The notes under the pieces: model-generated
Told to the model about the DNA's origin: nothing
Databases searched by the model: none
What the model saw: the letters and a program-made list of their open reading frames with translations, nothing else
Made by a program: the position numbers and the translations under genes
Part shown: positions 1 to 64,000 of the stretch, in pieces
Numbering within the stretch: position 1 is the first letter of the stretch
Layout of the letters: each line of letters begins with the position of its first letter
NCBI RefSeq assembly: GCF_005048265.1
Contig: NZ_SUNH01000010.1
Span: 62,001 to 126,000 of the forward strand
Length of the DNA: 64,000 nucleotides
From: Paracoccus hibiscisoli
GTDB lineage: Bacteria; Pseudomonadota; Alphaproteobacteria; Rhodobacterales; Rhodobacteraceae
Direction of reading: 5' to 3'

Positions 1-735
1 GCGCGTGACGCCCAGCTGTCCCATGACCGCGTGGCCGAGCAGAGCTTTCTGCAGCATGCGGAGCATTACACCCGCATGCTGGGCGAGGCGAACCGCGAGA
101 TGGCCGAACGTCAGGGCCAGGGCCGCAGCGACGACGACTATCAAAGCAGCATGGGCGGCCACGGCTATCACCAGGGCGGCAACGGGGGCCAGAACGGCAA
201 CCGCGACCATCAGGGCGACGGCCAGCGCCATGCCGACCAGGGCCAGCATGGCAATCGCGACAGCCAAGGCGACAACCAGCGCCGTGACGGCAATCGCGAC
301 AACCAGGGCGACGGTCAGCGCCGCGACCAGCAGAACCGCGACAACCAGGGCGGCAACCAGCGCCGCGATGGCAACCGCGATGGTCAGGGAAACCGCGATG
401 GCCAAGGCCAGGGCGACGGCAACCAGCGCCGCGATCAGCAGCCGCGTGAGCAGCAGCCCCGCGAACCGCGTCAGGACCGTGTCGAGGCGCCGCGCGACGA
501 GATCCAGCCCAGCCTGCCCGAGGTGATCGTCTCGACCGCCGAGGATCAGGGCGCGCCGATCAGCACCCCCGAGGCCGAGGCCGCCCCCAAGCCCGCGCGC
601 AGCCGCACCCCGCGCAGCCGCGCGCCCCGGCCCGCGCCCGCCGAAGGCGAGGCCGCACCCGACGCGCCCGCAGCCCCGGTCCGCAGCCGCCGCAAGCCGG
701 CCCCCGCCGCCCCGCGCGAGGGCGAGCAGGACTGA
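1..735 (+). CDS. DUF4167 domain protein, 5' end outside window
   Basis: The frame is open from base 1, so the N-terminus lies outside the window. The first visible residues (ARDAQLSHDRV...FLQHAEHYTRM) are the end of the DUF4167 domain, a short alphaproteobacterial domain of unknown function, often thought to be nucleic-acid associated. After it come about 100 residues of Asn/Gln/Arg/Gly/Asp-rich imperfect repeats (units like GNRDNQGDGQRRD), then an Ala/Pro-rich tail with Arg-Ser clusters. This low-complexity part is probably disordered and could bind RNA, which is inference. A strong terminator follows the stop by 24 bases. GTG at 31 is in frame but would cut the domain. Confidence 0.8.
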   Translation, partial: ARDAQLSHDRVAEQSFLQHAEHYTRMLGEANREMAERQGQGRSDDDYQSSMGGHGYHQGGNGGQNGNRDHQGDGQRHADQGQHGNRDSQGDNQRRDGNRDNQGDGQRRDQQNRDNQGGNQRRDGNRDGQGNRDGQGQGDGNQRRDQQPREQQPREPRQDRVEAPRDEIQPSLPEVIVSTAEDQGAPISTPEAEAAPKPARSRTPRSRAPRPAPAEGEAAPDAPAAPVRSRRKPAPAAPREGEQD

Positions 736-759
736 TCCTGCAGACCCCGAAACCGGACA

Positions 760-784
760 GGGCGCGCCAATGGCGCGCCCTTTT
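760..784 (+). terminator. intrinsic terminator of the DUF4167 gene
   Basis: Perfect 9-bp stem (GGGCGCGCC / GGCGCGCCC) with a 3-base loop followed by TTTT, 24 bases after the stop codon. Confidence 0.85.
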
Positions 785-1457
785 CCATTCCGGGTCCCTG
801 GCGCCGGAATGCGCCCCTATCCGCCTTCCCTGATCCGGTGTCGGGTGGGTCCCCCCGCGCTATCCGCATGGTAAACGCGCTCCTGACACCGACCAGATAG
901 CATTTTGATTGCCGGTCTGGTCATGGCGGCTCGCCCCTGACGGGCGGCTCATGGTGATGCGCGCCCTGACTGGTAATCTCGCGTCGTTGAGAAACCCGCA
1001 ACGCGGAACCCTCCGCCGCCCGTCCTCCGTATCGCCAGCCTCTGCTCGACACCCCGCCCGGCTCCCTCCAAAGCTCAGCGTTCTGCCGAACGGGATGAGG
1101 TCATCGCGGCGGCATGGCCGATCATTGTCAGATGCGTCGGAAAGGCTGTGCCCTTAGCGAGTATGCGCGACGGGGCGGTGGGTTGGGAGGGTCTTCCCGT
1201 CAATCCCGGTTCGCGTGTGCTTGGCATGCCCGCCTGTTCCGGTCCGCCTTCCGCCTTCCGCCGCCGGAGATTGAGGAGCTTATCGCGGGGGCGGTGCCAT
1301 GATCAGTCCTGGATCCGTCCTTCGGACGGAAACCCGACCCGACCTGCCGCCTGATAACACCCCGGACCAGCGTGGGAGCGCAGACCGCCCCCCTGTCGCC
1401 GTTGGGTCCGCGCATGGGGAATCATCGCGCGGGGGGATGCTGCGGATCAGTCAGCGT
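785..1457. other. non-coding stretch without a convincing gene
   Basis: About 670 bases between the terminator and the 3' end of rsmA. Only short open frames exist (longest about 80 codons at 909-1157), with neither a good ribosome site nor a family I recognise. The end of a frame at 1114-1302 (LPPPEIEELIAGAV) faintly recalls the C-terminal region of serine recombinases, so a decayed mobile element is possible but not shown. A 7-bp hairpin (TCCGTCC TTC GGACGGA) lies at 1314-1330 without a T-run. Confidence 0.5.
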
Positions 1458-2297
1458 TCAGCGAGCGGCCTTCAAGGCGCGGGCCAGGGCGCAGAAGCGT
1501 TCCAGCTCGATCTCCTCGGCCCGGGCGGTGGGGGGGATGCCGACGCTGTCCAGCAGCGCCTCGATCTGCGGATGCAAGCCCTTGAGGCTGGCGCGCAGCA
1601 TCTTGCGGCGCTGGTTGAACCCCGCCCCGGTGATCTGCGACAGCACTGCCGCATCGGCCGGAAAGCGCGGCTGGGGCAGGGCGGTCAGGTGGACCACGGC
1701 GGAATGGACCTTGGGTGCGGGGACAAAGGCCTCGGGCGGCAGGGACATCACGATCTGCGCGTCCGCCCGCCACTGCGCCAGCAGCGCCAGCCGGCCATAG
1801 GCCTTGGAGCCGGGGCGGGCGACGATGCGTTCGGCCACCTCGCGCTGGAACATCAGCGTCAGCGACTGCCAGAAGGGCGGCCAGTCCTTGGGTGTCAGCC
1901 AGCGGATCAGCAGTTCCGTGCCGACATTGTAGGGCAGGTTCGCGGCCACCCGGATCGGCGGCGTCAGATGCGCCAGCGGGTCGATCTGCAGCGCGTCGCC
2001 GGTGATGACCGTCAGGCGGCCCGGATAGGCCTCGGCGATCTGTTCCAGCGCGGGCAGGGCGCGCGGGTCCTTTTCGATGGCCAGCACATGGCGCGCGCCG
2101 CAGGCGAGGAGGCCGCGGGTCAGCCCGCCGGGGCCGGGCCCGACCTCCAGCACGTCGCAGCCGGTCAGGTCGCCCGCCTGCCGCGCGATCTTGTGCGTCA
2201 GGTTCAGGTCCAGCAGGAAGTTCTGGCCCAGCTGTTTCTTGGCGCGCAGGTCATGGGTCGCGATCACCTCGCGCAGGGGGGGGAGGTCGTCGATCAT
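1458..2297 (-). CDS. rsmA: 16S rRNA (adenine1518/1519-N6) dimethyltransferase RsmA
   Basis: Dimethylates two adjacent adenines in the 3'-terminal hairpin of 16S rRNA during 30S assembly, using S-adenosylmethionine; loss gives kasugamycin resistance in other bacteria. The 279-residue protein has the family opening [11 protein letters not shown] (20-30), SAM motif [11 protein letters not shown] (51-60), the acidic AIEKD (73-77) and the catalytic NLPYN motif (120-124). It is the last gene of the lptF-lptG-lptD-surA-pdxA-rsmA run; its ATG overlaps the pdxA stop in an ATGA, which fixes the start. The neighbourhood surA-pdxA-rsmA is conserved in proteobacteria. Confidence 0.96.
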
Positions 2298-3325
2298 GGT
2301 GCCTTGCCGAAGGCCGGGGGCATTCTGCCCCCAGACCCCCTGAGGATATTTTCGTGAAGAAGAAGCGCGCGGGCGGTGGCCATGTCGGCGGCCAGGCGCA
2401 GGGCGGCGATGGTAGAGGAGGGGTCGGCCAGGCCCTTGCCCGCGATGTCGAAGGCGGTGCCGTGATCGGGCGAGGTGCGGATGAAGGGCAGGCCGAGCGT
2501 CACGTTCACGCCGCCGTCGAAATCCAGCGTCTTGATGGGGATCAGGCCCTGGTCGTGATAGCAGGCGATGGCCGCGTCATAGCGCGCCCGCGCCGGGGCG
2601 TGGAACATCGTGTCGGCGGGGTGGGGGCCGGTGACGTGCAGCCCTTCGGCGCGCAGGCGGGCGATCAGGGGGGCGATCAGGTCGCGGTCCTGGGTGCCCA
2701 TCATGCCGCCTTCGCCCGCATGGGGGTTCAGGCCCGCGACCGAGATGCGCGGCGCGGGCAGGCCGAAGTCGCGGATCAGCGCGGCATGGGTCAGGCGGAT
2801 CGCCTGTTCCAGCGCCTGTTCGGTCAGGGCTGTGGGCACGTCCGCCAGCGGGATGTGGATCGTCGCGGGCACCACCCGGCAGGGCGGCGTCACCGTGGTC
2901 GAGGCCAGCATCATCGCCACCGGCACGTCGCCCGCCAGATGCGCCAGGAACTCGGTATGGCCCGGAAAGGCGAAGCCCGCGCCGCGGATCAGGGCCTCCT
3001 TGCTGATGGGGGCGGTGCAGATCGCGGCGACCTGGCCCGTCATGGCCAGATCGACCGCGCGGGCGATCACCGCGATCACGTCCGCCGCATGGGCGGGATC
3101 GGGGCGGCCGGGCGTGGCGGGGCCCGCGAAATCGTGGCGCAGGACCGGCAGGTGCCCGGGGGTCACCGCATCGTCGGGCGCCGCGACCTGGGTCCAGAGC
3201 GCGCCCTGGGGCAGGTGGCGCGGATCGCCCAGCCAGACGATATCGGCGCCCGCAGCCAGGGCCAGGGGCGCCAGTTCCGGCCCGACGCCCGCCGGTTCGC
3301 CGCAGGTCAGCAGGATGCGCGCCAT
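2294..3325 (-). CDS. pdxA: 4-hydroxythreonine-4-phosphate dehydrogenase PdxA
   Basis: Oxidises 4-phosphohydroxy-L-threonine in pyridoxal phosphate synthesis (DXP-dependent route). Family signatures seen: substrate/metal histidines in GHTEF (122-126), NPHAGEGG (200-207), [11 protein letters not shown] (255-265) and [13 protein letters not shown] (284-296). Its start ATG overlaps the surA stop by one base. The protein has 343 residues, about 15 more than the E. coli enzyme; residues from about 321 ([10 protein letters not shown]...) to the end are encoded by a dispersed intergenic repeat at 2316-2365, so this tail is probably not part of the folded enzyme. Confidence 0.96.
2316..2365 (+). repeat. 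dispersed hairpin/GATATTT repeat, copy 1
   Basis: A hairpin GGGGGC-ATTCT-GCCCCC (2316-2332), then AGACCCCC and the tail GGATATTTTCGTGAAGAAGA ending in AG. The same architecture occurs at 26991, 60154 (minus) and 62203. This copy lies inside the 3' end of pdxA and runs opposite to it, so it is translated as the extra C-terminal tail of PdxA. Confidence 0.75.
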
Positions 3326-4593
3326 CAGGGCCGCCGGATGATCGCGTCGGCGCGCAGATCGGCCAGCAGACCTTCGGCGGCGGTGTTGATGCGCGTGTTG
3401 AACAACCGGTCGCGGACCTGATCGCGGGTGGGGATGCCGGGGGTCGCGGATTGCGGGATGGCGGCCTCGACCCCGTCATCGGGCAGGGCGGTGGTGGCGA
3501 CCTGGGGCTGGGCGGCCAGGGCGGTCTGGCGCGAACACAGCATCACCAGATCGGCCCCCGCACCTGCGGGGATCACCCCGGCCTCGTCCGCGTCCAGCGA
3601 GGCCAGCCGCGCGGCGATGCCCTGCGGGATCGCGCCTTGGGACGCGGTCTGGCGCTGGACCTGCGGGGCGGCGTCGCCCGCCTGCACATAGAGGTCGTCG
3701 CAATTGCGCACCCGCGCGGCCAGCGCAGCCGCGTCACCGGCCGATGCCAGGCGCAGCGTCATGTAATCCAGCACCTGCTCGCGCGCGCCGGGACGCAGCG
3801 TGCCCTGTGCGTCGCGCAGATGGAACAGCACCACCGCGCCCTCGACGGGCAGGGCCTGCGTGGTCTGGCCGGGCTGCAGCGCGGTGATGATCGGGCGCAG
3901 GCTGGGCGGCAGGTTGTCCAGGGCTAGCATCTCCAGCCGGCCGCCCGCCTCGGCCGAGGGCACGGCCGAATATTGCCGCGCGGCTTCGGCGAATTGCGCC
4001 TCGGTCGGGCGCGAGGCCGAGATACGCTCGGCCAGCTGCAGGGCTTGCGCCTCCTGGCCCGGGGGCGCGGGGATGATCAGCTCGGACAACAGGACGCGGT
4101 CGATGATCGGGGTCTCGATCACGCGCTGCAGCTCCTGGTCGACCTCTGCATCGGTGATGGTCACGCGGGCCAGCAGGCGGGCGCGCACGACCTCGCGCCA
4201 GACGGTGCCGGCCTCGACGAAATCGCGGAACACGCCGTCCTCGACGCCCGCGCGTTCCAGCTGGGCGATGAAGCCCGCAGCGTCCAGCCCGGCGCGGCCG
4301 GCGAATTCCTCCAGCCCCGCCTGCAGCCCCTCGGGGGTGATCTCGACGCCGATCTGGCGGGCGGCCTGCACGCGCAGGCGGTCGTCGATCAGCGCCTGTT
4401 CGGCGGCCGCGGCGCTGGCATCGGGGGCACCGATCACGCGCATGAACCGCATCCGCTGATCCACCTCATAGCGGGTCACGGCGCTGTCGTTCACATAGAC
4501 CACCGGTGCGAACAGGTTCTGCGCCAGCGCGGGCGCGCCTGCACCCGTGGCGATCACCGCCGCCAAGGCGATACCCGAAAGGAAATGCCGCAT
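3325..4593 (-). CDS. surA: periplasmic peptidylprolyl isomerase / chaperone SurA
   Basis: Periplasmic chaperone with a parvulin-type PPIase region that escorts outer-membrane proteins such as LptD to the BAM complex. The protein starts MRHFLSGIALAAVIATGAGA with cleavage likely after PALA, followed by a SurA N-terminal domain (NDSAVTRYEVDQRM) and a parvulin-like stretch (LLSELII...GGRLEMLALDNLPPSL). The open frame extends 60 codons upstream into lptD without homology. I chose ATG 4593 because GAGGG lies 5 bases before it; the adjacent ATG at 4596 is nearly equivalent. It lies between lptD and pdxA, as in many proteobacteria. Confidence 0.9.
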   Translation of the reverse strand: MRHFLSGIALAAVIATGAGAPALAQNLFAPVVYVNDSAVTRYEVDQRMRFMRVIGAPDASAAAAEQALIDDRLRVQAARQIGVEITPEGLQAGLEEFAGRAGLDAAGFIAQLERAGVEDGVFRDFVEAGTVWREVVRARLLARVTITDAEVDQELQRVIETPIIDRVLLSELIIPAPPGQEAQALQLAERISASRPTEAQFAEAARQYSAVPSAEAGGRLEMLALDNLPPSLRPIITALQPGQTTQALPVEGAVVLFHLRDAQGTLRPGAREQVLDYMTLRLASAGDAAALAARVRNCDDLYVQAGDAAPQVQRQTASQGAIPQGIAARLASLDADEAGVIPAGAGADLVMLCSRQTALAAQPQVATTALPDDGVEAAIPQSATPGIPTRDQVRDRLFNTRINTAAEGLLADLRADAIIRRP

Positions 4594-4622
4594 CATAGCC
4601 CTCGTTCGTTGCGATCTGCAGG

Positions 4623-6995
4623 TTAGCGCATGCAGCTGCGGCGCGCCACCGTGCCCCGCGCCTGTTCTTGGGTGCCGAAACCGCCCAGGCGGACCGACAG
4701 GTCCAGGCTGGTCTCGGCGCGCAGCAGGTCGGAACTGCTGAAGCGCCGCGACAGGCCGGTCTCCACCGTGATGCATTCGTTGCGATAGCTGACCTGCAGC
4801 CCCGCCCGCTGCGCCCGGTCGGCGGAAAAGTCATAGCGCGTCTGGGCCTCGCCCCACCAGCCCGGCGCGATCTGCCAGCCGATATTGGCGGCCAGTTCGC
4901 TGGCATCGACGTCGCGGCCCTCGTCCTCGTCGCGGTCGATCCAGATGTATCCCGCCGACAGCTGCAGGTCGGTGCGCAGCCAGCCCACCCGCAGCTCGTT
5001 GCGCGAGATGGCGAATTCGTCGTCGAACAGCGCCCGGTTGGCCACCGCCAGCCCCGCGCCGTTGTCGTAATGCGCCGCCAGCAGCCAGTCGGAGCTGCGC
5101 CCGCCCAGGGGGCTGTCGGGGGCGAAATTGTCGGCCGCCCGCGCGCGCAGCACCCGGCCGCCGGTCACGCCCAGGGACCAGCCGGTCGGGTCGATCCGCG
5201 TCCAGGTCGCGCCGATATTGGCGCGCAGCCCGGTCTCGCGCACGTCCCAGCCCGGAAAGCGGTTGTCGGAAAACAGGTTGCCCTCGTCGAACTCGATCAG
5301 GCGGCTGTCCTCGTTGGGGATGTCCTCGTCGCGGCCGCGGGGCGAATACAGCACCTGGATCACGGGTTCCACCAGATGGGTGGCCCCGCCCGCGCCGCCC
5401 GCCAGCGGCCAGCGCAGCTCGACACCCACCTGCGGATCGACGCGGGTGACCAGCTGCTCGAACCGGTCGTCCTGGGCGATGCGGTACAGGTCCGCATCCA
5501 GCCCGGCCAGCCCCGCCGCGACCACCCCCCCGGGCAGGATCTGGCTGCGCCGCCAGTCGATGCCGACCGACCCGCGCGCCACGTCGCGCCCGATCCGGTC
5601 CGTGTTCGACGGGCGCCTATGCGCATGGACCGACCATTCCAGCAGCGCCTCGCCGCCGATCAGGGCGGGGGTGGTGCGGCGCAGCCAGATCGCATCGGCC
5701 ACCTGCGCCGGAGAGGTCGCGTTATCTTCATCTTCGCGCAGCGATTCGTAATTGCCGACCCGGCCCCAGAACAGCTTGTCGCGGCGCACGCGCTCGACCG
5801 AGACGCCGCTCCACAGCCGGTCGGCGCCGGTCACCCCGTAATCCAGCAGATAGGCCCGGTCGGATGCGCGCTGCACCTGCAGCCCCAGCCGATAATCGCG
5901 CGGCAGCAGGAACTGGCCGGTGCCGAACAGATAGCCGCGCGTCTCTCCGGGGCGCAGGTCGTCGCGGCTGACCGCGCCGTTCACCTCCACCGCGCCATTG
6001 GCAAAGGCCTGGCGATAGCGCGCCTCCAGCGTGGTGGTGCGGTTGGCGGCCAGATAGGGCGTCAGCGTCAGGTCGGCCTGATCGCCAAGCGTCTGGAAAT
6101 AGGGCAGCTTGACCCCGAACCCCAGGCCCGAGGTCGTGCGGATCTCGGGGCGCAGCAGGCCCGATCGGCGGTCGACCGTGGGGTCGGGGGCGGTCACGCG
6201 AAACGGCGCATAGGCCAGCGGCACGCCCAGGGCGCGGAATTGCGGGCGATCAAAGGTGATTTCGCGCGTTTCCGCATCATGGGTGATGGTCCGGGCGCGG
6301 ATCTCCCACAGGGGGCGGGGGTCCTCGGCGCAGATGCGGCAGGACGAGGCGACCACATTGGTCATCTCGGTGATGCGGCCCGCCTCGCGCCGTTCCAGCC
6401 GGGTCGAGGCCAGCTGCAATTCCCGCGCCAGAACCAGCCGCGCGCCCAGCACGATGCCGTCCTGCAACGCACGGTCCAGCTGGGCGCTGTCCGCCACCAG
6501 CACCGCGTCGCGTTCGGGGTCGGTGCTGCCGGGGCGCGACAGGTGGATCGGGCCCTCGATGGTCAGATCGCCCGTCTCGCCGTCCACGGTGATGCGCGGC
6601 GCGACCAGGCGCGCGCCCTGATACCAGGCCACCACCCCGCCTGACGCGATCAGCGTGCCGCCCGCCTGAACCGTCACCGCATCGGCCAGCACCGTGGCCG
6701 CGCCAGATTGCGGGTCGGTGGGCCGGTCGCCCGGCAGGGTCAGCGTGGTGGCCGGGCTGGCCGTGGCGGGGTTCTGCGGCGTGGGGGTGCGGTCGCCCAC
6801 CGGGTTGCTGCCCAGGCTGTCGGATTCAGGCGCCAGCGCGGTGACACCGGCATCGGCCCGGCCCGTGGCGCCCGGCATGCCGCTGATCGCGCCCATGCTG
6901 CCCTGGTCCCAGGCGGTCTGGGCGGCCATCGGTCCAGCCAGCGCCAGCAATGCGGCCCCGGATGTCAGCGCCGTGGTGATGATGCGCAGGCTCAT
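4623..6995 (-). CDS. lptD: LPS-assembly outer-membrane protein LptD
   Basis: Beta-barrel translocon that inserts lipopolysaccharide into the outer leaflet of the outer membrane. The 790-residue protein has a signal peptide (about residues 1-26, ending PMAAQ), a linker rich in T, P and D, a periplasmic OstA/LptA-like domain (LADAVTVQAGGTLIASGGVV...), then a long barrel region. Cysteines occur near residue 215 (SCRIC) and near the C-terminus (NECITVE; SCMR), consistent with the inter-domain disulfides known in LptD. The start has GGGAGG 4 bases upstream and overlaps the lptG stop in an ATGA, so the genes are probably translationally coupled. Confidence 0.95.
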   Translation of the reverse strand: MSLRIITTALTSGAALLALAGPMAAQTAWDQGSMGAISGMPGATGRADAGVTALAPESDSLGSNPVGDRTPTPQNPATASPATTLTLPGDRPTDPQSGAATVLADAVTVQAGGTLIASGGVVAWYQGARLVAPRITVDGETGDLTIEGPIHLSRPGSTDPERDAVLVADSAQLDRALQDGIVLGARLVLARELQLASTRLERREAGRITEMTNVVASSCRICAEDPRPLWEIRARTITHDAETREITFDRPQFRALGVPLAYAPFRVTAPDPTVDRRSGLLRPEIRTTSGLGFGVKLPYFQTLGDQADLTLTPYLAANRTTTLEARYRQAFANGAVEVNGAVSRDDLRPGETRGYLFGTGQFLLPRDYRLGLQVQRASDRAYLLDYGVTGADRLWSGVSVERVRRDKLFWGRVGNYESLREDEDNATSPAQVADAIWLRRTTPALIGGEALLEWSVHAHRRPSNTDRIGRDVARGSVGIDWRRSQILPGGVVAAGLAGLDADLYRIAQDDRFEQLVTRVDPQVGVELRWPLAGGAGGATHLVEPVIQVLYSPRGRDEDIPNEDSRLIEFDEGNLFSDNRFPGWDVRETGLRANIGATWTRIDPTGWSLGVTGGRVLRARAADNFAPDSPLGGRSSDWLLAAHYDNGAGLAVANRALFDDEFAISRNELRVGWLRTDLQLSAGYIWIDRDEDEGRDVDASELAANIGWQIAPGWWGEAQTRYDFSADRAQRAGLQVSYRNECITVETGLSRRFSSSDLLRAETSLDLSVRLGGFGTQEQARGTVARRSCMR

Positions 6996-8101
6996 CCGTC
7001 CTCCCGTCTCAGGATCAGTCCCAGGGCCAGCATCATGCCGACCAGAGGCGGCGTCCAGGCCGCCATCGCGGCGGGGATCTGCCCGTTATCGCCCAGAACC
7101 TGCGCCAGGTTGCGCAGAAAGAACAGCGCGATCCCCGCGCCAAAGGCCAGCAGGACGGCGGTGCCGCTGTTGCGCCCGCGCATGTGCTGCATGGTAAAGG
7201 CGGCGGCGATCATCACCATCGCGGCCATCAGGAAGGGGCGGGCCAGCTCCATCTGGAACCAGACCTTGTGGCGCGCGGCGGAAAAGCCCGCCCGCTCCAG
7301 CCCGGCGATAAAGGCGGGCAGCTGCCAGACCGGCACCGAATCGGGCCGGCCAAAGCCGTCGCGAATGCGCTGCGCCGTCAGATCGGAGGCCAGCGTCATT
7401 GCCGCATGCCGGGTGACGGCGGCCATCGGGTTCGGGCGGTCCAGCGGGAAGTCGCTGACCTCGCGCAGGTCCCAGGCACCGGGCGTCAGGCGGGCCTCGC
7501 GCGCCTCGATGCGGCGGACGGGCCCGGCCTCGGCGTCGAACACCAGAAAGCTGGCATCATACAGCGTCACGGCATCGGGGCTGGCGCGGCGGGCGCGGAT
7601 CACGATCTGCCCCGATTCGCGGCCGTTCTGCTGCATCCCCTGACGCAGCCAGACGGCGCTGTCGCCCAGGCTGACGGTCTGGCTGCCGCCCCGGTCGATC
7701 CCCGCGACCGCATCGTCGTAAAGCGACCCCGTCACCGCCACCAGCGGGTTCAAAAGCCCCACCGCCAGCACGCCGACCAGCGCCGCCGCCGCCGCCGGCG
7801 CCCGGATCACCCGCAGCCCCGACCGCCCCGACGCGCGGATCGCCACCATCTCGCTGCTGCGGGCCAGGCCCAGGAACAGCGCGATCCCCGCCAGCACCGT
7901 CATCAGCGGCAGGATCGAATAGAAACTGCCCGCGATGTTCAGCCCGGCCAGTTCCGCAGCCCCGCCCAGGCCCAGGCCGCGGCCCGAAAAGCGGCGGATC
8001 ATCTCGATCATGTCGATCAGGAACAGGATCAGCAGGAACACCCCGGCGATCATCACGAACCCGCGCAGGAACCGCCGCGCGACATAGCTGGCCAGGATCA
8101 T
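6992..8101 (-). CDS. lptG: LPS export ABC transporter permease LptG
   Basis: Inner-membrane permease that with LptF and LptB extracts lipopolysaccharide and passes it to LptC. It starts MILASYVARRFLRGFVMIAG, with N-terminal membrane segments, a periplasmic jellyroll-like middle and C-terminal segments (FLMAAMVMIAAAFTM...). About 369 residues, normal for the YjgP/YjgQ family. The reading frame is open further upstream inside lptF, but ATG 8101 overlaps the lptF stop in an ATGA and begins at the family's usual point. Confidence 0.95.
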   Translation of the reverse strand: MILASYVARRFLRGFVMIAGVFLLILFLIDMIEMIRRFSGRGLGLGGAAELAGLNIAGSFYSILPLMTVLAGIALFLGLARSSEMVAIRASGRSGLRVIRAPAAAAALVGVLAVGLLNPLVAVTGSLYDDAVAGIDRGGSQTVSLGDSAVWLRQGMQQNGRESGQIVIRARRASPDAVTLYDASFLVFDAEAGPVRRIEAREARLTPGAWDLREVSDFPLDRPNPMAAVTRHAAMTLASDLTAQRIRDGFGRPDSVPVWQLPAFIAGLERAGFSAARHKVWFQMELARPFLMAAMVMIAAAFTMQHMRGRNSGTAVLLAFGAGIALFFLRNLAQVLGDNGQIPAAMAAWTPPLVGMMLALGLILRREDG

Positions 8102-9231
8102 GCCCGCGCCCCCCCGCCGGACCCGCGCGGCCCACGCGGTCGCGCGGCCAGCCACAGCAGCGCCGCGCACAGCGCCGCGCCAAAGACCGCCGGCAGATAC
8201 AACAGCGGCCACAGCCCCGCATCGCGCCCGACCTGATTGGCGGCGGCATTGGACAGGAACTGCACCGCGATCAGCCCCAGGATCGCCCAGCCAACCTGCC
8301 GCCACACCCCAAAGCGCGAAAACCCGCCGATCATCAGCGTGGCGAAACCCAACATCGCGGCAATGGGCGACAGCAGGGGCTGCGCCAGCCGCTCATGCGC
8401 CTCGCGCCGCGCGTCGCCCGCGCTGGCGCCCGTGGCCTCCAGCAGGGCAGGCGGCGCGGCCAGCAGCGTGGTCGTGCCGAAATCGCGCAGATCGCGCCGC
8501 CGGTCACCGCCGCCTGCGAACATCGCCCCGATGTCATAGCTGAACTCGGCAAAGCGCGTCACCGCCAGGGCCGGGCCATCGGTGCCGGGGCGCAGGGTCT
8601 GGGCCATCCCCTCCAGCAGGATCAGCACCGGGCCGGTGTCGTTGCGCACCACCAGCGCCTCGCGGGCGGTATAGGTGACGGTCTGCGCCGGGTCGCGCCC
8701 GTCCTCGATGAACAGATCCAGCAGGCGGCCGTCGCCCGCCACGTCGCGGATGAACAGCGTCACCCGCTGGCCGGGATACTGAAAGCTGCCGGGGCGCAGG
8801 AACTGCGCGGTCACGTTCTCGGCGATCTCGGCGGACCGGTCAGCCAGCCGCGCCCGTGCCATCGGCACCAGCCCGTGGACCAGCACCGCCACCATCACCC
8901 CCACGAAGACGCCAAAGATCAGCACCGGCCGCGCCAGCCGCCAGGGCCCCAGCCCCGCCGCATGCATCGCCACCAGCTCGGATTCCCCGGACAGGCGGTT
9001 CGTGCCATAGGCCGTCGCCGCGAAGGCCGCCACCGGCAGCACGACCGAGATCACCAAAGGCAGTGTCAGCGCCGTGAACTCCAGCACCACCAGCGCGGTC
9101 TGGCCGTCATTCAGCAGGTCGTCGAACAGGCTGACCGCCCGGTTGATCCAATAGACCGACACCAGCACCAGCGCAAAAAAGCCGAACAGCGTCAGCAGCT
9201 GCGCAAGGATATAGCGGTCGATCCGGGGCAT
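8098..9231 (-). CDS. lptF: LPS export ABC transporter permease LptF
   Basis: Partner permease of LptG in the Lpt bridge. The 377-residue protein opens MPRIDRYILAQLLTLFGFFA (first membrane helix), has the family motif SGESELVAMHAAGLGP at about 81-96 and four further hydrophobic C-terminal helices. It is the first gene of the minus-strand envelope operon; the 107-base gap to divergent pepA should hold its promoter, though I could not pick one with confidence. Confidence 0.95.
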   Translation of the reverse strand: MPRIDRYILAQLLTLFGFFALVLVSVYWINRAVSLFDDLLNDGQTALVVLEFTALTLPLVISVVLPVAAFAATAYGTNRLSGESELVAMHAAGLGPWRLARPVLIFGVFVGVMVAVLVHGLVPMARARLADRSAEIAENVTAQFLRPGSFQYPGQRVTLFIRDVAGDGRLLDLFIEDGRDPAQTVTYTAREALVVRNDTGPVLILLEGMAQTLRPGTDGPALAVTRFAEFSYDIGAMFAGGGDRRRDLRDFGTTTLLAAPPALLEATGASAGDARREAHERLAQPLLSPIAAMLGFATLMIGGFSRFGVWRQVGWAILGLIAVQFLSNAAANQVGRDAGLWPLLYLPAVFGAALCAALLWLAARPRGPRGSGGGARA

Positions 9232-9338
9232 GGGGGGCCTTCATGCGTGACGTTCCGTCCTGCTTAGCGGCAAGGGCGGCTCTGGAAAAGGGCCGGACGG
9301 GGGTCTAGGGTCACCCGCAACCAGACGTGAGGACCACC

Positions 9339-10922
9339 ATGACACAGCCTGTCGAAATCAGTTTCACCGAGGTCGCGCTTGAAAAGCTGGCCGAACACCG
9401 GGGCCGCGTGGCGCTGGTGCTGACCGCAGCCGACCGCCTCCCCGGTCGCCTGCCCCGCCCCGCGCGTGAGGCCGCGGCCCGCGCGCTGGCCTCCAAGGCC
9501 GGTCAGGCGCTCAAGCCCGGCCAGGTGCTGGAGCTGGCCTTTCCCGCCGGGATGGCCGCCGATGCGCTGGTCCTGGTGATGCTGCCCCAGACCAGCACCC
9601 AGGCCGAGGCGCGCCGCGCCGGTGCCGCCCTGGGCGCGAAACTGGGCCGCAGCCACACACTGATCCATGCGGGCAATCACAAGCTGGCGGCCGATCTGGC
9701 CTTTGGCCTGGCGCTGCGCGGCTATGATTTCTCGGTCTACAAGACGAAACCGGCCAACGGCCCGGCCCGGCCCGGCGCGGGCGACGGTATGATGCCCGAA
9801 TCGGAAGGCGCCGCCACCGACGCCCTGCTGGACGATGCCCAGGCCGCTGATGCCGCCGAGGGCACCGACGCCCCCATCGGCGACAAGGCCCGCGTTACCG
9901 TGATGGTCAAGGACCCCGAGGGTCTGGCCAAGTTCGCCCAGGACGCGGCCGCCGTGGCCGAGGGCGTGTTCTTCACCCGCGATCTGGTGAACGAGCCTGC
10001 CAACGTCCTGACCACCAGCGATTTCGCCGACCGCCTGCTGGCCATGCAGGAGATCGGCCTGGAGGTCGAGGTGCTGGACGAGGATCAGCTGGCCGCCCTG
10101 GGCATGCGCGCCCTGCTGGCCGTGGGTCAGGGCAGCGAATCGCCCTCCAAGGTGGTGGTGATGCGCTGGAACGGCGGCGGCGACGAACAACCGCTGGCGC
10201 TGGTCGGCAAGGGCGTCGTCTTCGACACCGGCGGCATTTCCATCAAGCCCGGCGCGGGCATGGAGGAGATGACCATGGACATGGGCGGCGCGGGCGTCGT
10301 CGCGGGCACCATGCGGGCCCTGGCGCTGCGTCGTGCCAAGGCCAATGTCGTGGGTCTGGTCGGCCTTGTGGAAAACATGCCCGACGGCCGCGCCTATCGC
10401 CCCGGCGACATCCTGAAATCGATGAAGGGCGACACGATCGAGGTCGTGAACACCGATGCCGAGGGTCGCCTGGTCCTGGCCGACGTGCTCTGGTACGCGC
10501 AGGAAACTTATCAGCCGCGCGCCATCATCGACCTGGCGACCCTGACCGGCGCGGTGATCATCGCTTTGGGCCATGACAATGCGGGTGTCTTTTCGAACGA
10601 CGACGCGCTGGCGGGCCAGATCCTCTCCGCCGCCCAGGCCGAGGGCGAGGGCGCCTGGCGCCTGCCCTTGGGCAAGTCCTATGACAGCCTGATCGACTGC
10701 CGCCTGGCCGACATGAAGAACACCGGCGGCCGCGCGGCAGGCTCGATCACCGCGGCGCAGTTCCTGCAGCGCTTCGTGCGCGAGGGTCAGGCTTGGGCGC
10801 ATATCGACATCGCGGGCGTGGCCCTGCCGCCGGGCGGGACCGACCTGGCCCCAAAGGGCGCGTCGGGTTGGGGGGTCATGACCCTCGACCGCCTGGTCCG
10901 CGACACCTACGAGGCCCCGTGA
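9339..10922 (+). CDS. pepA: leucyl aminopeptidase (M17)
   Basis: Dinuclear-metal cytosolic aminopeptidase that releases N-terminal residues from peptides. The M17 signature NTDAEGRL is present at about residue 373, and metal-binding segments GKGVVFDTGGISIKPG and DMGGAG precede it. The frame allows GTG at 9327, but ATG 9339 has GAGGA spaced 6 bases upstream and matches the usual family beginning (TQPVEISF). About 527 residues; the N-terminal domain carries an Asp/Ala-rich insertion near 150-170 of unknown meaning. Confidence 0.94.
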   Translation: MTQPVEISFTEVALEKLAEHRGRVALVLTAADRLPGRLPRPAREAAARALASKAGQALKPGQVLELAFPAGMAADALVLVMLPQTSTQAEARRAGAALGAKLGRSHTLIHAGNHKLAADLAFGLALRGYDFSVYKTKPANGPARPGAGDGMMPESEGAATDALLDDAQAADAAEGTDAPIGDKARVTVMVKDPEGLAKFAQDAAAVAEGVFFTRDLVNEPANVLTTSDFADRLLAMQEIGLEVEVLDEDQLAALGMRALLAVGQGSESPSKVVVMRWNGGGDEQPLALVGKGVVFDTGGISIKPGAGMEEMTMDMGGAGVVAGTMRALALRRAKANVVGLVGLVENMPDGRAYRPGDILKSMKGDTIEVVNTDAEGRLVLADVLWYAQETYQPRAIIDLATLTGAVIIALGHDNAGVFSNDDALAGQILSAAQAEGEGAWRLPLGKSYDSLIDCRLADMKNTGGRAAGSITAAQFLQRFVREGQAWAHIDIAGVALPPGGTDLAPKGASGWGVMTLDRLVRDTYEAP

Positions 10923-11013
10923 CCCGCAGGCCGACCCGCGCAACGCCCGCAAGCGGTGTACGCGCTGTGCACGCCCTGTGCACCGCCCGTGCCCGCCCTG
11001 TGCGCCCCCATTT

Positions 11014-11027
11014 CCAGCAATTGCTGG
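11014..11027. other. 14-bp perfect palindrome between pepA and holC
   Basis: CCAGCAATTGCTGG is a perfect palindrome in the 177-base gap between pepA and holC. It might be an operator or chance; nothing else supports a function. The gap also carries several GC-rich CCTGTGC/CCGTGC echoes. Confidence 0.3.
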
Positions 11028-11099
11028 GGATGTCCGGCCCCTCGCCGTGTCGGGTGCGCCGCGCAACGCGCGCTGCCGTTGCGGGGGTGTTGCGCTGAC

Positions 11100-11549
11100 A
11101 TGGGCAAGGCGCTGTTCTATCACCTCACCCGCTCTCCGGCCGAGGCGCTTTTGCCAGTCCTCTTGACCAAGGCCCTCTCCGCCGGCTGGCGGGTGGAACT
11201 GCGCGCGCCCGACGCGGCCCGGCTGGACATGCTGGACCAGCAGCTGTGGCAGGGCGACGGCTTCCTGCCCCACGGCCTTGCGGGCGGCCCGAATGATGCG
11301 CGCCAGCCGGTGCTGCTGACCCTGCCGGATCAGCCCGCCGCCAACGCGCCCGCCTGCCTGATGGCGGTGGACGGCGTGCCCGTCACCGCCGATCAGGCGC
11401 AAGCGCTGGACCGCACCTGCATCCTCTTCGACGGCGGCGACCCGAATGCCGTGGCCCGCGCCCGCGACCAGTGGCGCCAGCTGACCGCCGCCGCCATCGA
11501 GGCCGAATATTGGTCCGAGGAATCAGGCCGTTGGGAGCGGAAACGCTAA
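11100..11549 (+). CDS. holC: DNA polymerase III chi subunit HolC
   Basis: The chi subunit links the clamp loader of DNA polymerase III to SSB. The 149-residue protein (MGKALFYHLTRSPAEALLPV...) has the family's N-terminal YHLT and C-terminal W...Y...G.W pattern. The frame is open 48 codons upstream, but that part is low-complexity Cys/Pro/Arg and not homologous, so ATG 11100 is preferred. pepA-holC adjacency is common in alpha- and gammaproteobacteria. It ends in a convergent junction with urtE. Confidence 0.9.
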   Translation: MGKALFYHLTRSPAEALLPVLLTKALSAGWRVELRAPDAARLDMLDQQLWQGDGFLPHGLAGGPNDARQPVLLTLPDQPAANAPACLMAVDGVPVTADQAQALDRTCILFDGGDPNAVARARDQWRQLTAAAIEAEYWSEESGRWERKR

Positions 11550-11590
11550 GGCTCCCACGCCCACCACCGGGCACCGGCCTTCCGGGGGGT

Positions 11591-11613
11591 CCGGGGGGCT
11601 GGCAGCCCCCCGG
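11591..11613. terminator. GC hairpin in the holC/urtE convergent junction
   Basis: Two 11-base arms (CCGGGGGGCTG / CAGCCCCCCGG) around a single G give an almost perfect palindrome. There is no clear T-run on either strand, so it may act as a bidirectional transcription barrier or 3' stabiliser. The G6-C-T-G core resembles the hairpins of the dispersed repeats elsewhere in the window. Confidence 0.5.
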
Positions 11614-11634
11614 CCACCGCCCGCGGCAACGTCC

Positions 11635-12342
11635 TCAGGCGTCTGCATGCCCCGCCAGCCGCGCATGCAGATCGGCCCGCGCCAGCCCGGCCTTGGGCCC
11701 CTGCAGCACCGCGCGCCCGCGCTCCATCACCAGGAACTGATCGCCCAGATCCCACGCGAAATCAAAAAACTGCTCGACCAGCACGATGGCCATGTCGCCC
11801 CGGTCGCGCAGGGCCGCGATGACCCGCCCGATCTGCGCGATGATGTTGGGCTGGATGCCCTCGGTCGGCTCATCCAGCAGCAGGACCCGCGGCTTGGTGA
11901 TCAGCGCGCGCGCGATCGCCAGCTGCTGCTGCTGGCCGCCCGACAGATCGCCGCCGCGCCGATGCGCCATCTCGGCCAGCACCGGAAAGCTCTCAAAGAT
12001 CTCGTCGGGGATGCGCCGCTCCGCGCGGGGCAGGCAGGCGAACCCGGTCTCCATGTTCTCGCGCACCGTCAGCATCGGAAAGATCGCCCGCCCCTGCGGG
12101 ACATAGCCCACGCCCATCCGCGCCATCCTCTGCGCCGACAGCCGCCCCAACACCCTGCCGTCAAAGGAAATATCACCGCCCGACCGGGGATGCCGCCCGG
12201 CCAGCAGGTTCATCAGGCTGGTCTTGCCCACGCCATTGTTGCCCATCACGCAGGTGACCTCTCCGGGGCGCGCGACCAGGTCGATCCCGTGCAGGATCTG
12301 GCTGCCGCCGTAATGCAGGGTCAGGTTTTTCGCCTCGATCAT
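11635..12342 (-). CDS. urtE: urea ABC transporter ATP-binding protein UrtE
   Basis: Second ATPase of the branched-chain-type urea importer. It has Walker A GNNGVGKT (34-41), signature LSGGQQQQ, and Walker B VLLLDEPTEGIQPN, the last typical for the LivF/UrtE branch. 235 residues. It is the last of the five urt genes; its ATG lies one base after the urtD stop. Confidence 0.95.
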   Translation of the reverse strand: MIEAKNLTLHYGGSQILHGIDLVARPGEVTCVMGNNGVGKTSLMNLLAGRHPRSGGDISFDGRVLGRLSAQRMARMGVGYVPQGRAIFPMLTVRENMETGFACLPRAERRIPDEIFESFPVLAEMAHRRGGDLSGGQQQQLAIARALITKPRVLLLDEPTEGIQPNIIAQIGRVIAALRDRGDMAIVLVEQFFDFAWDLGDQFLVMERGRAVLQGPKAGLARADLHARLAGHADA

Positions 12343-12343
12343 C

Positions 12344-13084
12344 TCATCGCCCCAGATAGACGTCGATGACGTCGGGATTGCGGGTCACGTGGTCCAGGCT
12401 GCCTTCGGCCAGGACGGACCCCTGATGCAGCACCGTCACGCGGCAGTTCAGGCGGCGCACGAAATCCATGTCGTGTTCGACCACCACCACCGCCCGCGTC
12501 TCGGCCAGACGGCACAGCAGCGTCGTGGTCTGTTCGCGTTCCGCCAGGGTCATACCCGCCGCAGGCTCATCCACCAGCAGCAGGCGGGGCTCCTGCGCCA
12601 GCAGCATGCCGATCTCCAGCCACTGCTTCTGGCCGTGGCTCAGCTCTCCGGCCAGGCGGGGCAGCTGATCGGCCAGCCCGACCTCGGCCGCCAGCTCGGC
12701 CACGCGGGCGCCCGATTCCGCCGTGGGCCGCCAGCGCAGCACCGCGAACGGGCTGCGGTCGGCCTTCAGCGCCATGATCAGGTTGTCGGCGACTGACTGG
12801 TCTTCGAAGACGGTGGGGCGCTGGAACTTGCGACCGATCCCCTCGCGGGCGATCTGCGCCTCGTTCATCTTCAGCAGCGATTTCGACCCGTCGCCCCACA
12901 GAACCTCACCCGCATCGGGGCGGGTCTTGCCGGTGACGATGTCCATGAAGGTCGTCTTGCCCGCGCCGTTCGGCCCGATCACCGCGCGCAATTCGACCGC
13001 GTTGATGGAAAACGACAGGTTGTTGATGGCCTTGAACCCGTCAAAGGACTTGCTGATCCCGCTGACCTCCAGAAGCGCGCTCAT
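12344..13084 (-). CDS. urtD: urea ABC transporter ATP-binding protein UrtD
   Basis: LivG-type ATPase of the urea importer. The protein starts MSALLEVSGISKSFDGFKAI, with Walker A GPNGAGKT (37-44), LSHGQKQWLEIGMLLAQEP (signature variant typical of UrtD) and LLLVDEPAAGM. The open frame continues far upstream within urtC, but ATG 13084 overlaps the urtC stop in an ATGA and gives the family length of about 246. Confidence 0.95.
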   Translation of the reverse strand: MSALLEVSGISKSFDGFKAINNLSFSINAVELRAVIGPNGAGKTTFMDIVTGKTRPDAGEVLWGDGSKSLLKMNEAQIAREGIGRKFQRPTVFEDQSVADNLIMALKADRSPFAVLRWRPTAESGARVAELAAEVGLADQLPRLAGELSHGQKQWLEIGMLLAQEPRLLLVDEPAAGMTLAEREQTTTLLCRLAETRAVVVVEHDMDFVRRLNCRVTVLHQGSVLAEGSLDHVTRNPDVIDVYLGR

Positions 13085-14256
13085 GCCCGATCTCCTCTGC
13101 GGCTGAACAGGTCGAACACTCCGGCGATGCCCTTGGGCGCATAGAGCGTGACCAGCACGAAGGACAGGCCAAGCGCCACCTGCCACCAGTCGACCCAGTT
13201 GACCACATAGCCCGGCAGGTGGATCGACGGCGCCCGCCCGCCCGTGAACCAGCTGGACAGCAGCGACACGACCACCGCCCCGATGACCGCACCATACAGC
13301 CGCCCGCGCCCGCCGATGGCCACCCAGACCGCCAGATAGATCGAGGCGATGGGCATCATCTCGGCCGGGTTGATGATCCCGGCCTGGGGGTAATACAGCG
13401 CCCCCGCCACGGCGGTGATCATCGCGGCCAGGGTGAAGACGACCAGCTTGAACCCCTCGACCGGATAGCCCAAGAACCGGACGCGTGTCTCGTCGTCGCG
13501 GATGGCGCGGACCACGCTGCCGAACTTGCCGCTGACCAGCCACGCGGCCAGCGCATAGAACAGCGCCAGCGCCGCGGCGGAGGCCCAGAGGAACCACACC
13601 GACAGCGTCGCCTGATCGACATGGTCCAGCCCCGGCAGGTTCTGCAGGCCCGACAGCCCGTTATTGCCCCGGAACCCGCTGTCGTTCTGAAACAGCCACA
13701 GCGCCAGGGCCAGCGTCATGGCCTGGGTCAGGATCGACAGATAGACGCCGTTCACGCGGGACCGGAAGGCCAGCCAGCCAAAGACCAGCGCCAGAAGCCC
13801 CGGCACCGCCAGCACCAGGATCAGCTGCAGCGTCAGCGAATGCGCGAAACTCCAGACCAGCGGCAGCTCGGATGCGCCCACAACGCCAAAGATCTGGTTG
13901 GTCACCGCGTCCTGCAATTCCTGCGCGGTGGCGGGGATGGGCCCTTGGGCCAGCTGGGCCGCGACGATGCCTTCGGTCCGGGCATACATCAGCCATTGCC
14001 CGATCATGTAGCCGCCAAGCGCAAAGAACGCCATCTGCCCCAGGGACAGGATGCCCAGATAGCCCCAGACCAGGTCCATGGCGACGGCGGCCAGCGCCAG
14101 GCACAGCGTCTTGCCCAGCACCTTGACCATCGACGTGGGCACCGCGCCCGTGCCGTAAGCCTGGCTGAGGAGCGTGACCGCGACGGTGAACACCGCCAGC
14201 CCGGCCAGCACGATCAGGACCGAGGGGTTGCGCAGGATGAAAGGCGTTCGCGTCAT
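13081..14256 (-). CDS. urtC: urea ABC transporter permease UrtC
   Basis: LivM-type permease with about ten hydrophobic segments (e.g. VLIVLAGLAVFTVAVTLL near the start; AAMDLVWGYLGILSLGQMAFFALGGY, the conserved cytoplasmic-loop region). 391 residues. Pairs with UrtB to form the urea channel in the inner membrane. It starts 4 bases after the urtB stop. Confidence 0.94.
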   Translation of the reverse strand: MTRTPFILRNPSVLIVLAGLAVFTVAVTLLSQAYGTGAVPTSMVKVLGKTLCLALAAVAMDLVWGYLGILSLGQMAFFALGGYMIGQWLMYARTEGIVAAQLAQGPIPATAQELQDAVTNQIFGVVGASELPLVWSFAHSLTLQLILVLAVPGLLALVFGWLAFRSRVNGVYLSILTQAMTLALALWLFQNDSGFRGNNGLSGLQNLPGLDHVDQATLSVWFLWASAAALALFYALAAWLVSGKFGSVVRAIRDDETRVRFLGYPVEGFKLVVFTLAAMITAVAGALYYPQAGIINPAEMMPIASIYLAVWVAIGGRGRLYGAVIGAVVVSLLSSWFTGGRAPSIHLPGYVVNWVDWWQVALGLSFVLVTLYAPKGIAGVFDLFSRRGDRA

Positions 14257-14260
14257 GGTG

Positions 14261-16174
14261 TCAGACCTCGGCCGCGCGGCCCTTTTGCGGGATGATCCCG
14301 CGGGGCCGGAACTGGATGAAGATGATGATGAACAGGATCATGAAGGTCTGCGCCGCCAGCGTGTTGCCGGGGTTGAAGCTTTCGATGACCTTGGACAGCC
14401 CGCCGATCAGCGTGGCCCCCGCCAGCGTGCCCCAGATGTTGCCCACGCCCCCCACGACCACGGTCATGAAGCTTTGGACGATGTATTGCTGGCCGATCTC
14501 GGACGTGACCTGCGCGAAGAGGCCGATGGCCACGCCCGCGATGCCCGCGATGCCCGACCCCAGGCCGAACGTCATCATGGCGATGCGGTCGGGGTTGATG
14601 CCCATGCTGGCCGCCATGCCGGGGTTCTGGGTGACCGCGCGGACCTCCAGGCCCAACCGCGTGCGCTTCATGATGAACAGGAACAGCGCCAGGAACAGCA
14701 GCGCCAGCACGAAGATCGCCACCCGGATCGAGCTGATGCCGATCACGTCGTTGATGGTGATCGAGCCTTCCAGCCAGGCGGGCGCGGTCAGGGGCCGGGC
14801 CTGCGTGCCAAAGATGTTCTTGGCCAGCTGCTGCAACGCGATGGACACGCCAAAGGTCGCCAGCAGCGTCTCCAACGGGCGATGCGCCAGATGCCGGATC
14901 ACCAGGCGATAGAGGACCACCCCCGCCAGCGCCGTCACCGCAAAGGCCAGCGGCAGCGCCACGACCAGCGACAGGGTGCGATCCGCGATGACCGTCTGGA
15001 CCGTATAGGCGGTATAGGCGCCCATCATGATGAATTCGCCATGCGCCATGTTGATGACCCGCATGACGCCGAAGGTCACGGCCAGCCCGATCGCCGCCAG
15101 GAAATAGATGGAGGCCAGCGACAGCGCGTCCAGCCCCAGATCGATGCCGCGCATCGCCCCAAGGCGCACCTGCGCGCGGATCTGGGCGGCCTTGGCGGCC
15201 TCCGTCACCGCCGCGTCGGGTTCGACATGGATGTCGTAGAAGCGGTTGGCCTCCAGCGCGGCCTGGGCCTCGGTCTCGGTCGCGGCGGGGGGGACGGCGC
15301 CTGCGGCCTCCAGCGCCTCATAGGCGCGGTCGCGGGCGGCGGGGTCCGACAGGGTCGCGACGGGCACGCCCCCCACCGCCCCGTCGGTGATGTTGGCGGC
15401 CAGGGCGGCGCGCTGATCGGCCCGCGACAAAGGTGGCTGCAGCAGGCCCTGACGGACCAGCTGGGCCAGGGCTGCCTCTCGGGGCAGGGCGTCGCTGCCG
15501 GGGGTCAGCTCGCGCGCGACATTGGCGCCTGCGGGCGGTTCCGGCGCGACCAGGGGCTGGGTCGCCAGCAGCGGGTTCAGCACGCCGCGAAAGTCCAGGC
15601 CGACATCGCCGGCCATCTGCTCGATCGCCGCGACGCGGGCGGCGCTGTCGGGGTCGTGCTGGATGGTCAGCAACCGCTCCATCCGGGCCTTGCGGGCGGC
15701 CAGGGTCGGGTCGGGGTCATCCAGCGCGGCGCGCAGGGCTGTCAGTTGTTCCGCATCACCGCCGCGTGCCAGCGAATCCAGCGCGGCGGCACGGCGGCGC
15801 GGGTCGGGGTCGGTCAGCGCGCCCGCGACCAGCGCCTGTTCGATCACGCCGCGCACGCCGGAATTAGGGCGCAGCATCTGCGGCGTCGCGGTCACCGGCG
15901 CGCCGGTCACCGCATCGGTCACATCGTCGCCATCGACGATCACCGCGCGCCCGTCGGCCAGCCCCAGATTGCGGTCGGCCCAGGCCTGCAGCAGGGCCAG
16001 CCCCTCGGGGCCGGTGGCGGCGATCTGGGCCACCAGCGGCTCGACCGTGCGCCGCGAGGGCTGTTCGATCTGGTCCAGGTTGCCCGCGATCACCGCGTCC
16101 AGCGCGGGATTGGCCAGCAGGGATGACGGCAGCAGCAGCGCAAGCGCGCAGGCGATCAGGCGAAGACGGGTCAC
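14261..16174 (-). CDS. urtB: urea ABC transporter permease UrtB with long N-terminal domain
   Basis: LivH-type permease. Residues from about 350 to 637 form the membrane part (LASIYFLAAIGLAVTFGVM...INMAHGEFIMMGAYTAYT...). The first ~350 residues begin with a signal-like segment (LRLIACALALLLPSSLLA) and then a soluble, presumably periplasmic region with HEAT-like pieces (DPDPRRRAAALDSLARGG; DDPDPTLAARKARMERLL). Such extensions are known in many UrtB proteins; their role is unclear and may be contact with UrtA. The gene lies 57 bases downstream of urtA. Confidence 0.93.
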   Translation of the reverse strand: MTRLRLIACALALLLPSSLLANPALDAVIAGNLDQIEQPSRRTVEPLVAQIAATGPEGLALLQAWADRNLGLADGRAVIVDGDDVTDAVTGAPVTATPQMLRPNSGVRGVIEQALVAGALTDPDPRRRAAALDSLARGGDAEQLTALRAALDDPDPTLAARKARMERLLTIQHDPDSAARVAAIEQMAGDVGLDFRGVLNPLLATQPLVAPEPPAGANVARELTPGSDALPREAALAQLVRQGLLQPPLSRADQRAALAANITDGAVGGVPVATLSDPAARDRAYEALEAAGAVPPAATETEAQAALEANRFYDIHVEPDAAVTEAAKAAQIRAQVRLGAMRGIDLGLDALSLASIYFLAAIGLAVTFGVMRVINMAHGEFIMMGAYTAYTVQTVIADRTLSLVVALPLAFAVTALAGVVLYRLVIRHLAHRPLETLLATFGVSIALQQLAKNIFGTQARPLTAPAWLEGSITINDVIGISSIRVAIFVLALLFLALFLFIMKRTRLGLEVRAVTQNPGMAASMGINPDRIAMMTFGLGSGIAGIAGVAIGLFAQVTSEIGQQYIVQSFMTVVVGGVGNIWGTLAGATLIGGLSKVIESFNPGNTLAAQTFMILFIIIFIQFRPRGIIPQKGRAAEV

Positions 16175-16231
16175 GCGGGGGGTGTCCTTTGCGAAAGAGG
16201 CCGGGCGGCACGCACCGCCCGGCTGTCGGGA

Positions 16232-17521
16232 TCAGTAGTTCGACTGAACCTGCACGCAGCTTTCGGTCTCGGTGTTCCACATGCCGCAGCCCTTGCCCGG
16301 CCAGTCGGCATCCAGCACCGCCGATTCGGGCAGGAAGTCGGTCCAGGCGTCGCCCGCGACCGGTTCGGTCTGGCTGACGATGTCGAACTGGCCATCCTCG
16401 CGGATCTCTCCGATCAGGACGGGCTTGGTGATGTGGTGGTTGGGCAGGACGGTCGCGGTGCCGCCGGTCAGGTTCGGAACCTCGACGCCGACGATGGCCT
16501 CCAGCACCGGGTCCACATCGGTGGTGCCCGCCGCCTCGACCGCCGCGACCCATGCGTTGAAGCCGATGACGGTGGCCTCCATCGGGTCGTTGGTCACGCG
16601 GTTTTCGTCGCCGGTAAAGGCCTTCCATTCCTCGATGAAGGCGGTGTTCACGTCCGATTCGGCGGTCTGGAAGTAGTTCCAGGCCGCCAGGTGGCCGACC
16701 AGGTTGGCGGTATCCAGGCCCGACAGCTCCTCCTCGCCCACGGAAAACGCCATGACCGGGATGTCGTCCGCCGACACGCCCGCCGCCGCCAGCTCCTTGT
16801 AGAAGCCCACGTTCGCGTCACCGTTGATGGTGGACACGACGCCGACCTTCTTGCCGCCCGCGCCAAGCGCCACAACGTCGGACACGATCCGCGACCAGTC
16901 CGAATGGCCGAAGGGGGTGTAGTTGACAAAGATATCCTCGGCCGCGACGCCGTTATCCTTCAGATAGGCGTCCAGGATGTTGTTCGTGGTGCGCGGATAG
17001 ACATAGTCCGTGCCCAACAGCGCCCAGGATTCGACGCCCAGCTCCTCCATCATGTAATCGACGGCCGGGATCGCCTGCTGGTTGGGCGCGGCGCCGGTAT
17101 AGATGACGTTCTTGGACGATTCCTCGCCCTCGTATTGCACGGGATAGAACAGCAGGCCGTTCAGTTCCTCGATGACCGGCAGGACCGACTTGCGGCTGAC
17201 GCTGGTCCAGCAACCGAAGATCGCATCGACCTCGGACACGGTCAGCAGCTCGCGCGCCTTTTCCGCAAACAGCGGCCAGTCGGAGGCCGGATCGACGACC
17301 ACCGCCTCCAGCGGCCGGCCCAGCACGCCGCCCTTGGCGTTCTGCTGTTCGACCAGCATCAGGACGGTGTCCTTCAGCGTGGTCTCGGAAATCGCCATCG
17401 TGCCCGACAGAGAATGCAGCACGCCGATCTTGATCGGCTCGCCCTCCGGTGTCTGGGCATGGGCGGCATGGGCCAGCGTCAGGGCACTGGTCATCATCAG
17501 GATCTTGGTCAGCTTGGTCAT
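16232..17521 (-). CDS. urtA: urea ABC transporter substrate-binding protein UrtA
   Basis: Periplasmic urea receptor of the Urt importer. The start MTKLTKILMMTSALTLAHAA is a signal peptide with likely cleavage after AHAQ, followed by IKIGVLHSLSGTMAISE, the Type-1 binding-protein opening of the UrtA/AmiC group. 429 residues. The frame extends 57 codons upstream but the extension lies in the leader and lacks homology. It is the first urt gene, 192 bases downstream of ureG, and may have its own promoter there as well as read-through from ure. Confidence 0.95.
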   Translation of the reverse strand: MTKLTKILMMTSALTLAHAAHAQTPEGEPIKIGVLHSLSGTMAISETTLKDTVLMLVEQQNAKGGVLGRPLEAVVVDPASDWPLFAEKARELLTVSEVDAIFGCWTSVSRKSVLPVIEELNGLLFYPVQYEGEESSKNVIYTGAAPNQQAIPAVDYMMEELGVESWALLGTDYVYPRTTNNILDAYLKDNGVAAEDIFVNYTPFGHSDWSRIVSDVVALGAGGKKVGVVSTINGDANVGFYKELAAAGVSADDIPVMAFSVGEEELSGLDTANLVGHLAAWNYFQTAESDVNTAFIEEWKAFTGDENRVTNDPMEATVIGFNAWVAAVEAAGTTDVDPVLEAIVGVEVPNLTGGTATVLPNHHITKPVLIGEIREDGQFDIVSQTEPVAGDAWTDFLPESAVLDADWPGKGCGMWNTETESCVQVQSNY

Positions 17522-17681
17522 CGTTACCCTTTTCCCCCCGGCGCGTTGGCCGGTGTCCCTGTTGTTCTTGGGAAGGCGCGCGGCCTTCGCATGTGCAGAA
17601 AGAGGGGAAAATCGGGCAGTTGGACAGGATTTCAGCAGTCCGTGGCCGCCCCGCGCAGCCGGTGACGCGGCCTTGGGCAGC

Positions 17682-17702
17682 GGGCGGGGCATATGCCCGC
17701 CC
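17682..17702 (-). other. hairpin between ureG and urtA
   Basis: Just after the ureG stop (in the direction of transcription) a GGGCGGG / CCCGCCC-type stem encloses a central GCATATGC. There is no T-run. It may separate the ure and urt transcripts or act as a pause or processing site; the rest of the 192-base gap shows no promoter or NtrC site that I can defend. Confidence 0.35.
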
Positions 17703-17713
17703 GCCGGGCAGTG

Positions 17714-18333
<620 letters not shown>

Positions 18334-18337
<4 letters not shown>

Positions 18338-18975
18338 GAACGAAAGATCCTTGTGGTCATGGTTTCGTGGCGCATGGCGGCAATGTCTGCCCCCCATGCG
18401 GCGCTGGCAAGGTCGGCCTCGGTCGCGTCCGCCGCCCGCATCGCGCGCAGCAGGATGCGGGGCTGCAGGGCCGTCAGCATCTGCTGCCCCTGCATCGGCC
18501 CAAGCGGCAGGAACCGCACCGCCGCACTGATCAGCGCTGCCGCCTGCGCCTGCAGAAAGGCGGCGATGATCTCTGCCGCGGGCAGAGGCATCGCGGCGCA
18601 GGCGCGGCCCATGGCGACGGGCAGGGCCACCGGCGCCTGCGGCTGGCCGGTCAGCGCGGTCATGTTGGCGGCGAAGGCCGCGCCCTGTTCGGCGCTCTCC
18701 TGCAGGCGCTGGCTGGTCATGCAGGCGGCGCGGGCCAGATCGTCCAGTTCGGCGTGATCGGCGCGGCGCCGCAGGGACAGCGACAGCAGCACGGCATCGG
18801 ACCAGCCCGCGCCGTGATCCAGCCAGTCGTCCAGCCATTGGGCCAGCGTCGCCTGCGTCACCCAGCCCGCATCCATCGCGTATTCCAGCCCCTGCGACCA
18901 GGCAAAGCCGCCCACCGGAAAGGCGGGCGACAGCACTTGCGACAGCTGCAGGCGGGCGGCCTCAGGCGTGGTCAT
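18334..18975 (-). CDS. ureF: urease accessory protein UreF
   Basis: Helical nickel-insertion chaperone that activates UreG GTPase and forms the UreDFG complex on urease. The protein [20 protein letters not shown] continues with the family motif [13 protein letters not shown] and ends in a conserved [13 protein letters not shown] tail. 213 residues. ATG 18975 overlaps the end of ureE by 14 bases; the frame is open 43 more codons upstream only because it reads the His-codon-rich ureE tail in another frame. Confidence 0.95.
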
Positions 18976-19507
18976 GCGCGTGGCTGTGGTGTCCCGCATG
19001 CGCGTGACTGTGGCTTTCCGCATGGGAATGGCTGTGTTCGCCCGCACCATGGGGATGGTGCGTGGCGGGGCCGTGGTCATGGCCAAAGGTGCGACCGTGA
19101 CCATAGGCGCCGCCTTCGGGGCGGAACGGCATGTCCTTGCGGCACATGTCCGCGCCCAGCTGTTTCAGCATCGCCTCCAGCACGTGATCCTGACGGATGA
19201 TCAGGCGGTCGGCCTCGATCCGGCAGGGGGTGTGGCGGTTACCGATATGCCAGGCCAGCCGGGGCAGATTGCCGCGGATGACCAGCACCGGCTCGGGCGC
19301 CGCGCGCACGACGACCTGACGGCCGTCCGACAGCTCGAACGCGTCGCCGTCGTCCAGGCTGGTGACCTCGGGCAGGTCGACCATGAAGTCGCCCCCCTCG
19401 CAGGACAGGCGTTTGCGCCGCAGCAGGCGGCCTTCGTAATCCAGGCTGACCTCGGCGTCGAAGGGCGCCGGGGCGTTGCGGATGATGGCATGGGCAGTTG
19501 CGGTCAT
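18962..19507 (-). CDS. ureE: urease accessory nickel metallochaperone UreE with His-rich tail
   Basis: Binds nickel and passes it to the UreDFG-urease assembly. The N-terminal peptide-binding domain and a C-terminal metal domain (HVLEAMLKQLGAD) are followed by a tail from about residue 133 holding 17 histidines in the last 49 residues. Such tails are known in Klebsiella UreE and act as nickel storage. 181 residues. It lies 14 bases after the ureC stop. Confidence 0.96.
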   Translation of the reverse strand: MTATAHAIIRNAPAPFDAEVSLDYEGRLLRRKRLSCEGGDFMVDLPEVTSLDDGDAFELSDGRQVVVRAAPEPVLVIRGNLPRLAWHIGNRHTPCRIEADRLIIRQDHVLEAMLKQLGADMCRKDMPFRPEGGAYGHGRTFGHDHGPATHHPHGAGEHSHSHAESHSHAHAGHHSHAHDHA

Positions 19508-19521
19508 GTGGTACTCCTCCC

Positions 19522-21203
<1,682 letters not shown>

Positions 21204-21207
<4 letters not shown>

Positions 21208-21509
21208 AGCGCACCCCCGATCTGGCCGCGAAAGCCGTGCACGATGCGGTCACCCGCGTAACCCACCAACGTCACCTGGCGCGACTGGCCTGGTTCGAAC
21301 CGCACGGCGGTGCCTGCCGGGATGGCCAGCCGCATGCCGCGCGCGGCGGCCCGGTCGAAATCCAGCGCGGCGTTGGTTTCGGCGAAATGGTAGTGGCTGC
21401 CGACCTGGATCGGCCGGTCGCCGGTATTGGCGATCATCAGCGTGATCGTCGCGCGCCCGTCGTTCAGCGCGATCTCGCCATTGGCGGGCAGGATTTCACC
21501 GGGAATCAT
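21204..21509 (-). CDS. ureB: urease beta subunit UreB
   Basis: Structural urease subunit. [20 protein letters not shown] is the standard opening and HYHFAETN the typical centre; 101 residues as expected. The open frame continues upstream inside ureJ, but ATG 21509 lies one base from the ureJ stop and matches the family start. Confidence 0.97.
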
Positions 21510-21510
21510 G

Positions 21511-22092
21511 TCACGCCACCGCCAGCGCGACGCCCGCCAGCGCGGTGCCGCCGCCCAACACGCGCAGCTCCAGCCCGCGCGACAGCAGGCGGCCAAAGGC
21601 GATGCCCGCCAGATGCAGCGCCATGGTCGCCAGCGCAAAGCCCGCGGCATAGAGGGGCAGCCCGGTCGCCGGACCCTCGGCCCCATGCGCCCAGCCATGC
21701 GCCGCGCCGAACAGCGCGACCATCGGCACCAGCGCCGCCATCGGCAGGCGTGCGGCCATCGCGACCAGCACGCCCAGGATCACGACCGAGGCCAGGATCA
21801 TCGGCTCGACCGCCGGAAAGATCATGCCGCCCGCGCCCACAGCCCCGCCCGCAAGCATCGCGCCCACGAAGGTCAGGGGCAGCGCCCAGACCGCCCGCCC
21901 GCCCAGCTGCACGGCCAGCAGGCCAAGTGCGACCATCGCCAGCAGGTGATCGGCCCCGCCGACGGGGTGGGCCAGACCGTGGATGAACTGTGCCCCCGAA
22001 TCATGGGCATCATGGACATGGCCGGGATGGGCCAGTGCGGCCGAGGGCAGCAGGATGGCGGCAAGCGTCAGGCGTTTCATCAGGGCGTTCAT
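21511..22092 (-). CDS. ureJ: HupE/UreJ family membrane protein
   Basis: Small polytopic membrane protein of the HupE/UreJ family, proposed nickel or cobalt permeases often placed in urease or hydrogenase operons. The 193-residue protein has a signal-like N-terminus ([16 protein letters not shown]), a His motif [10 protein letters not shown], the family motif [18 protein letters not shown], and about six membrane segments. It lies between ureA and ureB with an ATGA overlap to ureA, so it should be made together with urease; nickel uptake is the likely but unproven role. Confidence 0.9.
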
Positions 22093-22403
22093 TCTGCAGC
22101 CTCGCGGATGGGGTGGTGGACGGTGACCAGCTTGGTCCCGTCGGGAAAGGTCGCCTCGACCTGGACGGATTCGATCATGGCGGGGATGCCGGGCATGCAC
22201 TGACCCGCGGTGATCACATGGGCCCCCGCCTGCATCAGGTCGGCGACCGTGCGGCCGTCGCGCGCGCCCTCGACCACGTAATCGGTGATCAGGGCAATCG
22301 CCTCGGGGTGGTTCAGCTTGACGCCGCGGGACAGGCGCCCTCGGGCGACCATGGCGGCCACGGATACCAGCAGTTTCTCGCGTTCGCGGGGGGAAAGGTT
22401 CAT
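22089..22403 (-). CDS. ureA: urease gamma subunit UreA
   Basis: Smallest structural urease subunit: [20 protein letters not shown], then [13 protein letters not shown] and a conserved end near VTVHHPI. 104 residues, family about 100. It starts 2 bases after the ureD stop. Confidence 0.97.
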
Positions 22404-22405
22404 CG

Positions 22406-23281
22406 TCAGACCTGCCAGATTCGGGGAAGGGGGTCGGGGCGCAAGACGCGCAGCAATCGGTTGATCTGCCGGCGCAGCGGCCAGCCATCGGCGGCCAGCA
22501 GGCGGATGATCAGGCGTCCGGGGGGCGCGCTGGCGGCAGCGGTCACGCCGGGCTCGTCCAGAACGGCGCGGGCGGCGGCCAGCCGGTCGGGCGCGTCATC
22601 CGCGATCATCGCCAGGGTGGCCAGCGCGGGGGCGCCGCCGGTCAGGGCGGGGCCGCTCAGGCGGGCCAGCGCATCGTCATCCAGCGCCAGCGCGTCGTGA
22701 TGGATGACGCGACCCTCGCGGCGCACCACGCGGCGGTCGCGCAGATGCAGCCGCGTGGGGCGTTCGCCCATCGCCAGGCGGCCCAGGACCAGCATCTCCA
22801 GCAGCAGGCAACCCGCGCCGGGGGCCAGGTCCACCGCGGTGTCCCGCTCCAGCCGGGCGTCGTCATAGAGGATCGTCTCCTGCGGCAGCCAGTCCAGCCA
22901 GCCGCCCGCCCCCACGTTCAGCGCCACCGTCGCCCGGGCGGGCGCGCCCGTCGCGCGATAGGCGCGTTCGGCGGTCTGGGTGGTGGCCAGCGCCCGCGTG
23001 CCCGCCCGCAGATCGACGGCAAAGGACAGCCTGTCGCCCGATGCCAACCCCCCGGAGGTGTTCAGGAACACGATCTCGGGCAGGCCCGCGGTCATGCGGG
23101 GCAGCATCGCCTTGGCCGAGCCGCGCTGCGCCAGGTCGATCAGGCCGCGCGGCCCCATGACCACATGCGCCGCCCCTTGGCTGCGCTGCATGCGGATCGC
23201 TGTGGCACCGGTGTCGAACATGCAGGCAAGGGGCGCCGCGCCGGGGGCAAGGTCAATCGCCGCGGGGGGAATTCCTGCCAT
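22406..23281 (-). CDS. ureD: urease accessory protein UreD
   Basis: Scaffold protein that with UreF and UreG forms the nickel-insertion complex on apo-urease. The family core is seen in [19 protein letters not shown] and [20 protein letters not shown]. 291 residues from the first ATG; an internal ATG at 23221 ([19 protein letters not shown]) is an alternative, and neither has a strong ribosome site. First gene of the urease operon, 75 bases downstream of olsB. Confidence 0.93.
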
Positions 23282-23356
23282 GCGGACAGGCAGGATGCGC
23301 TGTTCTGCCCGCAGATTGTGCAGGCTGCCCGTCGCTGCGGCGGTCCCTGTTTGGCG

Positions 23357-24112
23357 CTATTCCGCCAGCGCGTGCAGCAGGCGGCGGCGGGCGGGGGGAA
23401 TGGCGCGGATCTCGACCCCGGTAAAGACGTGCATCGTCTTGAGCGCGTGATCGACCACCGCATGGTCGCTGACCCAGCCCCCCATCGCCAGATAGCTGCG
23501 CAGCAGCGGCGGCATCGCGGCCATCGCCTGCCGGGGGTCGGGCTGTCGCAGCCGCAGCGCACGGGCAAAGCGGAACACGTCCGGCGCCTTGACCCGCGGC
23601 CACCAGGCGCGCGGTGCCAGGTGGCGGTCCTTGAGCATGGCAAAGGCCTCGGCATGGGCCTCGGGCTCGCAGCCGGTGAAGCTGGAGCAGCCGAACAGCA
23701 TCTGGGCCCCCGATTCGTCGATAAAGCGCGTCAGCGCCCCCCAGGCCAACCGGATCACGTCGGGGTCGTGGCAGTCGGGATGCAGGCAGAACCGCCCCAT
23801 CTCGACCATGGGGCCGTCGAACCGGCCAAGCGCCGCCAGATCATAATAGCGGGCCGAATAGCTGCGCGCGATCTGGCTGCCATCCGCCAGCGGCAGGAAC
23901 CGAAGGCTGCAGACCAGCTGGCCGGTCTGGACATCCTCGATCAGCATGTGGCTGCAATCGGCGTCCAGCTCGTCCAGATCCAGCGCGTGACCGTCGTCGG
24001 CGGTGCCGGTGCGGGCGACGAAGGCCAGCCAGCGCAGCCGCTGAGAGGCGCGCAGGTCATCGGGCGTATCGGCCAGGCGGGCGCGGTATCGGCCCTTGCA
24101 GTACGGTTGCAT
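23357..24112 (-). CDS. olsB: L-ornithine N-alpha-acyltransferase OlsB
   Basis: GNAT-fold acyltransferase that puts a 3-hydroxyacyl chain from acyl-ACP onto ornithine, the first step to phosphorus-free ornithine lipids. The protein (251 residues) has the OlsB-type segments CSLRFLPLADG and VEMGRFCLHPD and the end region VFTGVEIRAIPPARRRLL. The second enzyme, OlsA, is not adjacent. The 117 bases upstream are locally AT-richer and carry a terminator for the preceding gene, so olsB probably has its own promoter. Confidence 0.85.
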   Translation of the reverse strand: MQPYCKGRYRARLADTPDDLRASQRLRWLAFVARTGTADDGHALDLDELDADCSHMLIEDVQTGQLVCSLRFLPLADGSQIARSYSARYYDLAALGRFDGPMVEMGRFCLHPDCHDPDVIRLAWGALTRFIDESGAQMLFGCSSFTGCEPEAHAEAFAMLKDRHLAPRAWWPRVKAPDVFRFARALRLRQPDPRQAMAAMPPLLRSYLAMGGWVSDHAVVDHALKTMHVFTGVEIRAIPPARRRLLHALAE

Positions 24113-24191
24113 CGCGCGACCCCCGGTCTGTGTCGCGCCACCATAATCCGTTCATGTGTCGAAATCACGAACAGCCTTGCGGGTCGGGCCG

Positions 24192-24223
24192 GGAAAGATG
24201 CCCGGCTGCTGCGCCGCCGGGCA
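24192..24223 (-). terminator. terminator of the AI-2E family transporter gene
   Basis: On the minus strand an 8-bp stem (TGCCCGGC / GCCGGGCA, loop 9) is followed by TCTTT, beginning 7 bases after the stop codon. Confidence 0.6.
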
Positions 24224-24229
24224 GAGCGC

Positions 24230-25339
24230 TCAGTCCAGGCGGTCGCCCAGCACGTCCTCGACATAGATGCGGCGGATCAGCAGCATCGCCACGATCAGCA
24301 GCGGCGTGGCCAGGATCACCGCGATCAGACCGAACAGCGACCCGATGCCGACGATGGCCAGAATGGTCAGCGCGGGCGGCAGCTGCACGGCATAGCGCTG
24401 GATCAGGGGCATCAGCACCTCGCCCTCGAACAGCTGGATGATTGTGAACAGGATCGCCACATAGATCGCCGTGTCCAGCCCCTGCGGGGCCGAGACGACG
24501 ACCGCGATCGCCCCTGAGAAGAACGGCCCGATGATGGGCACGATGTTGGTCAGACCCGCGATCACCGCCAGGATGAAGGCCAGCGGCACGTCCAGAAGCC
24601 ACAGCCCGATCCCGGCCAGCAGCGCCACGACCAGCATGTCGACCGCCTGTCCCGCCATCCAGCGGCCCAGATTGGTCCCCAGCTCGTCCAGGATCTGCGC
24701 GGCGCGGGCGCGGCGGCGCAGCGGCACCAGCCGGATCGCGCCGGCGCGGTACAGGTCCGCCTCCATCGCGACATAGAGCGACAGGATCAGCAGCACGAAG
24801 ACCGACGACAGGCTGCCCAGCACCGAATTCAGCCCGCCCAGCACCATCGAGAACACGCCCGGCAGACGCTCGGCCAGCTGGGCGGCGTTCTCGCCCATGG
24901 TGGAGGCCTCCTCTCCGTCCTGGATCTGCTCGATCACGGTGTCGGCCATGGGCAGCGACTGCAGCCAGTCCTGCACCGCGTCCCAGGACTGGGGCAGGGC
25001 AGAGAGCAGGTCGCGGAACTGTTCGGCCACGGCGGGACCGGCCAGCCGCACCAGCAGCGCCACCGCCCCCACCACGCCCAGCAGCACGATCAGCACCCCC
25101 AGCTTGACGTTCAGGCCCAGCAGCCGGTTCAGCCCGCGCGCCCCCGCCCTGAGCGCGATGGCGATCAGGATCGCGCCAAAGGCCATCAGCAGCAGGTCCG
25201 ACCAGAACCAGGCCGCCGCCAGGACGACGAGGATCGCGACCGTCGTCACGATCGTGCCGGGGGTAATCGCCGTGCGGGGCGGCAGTGCGGCATGGGGGGG
25301 CGGGGCGGCCGGCGTCGGGGCCGGATGAAGGTCTGTCAT
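24230..25339 (-). CDS. AI-2E family transporter (PerM/YdiK-type)
   Basis: Polytopic membrane protein of the AI-2E/UPF0118 family; members have been linked to quorum-signal export or sodium/proton antiport, and substrate cannot be told here. About 369 residues with paired hydrophobic segments after a Pro-rich N-terminus ([38 protein letters not shown]), a soluble middle and the family motif [20 protein letters not shown]. The frame is open 99 codons further upstream without homology; ATG 25339 has AGGAG 5-6 bases before it. Confidence 0.85.
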
Positions 25340-25490
25340 GGTCGCTCCTGCTGGGTTCGGGGGAACAAGGCCCCCGGGGCGGGCGGGGTTCCGCCGATGC
25401 CGCGTGGCTTGCCGCAGGCGGGCAAGCCTGCTAACCGGACCCCGATCATATTCAGCGCGGGTTTTCCCGCCAACAGACAAGGTGACCATC

Positions 25491-25913
25491 ATGGCGATCG
25501 AACGCACCCTTTCCATCATCAAGCCCGACGCGACCCGCCGCAACCTGACCGGCAAGATCGCCGCCAAGTTCGAGGATGCCGGCCTGCGCATCGTCGCATC
25601 CAAGCGCATCCACCTGTCGCCCGCCCAGGCCGGCAAGTTCTACGAGGTCCACAAGGACCGTCCCTTCTATGGCGAGCTGGTCGAGTTCATGGCCTCCGAG
25701 CCGGTCGTCGTGCAGGTCCTGGAGGGCGAGAACGCCATTGCCAAGAACCGCGAAGTGATGGGCGCCACCAACCCGGCCAATGCCGACGAGGGCACCATCC
25801 GCAAGGAATTCGCGCTGTCCATGGGCGAGAACTCGGTCCACGGTTCGGACGCCGCCGACACCGCCAAGGAAGAGATTGCGTTCTTCTTTTCGGGTCTGGA
25901 ACTGGTTGGCTGA
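25491..25913 (+). CDS. ndk: nucleoside diphosphate kinase
   Basis: Balances nucleoside triphosphate pools by phosphate transfer through a phospho-histidine. [20 protein letters not shown] is the standard start and NSVHGSD near residue 117 holds the catalytic histidine. 140 residues. AAGGTG lies 6 bases upstream of the ATG; a longer frame upstream is spurious. Own terminator follows. Confidence 0.97.
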
Positions 25914-25941
25914 GGCCCATCCGGCCCCGTTGATCGTCTGC

Positions 25942-25970
25942 AAAGGGGCCCCTGCGGGCCCCTTTTCTTT
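25942..25970 (+). terminator. ndk terminator
   Basis: Perfect 10-bp stem AAAGGGGCCC / GGGCCCCTTT with a 4-base loop and a T-rich tail (TTTTCTTT), 28 bases after the ndk stop. Confidence 0.92.
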
Positions 25971-26054
25971 GCCGATGCGGCATGGGCTGTCGGTTGCGGC
26001 AGGGGGCGGCACGGGCTATGCCGGGCGGCAACGCAACGATTTCAGGGGGGTGCC

Positions 26055-26981
26055 ATGCGGGCATTCGTGTTTCCGGGGCAGGGCGCGCAGACCATCGGCA
26101 TGGGGCGCGAGCTGGCGCAGGCCTATCCGGCCGCGCGCGCGGTCTTTGACGAGGTCGACGAGGCGCTTGGCGAGCGTCTGTCGGCGCTGATCTGGGAGGG
26201 GGATGCCGATACGCTGACCCTGACCCAGAACGCCCAGCCCGCGCTGATGGCGACCTCGATCGCGGCGTTCCGCGCGCTGGAGGCCGAGGGCTTCGGCATC
26301 ACCGATGCCAGCTTTGTCGCGGGCCATTCCCTGGGCGAGTATTCGGCGCTGTGCGCGGCCGGGGCGCTGACCCTGTCGGATACCGCGCATCTGCTGCGCC
26401 TGCGCGGGCAGGCCATGCAGGAGGCCGTGCCGGTCGGCATCGGCGCGATGGCCGCGATTCTGGGCCTGGATTTCGAGACGGTCGATCGCATCTGCCGCGA
26501 GATCGGCGGCGACGAGGTCGTGCAGGCCGCCAATGACAACGACCCCGCGCAGGTGGTCATCTCGGGTCACAAGGGTGCGGTCGAGGCCGCGGCCGAGGCG
26601 ATGAAGGCCGCGGGCGCCAAGCGGGCGCTGATGCTGCCTGTGTCGGCGCCGTTCCATTCGGTGCTGATGCAGCCCGCCGCCGCGGTCATGGCCGATGCGC
26701 TGGCGGGCGTGGACATCCAGGCCCCCGCCGTGCCGCTGATCGCCAATGTGCGCGCCGAGGCCGTGACCGAGCCCGGCGCCATCCGCCGCCTGCTGGTCGA
26801 GCAGGTGACCGGCACCGTACGCTGGCGCGAGTCGGTGGCCAACATGGCCGAGGCCGGCGTGACCGAGTTCTGGGAGGTCGGCGCGGGCAAGGCGCTGTCC
26901 GGGATGATCAAGCGGATCGCCAAGGACGCGGCGGTGCGCAATGTCGGTGCGCCGGGCGATCTGGCGGCGCTGAAGGGATGA
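26055..26981 (+). CDS. fabD: malonyl-CoA:ACP S-malonyltransferase
   Basis: Loads malonyl groups onto acyl carrier protein for fatty-acid synthesis. FPGQGAQ at the N-terminus, nucleophile motif GHSLGEYSA (about 92-100, Ser 94), the active-site Arg region LRGQAMQ, and VSAPFHSVLM with the catalytic His. 308 residues. GGGGGGTG precedes the ATG. Followed by fabG and acpP, the usual fab cluster. Confidence 0.97.
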   Translation: MRAFVFPGQGAQTIGMGRELAQAYPAARAVFDEVDEALGERLSALIWEGDADTLTLTQNAQPALMATSIAAFRALEAEGFGITDASFVAGHSLGEYSALCAAGALTLSDTAHLLRLRGQAMQEAVPVGIGAMAAILGLDFETVDRICREIGGDEVVQAANDNDPAQVVISGHKGAVEAAAEAMKAAGAKRALMLPVSAPFHSVLMQPAAAVMADALAGVDIQAPAVPLIANVRAEAVTEPGAIRRLLVEQVTGTVRWRESVANMAEAGVTEFWEVGAGKALSGMIKRIAKDAAVRNVGAPGDLAALKG

Positions 26982-26990
26982 GGGCGGACC

Positions 26991-27033
26991 GGGGCGCTGC
27001 CCCGGACCCCGGGATATTTTCATGAAGAAGAAA
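26991..27033 (+). repeat. dispersed hairpin/GATATTT repeat, copy 2
   Basis: Hairpin GGGGC-GCT-GCCCC (7 bp with flanking CC/GG), then GGACCCC and the tail GGGATATTTTCATGAAGAAG ending AAA. It fills the gap between fabD and fabG; the tail runs into the fabG ribosome site (AAAGGG, 8 bases before the ATG). Confidence 0.75.
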
Positions 27034-27041
27034 GGGCGGCT

Positions 27042-27779
27042 ATGTTCGATCTGACGGGAAAGACCGCGCTGGTGACGGGCGCTTCGGGCGGGATCGGCGG
27101 GGCCATCGCCGAGGCGCTGCATGCGGCGGGGGCGACGGTGGCGCTGTCGGGCACGCGCGAGGCGCCGCTGCGCGATCTGGCCGAGAAGCTGGGCGAGCGG
27201 GCGCATGTGGTGACCGCGAACCTGGGCGATGCGGAATCGGTTCTGGCGCTGCCCAAGGCAGCGGTCGAGGCGATGGGGTCGATCGACATCCTGGTCAACA
27301 ATGCCGGGATCACGCGCGACAACCTGTTCATGCGCATGTCGGATGACGAATGGGCGCAGGTGCTGGACGTGAACCTGACCAGCACCTTCAAGCTGTCGCG
27401 GGCGGTCCTGCGCGGCATGATGAAGGCGCGCTGGGGGCGGATCGTCAACATCACCTCGGTCGTGGGGGCCACGGGCAATCCGGGGCAGGGCAATTATGCC
27501 GCCGCCAAGGCCGGTGTGGTCGGCATGTCCAAGTCGCTGGCCTATGAGGTTGCCAGCCGTGGGATCACCGTGAACTGCGTGGCGCCCGGCTTTATCGCGA
27601 CCGCCATGACCGACAAGCTGACCGAGGATCAGAAGGGCAAGATCCTGACCCAGATCCCGGCGGGGCGCATGGGTGGTCCGGAGGAGATCGCCGCGGCGGT
27701 CCTGTATCTGGCCAGCCCCGAGGCGGGCTATGTCACCGGGGCCACGCTGCATGTGAATGGCGGCATGGCGATGGTCTGA
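27042..27779 (+). CDS. fabG: 3-oxoacyl-[ACP] reductase FabG
   Basis: NADPH-dependent reductase of fatty-acid elongation. SDR features: TGASGGIGG (13-21) for cofactor, NNAGITRDN (86-94), catalytic Ser/Tyr/Lys in NITSVV and NYAAAKAG. 245 residues. Lies between fabD and acpP. Confidence 0.97.
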   Translation: MFDLTGKTALVTGASGGIGGAIAEALHAAGATVALSGTREAPLRDLAEKLGERAHVVTANLGDAESVLALPKAAVEAMGSIDILVNNAGITRDNLFMRMSDDEWAQVLDVNLTSTFKLSRAVLRGMMKARWGRIVNITSVVGATGNPGQGNYAAAKAGVVGMSKSLAYEVASRGITVNCVAPGFIATAMTDKLTEDQKGKILTQIPAGRMGGPEEIAAAVLYLASPEAGYVTGATLHVNGGMAMV

Positions 27780-27826
27780 CCTCTGTGCAGCGCCGCCACG
27801 CGGGGCATTAACCCATGCGAAAGCGG

Positions 27827-27854
27827 TTGCATGAGGGTTCATGGGTGCTATATC
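27827..27854 (+). promoter_or_regulatory. likely acpP promoter
   Basis: TTGCAT (27827-27832), 16-base spacer, TATATC (27849-27854), in a 169-base non-coding gap upstream of acpP, which is typically transcribed very strongly. Seen by eye; no transcript data. Confidence 0.5.
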
Positions 27855-27948
27855 CCCGCCTTTAGCAGCAGGGGAACCGCCCTGGGCTGAACCGGACCGT
27901 CGTGTCCGCGAAAAACTGGGCGGATGCCCGCGAGAATGAGGATATGAC

Positions 27949-28182
27949 ATGAGCGATATCGCTGATCGCGTGAAGAAGATCGTGGTCGAGCACCTGGGTG
28001 TCGACGAGGACAAGGTGGTCGAGACCGCTTCGTTCATCGACGATCTGGGTGCCGACAGCCTCGACACCGTCGAGCTGGTCATGGCGTTCGAGGAAGAGTT
28101 CGGGATCGAGATCCCCGATGACGCCGCCGAGACCATCCAGACCGTCGGCGACGCGGTGACCTTTATCAAGGGCGCGGTCTGA
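27949..28182 (+). CDS. acpP: acyl carrier protein
   Basis: Carries acyl intermediates of fatty-acid synthesis on phosphopantetheine. The attachment serine is in [12 protein letters not shown] (about Ser 37). 77 residues, acidic, codon choice strongly biased as in highly expressed genes. GAGGA lies 7 bases upstream of the ATG. Confidence 0.98.
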
Positions 28183-28221
28183 TCCGACCCGACCGACCGC
28201 GCAGCCTGCGCGTTGGACATG

Positions 28222-28252
28222 ACGGCGCCCCCGCAAGGGAGGCGCCGTTTTT
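28222..28252 (+). terminator. acpP terminator
   Basis: Stem ACGGCGCC / GGCGCCGT, with a CCC/GGG pairing possible inside the loop, followed by TTTTT; 39 bases after the stop. Confidence 0.9.
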
Positions 28253-28321
28253 CATGTCGCAGGAACCCGGCCGCCGCGATCCGTGTTGTCAGCGCGAACC
28301 CAAAGGAAAGGGAATCGCACG

Positions 28322-28795
28322 ATGGCCGTGAACGTGAAGGGGCTGACCGACAACGCCCGCAAGACCGCTGTTTCCGAACTGAACGCCCGCCTGGCCGATG
28401 GGCTGGCCTTGTCCATGGCGATCAAGCAGGCGCATTGGAACGTGAAGGGCATCAATTTCATCGCCGTGCACGAGCTGTTCGACACCGTCCACGCCAATCT
28501 GGAGGCGCATCTGGACGTCTTTGCCGAGCGCGTGCAGGTGCTGGACGGGGTGGCGGTCGGCACCGCCGAGGCCGTCGCCAAGGCGTCCACGCTGAAGGAA
28601 TATCCCACCGATCTGGTGAAATCGGCCGACCACATCCGGGAAATCTGTGCCCGGATGCGCGATCACGGCGAAAAGCTGCGCGCCGCCATCGACGTCACCG
28701 ACGAGGCGGGCGATGCTAATACGGCCGACATCTTTACCGCCGCCTCGCGGACGGCGGACAAGGATCTGTGGTTCCTGGAGAGCCATCTGGAATAG
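28322..28795 (+). CDS. dps: Dps family DNA-protecting ferritin-like protein
   Basis: Four-helix ferritin-like protein that oxidises and stores iron and can bind DNA under stress. The ferroxidase pattern AIKQAHWNVKGINFIAVHELFD followed by LEAHLDVFAERV shows the Dps His/Asp/Glu ligands. 157 residues. Purine-rich AAAGGAAAGGGAA precedes the ATG. Convergent with the sulfotransferase gene, 21 bases apart. Confidence 0.9.
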   Translation: MAVNVKGLTDNARKTAVSELNARLADGLALSMAIKQAHWNVKGINFIAVHELFDTVHANLEAHLDVFAERVQVLDGVAVGTAEAVAKASTLKEYPTDLVKSADHIREICARMRDHGEKLRAAIDVTDEAGDANTADIFTAASRTADKDLWFLESHLE

Positions 28796-28816
28796 GATGG
28801 CGGCAACGGGTGACGC

Positions 28817-29635
28817 CTAGCGGCCCAGCTTGGCGTGCACCTCGTTCAGGTCGACCTCGGCCAGGGGCATCTTGTTGTCCGGGTTGTCGAAATCGTATTT
28901 GAACAGCTGGAAGTCGTCCTTGTAGATCTCCCAGATCAGGTGGCGCGACAGGTCGTCGAAATAGTCGCTGACCTTGTGCGCCCGCTTGGGTCCGTGCCCT
29001 TCGGATTCGTTGAAGCGGGGGACCTGCGTCAGATCGACCGGGACGGGCGTCTCGGCCTGGGCCAGGACCTTGTCCATGCCCTCGTTGAACGCCTCGGTGA
29101 AGAAGATCTGATCGTATCGGCCGCCATTCACGATGAAGGTCGAGATATGGCCCGACATGGCCGACCAGTGGATGTCCGGCTCCATCGGCTTGCGAAAGCG
29201 GACGGTGTCGCGCGCGAACAGCAGGAACCGCCGAAAGCTGGCGATCTGGTCGAAATCGAACCCGTTCTCGGCCGTGCCGACATCGATGCCATAGCGTTGG
29301 ATCAGCTGCGGAACCAGGTTGCCGCGATAGCGGCGGCCGTTGCGCTGGATGCCGGCGATCTTGTCGAAGAACGACGACAGGATGCGCGCGTAGGGGTTGC
29401 GGACGCAGGTGAAGGTCACTCCGGCATGGGCGCGCACCGCGCGCTCGATCGGGTCGTGGCTGTGATCCTGGGCCCATTTGTGCATGCCGTCGGTCGAGTC
29501 ATGGATATCGCCGTCGAAGAACCGACCGTGGTCGGAGTAGAACATGATCTGGCCAATCGTGGAACACGCGCATTTCGGCACGACCCGATAGATCATGCTT
29601 TCGCTTTCCGTCATCCAAACGCCGGGAAACCCCAT
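28817..29635 (-). CDS. sulfotransferase family 2-type protein
   Basis: Resembles PAPS-dependent carbohydrate sulfotransferases: YRVVPKCACSTIGQ is the 5'-phosphosulfate-binding loop (P-K-x-A-C-S-T type) and HAGVTFTCVRNPYARILSSF is the 3'-phosphate motif (CVRNPYARxxSxF). Mostly cytosolic, no signal peptide. I chose ATG 29635 (MGFPGVWMTESESMIY); the longest frame begins at a GTG in the AT-rich promoter gap (29728), and ATG 29614 is another choice. It lies divergent from a GT14-like glycosyltransferase, suggesting sulfation of a surface glycan; the acceptor is unknown. Codon use looks like the neighbours, intergenic DNA is AT-richer. Confidence 0.75.
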   Translation of the reverse strand: MGFPGVWMTESESMIYRVVPKCACSTIGQIMFYSDHGRFFDGDIHDSTDGMHKWAQDHSHDPIERAVRAHAGVTFTCVRNPYARILSSFFDKIAGIQRNGRRYRGNLVPQLIQRYGIDVGTAENGFDFDQIASFRRFLLFARDTVRFRKPMEPDIHWSAMSGHISTFIVNGGRYDQIFFTEAFNEGMDKVLAQAETPVPVDLTQVPRFNESEGHGPKRAHKVSDYFDDLSRHLIWEIYKDDFQLFKYDFDNPDNKMPLAEVDLNEVHAKLGR

Positions 29636-29803
29636 TCTGACACTCACTTCGTTCACGCGCAGCGGCACTGAAAGGCAGCGTCGGCTGGCAGACCTGCTTG
29701 TCCCACCATAAAAATTGGTTACACACACAAAGCAAAGCTGACTGATGTTTTCAACGCTTTACGATAAATTGCGCGTAAACAGTCTCCGGGGACCGCGAAG
29801 ACC

Positions 29804-31381
29804 ATGGCACGCATCGCGTTCATCCTGTTGACGCACAAAGACCCGCAGGGGGTCATCGACCAGGCGCGACGCCTGACCGCGACCGGCGATTTCGTGTCCA
29901 TCCATTTCGACAAGCGCGCGCCCAAGGCGAAGTTCCAGCAGATCCGGGACGCGCTTGGCGATCATCCGGGCGTGACCTTCGCGGCGCGCCGGGTGAAATG
30001 CGGATGGGGGGAATGGTCGCTGGTGGCCGCCACCCTGGAGGCGCTGCGCGCCGCTGAGGCGGCCTTTCCGCACGCCACGCATTTCTACATGCTGTCGGGC
30101 GATTGCATGCCCATCAAGTCGGCAGAATTCGCTCATGGTTTTCTGGACGCCGAGGATTGCGACTATATCGAAAGCTTCGATTTCTTCGAGAGCGACTGGA
30201 TCAAGACCGGCATCAAGAAAGAGCGCCTGATCTATCGCCACTGGTTCAACGAGCGCACGCACAAGTGGCTGTTCTATACCAGCCTGGAGCTGCAGCAGAA
30301 GTTCGGCCTGGCGCGGCCAGTGCCGCGCGATCTGCAGGTGATGATCGGGTCGCAATGGTGGTGCCTGCGCCGCCAGACCGTCGAGGCCGTGCTGGACCTG
30401 ATCAGCCAGCGCCCCGAGATCCCGCGCTTTTTCGCGACGACCTGGATCCCGGACGAGACCTTCTTTCAGACGCTGGTGTCCCATGTGGTGCCCAGGAAGC
30501 AGATCCGCACGCGCACGCTGACCTTTCTGATCTTCAGCGATTACGGGATGCCGGTGACGTTCTACAACGATCACTATGACCTTCTGCTGCGCCAGGATTA
30601 CCTGTTCGCCCGCAAGATCAGCCCCGAGGCGCTGGACCTGCGCGCCCGTCTGGGGGCGCTGTGGCAGGCCGAGGGGCACGCCTTCAGCATCGCGGCCGAG
30701 GGGCGGCGGCTGTTCAGCTTTCTGACCGGGCGGGGGCGCATCGGCCGCCGCTTCGCGCCCCGGTTCTGGGAGACCGAAAGCAGCCTGGGCGCCGAGCGCG
30801 TCGTCCAGATCGTGGTGGCCAAGAAATGGCACATCGCCAAGCGCCTGACCGCCGCCATCCGGGCCGCGACCGAGGTGCCCGCCGTCGACTATGTGTTCAA
30901 CGAACAGGACGCCAACCTGCCCGACATGGGCGGCGTCGCCACATCGGTCGGCAAACGCGAGCGGCATCGCCGCGCGCTGGTCAAGCTGATGTTCGAGCAG
31001 TTCTCCTCGGACCGGCTGGTGTTCTGCGTGGACCCCTCGGCGCTGAGCCTGATCACCGATTTCAACGCCGACCGCGCCGAGACGCGCATCCTGTTCGTCG
31101 ACACCCGCTTTGACGACGATTACGTGCGCGGCCATATGGGCAGGGTCGGGCTGATCAGCCCCGGCGCGCCGGCCGATATCGTGGACCGGCTGCTGCCCGT
31201 CGTGCGTTGGGACCTGGAGCACGAGGCCGACCGCCTCAAGGAGGCCGGGTTCCGCTATCTGGTCACCATCTCGGAAACCGCCGGGACCGACCGCAACGCG
31301 GCGGCGCTGGCGGCGTTTCTGGGGGTGAGCCCGGACCAGGCCCGCCACCTGGCCGAGACGCCGCATCTGTTTGCCGACTGA
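29804..31381 (+). CDS. GT14-like glycosyltransferase with C-terminal DUF5928-type domain
   Basis: The N-terminal ~270 residues resemble core-2/I-branching beta-1,6-N-acetylglucosaminyltransferases: FILLTHKDPQ, VSIHFDKRAP, THFYMLSGDCMPIKS, GSQWWCLRRQTVE and WIPDETFFQTL, the last with the catalytic acid region. The C-terminal ~220 residues are a separate conserved domain seen in rhodobacterial homologues (DUF5928, name from memory). 525 residues, no membrane segment. The donor and acceptor cannot be told. The divergent sulfotransferase shares its 170-base promoter region, and the HIT gene follows at 11 bases. Confidence 0.75.
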   Translation: MARIAFILLTHKDPQGVIDQARRLTATGDFVSIHFDKRAPKAKFQQIRDALGDHPGVTFAARRVKCGWGEWSLVAATLEALRAAEAAFPHATHFYMLSGDCMPIKSAEFAHGFLDAEDCDYIESFDFFESDWIKTGIKKERLIYRHWFNERTHKWLFYTSLELQQKFGLARPVPRDLQVMIGSQWWCLRRQTVEAVLDLISQRPEIPRFFATTWIPDETFFQTLVSHVVPRKQIRTRTLTFLIFSDYGMPVTFYNDHYDLLLRQDYLFARKISPEALDLRARLGALWQAEGHAFSIAAEGRRLFSFLTGRGRIGRRFAPRFWETESSLGAERVVQIVVAKKWHIAKRLTAAIRAATEVPAVDYVFNEQDANLPDMGGVATSVGKRERHRRALVKLMFEQFSSDRLVFCVDPSALSLITDFNADRAETRILFVDTRFDDDYVRGHMGRVGLISPGAPADIVDRLLPVVRWDLEHEADRLKEAGFRYLVTISETAGTDRNAAALAAFLGVSPDQARHLAETPHLFAD

Positions 31382-31392
31382 AAGGACGCCCC

Positions 31393-31767
31393 ATGGCCTA
31401 TGACGACACCAACATCTTCGCCCGCATCCTGCGCGGAGAGATCCCGAACGACACCGTCGCGGAAAACGATCACGCGCTGGCCTTTCGCGACATCGCGCCC
31501 AAGGCACCCAGCCATGTCCTGGTGATTCCCAAGGGCGCCTATGTGGCGTTTGACGATTTCGCGGCCAACGCGTCCGAAGCCGAGATCGCGGGCTTCATGC
31601 GGCTGTGCGCGCAGGTCTGCGCAATGGAGGGGGTCTCTCTGGACCGCGGGCAGGGGTTCCGCGCCATTACCAATGCGGGCCGCGACGGCGTGCAGGAGGT
31701 GCCGCATTTCCACCTGCACATCCTGGGCGGTGCGGTGATGGGGCCGATGATCGGCGCGCGCGACTGA
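31393..31767 (+). CDS. HIT family (HINT-type) nucleotide hydrolase
   Basis: Histidine-triad phosphoramidase, HINT branch. The triad is HFHLHILGG near residue 103-111; the N-terminal TNIFARILRGEIP is typical. 124 residues. It follows the glycosyltransferase by 11 bases and may be cotranscribed, but this is a housekeeping family. Convergent with the ABC ATPase gene. Confidence 0.93.
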   Translation: MAYDDTNIFARILRGEIPNDTVAENDHALAFRDIAPKAPSHVLVIPKGAYVAFDDFAANASEAEIAGFMRLCAQVCAMEGVSLDRGQGFRAITNAGRDGVQEVPHFHLHILGGAVMGPMIGARD

Positions 31768-31780
31768 AGCCGGGCGGCAG

Positions 31781-32704
31781 TCAGTTCCGGGTCAGCTCGA
31801 CAAAGACATCCTCCAGGTCGGGCTGTTCGGTCGCCACGTCCAGGATCGGCACGCCCGCAGCGCGCAGCGCGTCCAGGATCTGATCGGCGCGCAGGCGGGA
31901 CGGGGGATAGGTGACGGCCAGCCGCCCGTCGGGGCGGATCTCGGACCGGCAGCCCTGGGGCAGGGGCGGGACGGGGACGGCGCCGCCCGTGTCCAGCACC
32001 AGCGTCTTGCCATCGGTGCGCGACAGCAAGTCCTGGGTCGTCTGGCGCACCACCACCTGGCCGTGGTTGATGATGGCGATCTGGTCGCACATCTGTTCGG
32101 CCTCCTCCAGATAATGGGTGGTCAGGATGATCGTCATGCCCTGTTCGTTCAGGCGGCGGACGTTCTTCCACAGCATCTCGCGCAGGGTGATGTCGACGCC
32201 CGCGGTGGGTTCGTCCAGCACTAGGATATGCGGGCGATGCACCAGCGCCTTGGCCAGGAGCAGCCGCCGCTTCATCCCGCCCGACAGGGAACGGGCATAG
32301 GCATTGGCCTGATCGGTCAGGCCCACCAGCGCCAGCAGCTCATCGGTCCAGCGTTCGGATTTCGGCACGCCGTAAAGGCCCGCCTGGACCTCCAGGCTGG
32401 CGCGGGGCGAGAAGAACGGGTCCATGTTCAGCTCCTGCGGCATGACCCCGATGGCGGCGCGCGACTGGCGCGGGTTCACGTCCTGATCGAACCCCCAGAT
32501 CGACACCCGGCCTGCGGTCTTGTTCACCAGGCCCGCAAGGATGTTGATCAGGGTGGACTTGCCCGCGCCGTTCGGGCCCAGCAGGCCGAAGATGCTGCCT
32601 GCGGGGATGGTCAGGTCGATCCCCTTCAGGGCCTCCTTGGCGGGAGCGTTGCCTTGGGCGGCATAGGTCTTGCGAAGACCCTGGATCTGGATGGCATCGG
32701 GCAT
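31781..32704 (-). CDS. ABC-2 type transporter ATP-binding protein, no permease nearby
   Basis: ATPase of the DrrA/CcmA-like group: Walker A GPNGAGKS (43-50), signature LSGGM (140-144), Walker [13 protein letters not shown] (160-171), then a C-terminal domain of about 90 residues. 307 residues. The frame extends 31 codons upstream without homology. The permease usually lies next to such genes, but the HIT gene on one side and a zinc-finger gene on the other exclude a partner here. Confidence 0.88.
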
Positions 32705-32795
32705 GAGGCGTTCCTTAGCAGAGCTTGCGAAGGCAGGCGGCGCTGCGCTAATGGGGTTAGACCAGATGAAGCACGCCGCCACAAGAAGGCCAGCC

Positions 32796-33041
32796 ATGAC
32801 GCAGCACGTGACGCCCGAGACCCCGCTGTCGACCGAAACCGGACCCGAGGCGCTGAGCCGCCCGGCCCCGGTGACCGAGGTCGTGACCCGCTGGCGCGTC
32901 AGCTGCGACGGCGATGACGGGGCGGGCCTGGGCCATCCCCGGGTCTGGCTGGCGATCAGCCCCGATCTGGGCTTCGTCGATTGCGGCTATTGCGACAAGC
33001 GGTTCGTGATCGACCGCGATCACGCGGGCGACGATCACTGA
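32796..33041 (+). CDS. zinc-finger CHCC domain protein (NDUFS6-like)
   Basis: 81 residues ending in the zf-CHCC pattern: [27 protein letters not shown]. This domain in mitochondria and alphaproteobacteria is related to the complex I accessory subunit NDUFS6; the bacterial role is not settled. The domain's usual Cys-His-Cys-Cys is partly seen (C near 34, H, then CGYC). AAGG precedes the ATG by 6-7 bases. Confidence 0.8.
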
Positions 33042-33067
33042 CCCGCCAGGATCGTCCCGACCCGCGT

Positions 33068-33104
33068 CGGTTTGCCGCCCCCCATCGAGGGGGCCGTCAA
33101 ACCG
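33068..33104. terminator. compound hairpin in convergent junction
   Basis: Outer arms CGGTTTG / CAAACCG enclose an inner CCCCC-ATCGA-GGGGG hairpin, between the zf-CHCC gene (plus) and the DUF2256 gene (minus, whose stop it overlaps). Probably a bidirectional terminator, although no long T-run is seen. Confidence 0.45.
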
Positions 33105-33279
33105 GGGCGGCGCTGCCGCCCGGCGCGTCCCCGCGGGCCTTGCCCTTGCCCCGGCAGCGGTCCGAGCAATAGCGGACATTGTCCCAATCGCGTTCCCATT
33201 TCTTGCGCCAGGTGAACGGCAGCCCGCATGCGGCGCAGATTTTCGTGGGCAGGTCGGATTTGCGGCGCATCTTTGGCAT
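33097..33279 (-). CDS. DUF2256 small zinc-ribbon-like protein
   Basis: 60 residues of unknown function with the DUF2256 pattern: [20 protein letters not shown] followed by VRYCSDRCR, two CxxC-type pairs that probably bind zinc. The frame extends 33 codons upstream toward polA without homology. Divergent from polA with 79 bases between the starts. The gene is easily missed because of its size. Confidence 0.8.
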
Positions 33280-33358
33280 GGCGGTTCTGGGGCATCCTGC
33301 TGGAAGATCGGTCCGGGTCGTGGCACAAGGCGGCCCTGACCAGCAAGGATAGGTGATC

Positions 33359-36157
33359 ATGGGCGAGCGTTTCGGCAAGGGCTGTCATCTGCATCTGATC
33401 GACGGATCGGCCTTCATCTTTCGCGCCTATCACGCGCTGCCGCCGCTGACGCGCAAGTCGGACGGGCTGCCAGTGGGTGCGGTTGCGGGGTTCTGCAACA
33501 TGCTGTGGCGGTACGTGCAGACCGATGACGGACACACCGCGCCGACCCATGCGGCGGTGATCTTTGACCATTCGTCCAAGACCTTCCGCAACGAGATCTA
33601 TCCCGCCTACAAGGCGCAGCGCCCCGAGCCGCCCGAGGATCTGCGCCCGCAATTCCCGCTGACCCGCGATGCGACCCGCGCCTTCAACATCGCCTGCATC
33701 GAGACGCAGGGGTATGAGGCGGACGACATCATCGCGGCCATGGCCTGCGCCGCCCGCAACGCCGGCGGCACCGCCACGATCATCAGCAGCGACAAGGATC
33801 TGATGCAGCTGATCGGCGATGGCGTCGACATGCTGGACCCGATCAAGAACAAGCTGATCGGCCGCGACGAGGTGTTCGAGAAGTTTGGCGTCTATCCGGA
33901 ACGCGTGGTCGATGTGCAGGCGCTGGCCGGTGACGCGGTCGACAACGTGCCTGGCGCGCCGGGCATCGGCATCAAGACCGCCGCCCTGCTGATCCAGGAA
34001 TACGGCGACCTGGAGACGCTGCTGTCGCGCGCCGAGGAGATCAAGCAGCCCAAGCGCCGCCAGACCCTGATCGAGCATGCCGACCAGATCCGCATCAGCA
34101 AGCGCCTGGTGCAGCTGGATTGCGAGACGCCCCTGGACGTGACGCTGGAGTCCCTTGAGGTGAAGGCGCCCGATGCCGACCGCCTGCTGGCCTTCCTGTC
34201 CGAGATGGAGTTCCGCACCCTGACCAACCGCGTGGCGGAATCCCTCGGCGCCGAGGCCCCCGCGATTCAGGCCGCACCCGTCAGCGATGCGCCCGCCGCG
34301 CCGGATCAGCCCGCCATCGACACGGGCCGCTATGAGACGGTGACCACCCCTGATGCGCTGGATGCTTGGATCGCCGCCATCCGCGACGGGGGGCAGGTGG
34401 CCATCGACACCGAGACCACAAGTCTGGACGAGATGCAGGCCGATCTGGTGGGCATCAGCCTGGCCACAGCGCCGGGGCGGGCCTGCTATATCCCCCTGGG
34501 GCATGTCGCGGGAGGAGACGACCTGTTCGGCCAGTCCGCGCGGGTCGAGGGGCAGCTGGACCCCGCGACCGTCCTGGCCGCGCTGAAGCCGGTTCTGGAA
34601 GACGCAGCGATCCTGAAGATCGGGCAGAACCTGAAATACGACTGGAAGATGCTGGCCCGCCACGGGGTTCGGATGGCCCCGGTCGCCGACACGATGCTGA
34701 TGTCCTATGCCCTGAACGCGGGCACCCACAATCACGGCATGGACGAGCTGGCCGAACGCTATCTGGGCCATAAGTGCATTCCCATCAAGGAGCTGATCGG
34801 GTCTGGCAAGAGCCAGATCCATTTCGGCCAGGTCGCCATCGACAAGGCCGCCCCCTACGCGGCCGAGGATGCGGATGTCACCCTGCGCCTATACCAGCAT
34901 TTCGCGCCGATGCTGCCGGTGGAAAAGGTGTCCACCGTCTATCACACGCTGGAACGCCCGATGATCCCGGTGCTGGCGCAGATGGAGATGGCGGGCATCC
35001 GGATCGACACCGAGGTGCTGAAACGCATGTCCAACGTCTTTGCGCAAAAGATGGCGCAGCTGGAGGATGAGATCCACGGGCTGGCGGGGCAAAGCTTCAA
35101 CATCGGCAGCCCCAAGCAGCTGGGCGAGATCCTGTTCGACAAGATGGGACTGAGCGGCGGCAAGCAGGGCAAGACCGGGGCGTTTTCGACCAGTGCCGAC
35201 GTGCTGGAGGATCTGGCCGCCGAGGGGCACGACCTGCCCGCCCGCGTGCTGGACTGGCGCCAGATCAGCAAGCTGAAATCGACCTATACCGACGCGCTGC
35301 CCACCTATGTGAACGCGGAAACGGGGCGGGTGCACACCAGCTATTCGATCACAGGGGCGCAGACGGGGCGGCTGTCCTCGACCGAGCCGAACCTGCAGAA
35401 CATCCCGATCCGCACCGAAGAGGGGCGCCGCATCCGCCAGGCCTTCATCGCGCCGGACGGCTACAAGCTGGTCGCCCTGGACTATAGCCAGATCGAGCTG
35501 CGCATCCTGGCGCATGTGGCCGATATCCCGGCGCTGAAGCAGGCGTTCCGCGACGGCATCGACATTCACGCCATGACCGCCAGCCAGATGTTCGGCGTGC
35601 CTGTCGAGGGGATGGACCCGATGATCCGGCGCCAGGCCAAGGCGATCAATTTCGGGGTGATCTACGGCATTTCGGGCTTTGGGCTGTCCAGGAACCTGCG
35701 CATCCCGCGGGCCGAGGCGCAAAGCTTCATCGACACCTATTTCGAGCGTTTCCCCGAAATCCGCGCCTATATGGACAAGACCGTCGCGGATGCGAAGCAG
35801 GACGGATATGTCACAACGCTGTTCGGGCGGCGCATCAACACGCCGGGCATCAACCAGTCCGGCCCCGCCGCCGGGGGTGCGCGGCGCGCGGCGATCAACG
35901 CGCCGATCCAGGGGGCAGCGGCCGACATCATCCGCCGCGCGATGATCCGCATGCCGGATGCCATTGCCGATCTGCCCGCGCGGATGCTGCTGCAGGTGCA
36001 TGACGAGCTGGTCTTCGAGGTCCGCGAGGATGCCGCGGACGACCTGATCGCCCGCGCCCGCGCCGTGATGGAGGGCGCGGCCGAGCCGTCCGTGCGCCTG
36101 TCCGTGCCGCTGGTCGTCGATGCGGGCCAGGGCGCCACCTGGGCCGAGGCGCACTGA
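33359..36157 (+). CDS. polA: DNA polymerase I
   Basis: Repair and Okazaki-fragment polymerase. Three domains: 5'-nuclease (about 1-300; [15 protein letters not shown] start, YEADDII), 3'-5' exonuclease (about 320-520) with an intact acidic motif [12 protein letters not shown] near 347-358, so proofreading should be active, and polymerase with motif [13 protein letters not shown] (Asp about 708), motif [15 protein letters not shown] (about 757) and motif [12 protein letters not shown] (about 880). 932 residues from ATG 33359; GTG 33353 is in frame. Ends 7 bases from the convergent hemN. Confidence 0.98.
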
Positions 36158-36164
36158 CCCAGGC

Positions 36165-37520
36165 TCAGACGGCGGCCGAATGCCCCCCTTCGGGGGCGGC
36201 ATAGGCGTCCAGCGCCTGCGCGATTAGCCGCGTCAGGGGGCGTGCCTCGGGCGGGATGACCAGCGCGCCGTCGCGCAGTGCGACCGCCGGGCCGAACCGG
36301 TCCAGCAGGGGTGCCAGAATGCGGGACTGCTGGTCCGGGGTCAGGCCGAAGCGCGCCTGGATATCGGCGGGGTCGATGCGGAAATCGCACATCAGCGCCT
36401 CGATCATGCGGCCGCGCCAGCCGTCCTCGGGGCCGAAGGCATGGCCGCGCGTCACCGGCACGCGACCCGCGCGCACCGCCGCCAACCAGGCCCCGGTCGC
36501 GGGCGCGTTCTGCGCATAGCCCTGCGGATAGCGCGAGATGGACGAGGCCCCCAAGCCCAGCAGAACCTCGGCCCCGTCATCGGTATAGCCCTGGAAGTTG
36601 CGCCTGAGCCGCCCCTGATCGGCGGCCCGCGCCAGACCGTCGCCCGGCCGCGCGAAATGGTCGATGCCGATCTGGCGGAACCCATCATCCAGGAACAGCG
36701 CCCGCGCCGTGTCGAACAGCGCCAGACGCGCCTCTCCGTCGGGCAGCGCGGCCTCGGGGATCATCACCTGCCGCCGCGACATCCACGGCACATGCGCATA
36801 GCCGTACAGCGCGACCCGGTCGGGCGACAGCGCCAGCAGCTTTTGCACCGTATCGGCCATGCGCGCGCCGGTCTGATGCGGCAGGCCATAGAGGATGTCG
36901 GCATTCAGCCCGGCAATGCCGTGATCGCGAATCAGGTCGACCGCGCGGGCGGTCAGCGCAAAGCTTTGCGGGCGGCCGATGCTGTCCTGGATCTGGGGGT
37001 CGAAATCCTGCACCCCGACCGAGGCCCGCGTCATCCCGGCCTGCACCAGCGCCGCCATGCGGGGGGCGTCGATCTCGGACGGGTCGATCTCGACCGAGAA
37101 TTCGGCCCCCTCGCGGAACGGGAACGCCGCGCGGATGGCATCGGCCAGCCGGGCGATCAGCGCGGGCGTCAGCAGCGTGGGCGTCCCCCCGCCCCAATGC
37201 AGCCGCGACAGCGTGATGCCCTGCGGCAGCCGGGCCCGCAGCTGGCGCAGCTCGGTCAGCAGCGCCTGGACATAGTCCGCCACCGGCTTGAGGCTCTGGG
37301 TGCCCTGCGTGCGGCAGGCGCAGAACCAGCACAGCCGCCGGCAGAACGGCACGTGCACATACAGCGACACGGGCGTGCCGGGGTCCAGTACCTCCATCCA
37401 GCTGCCGACCACGGTGCCGTCCACCGTGGGGCGGAACTGGGTCGCGGGCGGATAGCTGGTATAGCGGGGGGCCCGCGATTCAAACAGGCCCGTTCGTCTC
37501 AGTTGCGAAAGATGTTCCAT
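36165..37520 (-). CDS. hemN: oxygen-independent coproporphyrinogen III dehydrogenase HemN
   Basis: Radical SAM enzyme that makes protoporphyrinogen IX without oxygen in haem synthesis. The cluster motif is C60-x3-C64-x2-C67 (FCRRLCWFCACR), after the family's PRYTSYPPATQF and YVHVPFC. 451 residues. ATG 37520 fits the family start; the frame extends 10 codons upstream. It is divergent from fnrL, and an FNR box lies 36-49 bases before its start, consistent with anaerobic activation as shown for hemN/hemZ in Rhodobacter. Confidence 0.96.
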   Translation of the reverse strand: MEHLSQLRRTGLFESRAPRYTSYPPATQFRPTVDGTVVGSWMEVLDPGTPVSLYVHVPFCRRLCWFCACRTQGTQSLKPVADYVQALLTELRQLRARLPQGITLSRLHWGGGTPTLLTPALIARLADAIRAAFPFREGAEFSVEIDPSEIDAPRMAALVQAGMTRASVGVQDFDPQIQDSIGRPQSFALTARAVDLIRDHGIAGLNADILYGLPHQTGARMADTVQKLLALSPDRVALYGYAHVPWMSRRQVMIPEAALPDGEARLALFDTARALFLDDGFRQIGIDHFARPGDGLARAADQGRLRRNFQGYTDDGAEVLLGLGASSISRYPQGYAQNAPATGAWLAAVRAGRVPVTRGHAFGPEDGWRGRMIEALMCDFRIDPADIQARFGLTPDQQSRILAPLLDRFGPAVALRDGALVIPPEARPLTRLIAQALDAYAAPEGGHSAAV

Positions 37521-37540
37521 GCGGCTATCACTGGGACAGG

Positions 37541-38311
37541 ATGCGCACACCTGCCTTGACCCAGATCAACACGACGGATGCAGGGCATGGTGACATGCAC
37601 TGCGAGGACTGCCCCATCCGCTATCGCGCCGTCTGCGCCCAATGCGAGGGCGATGAACTGGCGACGCTGGAGCAGATGAAGTTCTATCGCAGCTATCAGG
37701 CCGGGCAGCCGATCATCTGGGAAGGCGACCGGATGGATTTCGTGGCCTCGGTCGTGACGGGTGTCGCCACGCTGACCCACACGCTGGAGGATGGGCGCAC
37801 CCAGATGGTGGGCCTGCTGCTGCCAAGCGATTTCCTGGGCCGGCCGGGGCGCGATCAGGCGGCCTATAACGCGACCGCCACCACCGATGTCGTGCTGTGC
37901 TGTTTCCGGCGCAAGCCCTTTGACCAGATGATGCGCCAGACCCCGCATGTCGCGCATCGCCTGCTGGAGATGACCCTGGACGAGCTGGACGCGGCGCGCG
38001 AATGGATGCTGCTGTTGGGCCGCAAGACCGCGCGCGAAAAGATCGCCTCGTTCATCGCCATCATCGCGCGCCGCCAGGCCGCGTTGCACAAGAGGCGCCC
38101 CGGCGGGCGGATGCAGCTGGACCTGCCCCTGACCCGCGAGGCGATGGCCGATTACCTGGGCCTGACAATCGAGACCGTCAGCCGCCAGATCACCGCCCTG
38201 CGCCGCGACGGCATCATCGAGATGGTCGGCAAGCGCGAGGTGACCCTGCCCGATTACGACCGCCTGGTCGAGGAATCGGGCGATGACAGCGACGGCGGCA
38301 CGCTGTCCTGA
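37541..38311 (+). CDS. fnrL: Fnr-type oxygen-sensing regulator FnrL/FnrP
   Basis: CRP/FNR-family regulator with an oxygen-labile [4Fe-4S] cluster, active without oxygen. N-terminal cysteines C21, C24, C32, C35 and the central C120/C121 supply candidate ligands; the helix-turn-helix (about 199-226) keeps the E-x2-S-R DNA-recognition residues (E211, S214, R215). 256 residues from the first ATG. An FNR box overlaps codons 6-10, so the true start may be ATG 37595 (MHCEDCPIRYRAVC), which keeps all cysteines. Homologues in this family commonly have about 10-15 residues before the first Cys, which favours the long form. Confidence 0.93.
   Translation: MRTPALTQINTTDAGHGDMHCEDCPIRYRAVCAQCEGDELATLEQMKFYRSYQAGQPIIWEGDRMDFVASVVTGVATLTHTLEDGRTQMVGLLLPSDFLGRPGRDQAAYNATATTDVVLCCFRRKPFDQMMRQTPHVAHRLLEMTLDELDAAREWMLLLGRKTAREKIASFIAIIARRQAALHKRRPGGRMQLDLPLTREAMADYLGLTIETVSRQITALRRDGIIEMVGKREVTLPDYDRLVEESGDDSDGGTLS
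37556..37569. promoter_or_regulatory. FNR box between hemN and fnrL
   Basis: TTGAC-CCAG-ATCAA fits the FNR consensus TTGAT-N4-ATCAA with one mismatch. Centre 37562.5 is about 42 bases upstream of the hemN start codon and within the 5' codons of the longest fnrL frame. It could activate hemN and/or autoregulate fnrL. Confidence 0.75.
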
Positions 38312-38364
38312 GGGCCGCGCGCCCCGGCTTTTCATCCTGGCACCGCTCTGCTAACAGGCGCCTT

Positions 38365-38400
38365 CCCGGTCGCAGCCTACCCGGGTCACAAAAACAAGGG
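38365..38400 (+). ncRNA. preQ1-I-like riboswitch in the queC leader
   Basis: A 5-bp stem CCCGG / CCGGG (38365-38369, 38381-38385) closes an 11-base loop TCGCAGCCTAC, followed by an A-rich tail TCACAAAAACAAGGG. This matches the minimal preQ1-I aptamer known from Thermoanaerobacter (loop beginning TCGCAG, tail ACAAAACAAGG) almost base for base in the conserved parts. Loop CCT can pair with AGG of the tail to make the H-type pseudoknot. The tail's AAGGG is also the only ribosome site for queC, 7 bases before its ATG, so ligand binding should block translation of queCDE. Confidence 0.8.
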
Positions 38401-38407
38401 TCACAGA

Positions 38408-39115
38408 ATGAACACCACTCTCGTCTGCTCGGGCGGGCTGGACTCCGTCTCGCTTGCCCAAGTCCTGGCCGCGCAGGGTCGCCTGTCGCGGATCGTCAGC
38501 TTTGATTACGGCCAGCGCCACCGCAAGGAGCTGGATTTCGCGCGGGCCTGCGCGACGCGCCTTGCCGTGCCCTTTCACCTGGTCGATCTGTCCGGCCTGG
38601 GGGCGGCGCTGTCGGGGTCGGCGCTGACCGATGATCTGGCCGTGCCCGATGGCCATTACGCCGAAGAGACCATGCGCGTCACGGTCGTCCCCAACCGAAA
38701 TGCCATCATGCTGACCGTGGCCTTTGGCATCGCCGCGGCCAATGGCGACACGGCGGTCGCGGCGGCGGTCCATGGCGGCGATCACTTCATCTATCCTGAC
38801 TGCCGCCCGGCCTTTACCGACGCCTTTGCCGCCATGCAGCGCGCGGCGCTGGACGGCTATGCCGATGTCGCGCTGGAGGTGCCTTTTGTCCATGCGACCA
38901 AGGCCGATATCGTGGCGGCGGGGGCGGGTGCCGGGACGCCCTTCGCGCAGACCTGGTCCTGCTACAAGGGCGGCGCGCGCCATTGCGGGCGCTGCGGCAC
39001 CTGCGTCGAGCGGCGCGAAGCATTCCACCTGGCGGGCGTCGCGGACCCCACCGATTACGACGACGCCGATTTCTGGCAGGCGGCGGTCGCGGCCCATGCC
39101 GCAGGGGGGGCGTGA
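38408..39115 (+). CDS. queC: 7-cyano-7-deazaguanine synthase QueC
   Basis: Converts 7-carboxy-7-deazaguanine to preQ0 with ATP and ammonia, in queuosine biosynthesis. PP-loop SGGLDS (8-13), VVPNRNAIML motif, and four zinc cysteines near 185-200 (SCYKGGARHCGRCGTC). 235 residues. First gene of a tightly overlapping queC-queD-queE operon (TGATG to queD). The leader carries a preQ1-I-like element that should respond to pathway product. Confidence 0.96.
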   Translation: MNTTLVCSGGLDSVSLAQVLAAQGRLSRIVSFDYGQRHRKELDFARACATRLAVPFHLVDLSGLGAALSGSALTDDLAVPDGHYAEETMRVTVVPNRNAIMLTVAFGIAAANGDTAVAAAVHGGDHFIYPDCRPAFTDAFAAMQRAALDGYADVALEVPFVHATKADIVAAGAGAGTPFAQTWSCYKGGARHCGRCGTCVERREAFHLAGVADPTDYDDADFWQAAVAAHAAGGA

Positions 39116-39468
39116 TGTTCCGGATCAGCAAGGAGTTCCACTTCAGCGCCTCGCATCGGCTGGACCACCTGGCCCCCGACCATCAATGCGCGCGGCTGCA
39201 TGGGCACAATTACATCGTTGTGGTCGAGCTGGCGGCTGCGGATCTGAACAGGGACGGCTTCGTGCGCGATTATCACGAGCTGGCGCCGCTGAAGGCCTAT
39301 CTGGACGAAAGTTTTGATCACCGGCACCTGAACGACGTGCTGGACGTGCCCTCGACCGCCGAGAATCTGGCGCGCCACCTGTTCGACTGGTGCCGCGCCC
39401 GCTGGCCCGAGACCAGCGCCGTCAAGGTCAGCGAGACGCCCAAGACGTGGGCGGAATACCGGCCATGA
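39115..39468 (+). CDS. queD: 6-carboxy-5,6,7,8-tetrahydropterin synthase QueD
   Basis: Second step of preQ0 synthesis from GTP via dihydroneopterin triphosphate. Zinc ligands H14, H29, H31 (RLHGHNY) and catalytic C25 are visible. 117 residues. The ATG shares a base with the queC stop; the longer upstream frame lies inside queC and is spurious. Confidence 0.95.
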
Positions 39469-40187
39469 AACCGCCCGAAAGACCCTTGCGCATCGCCGAG
39501 ATCTTTGGCCCGACCATCCAGGGCGAGGGCGCGCTGATCGGCCAGCCCACGGTCTTTGTGCGGGCGGGCGGTTGTGATTATCGCTGTTCGTGGTGCGATT
39601 CGATGCATGCGGTGGACAGCGCCTATCGCGACAGCTGGGCCGCCATGGATGCGGCGCAGGTCTGGGCGCGGGTGCGCGAGCTGTCGGGGGGCCGGCCGCT
39701 GACCGTGTCGATCTCGGGCGGCAACCCCGCGATCCAGGATTTCGGCCCGCTGATCGCGATGGGCCGGGCCGAGGGATACGCCTTCGCGCTGGAGACGCAG
39801 GGCTCGATCGCGCGGGACTGGTTCGCGCAGCTGTCGGTCCTGGTGCTGAGCCCCAAGCCCCCCTCCAGCGGCGAGCGGCCCGATTGGGCGGCGTTCGACG
39901 CCTGCCTTGCGGCGGGGCAGGGGGCGGGGGCCGTGGTGCTGAAGATCGTGGTCTTTGACGACGCCGATTATGCCTGGGCGCGCGCGGTCGCGGACCGGTA
40001 TCCGGGGCTGGACCTGGTCCTGCAACCGGGCAACCCCGAGGTCGATCCCGACCTGCCGGTGGCGGCGCAGGACGTGGCCGACCGACTGCTGTGGCTGGTG
40101 GACAAGGTCATGGCAGAGGGCTGGTTCCGGCCAAGGCTGCTGCCGCAGCTGCATGTCCTGCTGTGGGGCAACAAGCGCGGCGTCTGA
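39465..40187 (+). CDS. queE: 7-carboxy-7-deazaguanine synthase QueE
   Basis: Radical SAM ring-contraction enzyme. Cluster cysteines C37-x3-C41-x2-C44 ([11 protein letters not shown]), and the substrate region [10 protein letters not shown]. 240 residues. ATGA overlap with queD. A hairpin repeat starts one base after the stop. Confidence 0.95.
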
Positions 40188-40234
40188 ATTGCGTCCCGCG
40201 ACGGCGGGGGGACTGGCCGTCCCCCCGCACCCCC
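40188..40234 (+). repeat. ATTGCGTCCCGCG hairpin repeat, copy 1 (queE terminator region)
   Basis: ATTGCGTCCCGCG (40188-40200), then a 10-bp perfect hairpin GCGGGGGGAC-TGGCC-GTCCCCCCGC (40204-40228) and ACCCCCC. It begins directly after the queE stop in a convergent junction with uspA. A second copy is at 55723. Probably acts as a 3'-end or terminator element though it lacks a T-run. Confidence 0.65.
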
Positions 40235-40270
40235 CTGCCGCGCCCGACCGACAGGGGGGGTGACAGGCGG

Positions 40271-41110
40271 TCAGCGTGCCAGGAACACCGGCACCTTGGC
40301 CTGTTCCAGCATGTTGCGCGTCGCCCCGCCCAGGATCGCCTGGCGCAGGCGCGAATGGCCATAGGCGCCCATGACCACCAGATCTGCGCCGATCTCGATC
40401 GCGCGGCGGTTGATCTCATCGCTGATGCGGGGGGCGGTGCGGGCCAGGACCGCGATCTGGGCCCGCACGCCGTGGCGGGTCAGCATCTGCGCCAGCGCCC
40501 CGCCGGGGTCCGAGCGTTCGGGACCGCCCTGCCGCGGATCGATGCAGGTGATCTCGACCATCTGGGCGGCGCGCAGCAGCGGCAGGGCGCGGCGGATCGC
40601 GGCCAGCGCCTCGGCCGACTGGTTCCAGGCGACCAGCACGCGGCGCGGCGGGATGACCGGGTTCTGGGCCGTGGGCAGGACCAGAACCGGGCAGGCGCCC
40701 TCGAACAGCGCGGCCTCGGTCACCAGCTCCGCGTCGCCGGGCTGGCCCTGGGCATAGGGGCTGGCCAACACCGCAAGATCGGAGAAGCGCGCCCGCATCC
40801 CGACCAGACCCGCGATCCCCAGGGATTGCGATACCACGGCCTCGGACGACCAGCGCGTGTCGTGGCAGGCGGCCATGTGGGCGGTGACCCTGCGGTCCAG
40901 GGCCTCGGCATCCGACAGGGCGCTGTCGATCGCCTCCTGCCAGCCATAGGCGGTGCCGCCGGGAAAGAAATACCCGGCCTGGCTGTGGTCGATGCCCAGG
41001 CAGAGGATGTCCAGATGCGCGTCCTGCGCCGCGGCCAAGGCCACGGCATTGTCCAGCTGCGGAAGCTGGGCAGGGTCGCTGAGAACCGTCAGGATCGTCT
41101 TGTAGGCCAT
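40271..41110 (-). CDS. uspA: tandem universal stress protein UspA
   Basis: Two UspA-like domains in 279 residues. The C-terminal domain keeps the ATP-binding pattern G-x2-G-x9-G-G (GAYGHSRLRQAILGGA, about 249-264). The N-terminal domain is more diverged. AGGAGG lies 5 bases before the ATG. It is divergent from ccoN; an FNR box centred about 61 bases upstream of its start would place a class II promoter well, so low-oxygen induction is likely. Confidence 0.9.
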   Translation of the reverse strand: MAYKTILTVLSDPAQLPQLDNAVALAAAQDAHLDILCLGIDHSQAGYFFPGGTAYGWQEAIDSALSDAEALDRRVTAHMAACHDTRWSSEAVVSQSLGIAGLVGMRARFSDLAVLASPYAQGQPGDAELVTEAALFEGACPVLVLPTAQNPVIPPRRVLVAWNQSAEALAAIRRALPLLRAAQMVEITCIDPRQGGPERSDPGGALAQMLTRHGVRAQIAVLARTAPRISDEINRRAIEIGADLVVMGAYGHSRLRQAILGGATRNMLEQAKVPVFLAR

Positions 41111-41164
41111 TGTCGCCTCCTGTTGTCGCTGTGGTCAGTCTGCGCCCGCGCCGCGCGCCGCGCC

Positions 41165-41178
41165 TTGATCAGGGTCAA
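41165..41178. promoter_or_regulatory. FNR box 1 in the uspA/ccoN gap
   Basis: TTGAT-CAGG-GTCAA, one mismatch in the right half. Centre 61.5 bases from the uspA start codon, which fits activation of uspA with a -41.5 site and a 20-base leader. Assignment to uspA is inference. Confidence 0.7.
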
Positions 41179-41187
41179 GTCGCGCGA

Positions 41188-41201
41188 TTGACGCAGATCA
41201 A
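41188..41201. promoter_or_regulatory. FNR box 2 in the uspA/ccoN gap
   Basis: TTGAC-GCAG-ATCAA, one mismatch to TTGAT-N4-ATCAA. Centre lies about 118 bases before the ccoN start, leaving a ~77-base leader if it activates from -41.5. It is 23 bp centre to centre from box 1. FNR activation of ccoNOQP is known in Paracoccus and Rhodobacter. Confidence 0.78.
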
Positions 41202-41312
41202 GGTCCGCCACCCCGCACCCGCCTAAGCCCTGTCCCATGAAGGGCGTCCGGTCTGCGTGATTCGCACTGCCGGGCCGCCCGCGAAGGGAATGCGGATGGG
41301 TGCGGGGACAGC

Positions 41313-42917
41313 ATGTCGAGCTTGGTGAAACTGATCGGACTTGGGGCGGTGGCGCTGTTCGCGGCCATCTGCGCGAACCTGGCGCGCGACCCCGCCTATA
41401 TGGCCAACGCGCTGATCGTGATGCTGGTCGCGGGCGGGCTGTTCCTGTGGACCCTGCGCCGCGTGGACGAGCCGCTGGCGGTCGTCAATCCGCGCGAATA
41501 CATGGACGACGTGGTCCGCTATGGCGTGGTGGCGACGGTGCTGTGGGGCATCGTGGGGTTCCTGGTGGGCGTGGTCATCGCCTTTCAGCTGGCCTTTCCG
41601 GCGCTGAACTTCAGCGACCTGACGCAGGGCTATCTGAATTTCGGCAAGCTGCGACCACTGCACACCAGCGCGGTGATCTTTGCCTTTGGCGGCAACGCGC
41701 TGATCGCGACCAGCTTTTATGTGGTGCAGCGGACATCGGCTGCGCGGCTGTGGGGCGGGAACGCGGCCTGGTTCGTGTTCTGGGGATACAACCTGTTCAT
41801 CGTCCTGGCGGCCACCGGCTATATCCTGGGCGCCACCCAGTCCAAGGAATATGCCGAGCCGGAATGGTATGTCGATCTGTGGCTGACCGTGGTCTGGCTG
41901 ACCTATCTGGCGGTGTTCCTGGGCACGATCATCAAGCGCCGCGAGCCGCATATCTATGTCGCCAACTGGTTCTATCTGGCCTTCATCGTGACCATCGCGA
42001 TGCTGCATGTGGTCAACAACCTGTCGATGCCGGTCAGCATCTGGGGGTCGAAATCGGTCCAGGTGTTCAGCGGCGTGCAGGATGCGATGGTGCAATGGTG
42101 GTACGGCCACAACGCGGTCGGATTCTTCCTGACGGCGGGGTTCTTGGGGATGATGTACTACTTCATTCCCAAGCAGGCCGAGCGCCCGGTCTATAGCTAC
42201 AAGCTGTCGATCATCCACTTCTGGGCGCTGATCTTCCTCTATATCTGGGCGGGTCCGCACCACCTGCATTACACCGCGCTGCCGGAATGGGCCGCGACCC
42301 TGGGGATGGTGTTCTCGATCATGCTGTGGATGCCCAGCTGGGGCGGCATGATCAACGGGCTGATGACCCTGTCGGGGGCCTGGGACAAGCTGCGCACCGA
42401 TCCGATCCTGCGGATGATGGTCGTCGCGGTGGGCTTTTACGGCATGGCCACGTTCGAGGGCCCGATGATGTCGATCAAGTCCGTGAACAGCCTGTCGCAT
42501 TACACCGACTGGACCATCGGCCACGTGCATTCCGGCGCCCTGGGCTGGAACGGGATGATCACCTTTGGCGCCATCTATTACCTGACGCCGCGGCTGTGGG
42601 GGCGCGAACGCCTGTACAGCCTGGGGCTGGTCAGCTGGCACTTCTGGTTGGCGACGATCGGGATCGTGCTCTACGCCAGCGCGATGTGGGTCACCGGCAT
42701 CATGGAGGGCCTGATGTGGCGCGAGGTCGACCAGAACGGCTATCTGGTCAACGCCTTCGCCGACACCGTCGCGGCCAAGTTCCCGATGTATGTGGTGCGC
42801 GGCCTGGGCGGCGTGCTGTATCTGGCCGGCGCGATCATCATGGCCTGGAACCTGTGGGCGACCGTCGCCCGCCAGCCCCGCGCCGTTTCCTCCACCATCG
42901 CCGTTCCGGCCGAGTAA
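41313..42917 (+). CDS. ccoN: cbb3-type cytochrome c oxidase subunit I
   Basis: Catalytic haem-copper subunit of the high-affinity proton-pumping cbb3 oxidase used at low oxygen. Haem and copper histidines lie in [45 protein letters not shown] and [15 protein letters not shown]. 534 residues with about twelve membrane segments. First of ccoNOQP; the ribosome site is GGGGACAGC before the ATG. Confidence 0.97.
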
Positions 42918-42929
42918 GGGGTTCAGATC

Positions 42930-43652
42930 ATGGGCATTCTTGACCGACACAAGATCATCGAGCGGAACGCGACCCTGCTGCTGGTCCTGTCCTTTCTGGT
43001 CGTCACCATCGGCGGCATCGTGCAGATCACGCCGCTGTTCTATCTGGAGAACACCATCGAAAAGGTCGAGGGCGTGCGTCCCTATACGCCGCTGGAGCTG
43101 ATGGGCCGCGACGTCTATGTCCGCGAGGGCTGCTATGTCTGCCACAGCCAGATGATCCGCCCGATGCGCGACGAGGTCGAGCGTTACGGCCATTACAGCC
43201 TGGCCGCCGAATCGATGTACGACCACCCGTTCCAATGGGGGTCGAAGCGCACCGGGCCGGATCTGGCGCGCGTGGGCGGGCGCTATTCCGACGAATGGCA
43301 CATCGACCACCTGCGCGATCCGCAATCGGTGGTGCCCGAATCGATCATGCCGAAATACGGCTTTCTGCTGGACCGGGTGATCCGCGCCGATCATGTGCGC
43401 GACCGTCTGGTGGCCGACCGCCGGGTGGGGGTGCCCTATGACGAGGCGATGGTGCAGGCCGCCGCCGCCGATCTGCGCGCCCAGGCCGACCCGTTCGGCG
43501 ACGCCGCCCTGCAGGAGCGCTATCCCGGTGCGCAGATGCGCAATTTCGACCGCCAGCCCCAGCTGACCGAGATGGACGCCCTGATCGCCTATCTGCAGGT
43601 GCTGGGCACGATGGTCGATTTTTCGACCTTCGAACCCGACCCGAACCGCTGA
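42930..43652 (+). CDS. ccoO: cbb3-type cytochrome c oxidase subunit II (monohaem)
   Basis: Membrane-anchored c-type cytochrome that passes electrons to CcoN. One N-terminal helix ([18 protein letters not shown]), haem site CYVCH near residue 69-73, distal Met likely in [10 protein letters not shown]. 240 residues. Starts 12 bases after ccoN. Confidence 0.97.
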
Positions 43653-43662
43653 GGGGCATGGC

Positions 43663-43881
43663 ATGGAAACCTACAGTTTTCTTCGCACGCTGGCCGACAG
43701 CTGGGCCCTTCTGGCGCTGACGCTGGTCTTTGTGGGGATGGTCGTCTTCGTCTTTCGCCCCGGCGGCAGGCGCATCCATCGCGACGCCGCCGAGAGCATC
43801 TTTCGCCACGAGACCCGGCCCGCCGAGCCCGACCCAGACCAAGACCCCGACCAGGCCCCTGACGACAAGGAGACCCGCTGA
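43663..43881 (+). CDS. ccoQ: cbb3-type oxidase subunit CcoQ
   Basis: Small single-helix subunit ([18 protein letters not shown]) that stabilises the complex in other species. 72 residues, with a charged Pro/Asp-rich C-terminal tail containing a DPDQ doublet. Its stop overlaps the ccoP start by one base. Confidence 0.93.
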
Positions 43882-44900
43882 TGTCCGACAAGACCGACCG
43901 GCCGGCGGACGAGGCCGACAACCGCATCGCCCTGGAACGCCAGTCCGCCGATGCCGAACATGCCGCCAAGATCGCGGGCGACATCCCGCCGCGCGCTGAA
44001 CCCGACGCCCCGGCCGCGCCCGCCTATCGCCGTCGGACCCGCCCCGGTGCCGCGGTGCAGGAGCCGCCGTCGACCGGGCATGAATGGGACGGCATCACTG
44101 AATACGACAACCCCATGCCCCGCTGGTGGCTGTGGACGTTCTATGCGACGATCGTGTGGGCCTTCGGCTATATGGTCGCCTATCCGGCGATCCCGCTGGT
44201 GTCGCAGGCGACGCAGGGGCTGTTGGGGTACAACACCCGCAGCGCCGTCGCGACCGAGATCGACCGCTTTGCCGCCGCGAACGCGCCGGTCCAGCAGGCC
44301 CTGGTCGCGGCCGATCTGGAGGCCATTCCCGCCGATCCGCAGCTGGTGGGCTATGCCACGAACGCGGGGGCCGCGCTGTACCGGACCTGGTGCGCGCAAT
44401 GCCATGGCGCGGGGGCGGCAGGCGGGCCGGGCTATCCAAACCTGCTGGACGACGACTGGCTGTGGGGCGGCACGCTGGAGGATATCCACCTGACCCTGCG
44501 CCACGGCATCCGCGACCCCAAGGACACCGATACCCGCTATTCCGAGATGCCGCGTTTCGGCACGGACGGTCTGTTGGCGCCCCAGCAGATCACCGAAGTC
44601 ACCGACCACGTCCTGTCCCTGTCGGGCCTGCCCCATGATGCGGGGCGTGCGGCCCTGGGGGCGGCGGTCTATGCCGAAAATTGCGCGGCCTGCCACATGG
44701 ATGACGGCAGCGGCGACCGCGGCCAGGGCGCGCCCGCGCTGAACGATCAGGTCTGGCTGTATGGCAGTTCGCCCGAGACGCTGACCCGCATCATCGCCCA
44801 GGGGCCCTATGGCGTCATGCCCGCCTGGTCCGACCGCCTGTCCGAGGCCGAGATCCGGTCCCTGGCCGTCTATGTCCACAATCTGGGCGGCGGCGAATAG
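43881..44900 (+). CDS. ccoP: cbb3-type cytochrome c oxidase subunit III (dihaem)
   Basis: Dihaem cytochrome c subunit. An N-terminal charged region with a Pro/Ala-rich part, one or two helices ([20 protein letters not shown]), haem sites CAQCH (about 173) and CAACH (about 271), each followed by downstream Met. 339 residues. Last gene of ccoNOQP; the assembly genes ccoGHIS do not follow. Confidence 0.96.
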
Positions 44901-44915
44901 CCTCTGCCCGACCGG

Positions 44916-44945
44916 TTTCCGCAGCGGCCCTACCCGCTGCGGAAA
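44916..44945. other. 12-bp perfect hairpin after ccoP
   Basis: TTTCCGCAGCGG and CCGCTGCGGAAA flank a 6-base loop, 16 bases after the ccoP stop. There is no T-run after it on the plus strand. It may protect the 3' end of the cco transcript; the true terminator appears further on. Confidence 0.5.
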
Positions 44946-45047
44946 AGCCCGGCCCCCCGTCCTGTTCGCGCGTTCCTGGGGGGCCGGCAGCTGATTCGCA
45001 GCCTGGCTGCGACACGATCTTCCAGGGCGGCGCGACCGCATGGAGGA

Positions 45048-45092
45048 CCGGCCCCCGACAGAATGTGCGTTCCGGTCGGGGGCCGGGTTTTT
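45048..45092 (+). terminator. terminator of the ccoNOQP operon
   Basis: 12-bp stem CCGGCCCCCGAC / GTCGGGGGCCGG, 15-base loop, then GTTTTT. It overlaps the 3' end of the convergent miaB by two bases. Confidence 0.82.
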
Positions 45093-46407
45093 ATCCGGCG
45101 ATCAGTTCGCCATGCAGCGAATTGCGCTGGCTGCCGATGATGCGCACGGCGCGCAGATCGCCCACCTGCACCTGATCGGTGTCCACAAAGACCGAATGCA
45201 GATAGTCGGACTTGCCGATCATCTGCCCGGCCTCGCGCCCGGCTTTCTCGAACAGCACGGTGACGGTGCGGCCGATCATGCCCTCCTGGACGGCGTGCTG
45301 CTGGCGGGTCAGCAGGGCCTGCAGCTCCTGCAGGCGGGCGTCGGCCACGGCGGCGTCCACCTCGGGGCGGTCAAAGGCCGGGGTGCCGGGGCGGGGTGAA
45401 TACTTGAAGCTGTAGGCCATGCCGTATCCCACCCGTTCGATCAGGCGCAGGGTGTCGGTGTGATCCTCATCCGTCTCTCCGGGAAAGCCTACGATGAAAT
45501 CGCTGGTCAGCACGATGTCGGGCCGTGCCGCGCGGATGCGGTCGATCAGGCGCAGATACTGGTCTGACGTGTGCTTGCGGTTCATCGCCTTGAGGACGCG
45601 GTCGCTGCCCGACTGCACCGGCAGGTGCAGATAGGGCATCAGCTGCGGCACGTCGCGATGGGCTTCGATCAGATCGTCGGCCATGTCGTTGGGGTGGCTG
45701 GTCGTGTAACGAATCCGCTCCAGCCCCGCGATCTCGCCCAAGGACCGGATCAGGGCGCCAAAGCCCCCCGGCCCCCCGTGCCAGCCGTTGACGTTCTGGC
45801 CCAGGAGCGTGATCTCGCGCACGCCGCGCTCCGCCAGATCGCGGGCCTCGGCCAGGATACGTTCCGCGGGGCGGCTGACCTCGGCGCCCCGTGTATAGGG
45901 CACCACGCAAAAGGCGCAGAACTTGTCGCAACCCTCCTGCACGGTCAGAAACGCGGCCGGCGCGCGCCGGGTGGCGCGGGGGGCGGGCAGGTGGTCGAAC
46001 TTGTCTTCTTCGGGAAAGTCGGTGTCGATGGCGGGCGCCTCGCCGCGCACCATGGCGGGCAGGCGGTGATAGGTCTGCGGCCCCACGACCAGATCGACCA
46101 GAGGCATCCGGCGGATGATCTCGGCCCCCTCGGCCTGGGCCACGCAGCCTGCGACGCCGATCTTCAGATCGGGGCGCGCGGCCTTCAGCGGCTTCAGGCG
46201 GCCCAGGTCGCTGTACAGCTTTTCGGCCGCCTTCTCGCGGATGTGGCAGGTGTTCAGCAGGACCATGTCGGCATCCGCCTGATCCTCGGTCAGGACATAG
46301 CCCTCGGCGCCCATCGCCTCGGCCATGCGCTGGCTGTCATAGACGTTCATCTGGCAACCATAGGTCTTGATGAACAGTTTTTTCGCGGCCGGGTTATGGG
46401 CGGTCAT
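45091..46407 (-). CDS. miaB: tRNA-2-methylthio-N6-isopentenyladenosine37 synthase MiaB
   Basis: Radical SAM methylthiotransferase acting on A37 of tRNAs. UPF0004 domain cysteines C18, C54, C88; radical SAM C160-x3-C164-x2-C167 ([10 protein letters not shown]); C-terminal TRAM domain from about 375. 438 residues. The frame extends 36 codons upstream; ATG 46407 matches the usual beginning ([20 protein letters not shown]). Divergent from the TfoX-C gene. Confidence 0.97.
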
Positions 46408-46471
46408 GTCATGCCTGTTCCTGAAGGTCGCGCAGCGATACAGGAAATGCAGGCTTTTGGAAAGGCACGGG

Positions 46472-46792
46472 ATGGAGAGCGACCTGACCCAGATCCGCAA
46501 CATCGGCCCCGCCACGGCGCGGGCGCTGATCGCGGCGGGCGTGCCCGATGCGGCGGCGCTCAGGGCGATAGGGGCGGATGCGGCCTATTGCGCCCTGATG
46601 GATGCCGGGGAGCGGCCGCATTTCATCGGCTATTACGTCCTGCACATGGCGCTGCAGGGGCGGCCTTGGAACGATTGCAAGGGCGCAGAAAAGACCGCGC
46701 TGCGGGCGCGGTTCGACGCGCTGGTGGGCGCACGCCGCCCGCTGACGGCGCTGGAGGCGGCGCTGGACCAGATCGGCCTGCGCCGCCCCTAA
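46472..46792 (+). CDS. TfoX C-terminal domain protein
   Basis: 106 residues that match the helix-hairpin-helix-like TfoX_C domain: [20 protein letters not shown], then [26 protein letters not shown]. Full-length TfoX/Sxy is a competence regulator in gammaproteobacteria; single-domain forms in alphaproteobacteria have no known role. ATG 46472 follows AAGG; the longer frame overlaps miaB upstream and is spurious. Confidence 0.78.
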
Positions 46793-46793
46793 G

Positions 46794-48089
46794 TCATTGG
46801 CCGGAGGGCTTCGTCTCGAACATCAGGCCCTTGGCGCTGCGGTCGGGAAAGCCCAGCCAATAGGTATGGGCCGCGTCCGGCGTGCCGTCATCGTCCAGCG
46901 ACCAGACCCCGTCGCCCGCATCGGGGATCAGGTTCAGATAGTCCGCCTTGCCGCTGTCGCCCTTCAGGTGGATGTCCAGAAAGGCGGTCGTGAAATGCTG
47001 CAGGATGTTGTTCATCCGCACGCTGTCCCAGACCGGATCGGCATAATGGTCAAAGGGCGCGCGGCCCAGGGATTCCGACATGGCCCAGGCCTCGGCGGGC
47101 GCGGGGATGGGGGCTGCGGCATTGTGGTTGGCGTGATCGAAGGTCAGCAGATGGCGCGTCGTGGCCGTCGTCTGGTCATAGATCTGCCGGATCGCATCAT
47201 AGACCGACACGTCGTCATCGCTGCCCGAGACCAGCAGCAGCGGCTTGGTCAGGTCGTTCAGCCCGCCCGCGTCCCAGAACTCATGCTGTCGCCCCCAGGG
47301 CGCGATGGCCACCACCGCCTTGACGCGGGGATCGACCAGCGATGCGTGATCCTCACCGCCCGCGGCCAGGCGGTCCAGCAGGCCCGCGGGCGGGGCAAAG
47401 CCGGCAGGCTCGGTCCGCTCCAGCGCGGTGCGCGACAGGCCCGCACCGCCAAAGATCAGCGCGCCATAGCCGCCCATCGAATAGCCCACGACCGCCGCAT
47501 GATCGGCATCGGTCGCGGCGCCCAGATCGCCCTCCAGCGCGGCCATGCTGTCCAGCAGGAAGCGCTGGTCCACCGCCCGGTTCACCAGCGTCGAGGCAAA
47601 GGCCTGCTGGTCGTCATAGGTGCTTTCGGGGTGGTCGGCGGCGACCACCACATAGCCCTTGGAGGCCAGGTTTTCGGCCAGGTGGCTCATCAGATAGCGG
47701 TTGCCGGGATAGCCGTGCGACAGGATCACCAGCGGGAACGACCCCTGCGCGGGGGCCGCGTCGCGGGCGGCGCTGCCGGTCAGGGTGGTGGGCGTCACCC
47801 CGTCGCGCAGGATCGTGTCATAGGTGGTGCCGGGTTCGGTCCCTTCGGCGGCGGGATACCAGATCTCGGTCCGCAGGGTGCGATCAGTGGTGGGCGTGCC
47901 GCCCTGGGCGGCCGCGATCACGTCGATGCGGTCGGCATCGGTGAAGTCCTGCGCGCGCACCCCGACCGGGTGCGTGCCGCGCGTGGCCAGCGCGGGCGCG
48001 TCGGGGCGGATCAGATCGATACGGTTTTCGGACAGGGCGGGCGCGGCGCAGGCCAGGGTGGTGGCGGCGGCCAACAGCAGGTGTCTCAT
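46794..48089 (-). CDS. secreted alpha/beta hydrolase (dienelactone hydrolase / PAF-acetylhydrolase-like)
   Basis: 431 residues with a signal peptide (HLLLAAATTLACAAPALS). The hydrolase core shows FPLVILSHGYPGNRYL (oxyanion region), nucleophile GYSMGGYG, and an acid/His pair probably in GSDDDVS and FDHANHN. Predicted periplasmic esterase or lipase; substrate unknown. The open frame upstream continues antisense to the transaminase and is not real. AGGAG precedes the ATG by 6 bases. Confidence 0.82.
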   Translation of the reverse strand: MRHLLLAAATTLACAAPALSENRIDLIRPDAPALATRGTHPVGVRAQDFTDADRIDVIAAAQGGTPTTDRTLRTEIWYPAAEGTEPGTTYDTILRDGVTPTTLTGSAARDAAPAQGSFPLVILSHGYPGNRYLMSHLAENLASKGYVVVAADHPESTYDDQQAFASTLVNRAVDQRFLLDSMAALEGDLGAATDADHAAVVGYSMGGYGALIFGGAGLSRTALERTEPAGFAPPAGLLDRLAAGGEDHASLVDPRVKAVVAIAPWGRQHEFWDAGGLNDLTKPLLLVSGSDDDVSVYDAIRQIYDQTTATTRHLLTFDHANHNAAAPIPAPAEAWAMSESLGRAPFDHYADPVWDSVRMNNILQHFTTAFLDIHLKGDSGKADYLNLIPDAGDGVWSLDDDGTPDAAHTYWLGFPDRSAKGLMFETKPSGQ

Positions 48090-48208
48090 CAAGGCTCCTC
48101 CGGCGGTTCGCGCGAACTGTGCCCCGGTTGCACGATCTGCACAAGCCGCCCCATTGAACGCGCCCCGCCGCCCGGATAGCCTGATCCCAAATCGGTAAGG
48201 AGCCTGAC

Positions 48209-49571
48209 CATGACCATCCCGCAAAGCTGGGAATCGCGCGCCGACGAATATTCGCTTTATGGCTTCACCGACCTGCCAAGCGTGCACAAGCGCGGCGCCG
48301 TCGTCCTGACCCATGGCGAGGGGCCCTATGTCGTCGACGTGAACGGCAACCGCTATCTGGACGCCAATTCGGGCCTGTGGAACATGGTCGCGGGGTTCGA
48401 TCACAAGGGCCTGGCCCAGGCCGCCAAGGATCAGTACGACCGGTTTCCGGGCTATCACGCGTTCTTCGGGCGGATGTCCGACCAGACGGTGATGCTGTCC
48501 GAAAAGCTGGTCGAGGTGTCGCCGTTCTCGCGGGGCAAGGTGTTCTATACGAACTCGGGCTCCGAGGCGAACGACACCATGGTCAAGATGCTGTGGTTCA
48601 TGCACGCGTCCGAAGGCAACCCGCAGAAACGCAAGATCCTGACGCGCTGGAATGCCTATCACGGGGTGACGGTGGTGTCGGCCAGCATGACGGGCAAGCC
48701 CTATAACGAGGTGTTCGGCCTGCCGCTGCCGGGCTTTATCCACCTGACCTGCCCGCATTACTGGCGCTTTGGTCATGAGGGCGAGACCGAGCAGCAGTTC
48801 ACCGCCCGTCTGGCGCGTGAGCTGGACGAAACCATCCAGCGCGAGGGGGCCGACACCATCGCGGGGTTCTTTGCGGAACCCGTGCAGGGCGCGGGCGGGG
48901 TCATTCCGCCGTCCGAAGGGTATTTCCAGGCGATCCTGCCGGTGCTGAAAAAGCACGGCATCCCGATGATCGCGGATGAGGTCATCACCGGGTTCGGGCG
49001 GACGGGGAATACCTGGGGGTCCGTCACCTATGATTTCGTGCCGGACGCGATCATCAGCTCCAAGAACCTGACGGCGGGGCTGTTCCCGATGGGCGCGGTG
49101 ATCCTGGGGCCGGAACTGACCGACCGCCTGCAGGCCGCCATCGACAAGATCGAGGAGTTTCCGCACGGTTTCACCGCGTCGGGGCATCCGGTCGGCTGCG
49201 CGATCGCGCTGAAGGCCATCGACGTGGTGATGAACGAGGGGCTGGCGCAGAACGTCATCGACCTGGCCCCGCGGTTCGAGGACGGGCTGCGGCAATTGGC
49301 GCAGAACCCGAATATCGGCGAATATCGCGGTGTGGGCTTCATGTGGGCGCTGGAGGCGGTGCGCGACAAGGCGACCAAGACGCCTTTCGAGGGGCATCTG
49401 TCGGTCAGCGAGCGGATCGCGAACACCTGCACCGACATGGGCCTGATCTGTCGGCCCTTGGGGCAGTCGATCGTGCTGTGCCCGCCCTTCATCATGACGC
49501 CCGCGCAGATGGACGAGATGTTCGAGAAGCTGGACAAGGCCCTGGGCAAGGTCTTTGCCGAGCTTGCGTAA
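48209..49571 (+). CDS. class III omega-aminotransferase
   Basis: PLP-dependent fold-type I transaminase; start codon at 48210. As I recall them, the Paracoccus/Ruegeria omega-transaminases (pyruvate-dependent, active on amines or beta-alanine-like substrates) are very close over the full length: FTDLPSVHKRG, NSGLWNMVAGFDHKGL, FYTNSGSEANDTMVKMLW, and PLP lysine 285 in SSKNLTAGLFPMGA. 453 residues. No transporter or catabolic partner is adjacent, so the physiological substrate is unknown. Followed after 57 bases by a DUF2798 gene. Confidence 0.9.
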
Positions 49572-49628
49572 GAGTTGCCTGCGGCCTCCGGCGTGGTGCC
49601 GGGGGCTGCCTGTCGAAAGGGATGGCCG

Positions 49629-49853
49629 ATGATTCCCGCCCGCTATGCCCCGATCCTGTTCGGGTTCTTTCTGTCCGGGCTGATGTCCTCGCTGGTGTCG
49701 GGGATCGCCACGGTGCGGGCGGTCGGTATGGCCGACGGGGTGGCGGGGCTGTGGCTGGGGAATTGGCTGTCCAGCTGGGCGGTGGCCTTTCCGGCGGTGC
49801 TGGTCGTGGCGCCGATGGCCCGGCGTCTGGTCGCGCGGCTGACGCGGGGGTGA
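49629..49853 (+). CDS. DUF2798 small membrane protein
   Basis: 74 residues, two hydrophobic segments (YAPILFGFFLSGLMSSLVSG; WLSSWAVAFPAVLVVAPMA), the DUF2798 pattern. Function unknown. ATG 49629 was chosen because the first helix starts right after it; AAAGGG lies about 9 bases upstream. No gene is seen in the 106 bases after it before comEC. Confidence 0.8.
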   Translation: MIPARYAPILFGFFLSGLMSSLVSGIATVRAVGMADGVAGLWLGNWLSSWAVAFPAVLVVAPMARRLVARLTRG

Positions 49854-49959
49854 CGACGACCCCGGCCCGGGTCGCGTGCGGGGCAGTCGGTGTGCCGGGT
49901 CGTAAAAAACTTGTCCGGCGGACCGTGTGCCGCAGGGCCGGTTCGGGCCGGGGGCGGTG

Positions 49960-52101
49960 CTATCGCGACAGCCGCATCGTCGCGCCAGGGGTGATCCGGG
50001 GGCCGTCGGCGGTCATGTGGATGGCGACGGCGCCGCTGCGTCGCAGGCGTTTCGGGTCCAGGAGCAGGCAGGGCGGGGTGCCGTCGATGTCGACGGGTTC
50101 GGAGGCCACCACGATCCGGTTGGGGCGGCAGGCCGTGGCGGCGCGGGCGCCCGACCCCTTGCCGGTCAGGTGCCAGACCTGCCAGCCATGGGGCAGGGGC
50201 GCCTGCCGGTCGCGTGCATCGCCGGTCCAGGCCGGGCGCGCGGCGGCCTGTTCCTGGTCGCCCATGTCGCCATCCTCCTGCAGCCAGGTCGAGACGACGA
50301 AGGCCCCGCCGGAGGGCTTTGAGATCGCGCGTCCCGCGGAGGTCATCAGGCCTGCGGCCTCGCCCTCAGACGCGATCAGCAGCAGCGGACGGCGCGCGGT
50401 CATCCACAGCACCGCCGAGGCCGCCAACAGCACGACGCCCAAGCCCAGCCCGGCCCGTGTCAGCCATCCGCGCCGGGACGGTGGCCGCCAGCACAGGATG
50501 CACAGGACCGCGCCGAAGCCCATCAGCGGAACCACCGGCGCTGGCGGTTTGGCGACACCGGTGACGGCGCCGCCCAGGCCGGAGACAAAGCGCGCGACCC
50601 ACAGCATCCATTCGGTGCCGACGCCCATGACCCACAGGGCCGGCGCCTCGAGCCCGACCAGGGCCAGCACGGCACCGATCACGCCCGCGGGCATCACCAG
50701 CGTGCCCATGACCGGCACCGCCAGCAGGTTCGCCAGCAGCCCGTATTGCGCCATCCGGTTGAAATGCGCCGCCGCGATGGGCGATGTCGCAAGCGCCGCC
50801 ACCATCGACGAGACGACCAGCATCGCCACCGGCCGGATCCACCACGGCACGCGCGGCGCGATGCGGGCCCAGGGGCCATAGACCAGGATCAGCGCGATGG
50901 TGGCGGCAAAGCTCATCTGGAAGCCGGCGCTGACCAGCGCCTCGGGGGAATAGATAAGCACGATGGTTGCGGCCAGCGCGACGGTCCGCAGGGAAATGGC
51001 GCGTCGGTCGGCGATGATTGCACCCAGCATGACGGCCACCATGATGAACGACCGCTCGGTCGCGACGCCGCCGCCGGACAGCCACAGATAGGCCGCCGCC
51101 GCCGCCAGGGCGATGCCCGCGGCCCATTTGTGCATGGGCCGCGCCAGCCCGATGCCCGCCCCCTGCACAGCCACCAGCACAAGCCGCGCGGCGCCATAGA
51201 CGAAGGCCGCCAGCATCCCCATGTGCAGCCCCGAGATCGAGATGATGTGGTACAGGTTCGAGGCGCGCATCACGTCGTTCGTCTCCTCGGCGATGCCTGA
51301 GCGATCGCCGGTCATCAGTGCTGCGGCCACCGCGCCTGCCTGCCCGCCGATGCGGTCCTGGATCGCGGCGCTGATCACCATGCGCGCCCGGTGCGCCCAC
51401 CACAGCCCGCCCTCGGGCGGGGTGACGGCCAGGATGGGCGTGCGCGTATAGCCGACCGCGCCCAGGCTGTCGAACCAGGCGAACATGCGGAAATCAAAGC
51501 TGCCCGGTGATGACGGCGCCGATGGCGGACCCAGATGCCCGGTCAGCATCACCCGCTGGCCCAGGGGCGGCAAGGCATGGTCGTCCATCAGCGACAGGCG
51601 GACCTTGGCAGGGGTGCGTTCGGGCGACAGGTCGTGCAGCACCACCCGGTCCAGCGTCAGCCGCATCCGGTCGCGCCCGGAGCGGTCGATCTGGATCACC
51701 CGCCCCTCGACCGGGCCGTAATAGCGCCACTCCAGCACTGGGGCCGCGACATGGGCGGCGCGGAATGCCACCAATCCTGTGCCAAGCGCCACAAAGCACA
51801 GCGCCATCGCCCCCAGATGCAGCGCATCGGCCTGGGGCCAGGTCAGGCGGCCCCGTTCGGCCCAATGCGGGGCCATGCGCGCGACGGTTCCCGCGCAGAC
51901 CAGCAGGCAGGCCAGCGCCCCCCATTCCGCGGGCGAGAACAGGCCGGGGCGCAGGAACCACAGGCCGATCCCCGCGGACAGGCAGACGGGCACCCACAGG
52001 AACAGGCCCGCGCGCAGGGCTGCGGGTGGGCGCGGTGCCACATGGACGCGGGGGGCGGCGCGGGGCAGGCTGCCTGCCACCGCGCCCGATTGGGGCAACA
52101 T
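49960..52101 (-). CDS. comEC: ComEC/Rec2 family DNA-uptake channel protein
   Basis: Polytopic inner-membrane protein related to the natural-transformation DNA channel. An N-terminal DUF4131/OB-like region (about 100-215) is followed by the Competence domain ([23 protein letters not shown]...; [22 protein letters not shown]). 713 residues. The C-terminal ~150 residues do not show the HxHxDH of the metallo-beta-lactamase domain found in firmicute ComEC; such shorter forms are common in alphaproteobacteria. Divergent from gltX with about 107 bases between starts. Confidence 0.92.
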
Positions 52102-52208
52102 CCTTGTCCTTTCGCGACCCGGTGACTATCACTTGGCCGCAAGATGGCACGGGGATGCTTACCAAAGCGTTAACGCCGGGCCGCATCCCGAACCCGCCAA
52201 AGGCCGCC

Positions 52209-53597
52209 ATGACCCAGATCGTTACCCGCTTTGCCCCGTCGCCCACTGGCTATCTGCATGTCGGGGGCGCGCGGACGGCGCTGTTCAACTGGCTGTTCGC
52301 GCGGGGCCGGGGCGGCAAGTTCCTGCTGCGGATCGAGGATACCGACCGCGCCCGGTCCACCCCCGAGGCGACCGAAGCGATCCTCAAGGGTCTGACCTGG
52401 CTGGGGCTGGACTGGGACGGCGAACCGGTCAGCCAGTTCGCCCGCAAGGACCGCCATGCCGAGGTCGCGCGCCAGATGCTGGAGGGCGGCACGGCCTACA
52501 AGTGTTTCTCGACCACCGACGAGATCGCGGCCTGGCGCGAGGAGAACCCGCGCCAGCCCTTCCTCAGCCCGTGGCGCGATGCGACTGACCTGCCCGACGC
52601 GCCCTATGCGATCCGCCTGAAGGCCCCGCGGACGGGCGAGACGGTGATCGACGATCAGGTGCAGGGCGCGGTGCGCGTGGCCAACGACCAGCTGGACGAC
52701 ATGGTGCTGCTGCGCAGCGACGGCACGCCCACCTATATGCTGGCGGTGGTGGTGGATGATCACGATATGGGCGTGACCCATGTGATCCGCGGCGATGACC
52801 ACCTGACCAACACGGCGCGCCAGATCCAGATCATCGACGCGATGGGTTGGCCGCGCCCGACCTATGCCCATATCCCGCTGATCCACGGCGAGGACGGCAA
52901 GAAGCTGTCCAAGCGTCACGGCGCGGTCGGCCTGCACGAATTCGCGGCGCTTGGCTATCCGCCGGCGGCGATGCGCAATTACCTGACGCGGCTTGGCTGG
53001 AGCCATGGCGATGACGAGCTGTTCGATGATGCGCAGGCCCGCGCGTGGTTCGGGCTGGAGGGGATCGGGCGCGCGCCCGCGCGGCTGGACTTCAAGAAGC
53101 TGGAGCATGTCAGCGGGCACCATATCGGTCAAATGCCCGACGATCAGGTGCTGGCCGCGCTGGAGGACTATCTGCGCGAGACGGGCGCCCCCCCGCTGAC
53201 CGCGACGCAACGTCAGCGCATCCTGGGCGCGATGGGGGCCTTGAAGGAAAAGGCAAAAACGCTGCCGGCGTTGCTGGATCAGGCGCGGTTCGCGATGATC
53301 GAGCGGCCCGTCGCCATCGAGGAGAAGGCGGCCAAGGCGCTGGATACGGTATCCCGTGGTATGCTGAAATCATTGACTGCCGCAGTGCAGAATGCTAGCT
53401 GGAGCCGAGACGATCTGGAGGGGGCGGCCAAGGCGGTCGCGGAACAGAACGGCGTCGGACTGGGCAAGATCGCGGGGCCTTTGCGCGCCGCCCTGGCCGG
53501 GACCAGCGCAACCCCCAGTGTGTTCGACATGATGACTGCGCTTGGCCGCGAGGAAACGCTGGCCCGGCTGCAGGACCAGACCGATTTGGCAGGCTGA
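52209..53597 (+). CDS. gltX: glutamyl-tRNA synthetase
   Basis: Class I synthetase. HIGH-like motif in [15 protein letters not shown] (about 8-22), KMSKS-like KKLSKRHG (about 237-244). 462 residues. A long open frame upstream runs antisense to comEC and is spurious; ATG 52209 matches the family start. Alphaproteobacteria often have two gltX copies, one of which can charge tRNA-Gln as well; the paralogue is not in this window. Confidence 0.96.
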
Positions 53598-53676
53598 AGC
53601 CTGCCCTCACATGCCAGGGCTGTCTGACGGGTTTACGCGGCGGACCGCCCGGCCTTAGCCGGAAGGACGCCTTTGC

Positions 53677-54966
53677 ATGGCCGACAAGACCGCTAAACTG
53701 CATCTGAACGGGCAGGATTACGACCTGCCGATCCTGTCGCCGACCAAGGGGCCGGATGTCCTGGACATTCGCAAGCTGTATGGCCAGGCGGACGTGTTCA
53801 CCTATGACCCGGGCTTCACCTCGACCGCCAGCTGCGATTCGACGATCACCTTCATCGACGGCGACAAGGGAGAGCTGTGGTATCGCGGTTACCCGATCGA
53901 GCAGCTGGCCGAGAAATCCTGCTATCTGGAGGTCTGCTATCTGCTGCTCTACGGCGAGCTGCCGTCGCCCGCGCAGATGGAAGATTTCAGTGCCCGCGTC
54001 ACGCGCCACACGATGGTGCATGAGCAGATGCACAACTTCTTCCGTGGGTTCCGCCGCGACGCGCATCCGATGGCGACAATGGTTGGCGTCGTGGGGGCCA
54101 TGTCGGCCTTCTATCACGATTCGACCGATGTGAACGACGAATGGCAGCGCGAAGTCGCGGCGATCCGCCTGATCGCCAAGCTGCCGACGATCGCGGCAAT
54201 GGCCTATAAATATTCGATTGGCCAGCCCTTCGTCTATCCGCAGAACGACCTGGATTACGCGTCGAACTTTCTGAACATGTGCTTCTCGGTTCCGGCCGAG
54301 AAATATGAGGTGAACCCGGCCCTGGCGCGCGCCATGGACCGCATCTTTACCCTGCACGCTGATCACGAACAGAACGCGTCCACGTCGACCGTGCGTCTGG
54401 CGGGATCGTCGGGCGCGAATCCCTTCGCCTGCATCGCGGCGGGCATCGCCTGCCTGTGGGGGCCTGCCCATGGCGGTGCGAACCAGGCCTGCCTGGAGAT
54501 GCTGCGCGAGATCGGCACCGTGGACCGCATTCCCGAATTCATCGCGCGGGCCAAGGACAAGTCCGACCCGTTCAAGCTGATGGGGTTCGGCCACCGGGTC
54601 TACAAGAACTTCGACCCGCGCGCGACGGTCATGAAGGAATCGGCCGACGAGGTCCTGGAGCTGCTGGGCATCGGCGACAACCCGGTCCTGCAGGTCGCCA
54701 AGGAGCTGGAGAAGATCGCGCTGGAGGACGAGTACTTCATCGAGAAGAAGCTGTATCCCAACGTCGATTTCTATTCGGGCATCATCCTGGAGGCGATGGG
54801 CTTCCCCACCTCGATGTTCACGCCGATCTTTGCGCTGTCGCGCACGGTGGGCTGGATCGCGCAGTGGAAAGAGATGATCGGCGATCCGCAGAACAAGATC
54901 GGCCGTCCGCGCCAGCTGTATGTCGGCAGCGACCGCCGCGATTACGTGGACCTCAAGGCGCGCTGA
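53677..54966 (+). CDS. gltA: citrate synthase
   Basis: Condenses oxaloacetate and acetyl-CoA, TCA cycle entry. Typical bacterial type II form: [31 protein letters not shown], catalytic histidines in [14 protein letters not shown] and [15 protein letters not shown], and the Asp in the PNVDFYSGI region. 429 residues. Confidence 0.98.
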
Positions 54967-54988
54967 GCGTCCTGACAGGTCAGGCATC

Positions 54989-55013
54989 GGGGTCCCTTCG
55001 GGGGCCCCTTTTT
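54989..55013 (+). terminator. gltA terminator
   Basis: 8-bp stem GGGGTCCC / GGGGCCCC (one G-U) closed by a TTCG tetraloop and followed by TTTTT, 23 bases after the stop. Confidence 0.92.
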
Positions 55014-55054
55014 CATGGTTGCGCGGGGGGGCGCGCGGTGGCATGGGACCGGAC

Positions 55055-55720
55055 ATGAGCGAGATCGAACAGACAGGCGCAGCCCGGCTGGCGCTGGTGA
55101 CGGGGGCCTCTCGGGGCTTGGGTGCGGCGCTGGCCGAGGGGCTGGCGGCGCGGGGCTATCACGTGCTGGCGGTCGCCCGGACCGTGGGCGCGCTGGAGGA
55201 GCTGGACGACCGCATCCGCGCGGCCGGCGGCCAGGCGACGCTGGCGCCGATGGACGTGACCGAGCCCGAGGCGATGAAGCAGATGGTGCAGGCCATCACG
55301 GGCCGGTGGGGGGGGCTGGACCTGTGGGCGCATTGCGCGATCCATGCGGCGCCGATGGCGCCCGCGCCCCATATCGAGGGCCGCGACTGGACCAAGTCCG
55401 TGCTGACCAATCTCGAGGTGACGCGCGGGCTGATCGCCCTGCTGGAGCCGCTGCTGCGCCAGCGCCAGGGAACGGCGCTGTTCCTTGACGATGCACGGGG
55501 CGGGCAGAAGTTCTTTGGCGCCTATGGCGCGACCAAGGCCGCGCAGATCGCGCTGGCGCAGAGCTGGCAGGCCGAGACGGTGCAGACCGGCCCGCGCGTG
55601 CTGATCGACGCGCCCGCGCCCATGCCGACCGCCGTGCGCGCGCGGTTCTATCCGGGCGAGGACCGGGCCGCCCTGACGCCTTGCAAGGACGAGGCGGCGC
55701 GCATTCTGGCGCTGTTGTAA
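55055..55720 (+). CDS. short-chain dehydrogenase/reductase
   Basis: NAD(P)-dependent SDR of unknown substrate. Cofactor motif VTGASRGLGAAL near 16-27, active-site Tyr-x3-Lys in AYGATKAAQ (about 156-164). 221 residues. The middle NNAG motif is changed to HCAIHA, and the usual catalytic serine region reads LFLDDARG, so activity may be altered. ATG 55055 (MSEIEQTG) is preferred; ATG 55043 is in frame. Confidence 0.82.
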   Translation: MSEIEQTGAARLALVTGASRGLGAALAEGLAARGYHVLAVARTVGALEELDDRIRAAGGQATLAPMDVTEPEAMKQMVQAITGRWGGLDLWAHCAIHAAPMAPAPHIEGRDWTKSVLTNLEVTRGLIALLEPLLRQRQGTALFLDDARGGQKFFGAYGATKAAQIALAQSWQAETVQTGPRVLIDAPAPMPTAVRARFYPGEDRAALTPCKDEAARILALL

Positions 55721-55722
55721 CG

Positions 55723-55770
55723 ATTGCGTCCCGCGGCAGGGCGGGGGGCTGCCCGCCCCCCGCACCCCCC
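55723..55770 (+). repeat. ATTGCGTCCCGCG hairpin repeat, copy 2
   Basis: ATTGCGTCCCGCG (55723-55735), then hairpin GCGGGGGGC-TGCCC-GCCCCCCGC (55741-55763) and ACCCCCC. It begins 3 bases after the SDR stop, in a convergent junction with pepP. Same layout as the element after queE at 40188. Confidence 0.65.
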
Positions 55771-55775
55771 GGGCG

Positions 55776-57581
55776 TCACCCCTGGCCGAGCGGTTCGGTG
55801 GCCCGCCGCAGCCAGTCCAGATCGTCGCCCTGCAGATCGGGCGAGAGCGCATCGCGGACGCGGGCGTGATAGGCGTCCAGCCATGCCGCATCGTCGCCGG
55901 ACAGTGCCCCGCGGTCGATCAGCCGACGGTCGATGGGGCACAGGGTCAGCGTGTCAAAGCCCAGCATCGTGCGGCCCGGTTCGGCCTCGGCCTCGCGGAC
56001 GGCGATCAGGTTCTCGATCCGGATGCCGAAGCGGCCCTCGCGGTAATAGCCCGGCTCGTTCGAGAGGATCATGCCGGGTTCCAGCGGGATGTCGCTGACG
56101 CGGCTGATCCGCGCGGGCCCTTCGTGCACGCAGAGCGCGGCGCCCACGCCGTGGCCGGTGCCGTGGTCATAGTCCAGCCCCTGTGACCACAGGAACTGGC
56201 GCGCCAGCGCGTCCAGATGCCCGCCCGTCACGCCCTTGGGAAAGCGCGCGCGGCTGAGCGCGATCATGCCGCGCAGCACAGCGGTGAAGGGGGCCACGGC
56301 CTCCTCCAGCGGATCGCCCAGGGCGATGGTCCGGGTGATGTCGGTGGTGCCATCGGCGTATTGGCCGCCCGAATCGATCAGCAGCACGTCGCCTGCCGCC
56401 AAGCGGCGGTTGGTCGCCTTGGTCACGCGGTAATGGACGATGGCGCCGTTCGGGCCCGCCCCCATGATCGTGTCGAAGCTGATGTCCAGGATGCCCGCCT
56501 CGCGGCGCAGATCCTCCAGGCGGCGGACCACGTCGATCTCGGTCAGGGTGGAGGGCTGCTGCCGGTCCAGCCAGGAGAGCAGCCGGACCATCGCCACCCC
56601 GTCGCGGTGATGGGCGGCGCGCATGCCAGCCAGCTCGGCCGCGGTCTTTCGGGCCTTGGGCAGGATCGCGGGATCGGGGTCGCGGGCGATGTCGGTGCCG
56701 GCCCCCTCCAGGATGCGGAACGCGGCCTCGGGGGCGGTGGCGGGGTCGATGCGGACGGGGCCTTCCAGATCGGTCAGCGCCGAGGCCAGCGCGTCATGCG
56801 GCAGGATCGTCACCTGATCGCCCAGATGCGCCCGGACCGCGTCATCGAACTTGGCCGCATCGGCGAACAGCGCCAGATGACCGCTGTCGGACAGCACGGC
56901 AAATGCCTGAACCACCGGGTTCTTGGGCAGGTCGCTGCCCCGGATGTTCAGCAGCCACGAAATCGAATCGGGCAGGGTCAGCAGGGCGGCCGCCTGACCC
57001 TGGGCGCGCAGCTCGGCGGCCAGGCGCAGGCGTTTCTGGGGCGCGGTCTCTCCGGCCAGGGCATCGGGGTGGATGCGCACGCGGCCCACGGGAGCGGCGG
57101 GTCGGTCGGGCCAGATGGCATCGACGGGGTTCGCGTCCAGCGCGATCAGGGCGATGTCGCTGCCCTGAAGGGCGGCCTCCATCCCATCGATCTCGCGGCG
57201 GGTGTGCAGCCAGGGGTCAAAGCCGACGCGCCCGCCCTGCGGCAGGGCCTGGCGCAGCCAGTCTGACGGCCGCGTCTCCGGCCAGTTGACGGGGGTAAAA
57301 TGCCCCAAATCCAGCTGGTCGCGGACCTGCACCCGGTAGCGCCCGTCGACAAAAACGCCCGCCTGATCAAGGGTCGCGATGGCAAAGCCCGCGCTGCCGG
57401 TGAACCCCGTCAGCCAGGCCAGGCGCGCATCGGCATCGGCCACGTATTCGCCCTGATGGACATCGGCGCGGGGCACGATCACGGCGGCCAGATCGCGGTC
57501 CCGCATCAGAGCGCGCAGGTTGGACAGGCGCGCGGCATGATCGCCGCCGCCCGCCGGGTCGTCAAAGCTCTGGAAACTCAC
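55776..57581 (-). CDS. pepP: Xaa-Pro aminopeptidase (M24B)
   Basis: Metallo-aminopeptidase that cleaves N-terminal residues before proline. Two creatinase-like N-terminal domains are followed by the pita-bread catalytic domain with metal ligands in LLIDSGGQYADGTTDITRT, GTGHGVGAALCVHEGP and LSNEPGYY, plus a late Glu. About 601 residues. The start is GTG 57581, overlapping the upstream hydrolase stop in a GTGA; the longer open frame reads into that gene. Confidence 0.93.
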   Translation of the reverse strand: MSFQSFDDPAGGGDHAARLSNLRALMRDRDLAAVIVPRADVHQGEYVADADARLAWLTGFTGSAGFAIATLDQAGVFVDGRYRVQVRDQLDLGHFTPVNWPETRPSDWLRQALPQGGRVGFDPWLHTRREIDGMEAALQGSDIALIALDANPVDAIWPDRPAAPVGRVRIHPDALAGETAPQKRLRLAAELRAQGQAAALLTLPDSISWLLNIRGSDLPKNPVVQAFAVLSDSGHLALFADAAKFDDAVRAHLGDQVTILPHDALASALTDLEGPVRIDPATAPEAAFRILEGAGTDIARDPDPAILPKARKTAAELAGMRAAHHRDGVAMVRLLSWLDRQQPSTLTEIDVVRRLEDLRREAGILDISFDTIMGAGPNGAIVHYRVTKATNRRLAAGDVLLIDSGGQYADGTTDITRTIALGDPLEEAVAPFTAVLRGMIALSRARFPKGVTGGHLDALARQFLWSQGLDYDHGTGHGVGAALCVHEGPARISRVSDIPLEPGMILSNEPGYYREGRFGIRIENLIAVREAEAEPGRTMLGFDTLTLCPIDRRLIDRGALSGDDAAWLDAYHARVRDALSPDLQGDDLDWLRRATEPLGQG

Positions 57582-58270
57582 AGCGTGATCGCCTTCATGA
57601 CCTCGGGTTCGATGACCCTGACATCGGGCAGCGCGTCGATCAGCACCTGGGCGGACTGCTCCAGCGCGGGAAAGGTCCTGTAATGGCAGGGGATCACGGT
57701 CTTGAAGTCGAAATAGCGTTTCGCGGCATAGGCCGCCCGCGCCATGTCCATGGTGAAATGCCCGCCCGCGCACAGGATGCCGATGTCGGGCTTGTGCAGA
57801 TCGCCCATCCACTCCATGTCGGCCATGATGTCCGTGTCGCCCGAGACATAGATCACGTGCCCCTCTCCGGCGATCATGTAGCCCGATTCGTGGCCCGCAT
57901 AGATCGGCCCGTCCGGCCCGGCGATCGAACTCGAATGGCTGGCATTCACCATCGTCACGCGCGCCCCGCCCAGATCGACGGTGCCGCCCTTGTTGAACCC
58001 CGTGCCCTCGATCTGGTCGGTCTTTTCCCAATGGCTGATCAGGTCATAGATGCCCACGACGGGCACCTTGAGCGCCTTGGCCAAGGCCAGCGTGTCACCG
58101 GTATGGTCGCCATGGCCGTGGGTGATCAGGATATGGGTCGCGCCTTGGGTCGCCTGATCGCGCGCGTCCTGCGGAAAGACCGGGTTCCCGGTGAACCACG
58201 GGTCGATCAGGATCACCGCCTGTTCGATCTCCAGACGAAAGCCGGAATGGCCAAGCCAGGTCAGTTTCAT
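57578..58270 (-). CDS. UPF0173 metal-dependent hydrolase (metallo-beta-lactamase fold)
   Basis: 230 residues with THGHGDHTGDT (50-60; HxHxDH) and the family end CHYRTFP. Predicted binuclear-zinc hydrolase; natural substrate unknown. Upstream partner of pepP with a 4-base overlap, suggesting coexpression. Confidence 0.92.
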   Translation of the reverse strand: MKLTWLGHSGFRLEIEQAVILIDPWFTGNPVFPQDARDQATQGATHILITHGHGDHTGDTLALAKALKVPVVGIYDLISHWEKTDQIEGTGFNKGGTVDLGGARVTMVNASHSSSIAGPDGPIYAGHESGYMIAGEGHVIYVSGDTDIMADMEWMGDLHKPDIGILCAGGHFTMDMARAAYAAKRYFDFKTVIPCHYRTFPALEQSAQVLIDALPDVRVIEPEVMKAITL

Positions 58271-58339
58271 GCGCGTCTCCTTCGCTGTCGCGGCAAGGTT
58301 AGCGGCCGCGTCCGGTCGTGACCAGAACCCCGTGAGGCG

Positions 58340-60091
58340 TCAAAGGTTGCCGGTCGCGGGCGCCGCATCGTCCAGCCGCAGGCGCAGGCGTTCGCGCCCG
58401 CCCCAGGTCGACAGCTCCAGCTTGCCGGCCAGATGGAACCGCCGGCCCTTGGCGCCGATCAGGCCGGGGCCAAGCGGGCCGTCCATCGCGCCCCAGGCCA
58501 CGGCCTCCAGCGGCGGGCTGCCGGGGCTGCGGAACTGCAGGCGCAGGTGGCGGTCGCCCATGGTGGCGGCGCTGTCGATCAGCTGGTCGGCAAAGGCGAA
58601 ACGCGGCGCGGGTGCGGCCTGACCGAAGGGCCCGGCATCCTCCAGCATCCGGTACATGGCGGGCGTGGCACCCGACGGCTCCAGCAGGCCCGAGATGCGC
58701 AGGTCGCCCGACCCGGTGCGCCCGGCCAGATCGCGGGCGATCAGATCGGCCAGACGCTCCATCGCGGCGGGGATCATCGCCTCCTCCACGGTCAGGCCCG
58801 CGGCCATGGTATGCCCGCCGCCCTTCAGCAGCAGGCCCTCGGCGGCCAGCCGCTGGATCGCGCGGCCCAGATCGACGCCGGGGACCGACCGCGCGCTGCC
58901 CTTGCCGATGCCGTGATCGACGCCGATGACGACCGAGGGCAGGTCGGTCGCCTCCTTGACGCGGGCGGCGACGATGCCGACCACGCCCGGGTGCCAGCCC
59001 GCGCCCGCAGCCCAGGACAGGCGCACGTCGCCCCGTGCCTCGACCTGGGCCAGCGCCTCTTCGCGCACGGCGGCCTCGATGGCGCGGCGGTCGCGGTTCA
59101 ACTCGTCCAACTGCTGCGCCAGCTGCAGGGCGCGCTGCGGATCGCGGGCCGACAGGCACAGCGCGCCCAGATCGGCCCGCCCCACGCGCCCGCCAGCATT
59201 GATGCGCGGGCCCAGCAGGAACCCCAGATGAAACGCGCTCGGCGCCCCGTCCAGCCGCGCGATATCGGACAGCGCGACCAGCCCCGCCCGCTGACGCCGC
59301 GCCATGACGGCCAAGCCCTGCCGGACAAAGGCGCGGTTCACGCCCACCAGCGGCGCGACATCCGCCACCGTCGCCAGCGCCACCAGATCCAGCATCGCCA
59401 TCAGGTCCGGCTGCACCAGCCCGCGTTCGCGTAAGATCCGCCCCGCCTGGACCAGCGTCAGAAACACCACCCCCGCCGCACACAGATGGCCCAAGGTGCC
59501 ATCCTCATCCATGCGGTTCGGGTTCACCACCGCCAGCGCGGGGGGCAGGGTCTCGCCGCCCAGATGGTGATCCAGCACGATCACGTCGCAGCCCTCGGCG
59601 GCCGCCAGCGCCTCATGCGACAGCGTCCCGCAATCGACGCAGATGATCAGATCATGCGCCGCCGCCAGCGTGGTCATGGCGGGGACGTTGGGGCCATAGC
59701 CCTCGTCGATGCGGTCGGGAATATACAGCGTCGCCTGACGCCCCTGCTGATGCAGCCAGTCGATCAGCAGCGCCGCGGATGACCCGCCATCCACATCGTA
59801 ATCGGCAAAGACGGCGATGCGCTGCCCCGCCACGGCCGCCTCGACCAGCCGCGCCGCCGCGACCTGCATGTCGCGCAGCACCAGCGGATCGGGCAGCAGA
59901 TCGCGCAGCTTGGGCGCCAGGAACCCCGGCGCCTCCTCGGGCGGCACGCCGCGTTCGGCCAGCACCCGCGCCACCGCCAACGGCAGCGCCGCCTGCTGCG
60001 CCAACCCCTCGGCCCGCCGCTCCAGATCGGTCAAGGGACCGACCCACCGCCGCCCGCTCAGAGAGCTGTCGATGCCCAGAAACGCCGTCAT
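58340..60091 (-). CDS. recJ: single-stranded-DNA-specific exonuclease RecJ
   Basis: 5'-3' ssDNA exonuclease of recombination and mismatch repair. DHH-family motifs: FADYDVDGGSSAALL, VDCGTLSH, VIVLDHHLGGE, then DHHA1 with GGHTMAAGLTV and an OB region (about 450-583). 583 residues. The ATG lies right after the GAAGAAGAAG end of a dispersed repeat, which is its only purine-rich leader. Confidence 0.95.
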   Translation of the reverse strand: MTAFLGIDSSLSGRRWVGPLTDLERRAEGLAQQAALPLAVARVLAERGVPPEEAPGFLAPKLRDLLPDPLVLRDMQVAAARLVEAAVAGQRIAVFADYDVDGGSSAALLIDWLHQQGRQATLYIPDRIDEGYGPNVPAMTTLAAAHDLIICVDCGTLSHEALAAAEGCDVIVLDHHLGGETLPPALAVVNPNRMDEDGTLGHLCAAGVVFLTLVQAGRILRERGLVQPDLMAMLDLVALATVADVAPLVGVNRAFVRQGLAVMARRQRAGLVALSDIARLDGAPSAFHLGFLLGPRINAGGRVGRADLGALCLSARDPQRALQLAQQLDELNRDRRAIEAAVREEALAQVEARGDVRLSWAAGAGWHPGVVGIVAARVKEATDLPSVVIGVDHGIGKGSARSVPGVDLGRAIQRLAAEGLLLKGGGHTMAAGLTVEEAMIPAAMERLADLIARDLAGRTGSGDLRISGLLEPSGATPAMYRMLEDAGPFGQAAPAPRFAFADQLIDSAATMGDRHLRLQFRSPGSPPLEAVAWGAMDGPLGPGLIGAKGRRFHLAGKLELSTWGGRERLRLRLDDAAPATGNL

Positions 60092-60092
60092 G

Positions 60093-60154
60093 CTTCTTCT
60101 TCACTCAAATATCCCGGGGGGAGTCCCGGGACGGGACGGGGGGCAGCGCCCCCC
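60093..60154 (-). repeat. dispersed hairpin/GATATTT repeat, copy 3
   Basis: Read on the minus strand: hairpin GGGGGGC-GCT-GCCCCCC (60154-60138), second hairpin GTCCCG-TCC-CGGGAC (60137-60123), then TCCCCCC and GGGATATTTGAGTGAAGAAG ending AAG. It fills most of the gap between the glpX stop and the recJ start. Confidence 0.75.
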
Positions 60155-60167
60155 TGTGCGCTCTATC

Positions 60168-61133
60168 TCACTTGACCGGGTTGCGATAGATCATCCGCCG
60201 CACCGACCCGGTCTTGGACCGCATCAGGATGGTCTCGGTGGTCAGGTATCCCGGCTCGCGCTTGACGCCCGCCACGATCGACCCGTCGGTGACGCCCGTC
60301 GCCGCAAAGATGACATCATCGGTGACCAGATCGTCGCGCGCATAGATGCGGTCCAGATCGGTGATCCCCGCCTTGCGCGCGCGCCCCTTTTCGTCGTCGT
60401 TGCGGAACAGCAGCCGACCCCACATCTGCCCGCCCATGCATTTCAGCGCCGCCGCAGCCAGAACGCCCTCGGGCGCGCCGCCCGAGCCCATATACATGTC
60501 GATGCCGGTCAGCTCGGCCTCGGCGCAATGGATCACGCCGGCCACGTCGCCATCGGTGATCAGGCGGATGGCGGCGCCGGTCTGGCGGACCTCGGCGATC
60601 ATCTCCTCGTGGCGCGGACGCTCCAGGATGCAGACGGTGATGTCGCTGGCCTCGCAGCCGCGGGCTGCGGCCAGGGCACGCACGCGCTCGGCCGGGGGCA
60701 TGTCCAGGCTGACCACGTCGACCGGATAGCCCGGCCCCACGGCCAGCTTGTCCATATAGACGTCGGGCGCATGCAGCAGCGTGCCGCGCGGCGCCATGGC
60801 GATCACGGTCAGCGCGTTGGGCATGTCCTTGGCGGTCAGCGTGGTCCCCTCCAGCGGGTCCAGCGCGATGTCCACGGCCGGGCCGTCGCCGGTGCCGACC
60901 TCTTCGCCGATGAACAGCATGGGGGCCTCGTCGCGCTCTCCCTCGCCGATGACGACGACGCCCTTGATGTCCAGCATGTTCAGCTGGTCACGCATGGCGT
61001 TCACGGCCGCCTGGTCGGCGGCCTTCTCGTCGCCGCGCCCGATCAGCCGGGCCGAGGCATGGGCCGCCGCCTCGCTGACGCGGGCGAGGCCCAGGGACAG
61101 CATTCGGTCGTTGAAATCCTTCGGCGCGGTCAT
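60168..61133 (-). CDS. glpX: class II fructose-1,6-bisphosphatase GlpX
   Basis: Lithium-sensitive phosphatase of gluconeogenesis (in autotrophs also sedoheptulose bisphosphatase). VIGEGERDEAPM near 63-74 and the metal motif DPLEGTT near 95-101. 321 residues. ATG 61133 has GAGGGAC upstream; ATG 61142 is in frame three codons earlier. Confidence 0.96.
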   Translation of the reverse strand: MTAPKDFNDRMLSLGLARVSEAAAHASARLIGRGDEKAADQAAVNAMRDQLNMLDIKGVVVIGEGERDEAPMLFIGEEVGTGDGPAVDIALDPLEGTTLTAKDMPNALTVIAMAPRGTLLHAPDVYMDKLAVGPGYPVDVVSLDMPPAERVRALAAARGCEASDITVCILERPRHEEMIAEVRQTGAAIRLITDGDVAGVIHCAEAELTGIDMYMGSGGAPEGVLAAAALKCMGGQMWGRLLFRNDDEKGRARKAGITDLDRIYARDDLVTDDVIFAATGVTDGSIVAGVKREPGYLTTETILMRSKTGSVRRMIYRNPVK

Positions 61134-61206
61134 GTCCCTCATCCCTTTGTCTCTGTGGGTTGGGGCTTTCTAGGGGGCGGGGCAGGGGGCGGCAAGCCTG
61201 ACGGCG

Positions 61207-61467
61207 CTAACGGGCCGGGCTTTCCGACAGCTCCAGTGCCAGCGCATGGATGCGCGGCACGATGTCGCCCAGGGTCGCATGGACCAGCCGATGCCGCTGC
61301 AGGCGCGACAGGCCGGCAAAGGCCGGGCTGGCCATCACGATGCGGAAATGGCTTTCGCCGCCGTCACGAAAGCCGGAATGGCCGCGATGATCCTCGCTTT
61401 CGTCCAGCACCTGCAGGGCCGTGGGCTGCAGGGTGGCAAGCCGTTCGGTCATCTGGTCCGCGATCAT
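61207..61467 (-). CDS. BolA family protein
   Basis: BolA-fold protein, usually a partner of monothiol glutaredoxins in iron-sulfur handling or regulation. The core ALQVLDESEDHRGHSGFRDG, ESHFRIVMASPAFAG and HRLVHATLGD is plain. I chose ATG 61467 because AAGGA lies 7 bases before it and family members start there; ATG 61473 and ATG 61497 are longer options. Divergent from the J-domain gene. Confidence 0.9.
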   Translation of the reverse strand: MIADQMTERLATLQPTALQVLDESEDHRGHSGFRDGGESHFRIVMASPAFAGLSRLQRHRLVHATLGDIVPRIHALALELSESPAR

Positions 61468-61549
61468 CCGCATATCCTTTTCGTCAAGGGGTTTCATGTG
61501 CCGCCAGATAGCCTAAACTGCCCGCCTTGAGTCGCAAAGGTGCCCCAGG

Positions 61550-62179
61550 ATGAGCAAGAACGACCCGTTCGGTTTCGACATTTCCGCCGCCAAGGACAAG
61601 AAGCGCAAGACCAAGGGGCGGCGCGGCATGTCGGGGGCGTTCGAAACCTCGACCCGCATCTGCGAACGCGAAGGCTGTGACGAGCCGGGCCAGTATCGCG
61701 CCCCCAAGAATCCGCGCAACCTTGATGACTATTTCTGGTTCTGCAAGGAGCACGTTCGCGAATACAACGCGAACTGGAATTATTTCCAGGGCCAGTCCGA
61801 GGAGGAGTTCCAGCAGTTCATCGACAACGCGACGGTCTGGGAACGCCCCACCAAGCCCTTCGGCCGTGCGGCGGCCGAGGACAAATGGGCCCGTCACGGC
61901 GTCAGCGACCCGCTGGAAATCCTGGGCGCAAACGGCACCGCGCCGGAATCGCGCGCGCAGTCCAGCGCCCGCAAGCTGCCGCCCACCGAACGCCGCGCGC
62001 TGGACATCCTTGAGGCCAAGGACCACTGGACCCGCGCCGAGATCCGCAAGCAGTACAAGTCGCTGGTCAAGGATCTGCACCCGGACATGAACGGCGGCGA
62101 CCGATCCGACGAGGATCGCCTGTCCGAGGTGGTCTGGGCCTGGGATCAGATCAAGGACAGCCGCTTTATCCGCGACTGA
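61550..62179 (+). CDS. J-domain (DnaJ-like) protein
   Basis: 209 residues. The C-terminal ~65 residues form a J domain with the HPD motif (KDLHPDMNGGD, about 181-191), so it should stimulate an Hsp70. The N-terminal part holds conserved cysteines (RICEREGCDEPG; WFCKEH) that could bind a metal. This layout with the J domain last is typical in alphaproteobacteria; the client is unknown. Confidence 0.88.
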   Translation: MSKNDPFGFDISAAKDKKRKTKGRRGMSGAFETSTRICEREGCDEPGQYRAPKNPRNLDDYFWFCKEHVREYNANWNYFQGQSEEEFQQFIDNATVWERPTKPFGRAAAEDKWARHGVSDPLEILGANGTAPESRAQSSARKLPPTERRALDILEAKDHWTRAEIRKQYKSLVKDLHPDMNGGDRSDEDRLSEVVWAWDQIKDSRFIRD

Positions 62180-62202
62180 TCCGTCCGTGTGGAAGCCGGG
62201 GA

Positions 62203-62263
62203 GGGGGCTGCCGCCCCCGTCGGTTTCACCGACTCCCCCGCGGATATTTTCATGAAGAAGAAG
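62203..62263 (+). repeat. dispersed hairpin/GATATTT repeat, copy 4
   Basis: Hairpin GGGGGC-TGCC-GCCCCC (62203-62218), second hairpin GTCGGT-TTC-ACCGAC (62219-62233), then TCCCCCG and CGGATATTTTCATGAAGAAG ending AAG. It lies in the convergent junction of the J-domain gene and lnt, and its TCATGA supplies the lnt stop codon. Confidence 0.75.
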
Positions 62264-63740
62264 TGCGGCGCCGGACCGAGGCGCCGAGGATCAGTAGGAT
62301 CAGGGCCAGCACGGGCGCGTTGCCCCAGGCCTGCCAGCGGGTCGGCGGCAGCGCGCCGGGCAGGGCGGCGTCGATCTTGCCGGCGGTGTTCAGGGGCAGG
62401 CTGTCGCGGATCTGGCCGCGTGCGTCGATCACCGCGCTGACGCCGGTATTGGCGGCGCGGACCAGGGGCAGCCCGGTCTCGATCGCGCGCAGGCGGGCTT
62501 GGTCCAGATGCTGATAGGGGCCGGACAGGGTGCCGAACCAGGCGTCGTTCGTGGCCTGCAGCAGCCATCCGGGGCGCTGGTCCAGTGCGCGCAGATGCTG
62601 GGGAAAGATCGCCTCGTAGCAGATCAGCGGCTGGAAGTCGGGCATGCCCGGCAGGGTCATGGCGACCGGCCCCGGTCCCGGCGAATAGCCGTTGCCTTGC
62701 TGCGCGGCGAAGGCGCCGATGCCGAACCGTGCCAGCGCGTCGCCCCAGGGGATGTATTCGCCGAACGGCACCAGGTGGAATTTGTCATAGACCTCGGCCA
62801 CCGTGCCGCCGGGCAGGATCGTGGCCAGGCTGTTGTAGAACCGGCTGCCCTCCCGGCGCTGGATGCCCATCACCAAGGGCGCGTCGGCGGCCTGGGAGAG
62901 GACGGGCAGGACCTCGGCTGCCTCCTCCAGCAGGAAATTCACTGCCGTCTCGGGCCAGATCACCAGGTCGCGGCGTCCCGGCTCGGCTGACAGGTCCAGC
63001 AGGCGGCGCAGGAACACCGCCGACCATTCCGGGTCCCATTTGAGGCTTTGCGTCGCATCGGGCTGGACGATGCGCAGGATCAGGTCGCGATCGGTGGGCA
63101 GGGGGGCGGCCAGGCGCGCGGCCCCGACAGCCCAGCACCCCGCCCCCAGCAGGATCGCCGCCATGCCGCCTGCCAGCGTCGCTTTGCGCCCCATGGCCCG
63201 TGCCGCGACGGGCAGGGCCGCCATCGTCACCGTCAGCAGGCTGAGGCCCAGGGCGCCGGTCGTGGCGGCGATCTGGGCCACCGGAGTGTCGATCCAGCCG
63301 TGGCCTATCTGCGCCCAGGGAAAGCCGGTGAAGATCCAGCCGCGCAGCCAGTCCGACAGGACCAGCGCCGCCGCGATGGCTGCCGCCCGGGCCACGGGCC
63401 CCTGTGACAGGCGCGCCGCGGCCCAGGCCGGAAGCGCCCAGAACAGCGCGCCGCCTGCCGCCATCAGGATCAGCGCAAAGGGCGCCATCCAGCCGTGGCG
63501 GGCGACGTCGACCAAGAAGGGTTCGGTAATCCAGAACAGGGCCAGCGCGAACCAGCCGAAGCCCGCGGCCAGCGCGCGCCACAGGACGGTCGCGGGCGGG
63601 GCCTCCGCCAGCCGCCACAGCAAGGCCGCCAGCGCCAGAGGCGTGGCGGCCCAGAGACCGAACGGGGCCAGCGACAGGGCCGCGATCAGGCCAAAGACCA
63701 GATCGGGCAGCCAGGTCGCAGGGTGTCGTGCCGCGCGCAT
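62250..63740 (-). CDS. lnt: apolipoprotein N-acyltransferase Lnt
   Basis: Inner-membrane enzyme that adds the third acyl chain to lipoproteins. N-terminal membrane segments (about 1-200) and a nitrilase-like periplasmic domain with the catalytic triad in VIWPETAVNF (Glu), YDKFHLVPFGEYIP (Lys) and PLICYEAIFP (Cys). 496 residues. The final codons (TSSS-stop) come from a dispersed repeat. ATG shares a base with the stop of the upstream gene (TGATG). Confidence 0.95.
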   Translation of the reverse strand: MRAARHPATWLPDLVFGLIAALSLAPFGLWAATPLALAALLWRLAEAPPATVLWRALAAGFGWFALALFWITEPFLVDVARHGWMAPFALILMAAGGALFWALPAWAAARLSQGPVARAAAIAAALVLSDWLRGWIFTGFPWAQIGHGWIDTPVAQIAATTGALGLSLLTVTMAALPVAARAMGRKATLAGGMAAILLGAGCWAVGAARLAAPLPTDRDLILRIVQPDATQSLKWDPEWSAVFLRRLLDLSAEPGRRDLVIWPETAVNFLLEEAAEVLPVLSQAADAPLVMGIQRREGSRFYNSLATILPGGTVAEVYDKFHLVPFGEYIPWGDALARFGIGAFAAQQGNGYSPGPGPVAMTLPGMPDFQPLICYEAIFPQHLRALDQRPGWLLQATNDAWFGTLSGPYQHLDQARLRAIETGLPLVRAANTGVSAVIDARGQIRDSLPLNTAGKIDAALPGALPPTRWQAWGNAPVLALILLILGASVRRRTSSS

Positions 63741-64000
63741 CAGGCCTGTGCGTCAGCGTCCTTGGCTGCTGCGGTGTCGGGATCGGCCTTCTTGCGGCGG
63801 GTGCGCTTGGGCTTGTCCTCGGCCGGCGCGGCCTCGGCATCCGGGGCAGGGGTCGCGGCCTTGCGGCGGCGCGTCGGCTTGGGTGCCTCGGCGTCGGCGG
63901 TGGGGGCCTCGGTGGGCTCAGCTGCCTTGCGGCTGCGGGTGCGCTTGGGCTTCGCGGCCGCCTCCTCGGTGGCGTCGGGGGTCGGCGCCTCGGCCTCGGC
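63740..64000 (-). CDS. C-terminal part of an unidentified protein with Lys/Arg-Ala/Pro repeats
   Basis: The minus-strand frame is open to the window end; only the last 86 residues are visible. They alternate acidic Ala/Pro/Glu stretches with basic clusters (KPKRTRSRKA, KPTRRRKA, KPKRTRRKKA), three times at about 25-residue spacing. I do not recognise the gene from this low-complexity tail. In proteobacteria a CorC-like gene often precedes lnt, but nothing visible shows that. It is cotranscribed with lnt (TGATG overlap). Confidence 0.7.
   Translation of the reverse strand, partial: AEAEAPTPDATEEAAAKPKRTRSRKAAEPTEAPTADAEAPKPTRRRKAATPAPDAEAAPAEDKPKRTRRKKADPDTAAAKDADAQA

Follow-up and report, generated by a model that had tools for sequence, protein, structure and literature searches.

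The window, a 64-kb stretch of Paracoccus hibiscisoli DNA, carries on its plus strand the genes queC, queD, and queE, each scoring above the cut-off of an NCBIfam equivalog family (Table 1). The genes are arranged such that the start of queD overlaps the stop of queC and the start of queE overlaps the stop of queD. The genome also encodes queF, tgt, and queA, so that preQ1 can go on to tRNA. The operon lies directly downstream of fnrL (NF045989), which is divergent from hemN on the minus strand (36165-37550), the gene of the oxygen-independent coproporphyrinogen III oxidase; the two genes together span 36165-38311.

The leader between fnrL (37541-38311) and queC features, on the plus strand, the architecture of a preQ1-I aptamer, in which the loop of a short P1 hairpin forms pairs with the 3′ tail and an A-rich L3 bridges the two. 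The L1 loop UCGCAG is that of Thermoanaerobacter tengcongensis (Tte) and is free of the features that mark the two other types—three additional pseudoknot-loop bases in type I and a pyrimidine-rich loop in type III (PMC10622847, in excerpt, as are all published sources cited here)—so that the aptamer has the hallmarks of type II. Its P1 of 5 bp falls inside the range of 5 to 6 bp of the solved preQ1-I members (PMC10622847). The specificity C, the L1 U, and the L3 A expected at the ligand, whose contact roles are described in the excerpt of PMC10622847, are all invariant in alignment A1, which consists of 33 distinct leader sequences. The tail CAAGG serves as the 3′ side of P2 and, at the same time, as most of the Shine–Dalgarno sequence (SD). 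A sequence-only reading of this locus had pointed to a small stem, a loop starting with TCGCAG, and an A-rich tail as in Thermoanaerobacter, to an overlap of the tail with the ribosome site of queC, and to a queCDE context. All three hold: L1 and the tail are identical to those of Tte, the tail CAAGG, which ends 8 nt ahead of the ATG, overlaps the SD at 38396-38400, and the three genes have equivalog matches.

Upstream of the aptamer, a promoter-like signal is apparent across a set of 144 distinct flanks, of which two stem from chance matches in phage contigs, with T enriched at −38 to −36 and A/T at −15 to −13 from the CGG of P1. Since this signal stands at a fixed distance upstream, a short 5′ UTR is suggested.

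Table 1. Features of the queC leader, the operon, and the second copy of the element (window coordinates unless stated otherwise)
Feature	Position	Strand	Remarks
Promoter-like stretch	38329..38356	+	Inferred; places the transcript start a few bases ahead of P1
Leader sequence CCCGG-TCGCAG-CCTAC-CCGGG-TCACAAAAA-CAAGGG	38365-38400	+	Followed by TCACAGA and the queC ATG at 38408
preQ1-I aptamer (H-type pseudoknot, type II-like)	38365..38399	+	Predicted from sequence, RF00522 as top family, Tte-like L1 and tail, 109/110 queC leaders
P1 5′ strand CCCGG	38365..38369	+	Pairs with 38381-38385
L1 TCGCAG	38370..38375	+	Identical to Tte; no variation across A1 (33 sequences)
5′ side of P2, in L1	C38373, G38375	+	Equivalents of Tte C9 and G11
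L2 CCTAC	38376..38380	+	A and C invariant in A1
A in L2	A38379	+	Equivalent of Tte A14; role from PMC10622847
C in L2, ligand specificity base	C38380	+	Equivalent of Tte C15; role from PMC10622847
P1 3′ strand CCGGG	38381..38385	+	Partner of 38365-38369
L3, A-rich, TCACAAAAA	38386..38394	+	Expected across the P1 minor groove; length tracks P1 length (125 distinct aptamers)
P2 3′ side CAAGG	38395..38399	+	C38395 with G38375, G38398 with C38373; invariant in A1
queC Shine–Dalgarno AAGGG	38396..38400	+	Overlaps the aptamer tail; 7 nt between SD and ATG 38408
queC, 7-cyano-7-deazaguanine synthase	38408..39115	+	TIGR00364, above cut-off
queD, 6-carboxytetrahydropterin synthase	39115..39468	+	TIGR03367, just above cut-off (90.1 vs 89.25)
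queE, 7-carboxy-7-deazaguanine synthase	39465..40187	+	TIGR03365, above cut-off
Second copy CCGG-TCGCAG-CCCAC-CCGG-TCAAAA-CAGGAGC	G000:C46:200028-200063		Same genome, six bases before queF

Rfam scores and distribution of the element

RF00522 (PreQ1) ranks first among 4227 Rfam families at 38300-38480, with 19.3 bits and an E-value of 0.063 over all families, which by arithmetic corresponds to approximately 1.5e-5 for RF00522 alone in 181 bases and to approximately 0.005 over 64 kb. Taken by itself, this score is suggestive. The curated gathering cut-off of the family is 39 bits—a detection threshold that stands outside the biological definition of the class. No PreQ1 match reaches the gathering level in the 64-kb window, the whole genome yields none at E 0.001, and none of 20 further loci (19 motif-bearing queC loci and the queF locus L134) exceeds the RF00522 cut-off. 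The queF leader of the same genome again has RF00522 as its top family, at 15.4 bits and below the cut-off. The queC element, hence, falls outside RF00522 in its curated form despite having the architecture of the preQ1-I class, and the threshold is suggested to hide a clear clade. The sequence-only reading had named the lack of a significant covariance-model score as evidence against a riboswitch; this applies by half, since RF00522 comes first but misses the 39 bits. The only match of the window at Rfam gathering level is RF02514 (5′ ureB sRNA; 20769-21058, plus strand, 88.8 bits). It lies opposite the gene of the urease alpha subunit (19522-21207, minus strand) and, for this reason, is probably a signal of the coding sequence and not an RNA of its own.

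That the queC-leader element is more than chance is settled, on sequence grounds, by its conservation before queC. The motif CGG-TCGCAG-CC[TC]AC-CCG followed by AAAACAAGG is carried by 109 of 110 queC loci, with 7–11 nt from AAGG to the start codon; L048 is the sole locus of the 110 without it. These loci comprise 30 from the genus (the one of the window included) and the best 80 of at least 578 in named genomes; some species are present twice, and the number of distinct leader sequences is 71. The hosts are mostly Rhodobacterales, for example Paracoccus, and include the Hyphomicrobiales Fulvimarina, Maritalea, and Tianweitania as well as a record titled Agrobacterium. The locus L071 comes from a record with an actinobacterial name, Nocardioides marinus. 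Its 800 bases around the queC start are the same, letter for letter, as those of L220 in G619, which belongs to the family of Paracoccus hibiscisoli itself; given this identity, the record is probably misnamed or mixed.

Two covariance models were run at E 0.01 in samples of increasing breadth: R1, built from 33 distinct leaders, and the wider R2, built from 50 matches. As both were trained on such leaders, the location of a match is informative rather than its existence. Weak matches are lost in scans of more than 40 genomes, for which the filters were stricter. A match lies directly upstream of 38 of 39 queC in the genus sample (101 genomes), the exception being the queC of G020. All 78 matches are found in the leaders of queuosine genes, namely queC or queF; 77 could be assigned directly, and the last one (G011) precedes queF at a longer distance, 78 nt from the gene match. 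Thirty-nine of the 72 queF have a match of their own at 5–8 nt from the gene match, 14 more are located close behind an aptamer-bearing queC, and 19 have neither. Two matches, one before queC and one before queF, occur in 23 of the 101 genomes, where one ligand would gate both the supply and the use of preQ0.

The order sample (292 genomes) features a same-strand match at 5–11 nt from the gene match for 62 of 62 queC, as defined by an E-value of 1e-50 or better. The remaining 19 of its 81 matches consist of 13 before queF, two upstream of queF in the queC-less genomes G530 and G552, one preceding an apparently broken queC (G685), and three weak ones unrelated to que genes. Thirteen genomes of the class sample (385 genomes) have a match—eight before queC and five weak ones not before a que gene. 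In the phylum sample (299 genomes), matches occur in 10 genomes, nine of them Alphaproteobacteria; seven of these nine are new, and in all seven the match precedes queC. The tenth is weak and lies outside the class (L255, G865; same phylum, other class): it scores 25.5 bits and has a UCGCAG loop and a AAAAACAAG tail, with no que gene seen downstream. Poor conservation in relatives, which had been named beforehand as an argument against a riboswitch, is clearly contradicted by these counts (109/110 loci, 62/62 queC of the order sample, 78/78 matches of the genus sample).

The score alone does not separate chance matches from genuine ones. Eight matches of 23–29 bits (L126, L127, L128, L130, L131, L133, G747, and G499:C5) were judged to be chance because of this low score and because the longest frame that begins shortly downstream does not resemble queC or queF by eye, with approximately 90 downstream bases inspected for G747 and G499:C5; L125, L129, and L149, which stand before queC or queF, also score 24–29 bits. 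The matches judged to be chance are retained in the tallies. A scan of viral contigs with the exact 17-base core returned four stretches. Two of them (L156 and L159) do not precede queC. L158 agrees with the Fulvimarina locus L036 in every one of 600 bases. The fourth, L157, has a length of 6.3 kb and contains frames like queC, queD, and queE, next to others that by eye resemble ribonucleotide reductase and a cyclase; it may be bacterial rather than phage.

Within the wider family of queC, the distribution is uneven. Among 15 relatives of at least 58% identity (the queC of the window included), eight carry the motif by eye, one (L200, G367) has a divergent form with a CCUG/CAGG P1, four (L197, L199, L202, and L203) lack the motif by eye, and L195 and L201 are counted in neither group. 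In 15 more distant queC leaders (L204–L218), the motif is absent by eye; the class-wide reading of queC leaders covered 30 of 52 genomes. Judging by its presence in close relatives and its absence from the 15 distant ones, the element is tied to one queC subfamily and not to queC as a whole.

The second copy in the genome of Paracoccus hibiscisoli precedes a gene for a QueF of 153 amino acids (TIGR03139, 145.4 bits vs a cut-off of 86.9). QueF converts preQ0 to preQ1, and the step of queC makes preQ0 (PMC10622847, Figure 1 legend). Since queC and queF are non-homologous genes of one pathway, an element common to both is hard to explain except by regulation. The genome contains a yhhQ homologue as well; its leader shows by eye no such element, and yhhQ was rejected as a third target.

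Losses and relics of the element are found beside the intact copies. Eight of the 19 queF leaders without a match were read, and six of these (L181, L182, L185, L186, L188, and L189) have no trace of it; divergent forms may be present among the other 11. In the queF leader of G020 (L174), the AAAACAGGAGG tail is kept and P1, L1, and L2 are absent: the aptamer has been lost naturally here, with the Shine–Dalgarno sequence left in place; the queC of this genome (L155), which has no aptamer, is divergent, with 66% identity. In G011 (L154), G530 (L225), and G552 (L261), a queC-type aptamer lies upstream of queF, its tail does not overlap the start of this gene, and no queC was found. The element is, thus, useful but dispensable, given the 19 of 72 queF that are unlinked (G011 has an aptamer further upstream) and the aptamer-free queC of G020. 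Such losses and relics—queF without the element, an aptamer left after loss of queC—form a series for studying the gain and loss of a switch.

Covariation and length coupling

In A1, 100% of the scored P1 cells are standard pairs. The outer pair of P1 varies between AU (13), CG (9), UA (7), GC (2), and GU (1), with a gap in one row; the row set aside is L105, which has T-T at this pair, and the other 108 of 109 loci are standard. The covariation score of the outer pair amounts to 0.191 vs 0.031 in shuffled alignments and at most 0.044 with the partner slid. Two of five covariation measures are not above the shuffles in A1, namely the count of pairs changed on both sides and the count of pair types, and in A2, a wider alignment that was fitted to the model, the covariation score is nearly reached by the slid control (0.099 vs 0.127). 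The second pair of P1 changes from CG to GC once in A2, in a Paracoccus queF leader, and GCGG/CCGC recurs before queC in other genomes, in a total of seven leaders (L262, L266, L268, L269, and L271–L273). The remaining P1 pairs are nearly invariant, and the covariation rests on these two pairs of P1. The P2 pairs are present in 33 of 33 rows of A1 without variation; P2 is supported by its identity to Tte. Conservation extends to approximately 30 nt upstream of the SD in A1.

A further structural signature is a coupling of lengths between P1 and L3. It was counted in 125 distinct aptamers that follow the strict core pattern and stem from loci found by models or homology; many are related, their kinship is uncorrected, and the divergent L200, G638, and G739 are outside this count. 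A fifth P1 pair is present in 85 of 86 aptamers with a long L3, vs 39.1 expected from base composition, and in 6 of 39 with a short L3, vs 9.7 expected. The split persists within the set of CAAGG tails alone (85/86 with a long and 3/14 with a short L3) and is therefore not just one of queC against queF. As L3 must span P1 in an H-type pseudoknot, a short L3 goes with a short P1. Neither a DNA operator nor an ordinary ribosome-binding site predicts such a coupling. Most aptamers of the short form, before queF and some queC, fall outside the P1 range of 5 to 6 bp, and, since the solved members keep to this range, the form with a 4-bp P1 and a short L3 looks like a structural variant.

Folding energies lend no support, with z-scores of 0.88, 0.65, and 1.33. 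The best fold contains P1 for the queC region (z 0.88) and for the queF leader; in a short queC construct, P1 is not formed, and the GGGT of the SD is instead paired to ACCC. Minimum-energy folding was, hence, discarded as support: the z-scores are uninformative or slightly against, and the programs ignore pseudoknots.

Three divergent queC leaders stand beside these alignments. L289 (G739) features a UCGAAG loop and a CAGG tail, L290 (G638) a CAUGG tail, and L200 a UCGUAG loop in addition to its altered P1. They are useful for finding which positions matter.

Proposed mechanism and rival explanations

The queC leader is best read, with a probability of roughly 0.93, as a type II-like preQ1-I riboswitch that would act on the translation of the queCDE mRNA. 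The interpretation as a preQ1-I riboswitch had already been proposed from the letters of the window and finds support in the conservation before queC, the copy before queF, and the covariation of P1. In the proposed mechanism, a build-up of the ligand fills the pocket between P1 and P2. The specificity base C38380 would read preQ1, P2 would close, and the AAGG of the tail would be locked against L1 and hidden, so that the 30S subunit is kept from starting queC. Because of the overlapping gene ends, queD and queE probably fall along with queC. At queF, whose product is preQ1, the ligand would restrain its own last step in addition to the supply of preQ0.

The identity of the ligand is less certain than the class of the riboswitch. 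Within the same fold, preQ0 could be the physiological ligand and provide direct product feedback on queC, the preQ0-making step (PMC10622847). For the Tte aptamer, with which it has L1 and the tail in common, the loss in binding is only 17-fold for preQ0 (PMC10622847), so that some response to preQ0 is possible. However, the element also precedes queF, including the queF of queC-less genomes, and feedback by preQ0 at this preQ0-consuming gene would block preQ0 use. This favors preQ1 as the main ligand, and preQ0 in its place appears unlikely, if by no means far-fetched.

Explanations other than a riboswitch have to account for the same features and are far less probable. A DNA operator, conserved as the binding site of a transcription factor between the promoter and the start codon and forming an inverted repeat by chance, would agree with the near-invariant inverted repeat of the core (CCGG...CCGG) close to the promoter-like signal, and symmetric changes of an operator would mimic covariation. 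Against it, all 62 of the 62 queC matches share the strand of the gene and lie within 5–11 nt of it; L1 and the tail, neither of them part of the repeat, agree with those of an RNA aptamer of solved structure; and the joint change of P1 and L3 lengths is not required of a DNA site. An operator is, on these grounds, very improbable. Slighter still are the chances that no regulation takes place and that queC has nothing more than a long and highly conserved ribosome-binding region. The conserved tail is indeed the Shine–Dalgarno sequence, but conservation reaches far upstream of it, the outer P1 pair covaries, the same element stands on the non-homologous queF, and the match of L1 to Tte would have to be chance.

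Relation to known preQ1-I riboswitches

The kind of element, preQ1-I, is already known, and the queC copy is closest to type II as represented by Tte. The two share the L1 UCGCAG, the specificity C, the L2 adenine, an A-rich L3 of 9 nt, and a P1 of 5 bp, and the Tte tail AAAACAAGGG is identical to that of the queC copy (Tte sequence from the excerpt of PMC10639078). The Tte tail includes the first bases of the SD, so that the ribosome is occluded directly (PMC10907184). The queC copy differs from Tte in the sequence of P1, in an L2 that is one base longer, and in the host group; the queF copy differs in its CCGG/CCGG P1, its short L3, and its CAGG tail.

The riboswitch of the Bacillus subtilis queC operon belongs to the same class and controls the same gene (PMC10639078, PMC10907184). 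It uses a transcription terminator, whereas the tail of the Paracoccus copy is the SD and the 5′ UTR would be little more than the aptamer, which would leave little room for a terminator-type expression platform. The type III riboswitch of Escherichia coli is, like the queC copy, proteobacterial and translational, with an AAGG tail that is the SD; it differs by its pyrimidine-rich loop in place of UCGCAG, its long variable linker, and its control of yhhQ (PMC10622847). Sporadic cases in gamma-Proteobacteria are mentioned by a survey of 2007 (PMC2258182, in excerpt). For an alphaproteobacterial preQ1-I riboswitch, no description was found in the open-licence literature as far as its excerpts go, in agreement with the sequence-only reading, which was aware of none in Paracoccus-like bacteria; the survey McCown 2014, cited for the three types and outside that scope, and Roth 2007 may list examples. 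From its one window, that reading was right on the queC element; the queF copy, the spread through Rhodobacterales and some Hyphomicrobiales, and the short form were beyond its view.

On balance, Alphaproteobacteria would seem to carry a preQ1-I branch of their own that comes in two geometries, one combining a P1 of 5 bp and a long L3, the other a P1 of 4 bp and an L3 of 6 nt. The short one would rank with the smallest RNAs in nature that bind a metabolite, and in this branch one ligand would gate preQ0 supply and use. If this holds, Paracoccus, Ruegeria, Sulfitobacter, Leisingera, their relatives, and some Hyphomicrobiales gain a riboswitch that is unreported by Rfam, and feedback on queuosine precursor synthesis extends across a large alphaproteobacterial group. 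The short form on queF spans approximately 29 nt from CCGG to CAGG, next to a natural sequence of 36 nt studied for the Escherichia coli type III riboswitch and an engineered 30-mer that still binds (PMC10622847), these lengths being given with and without flanks and thus not strictly comparable. It would offer a natural minimal aptamer for structural work.
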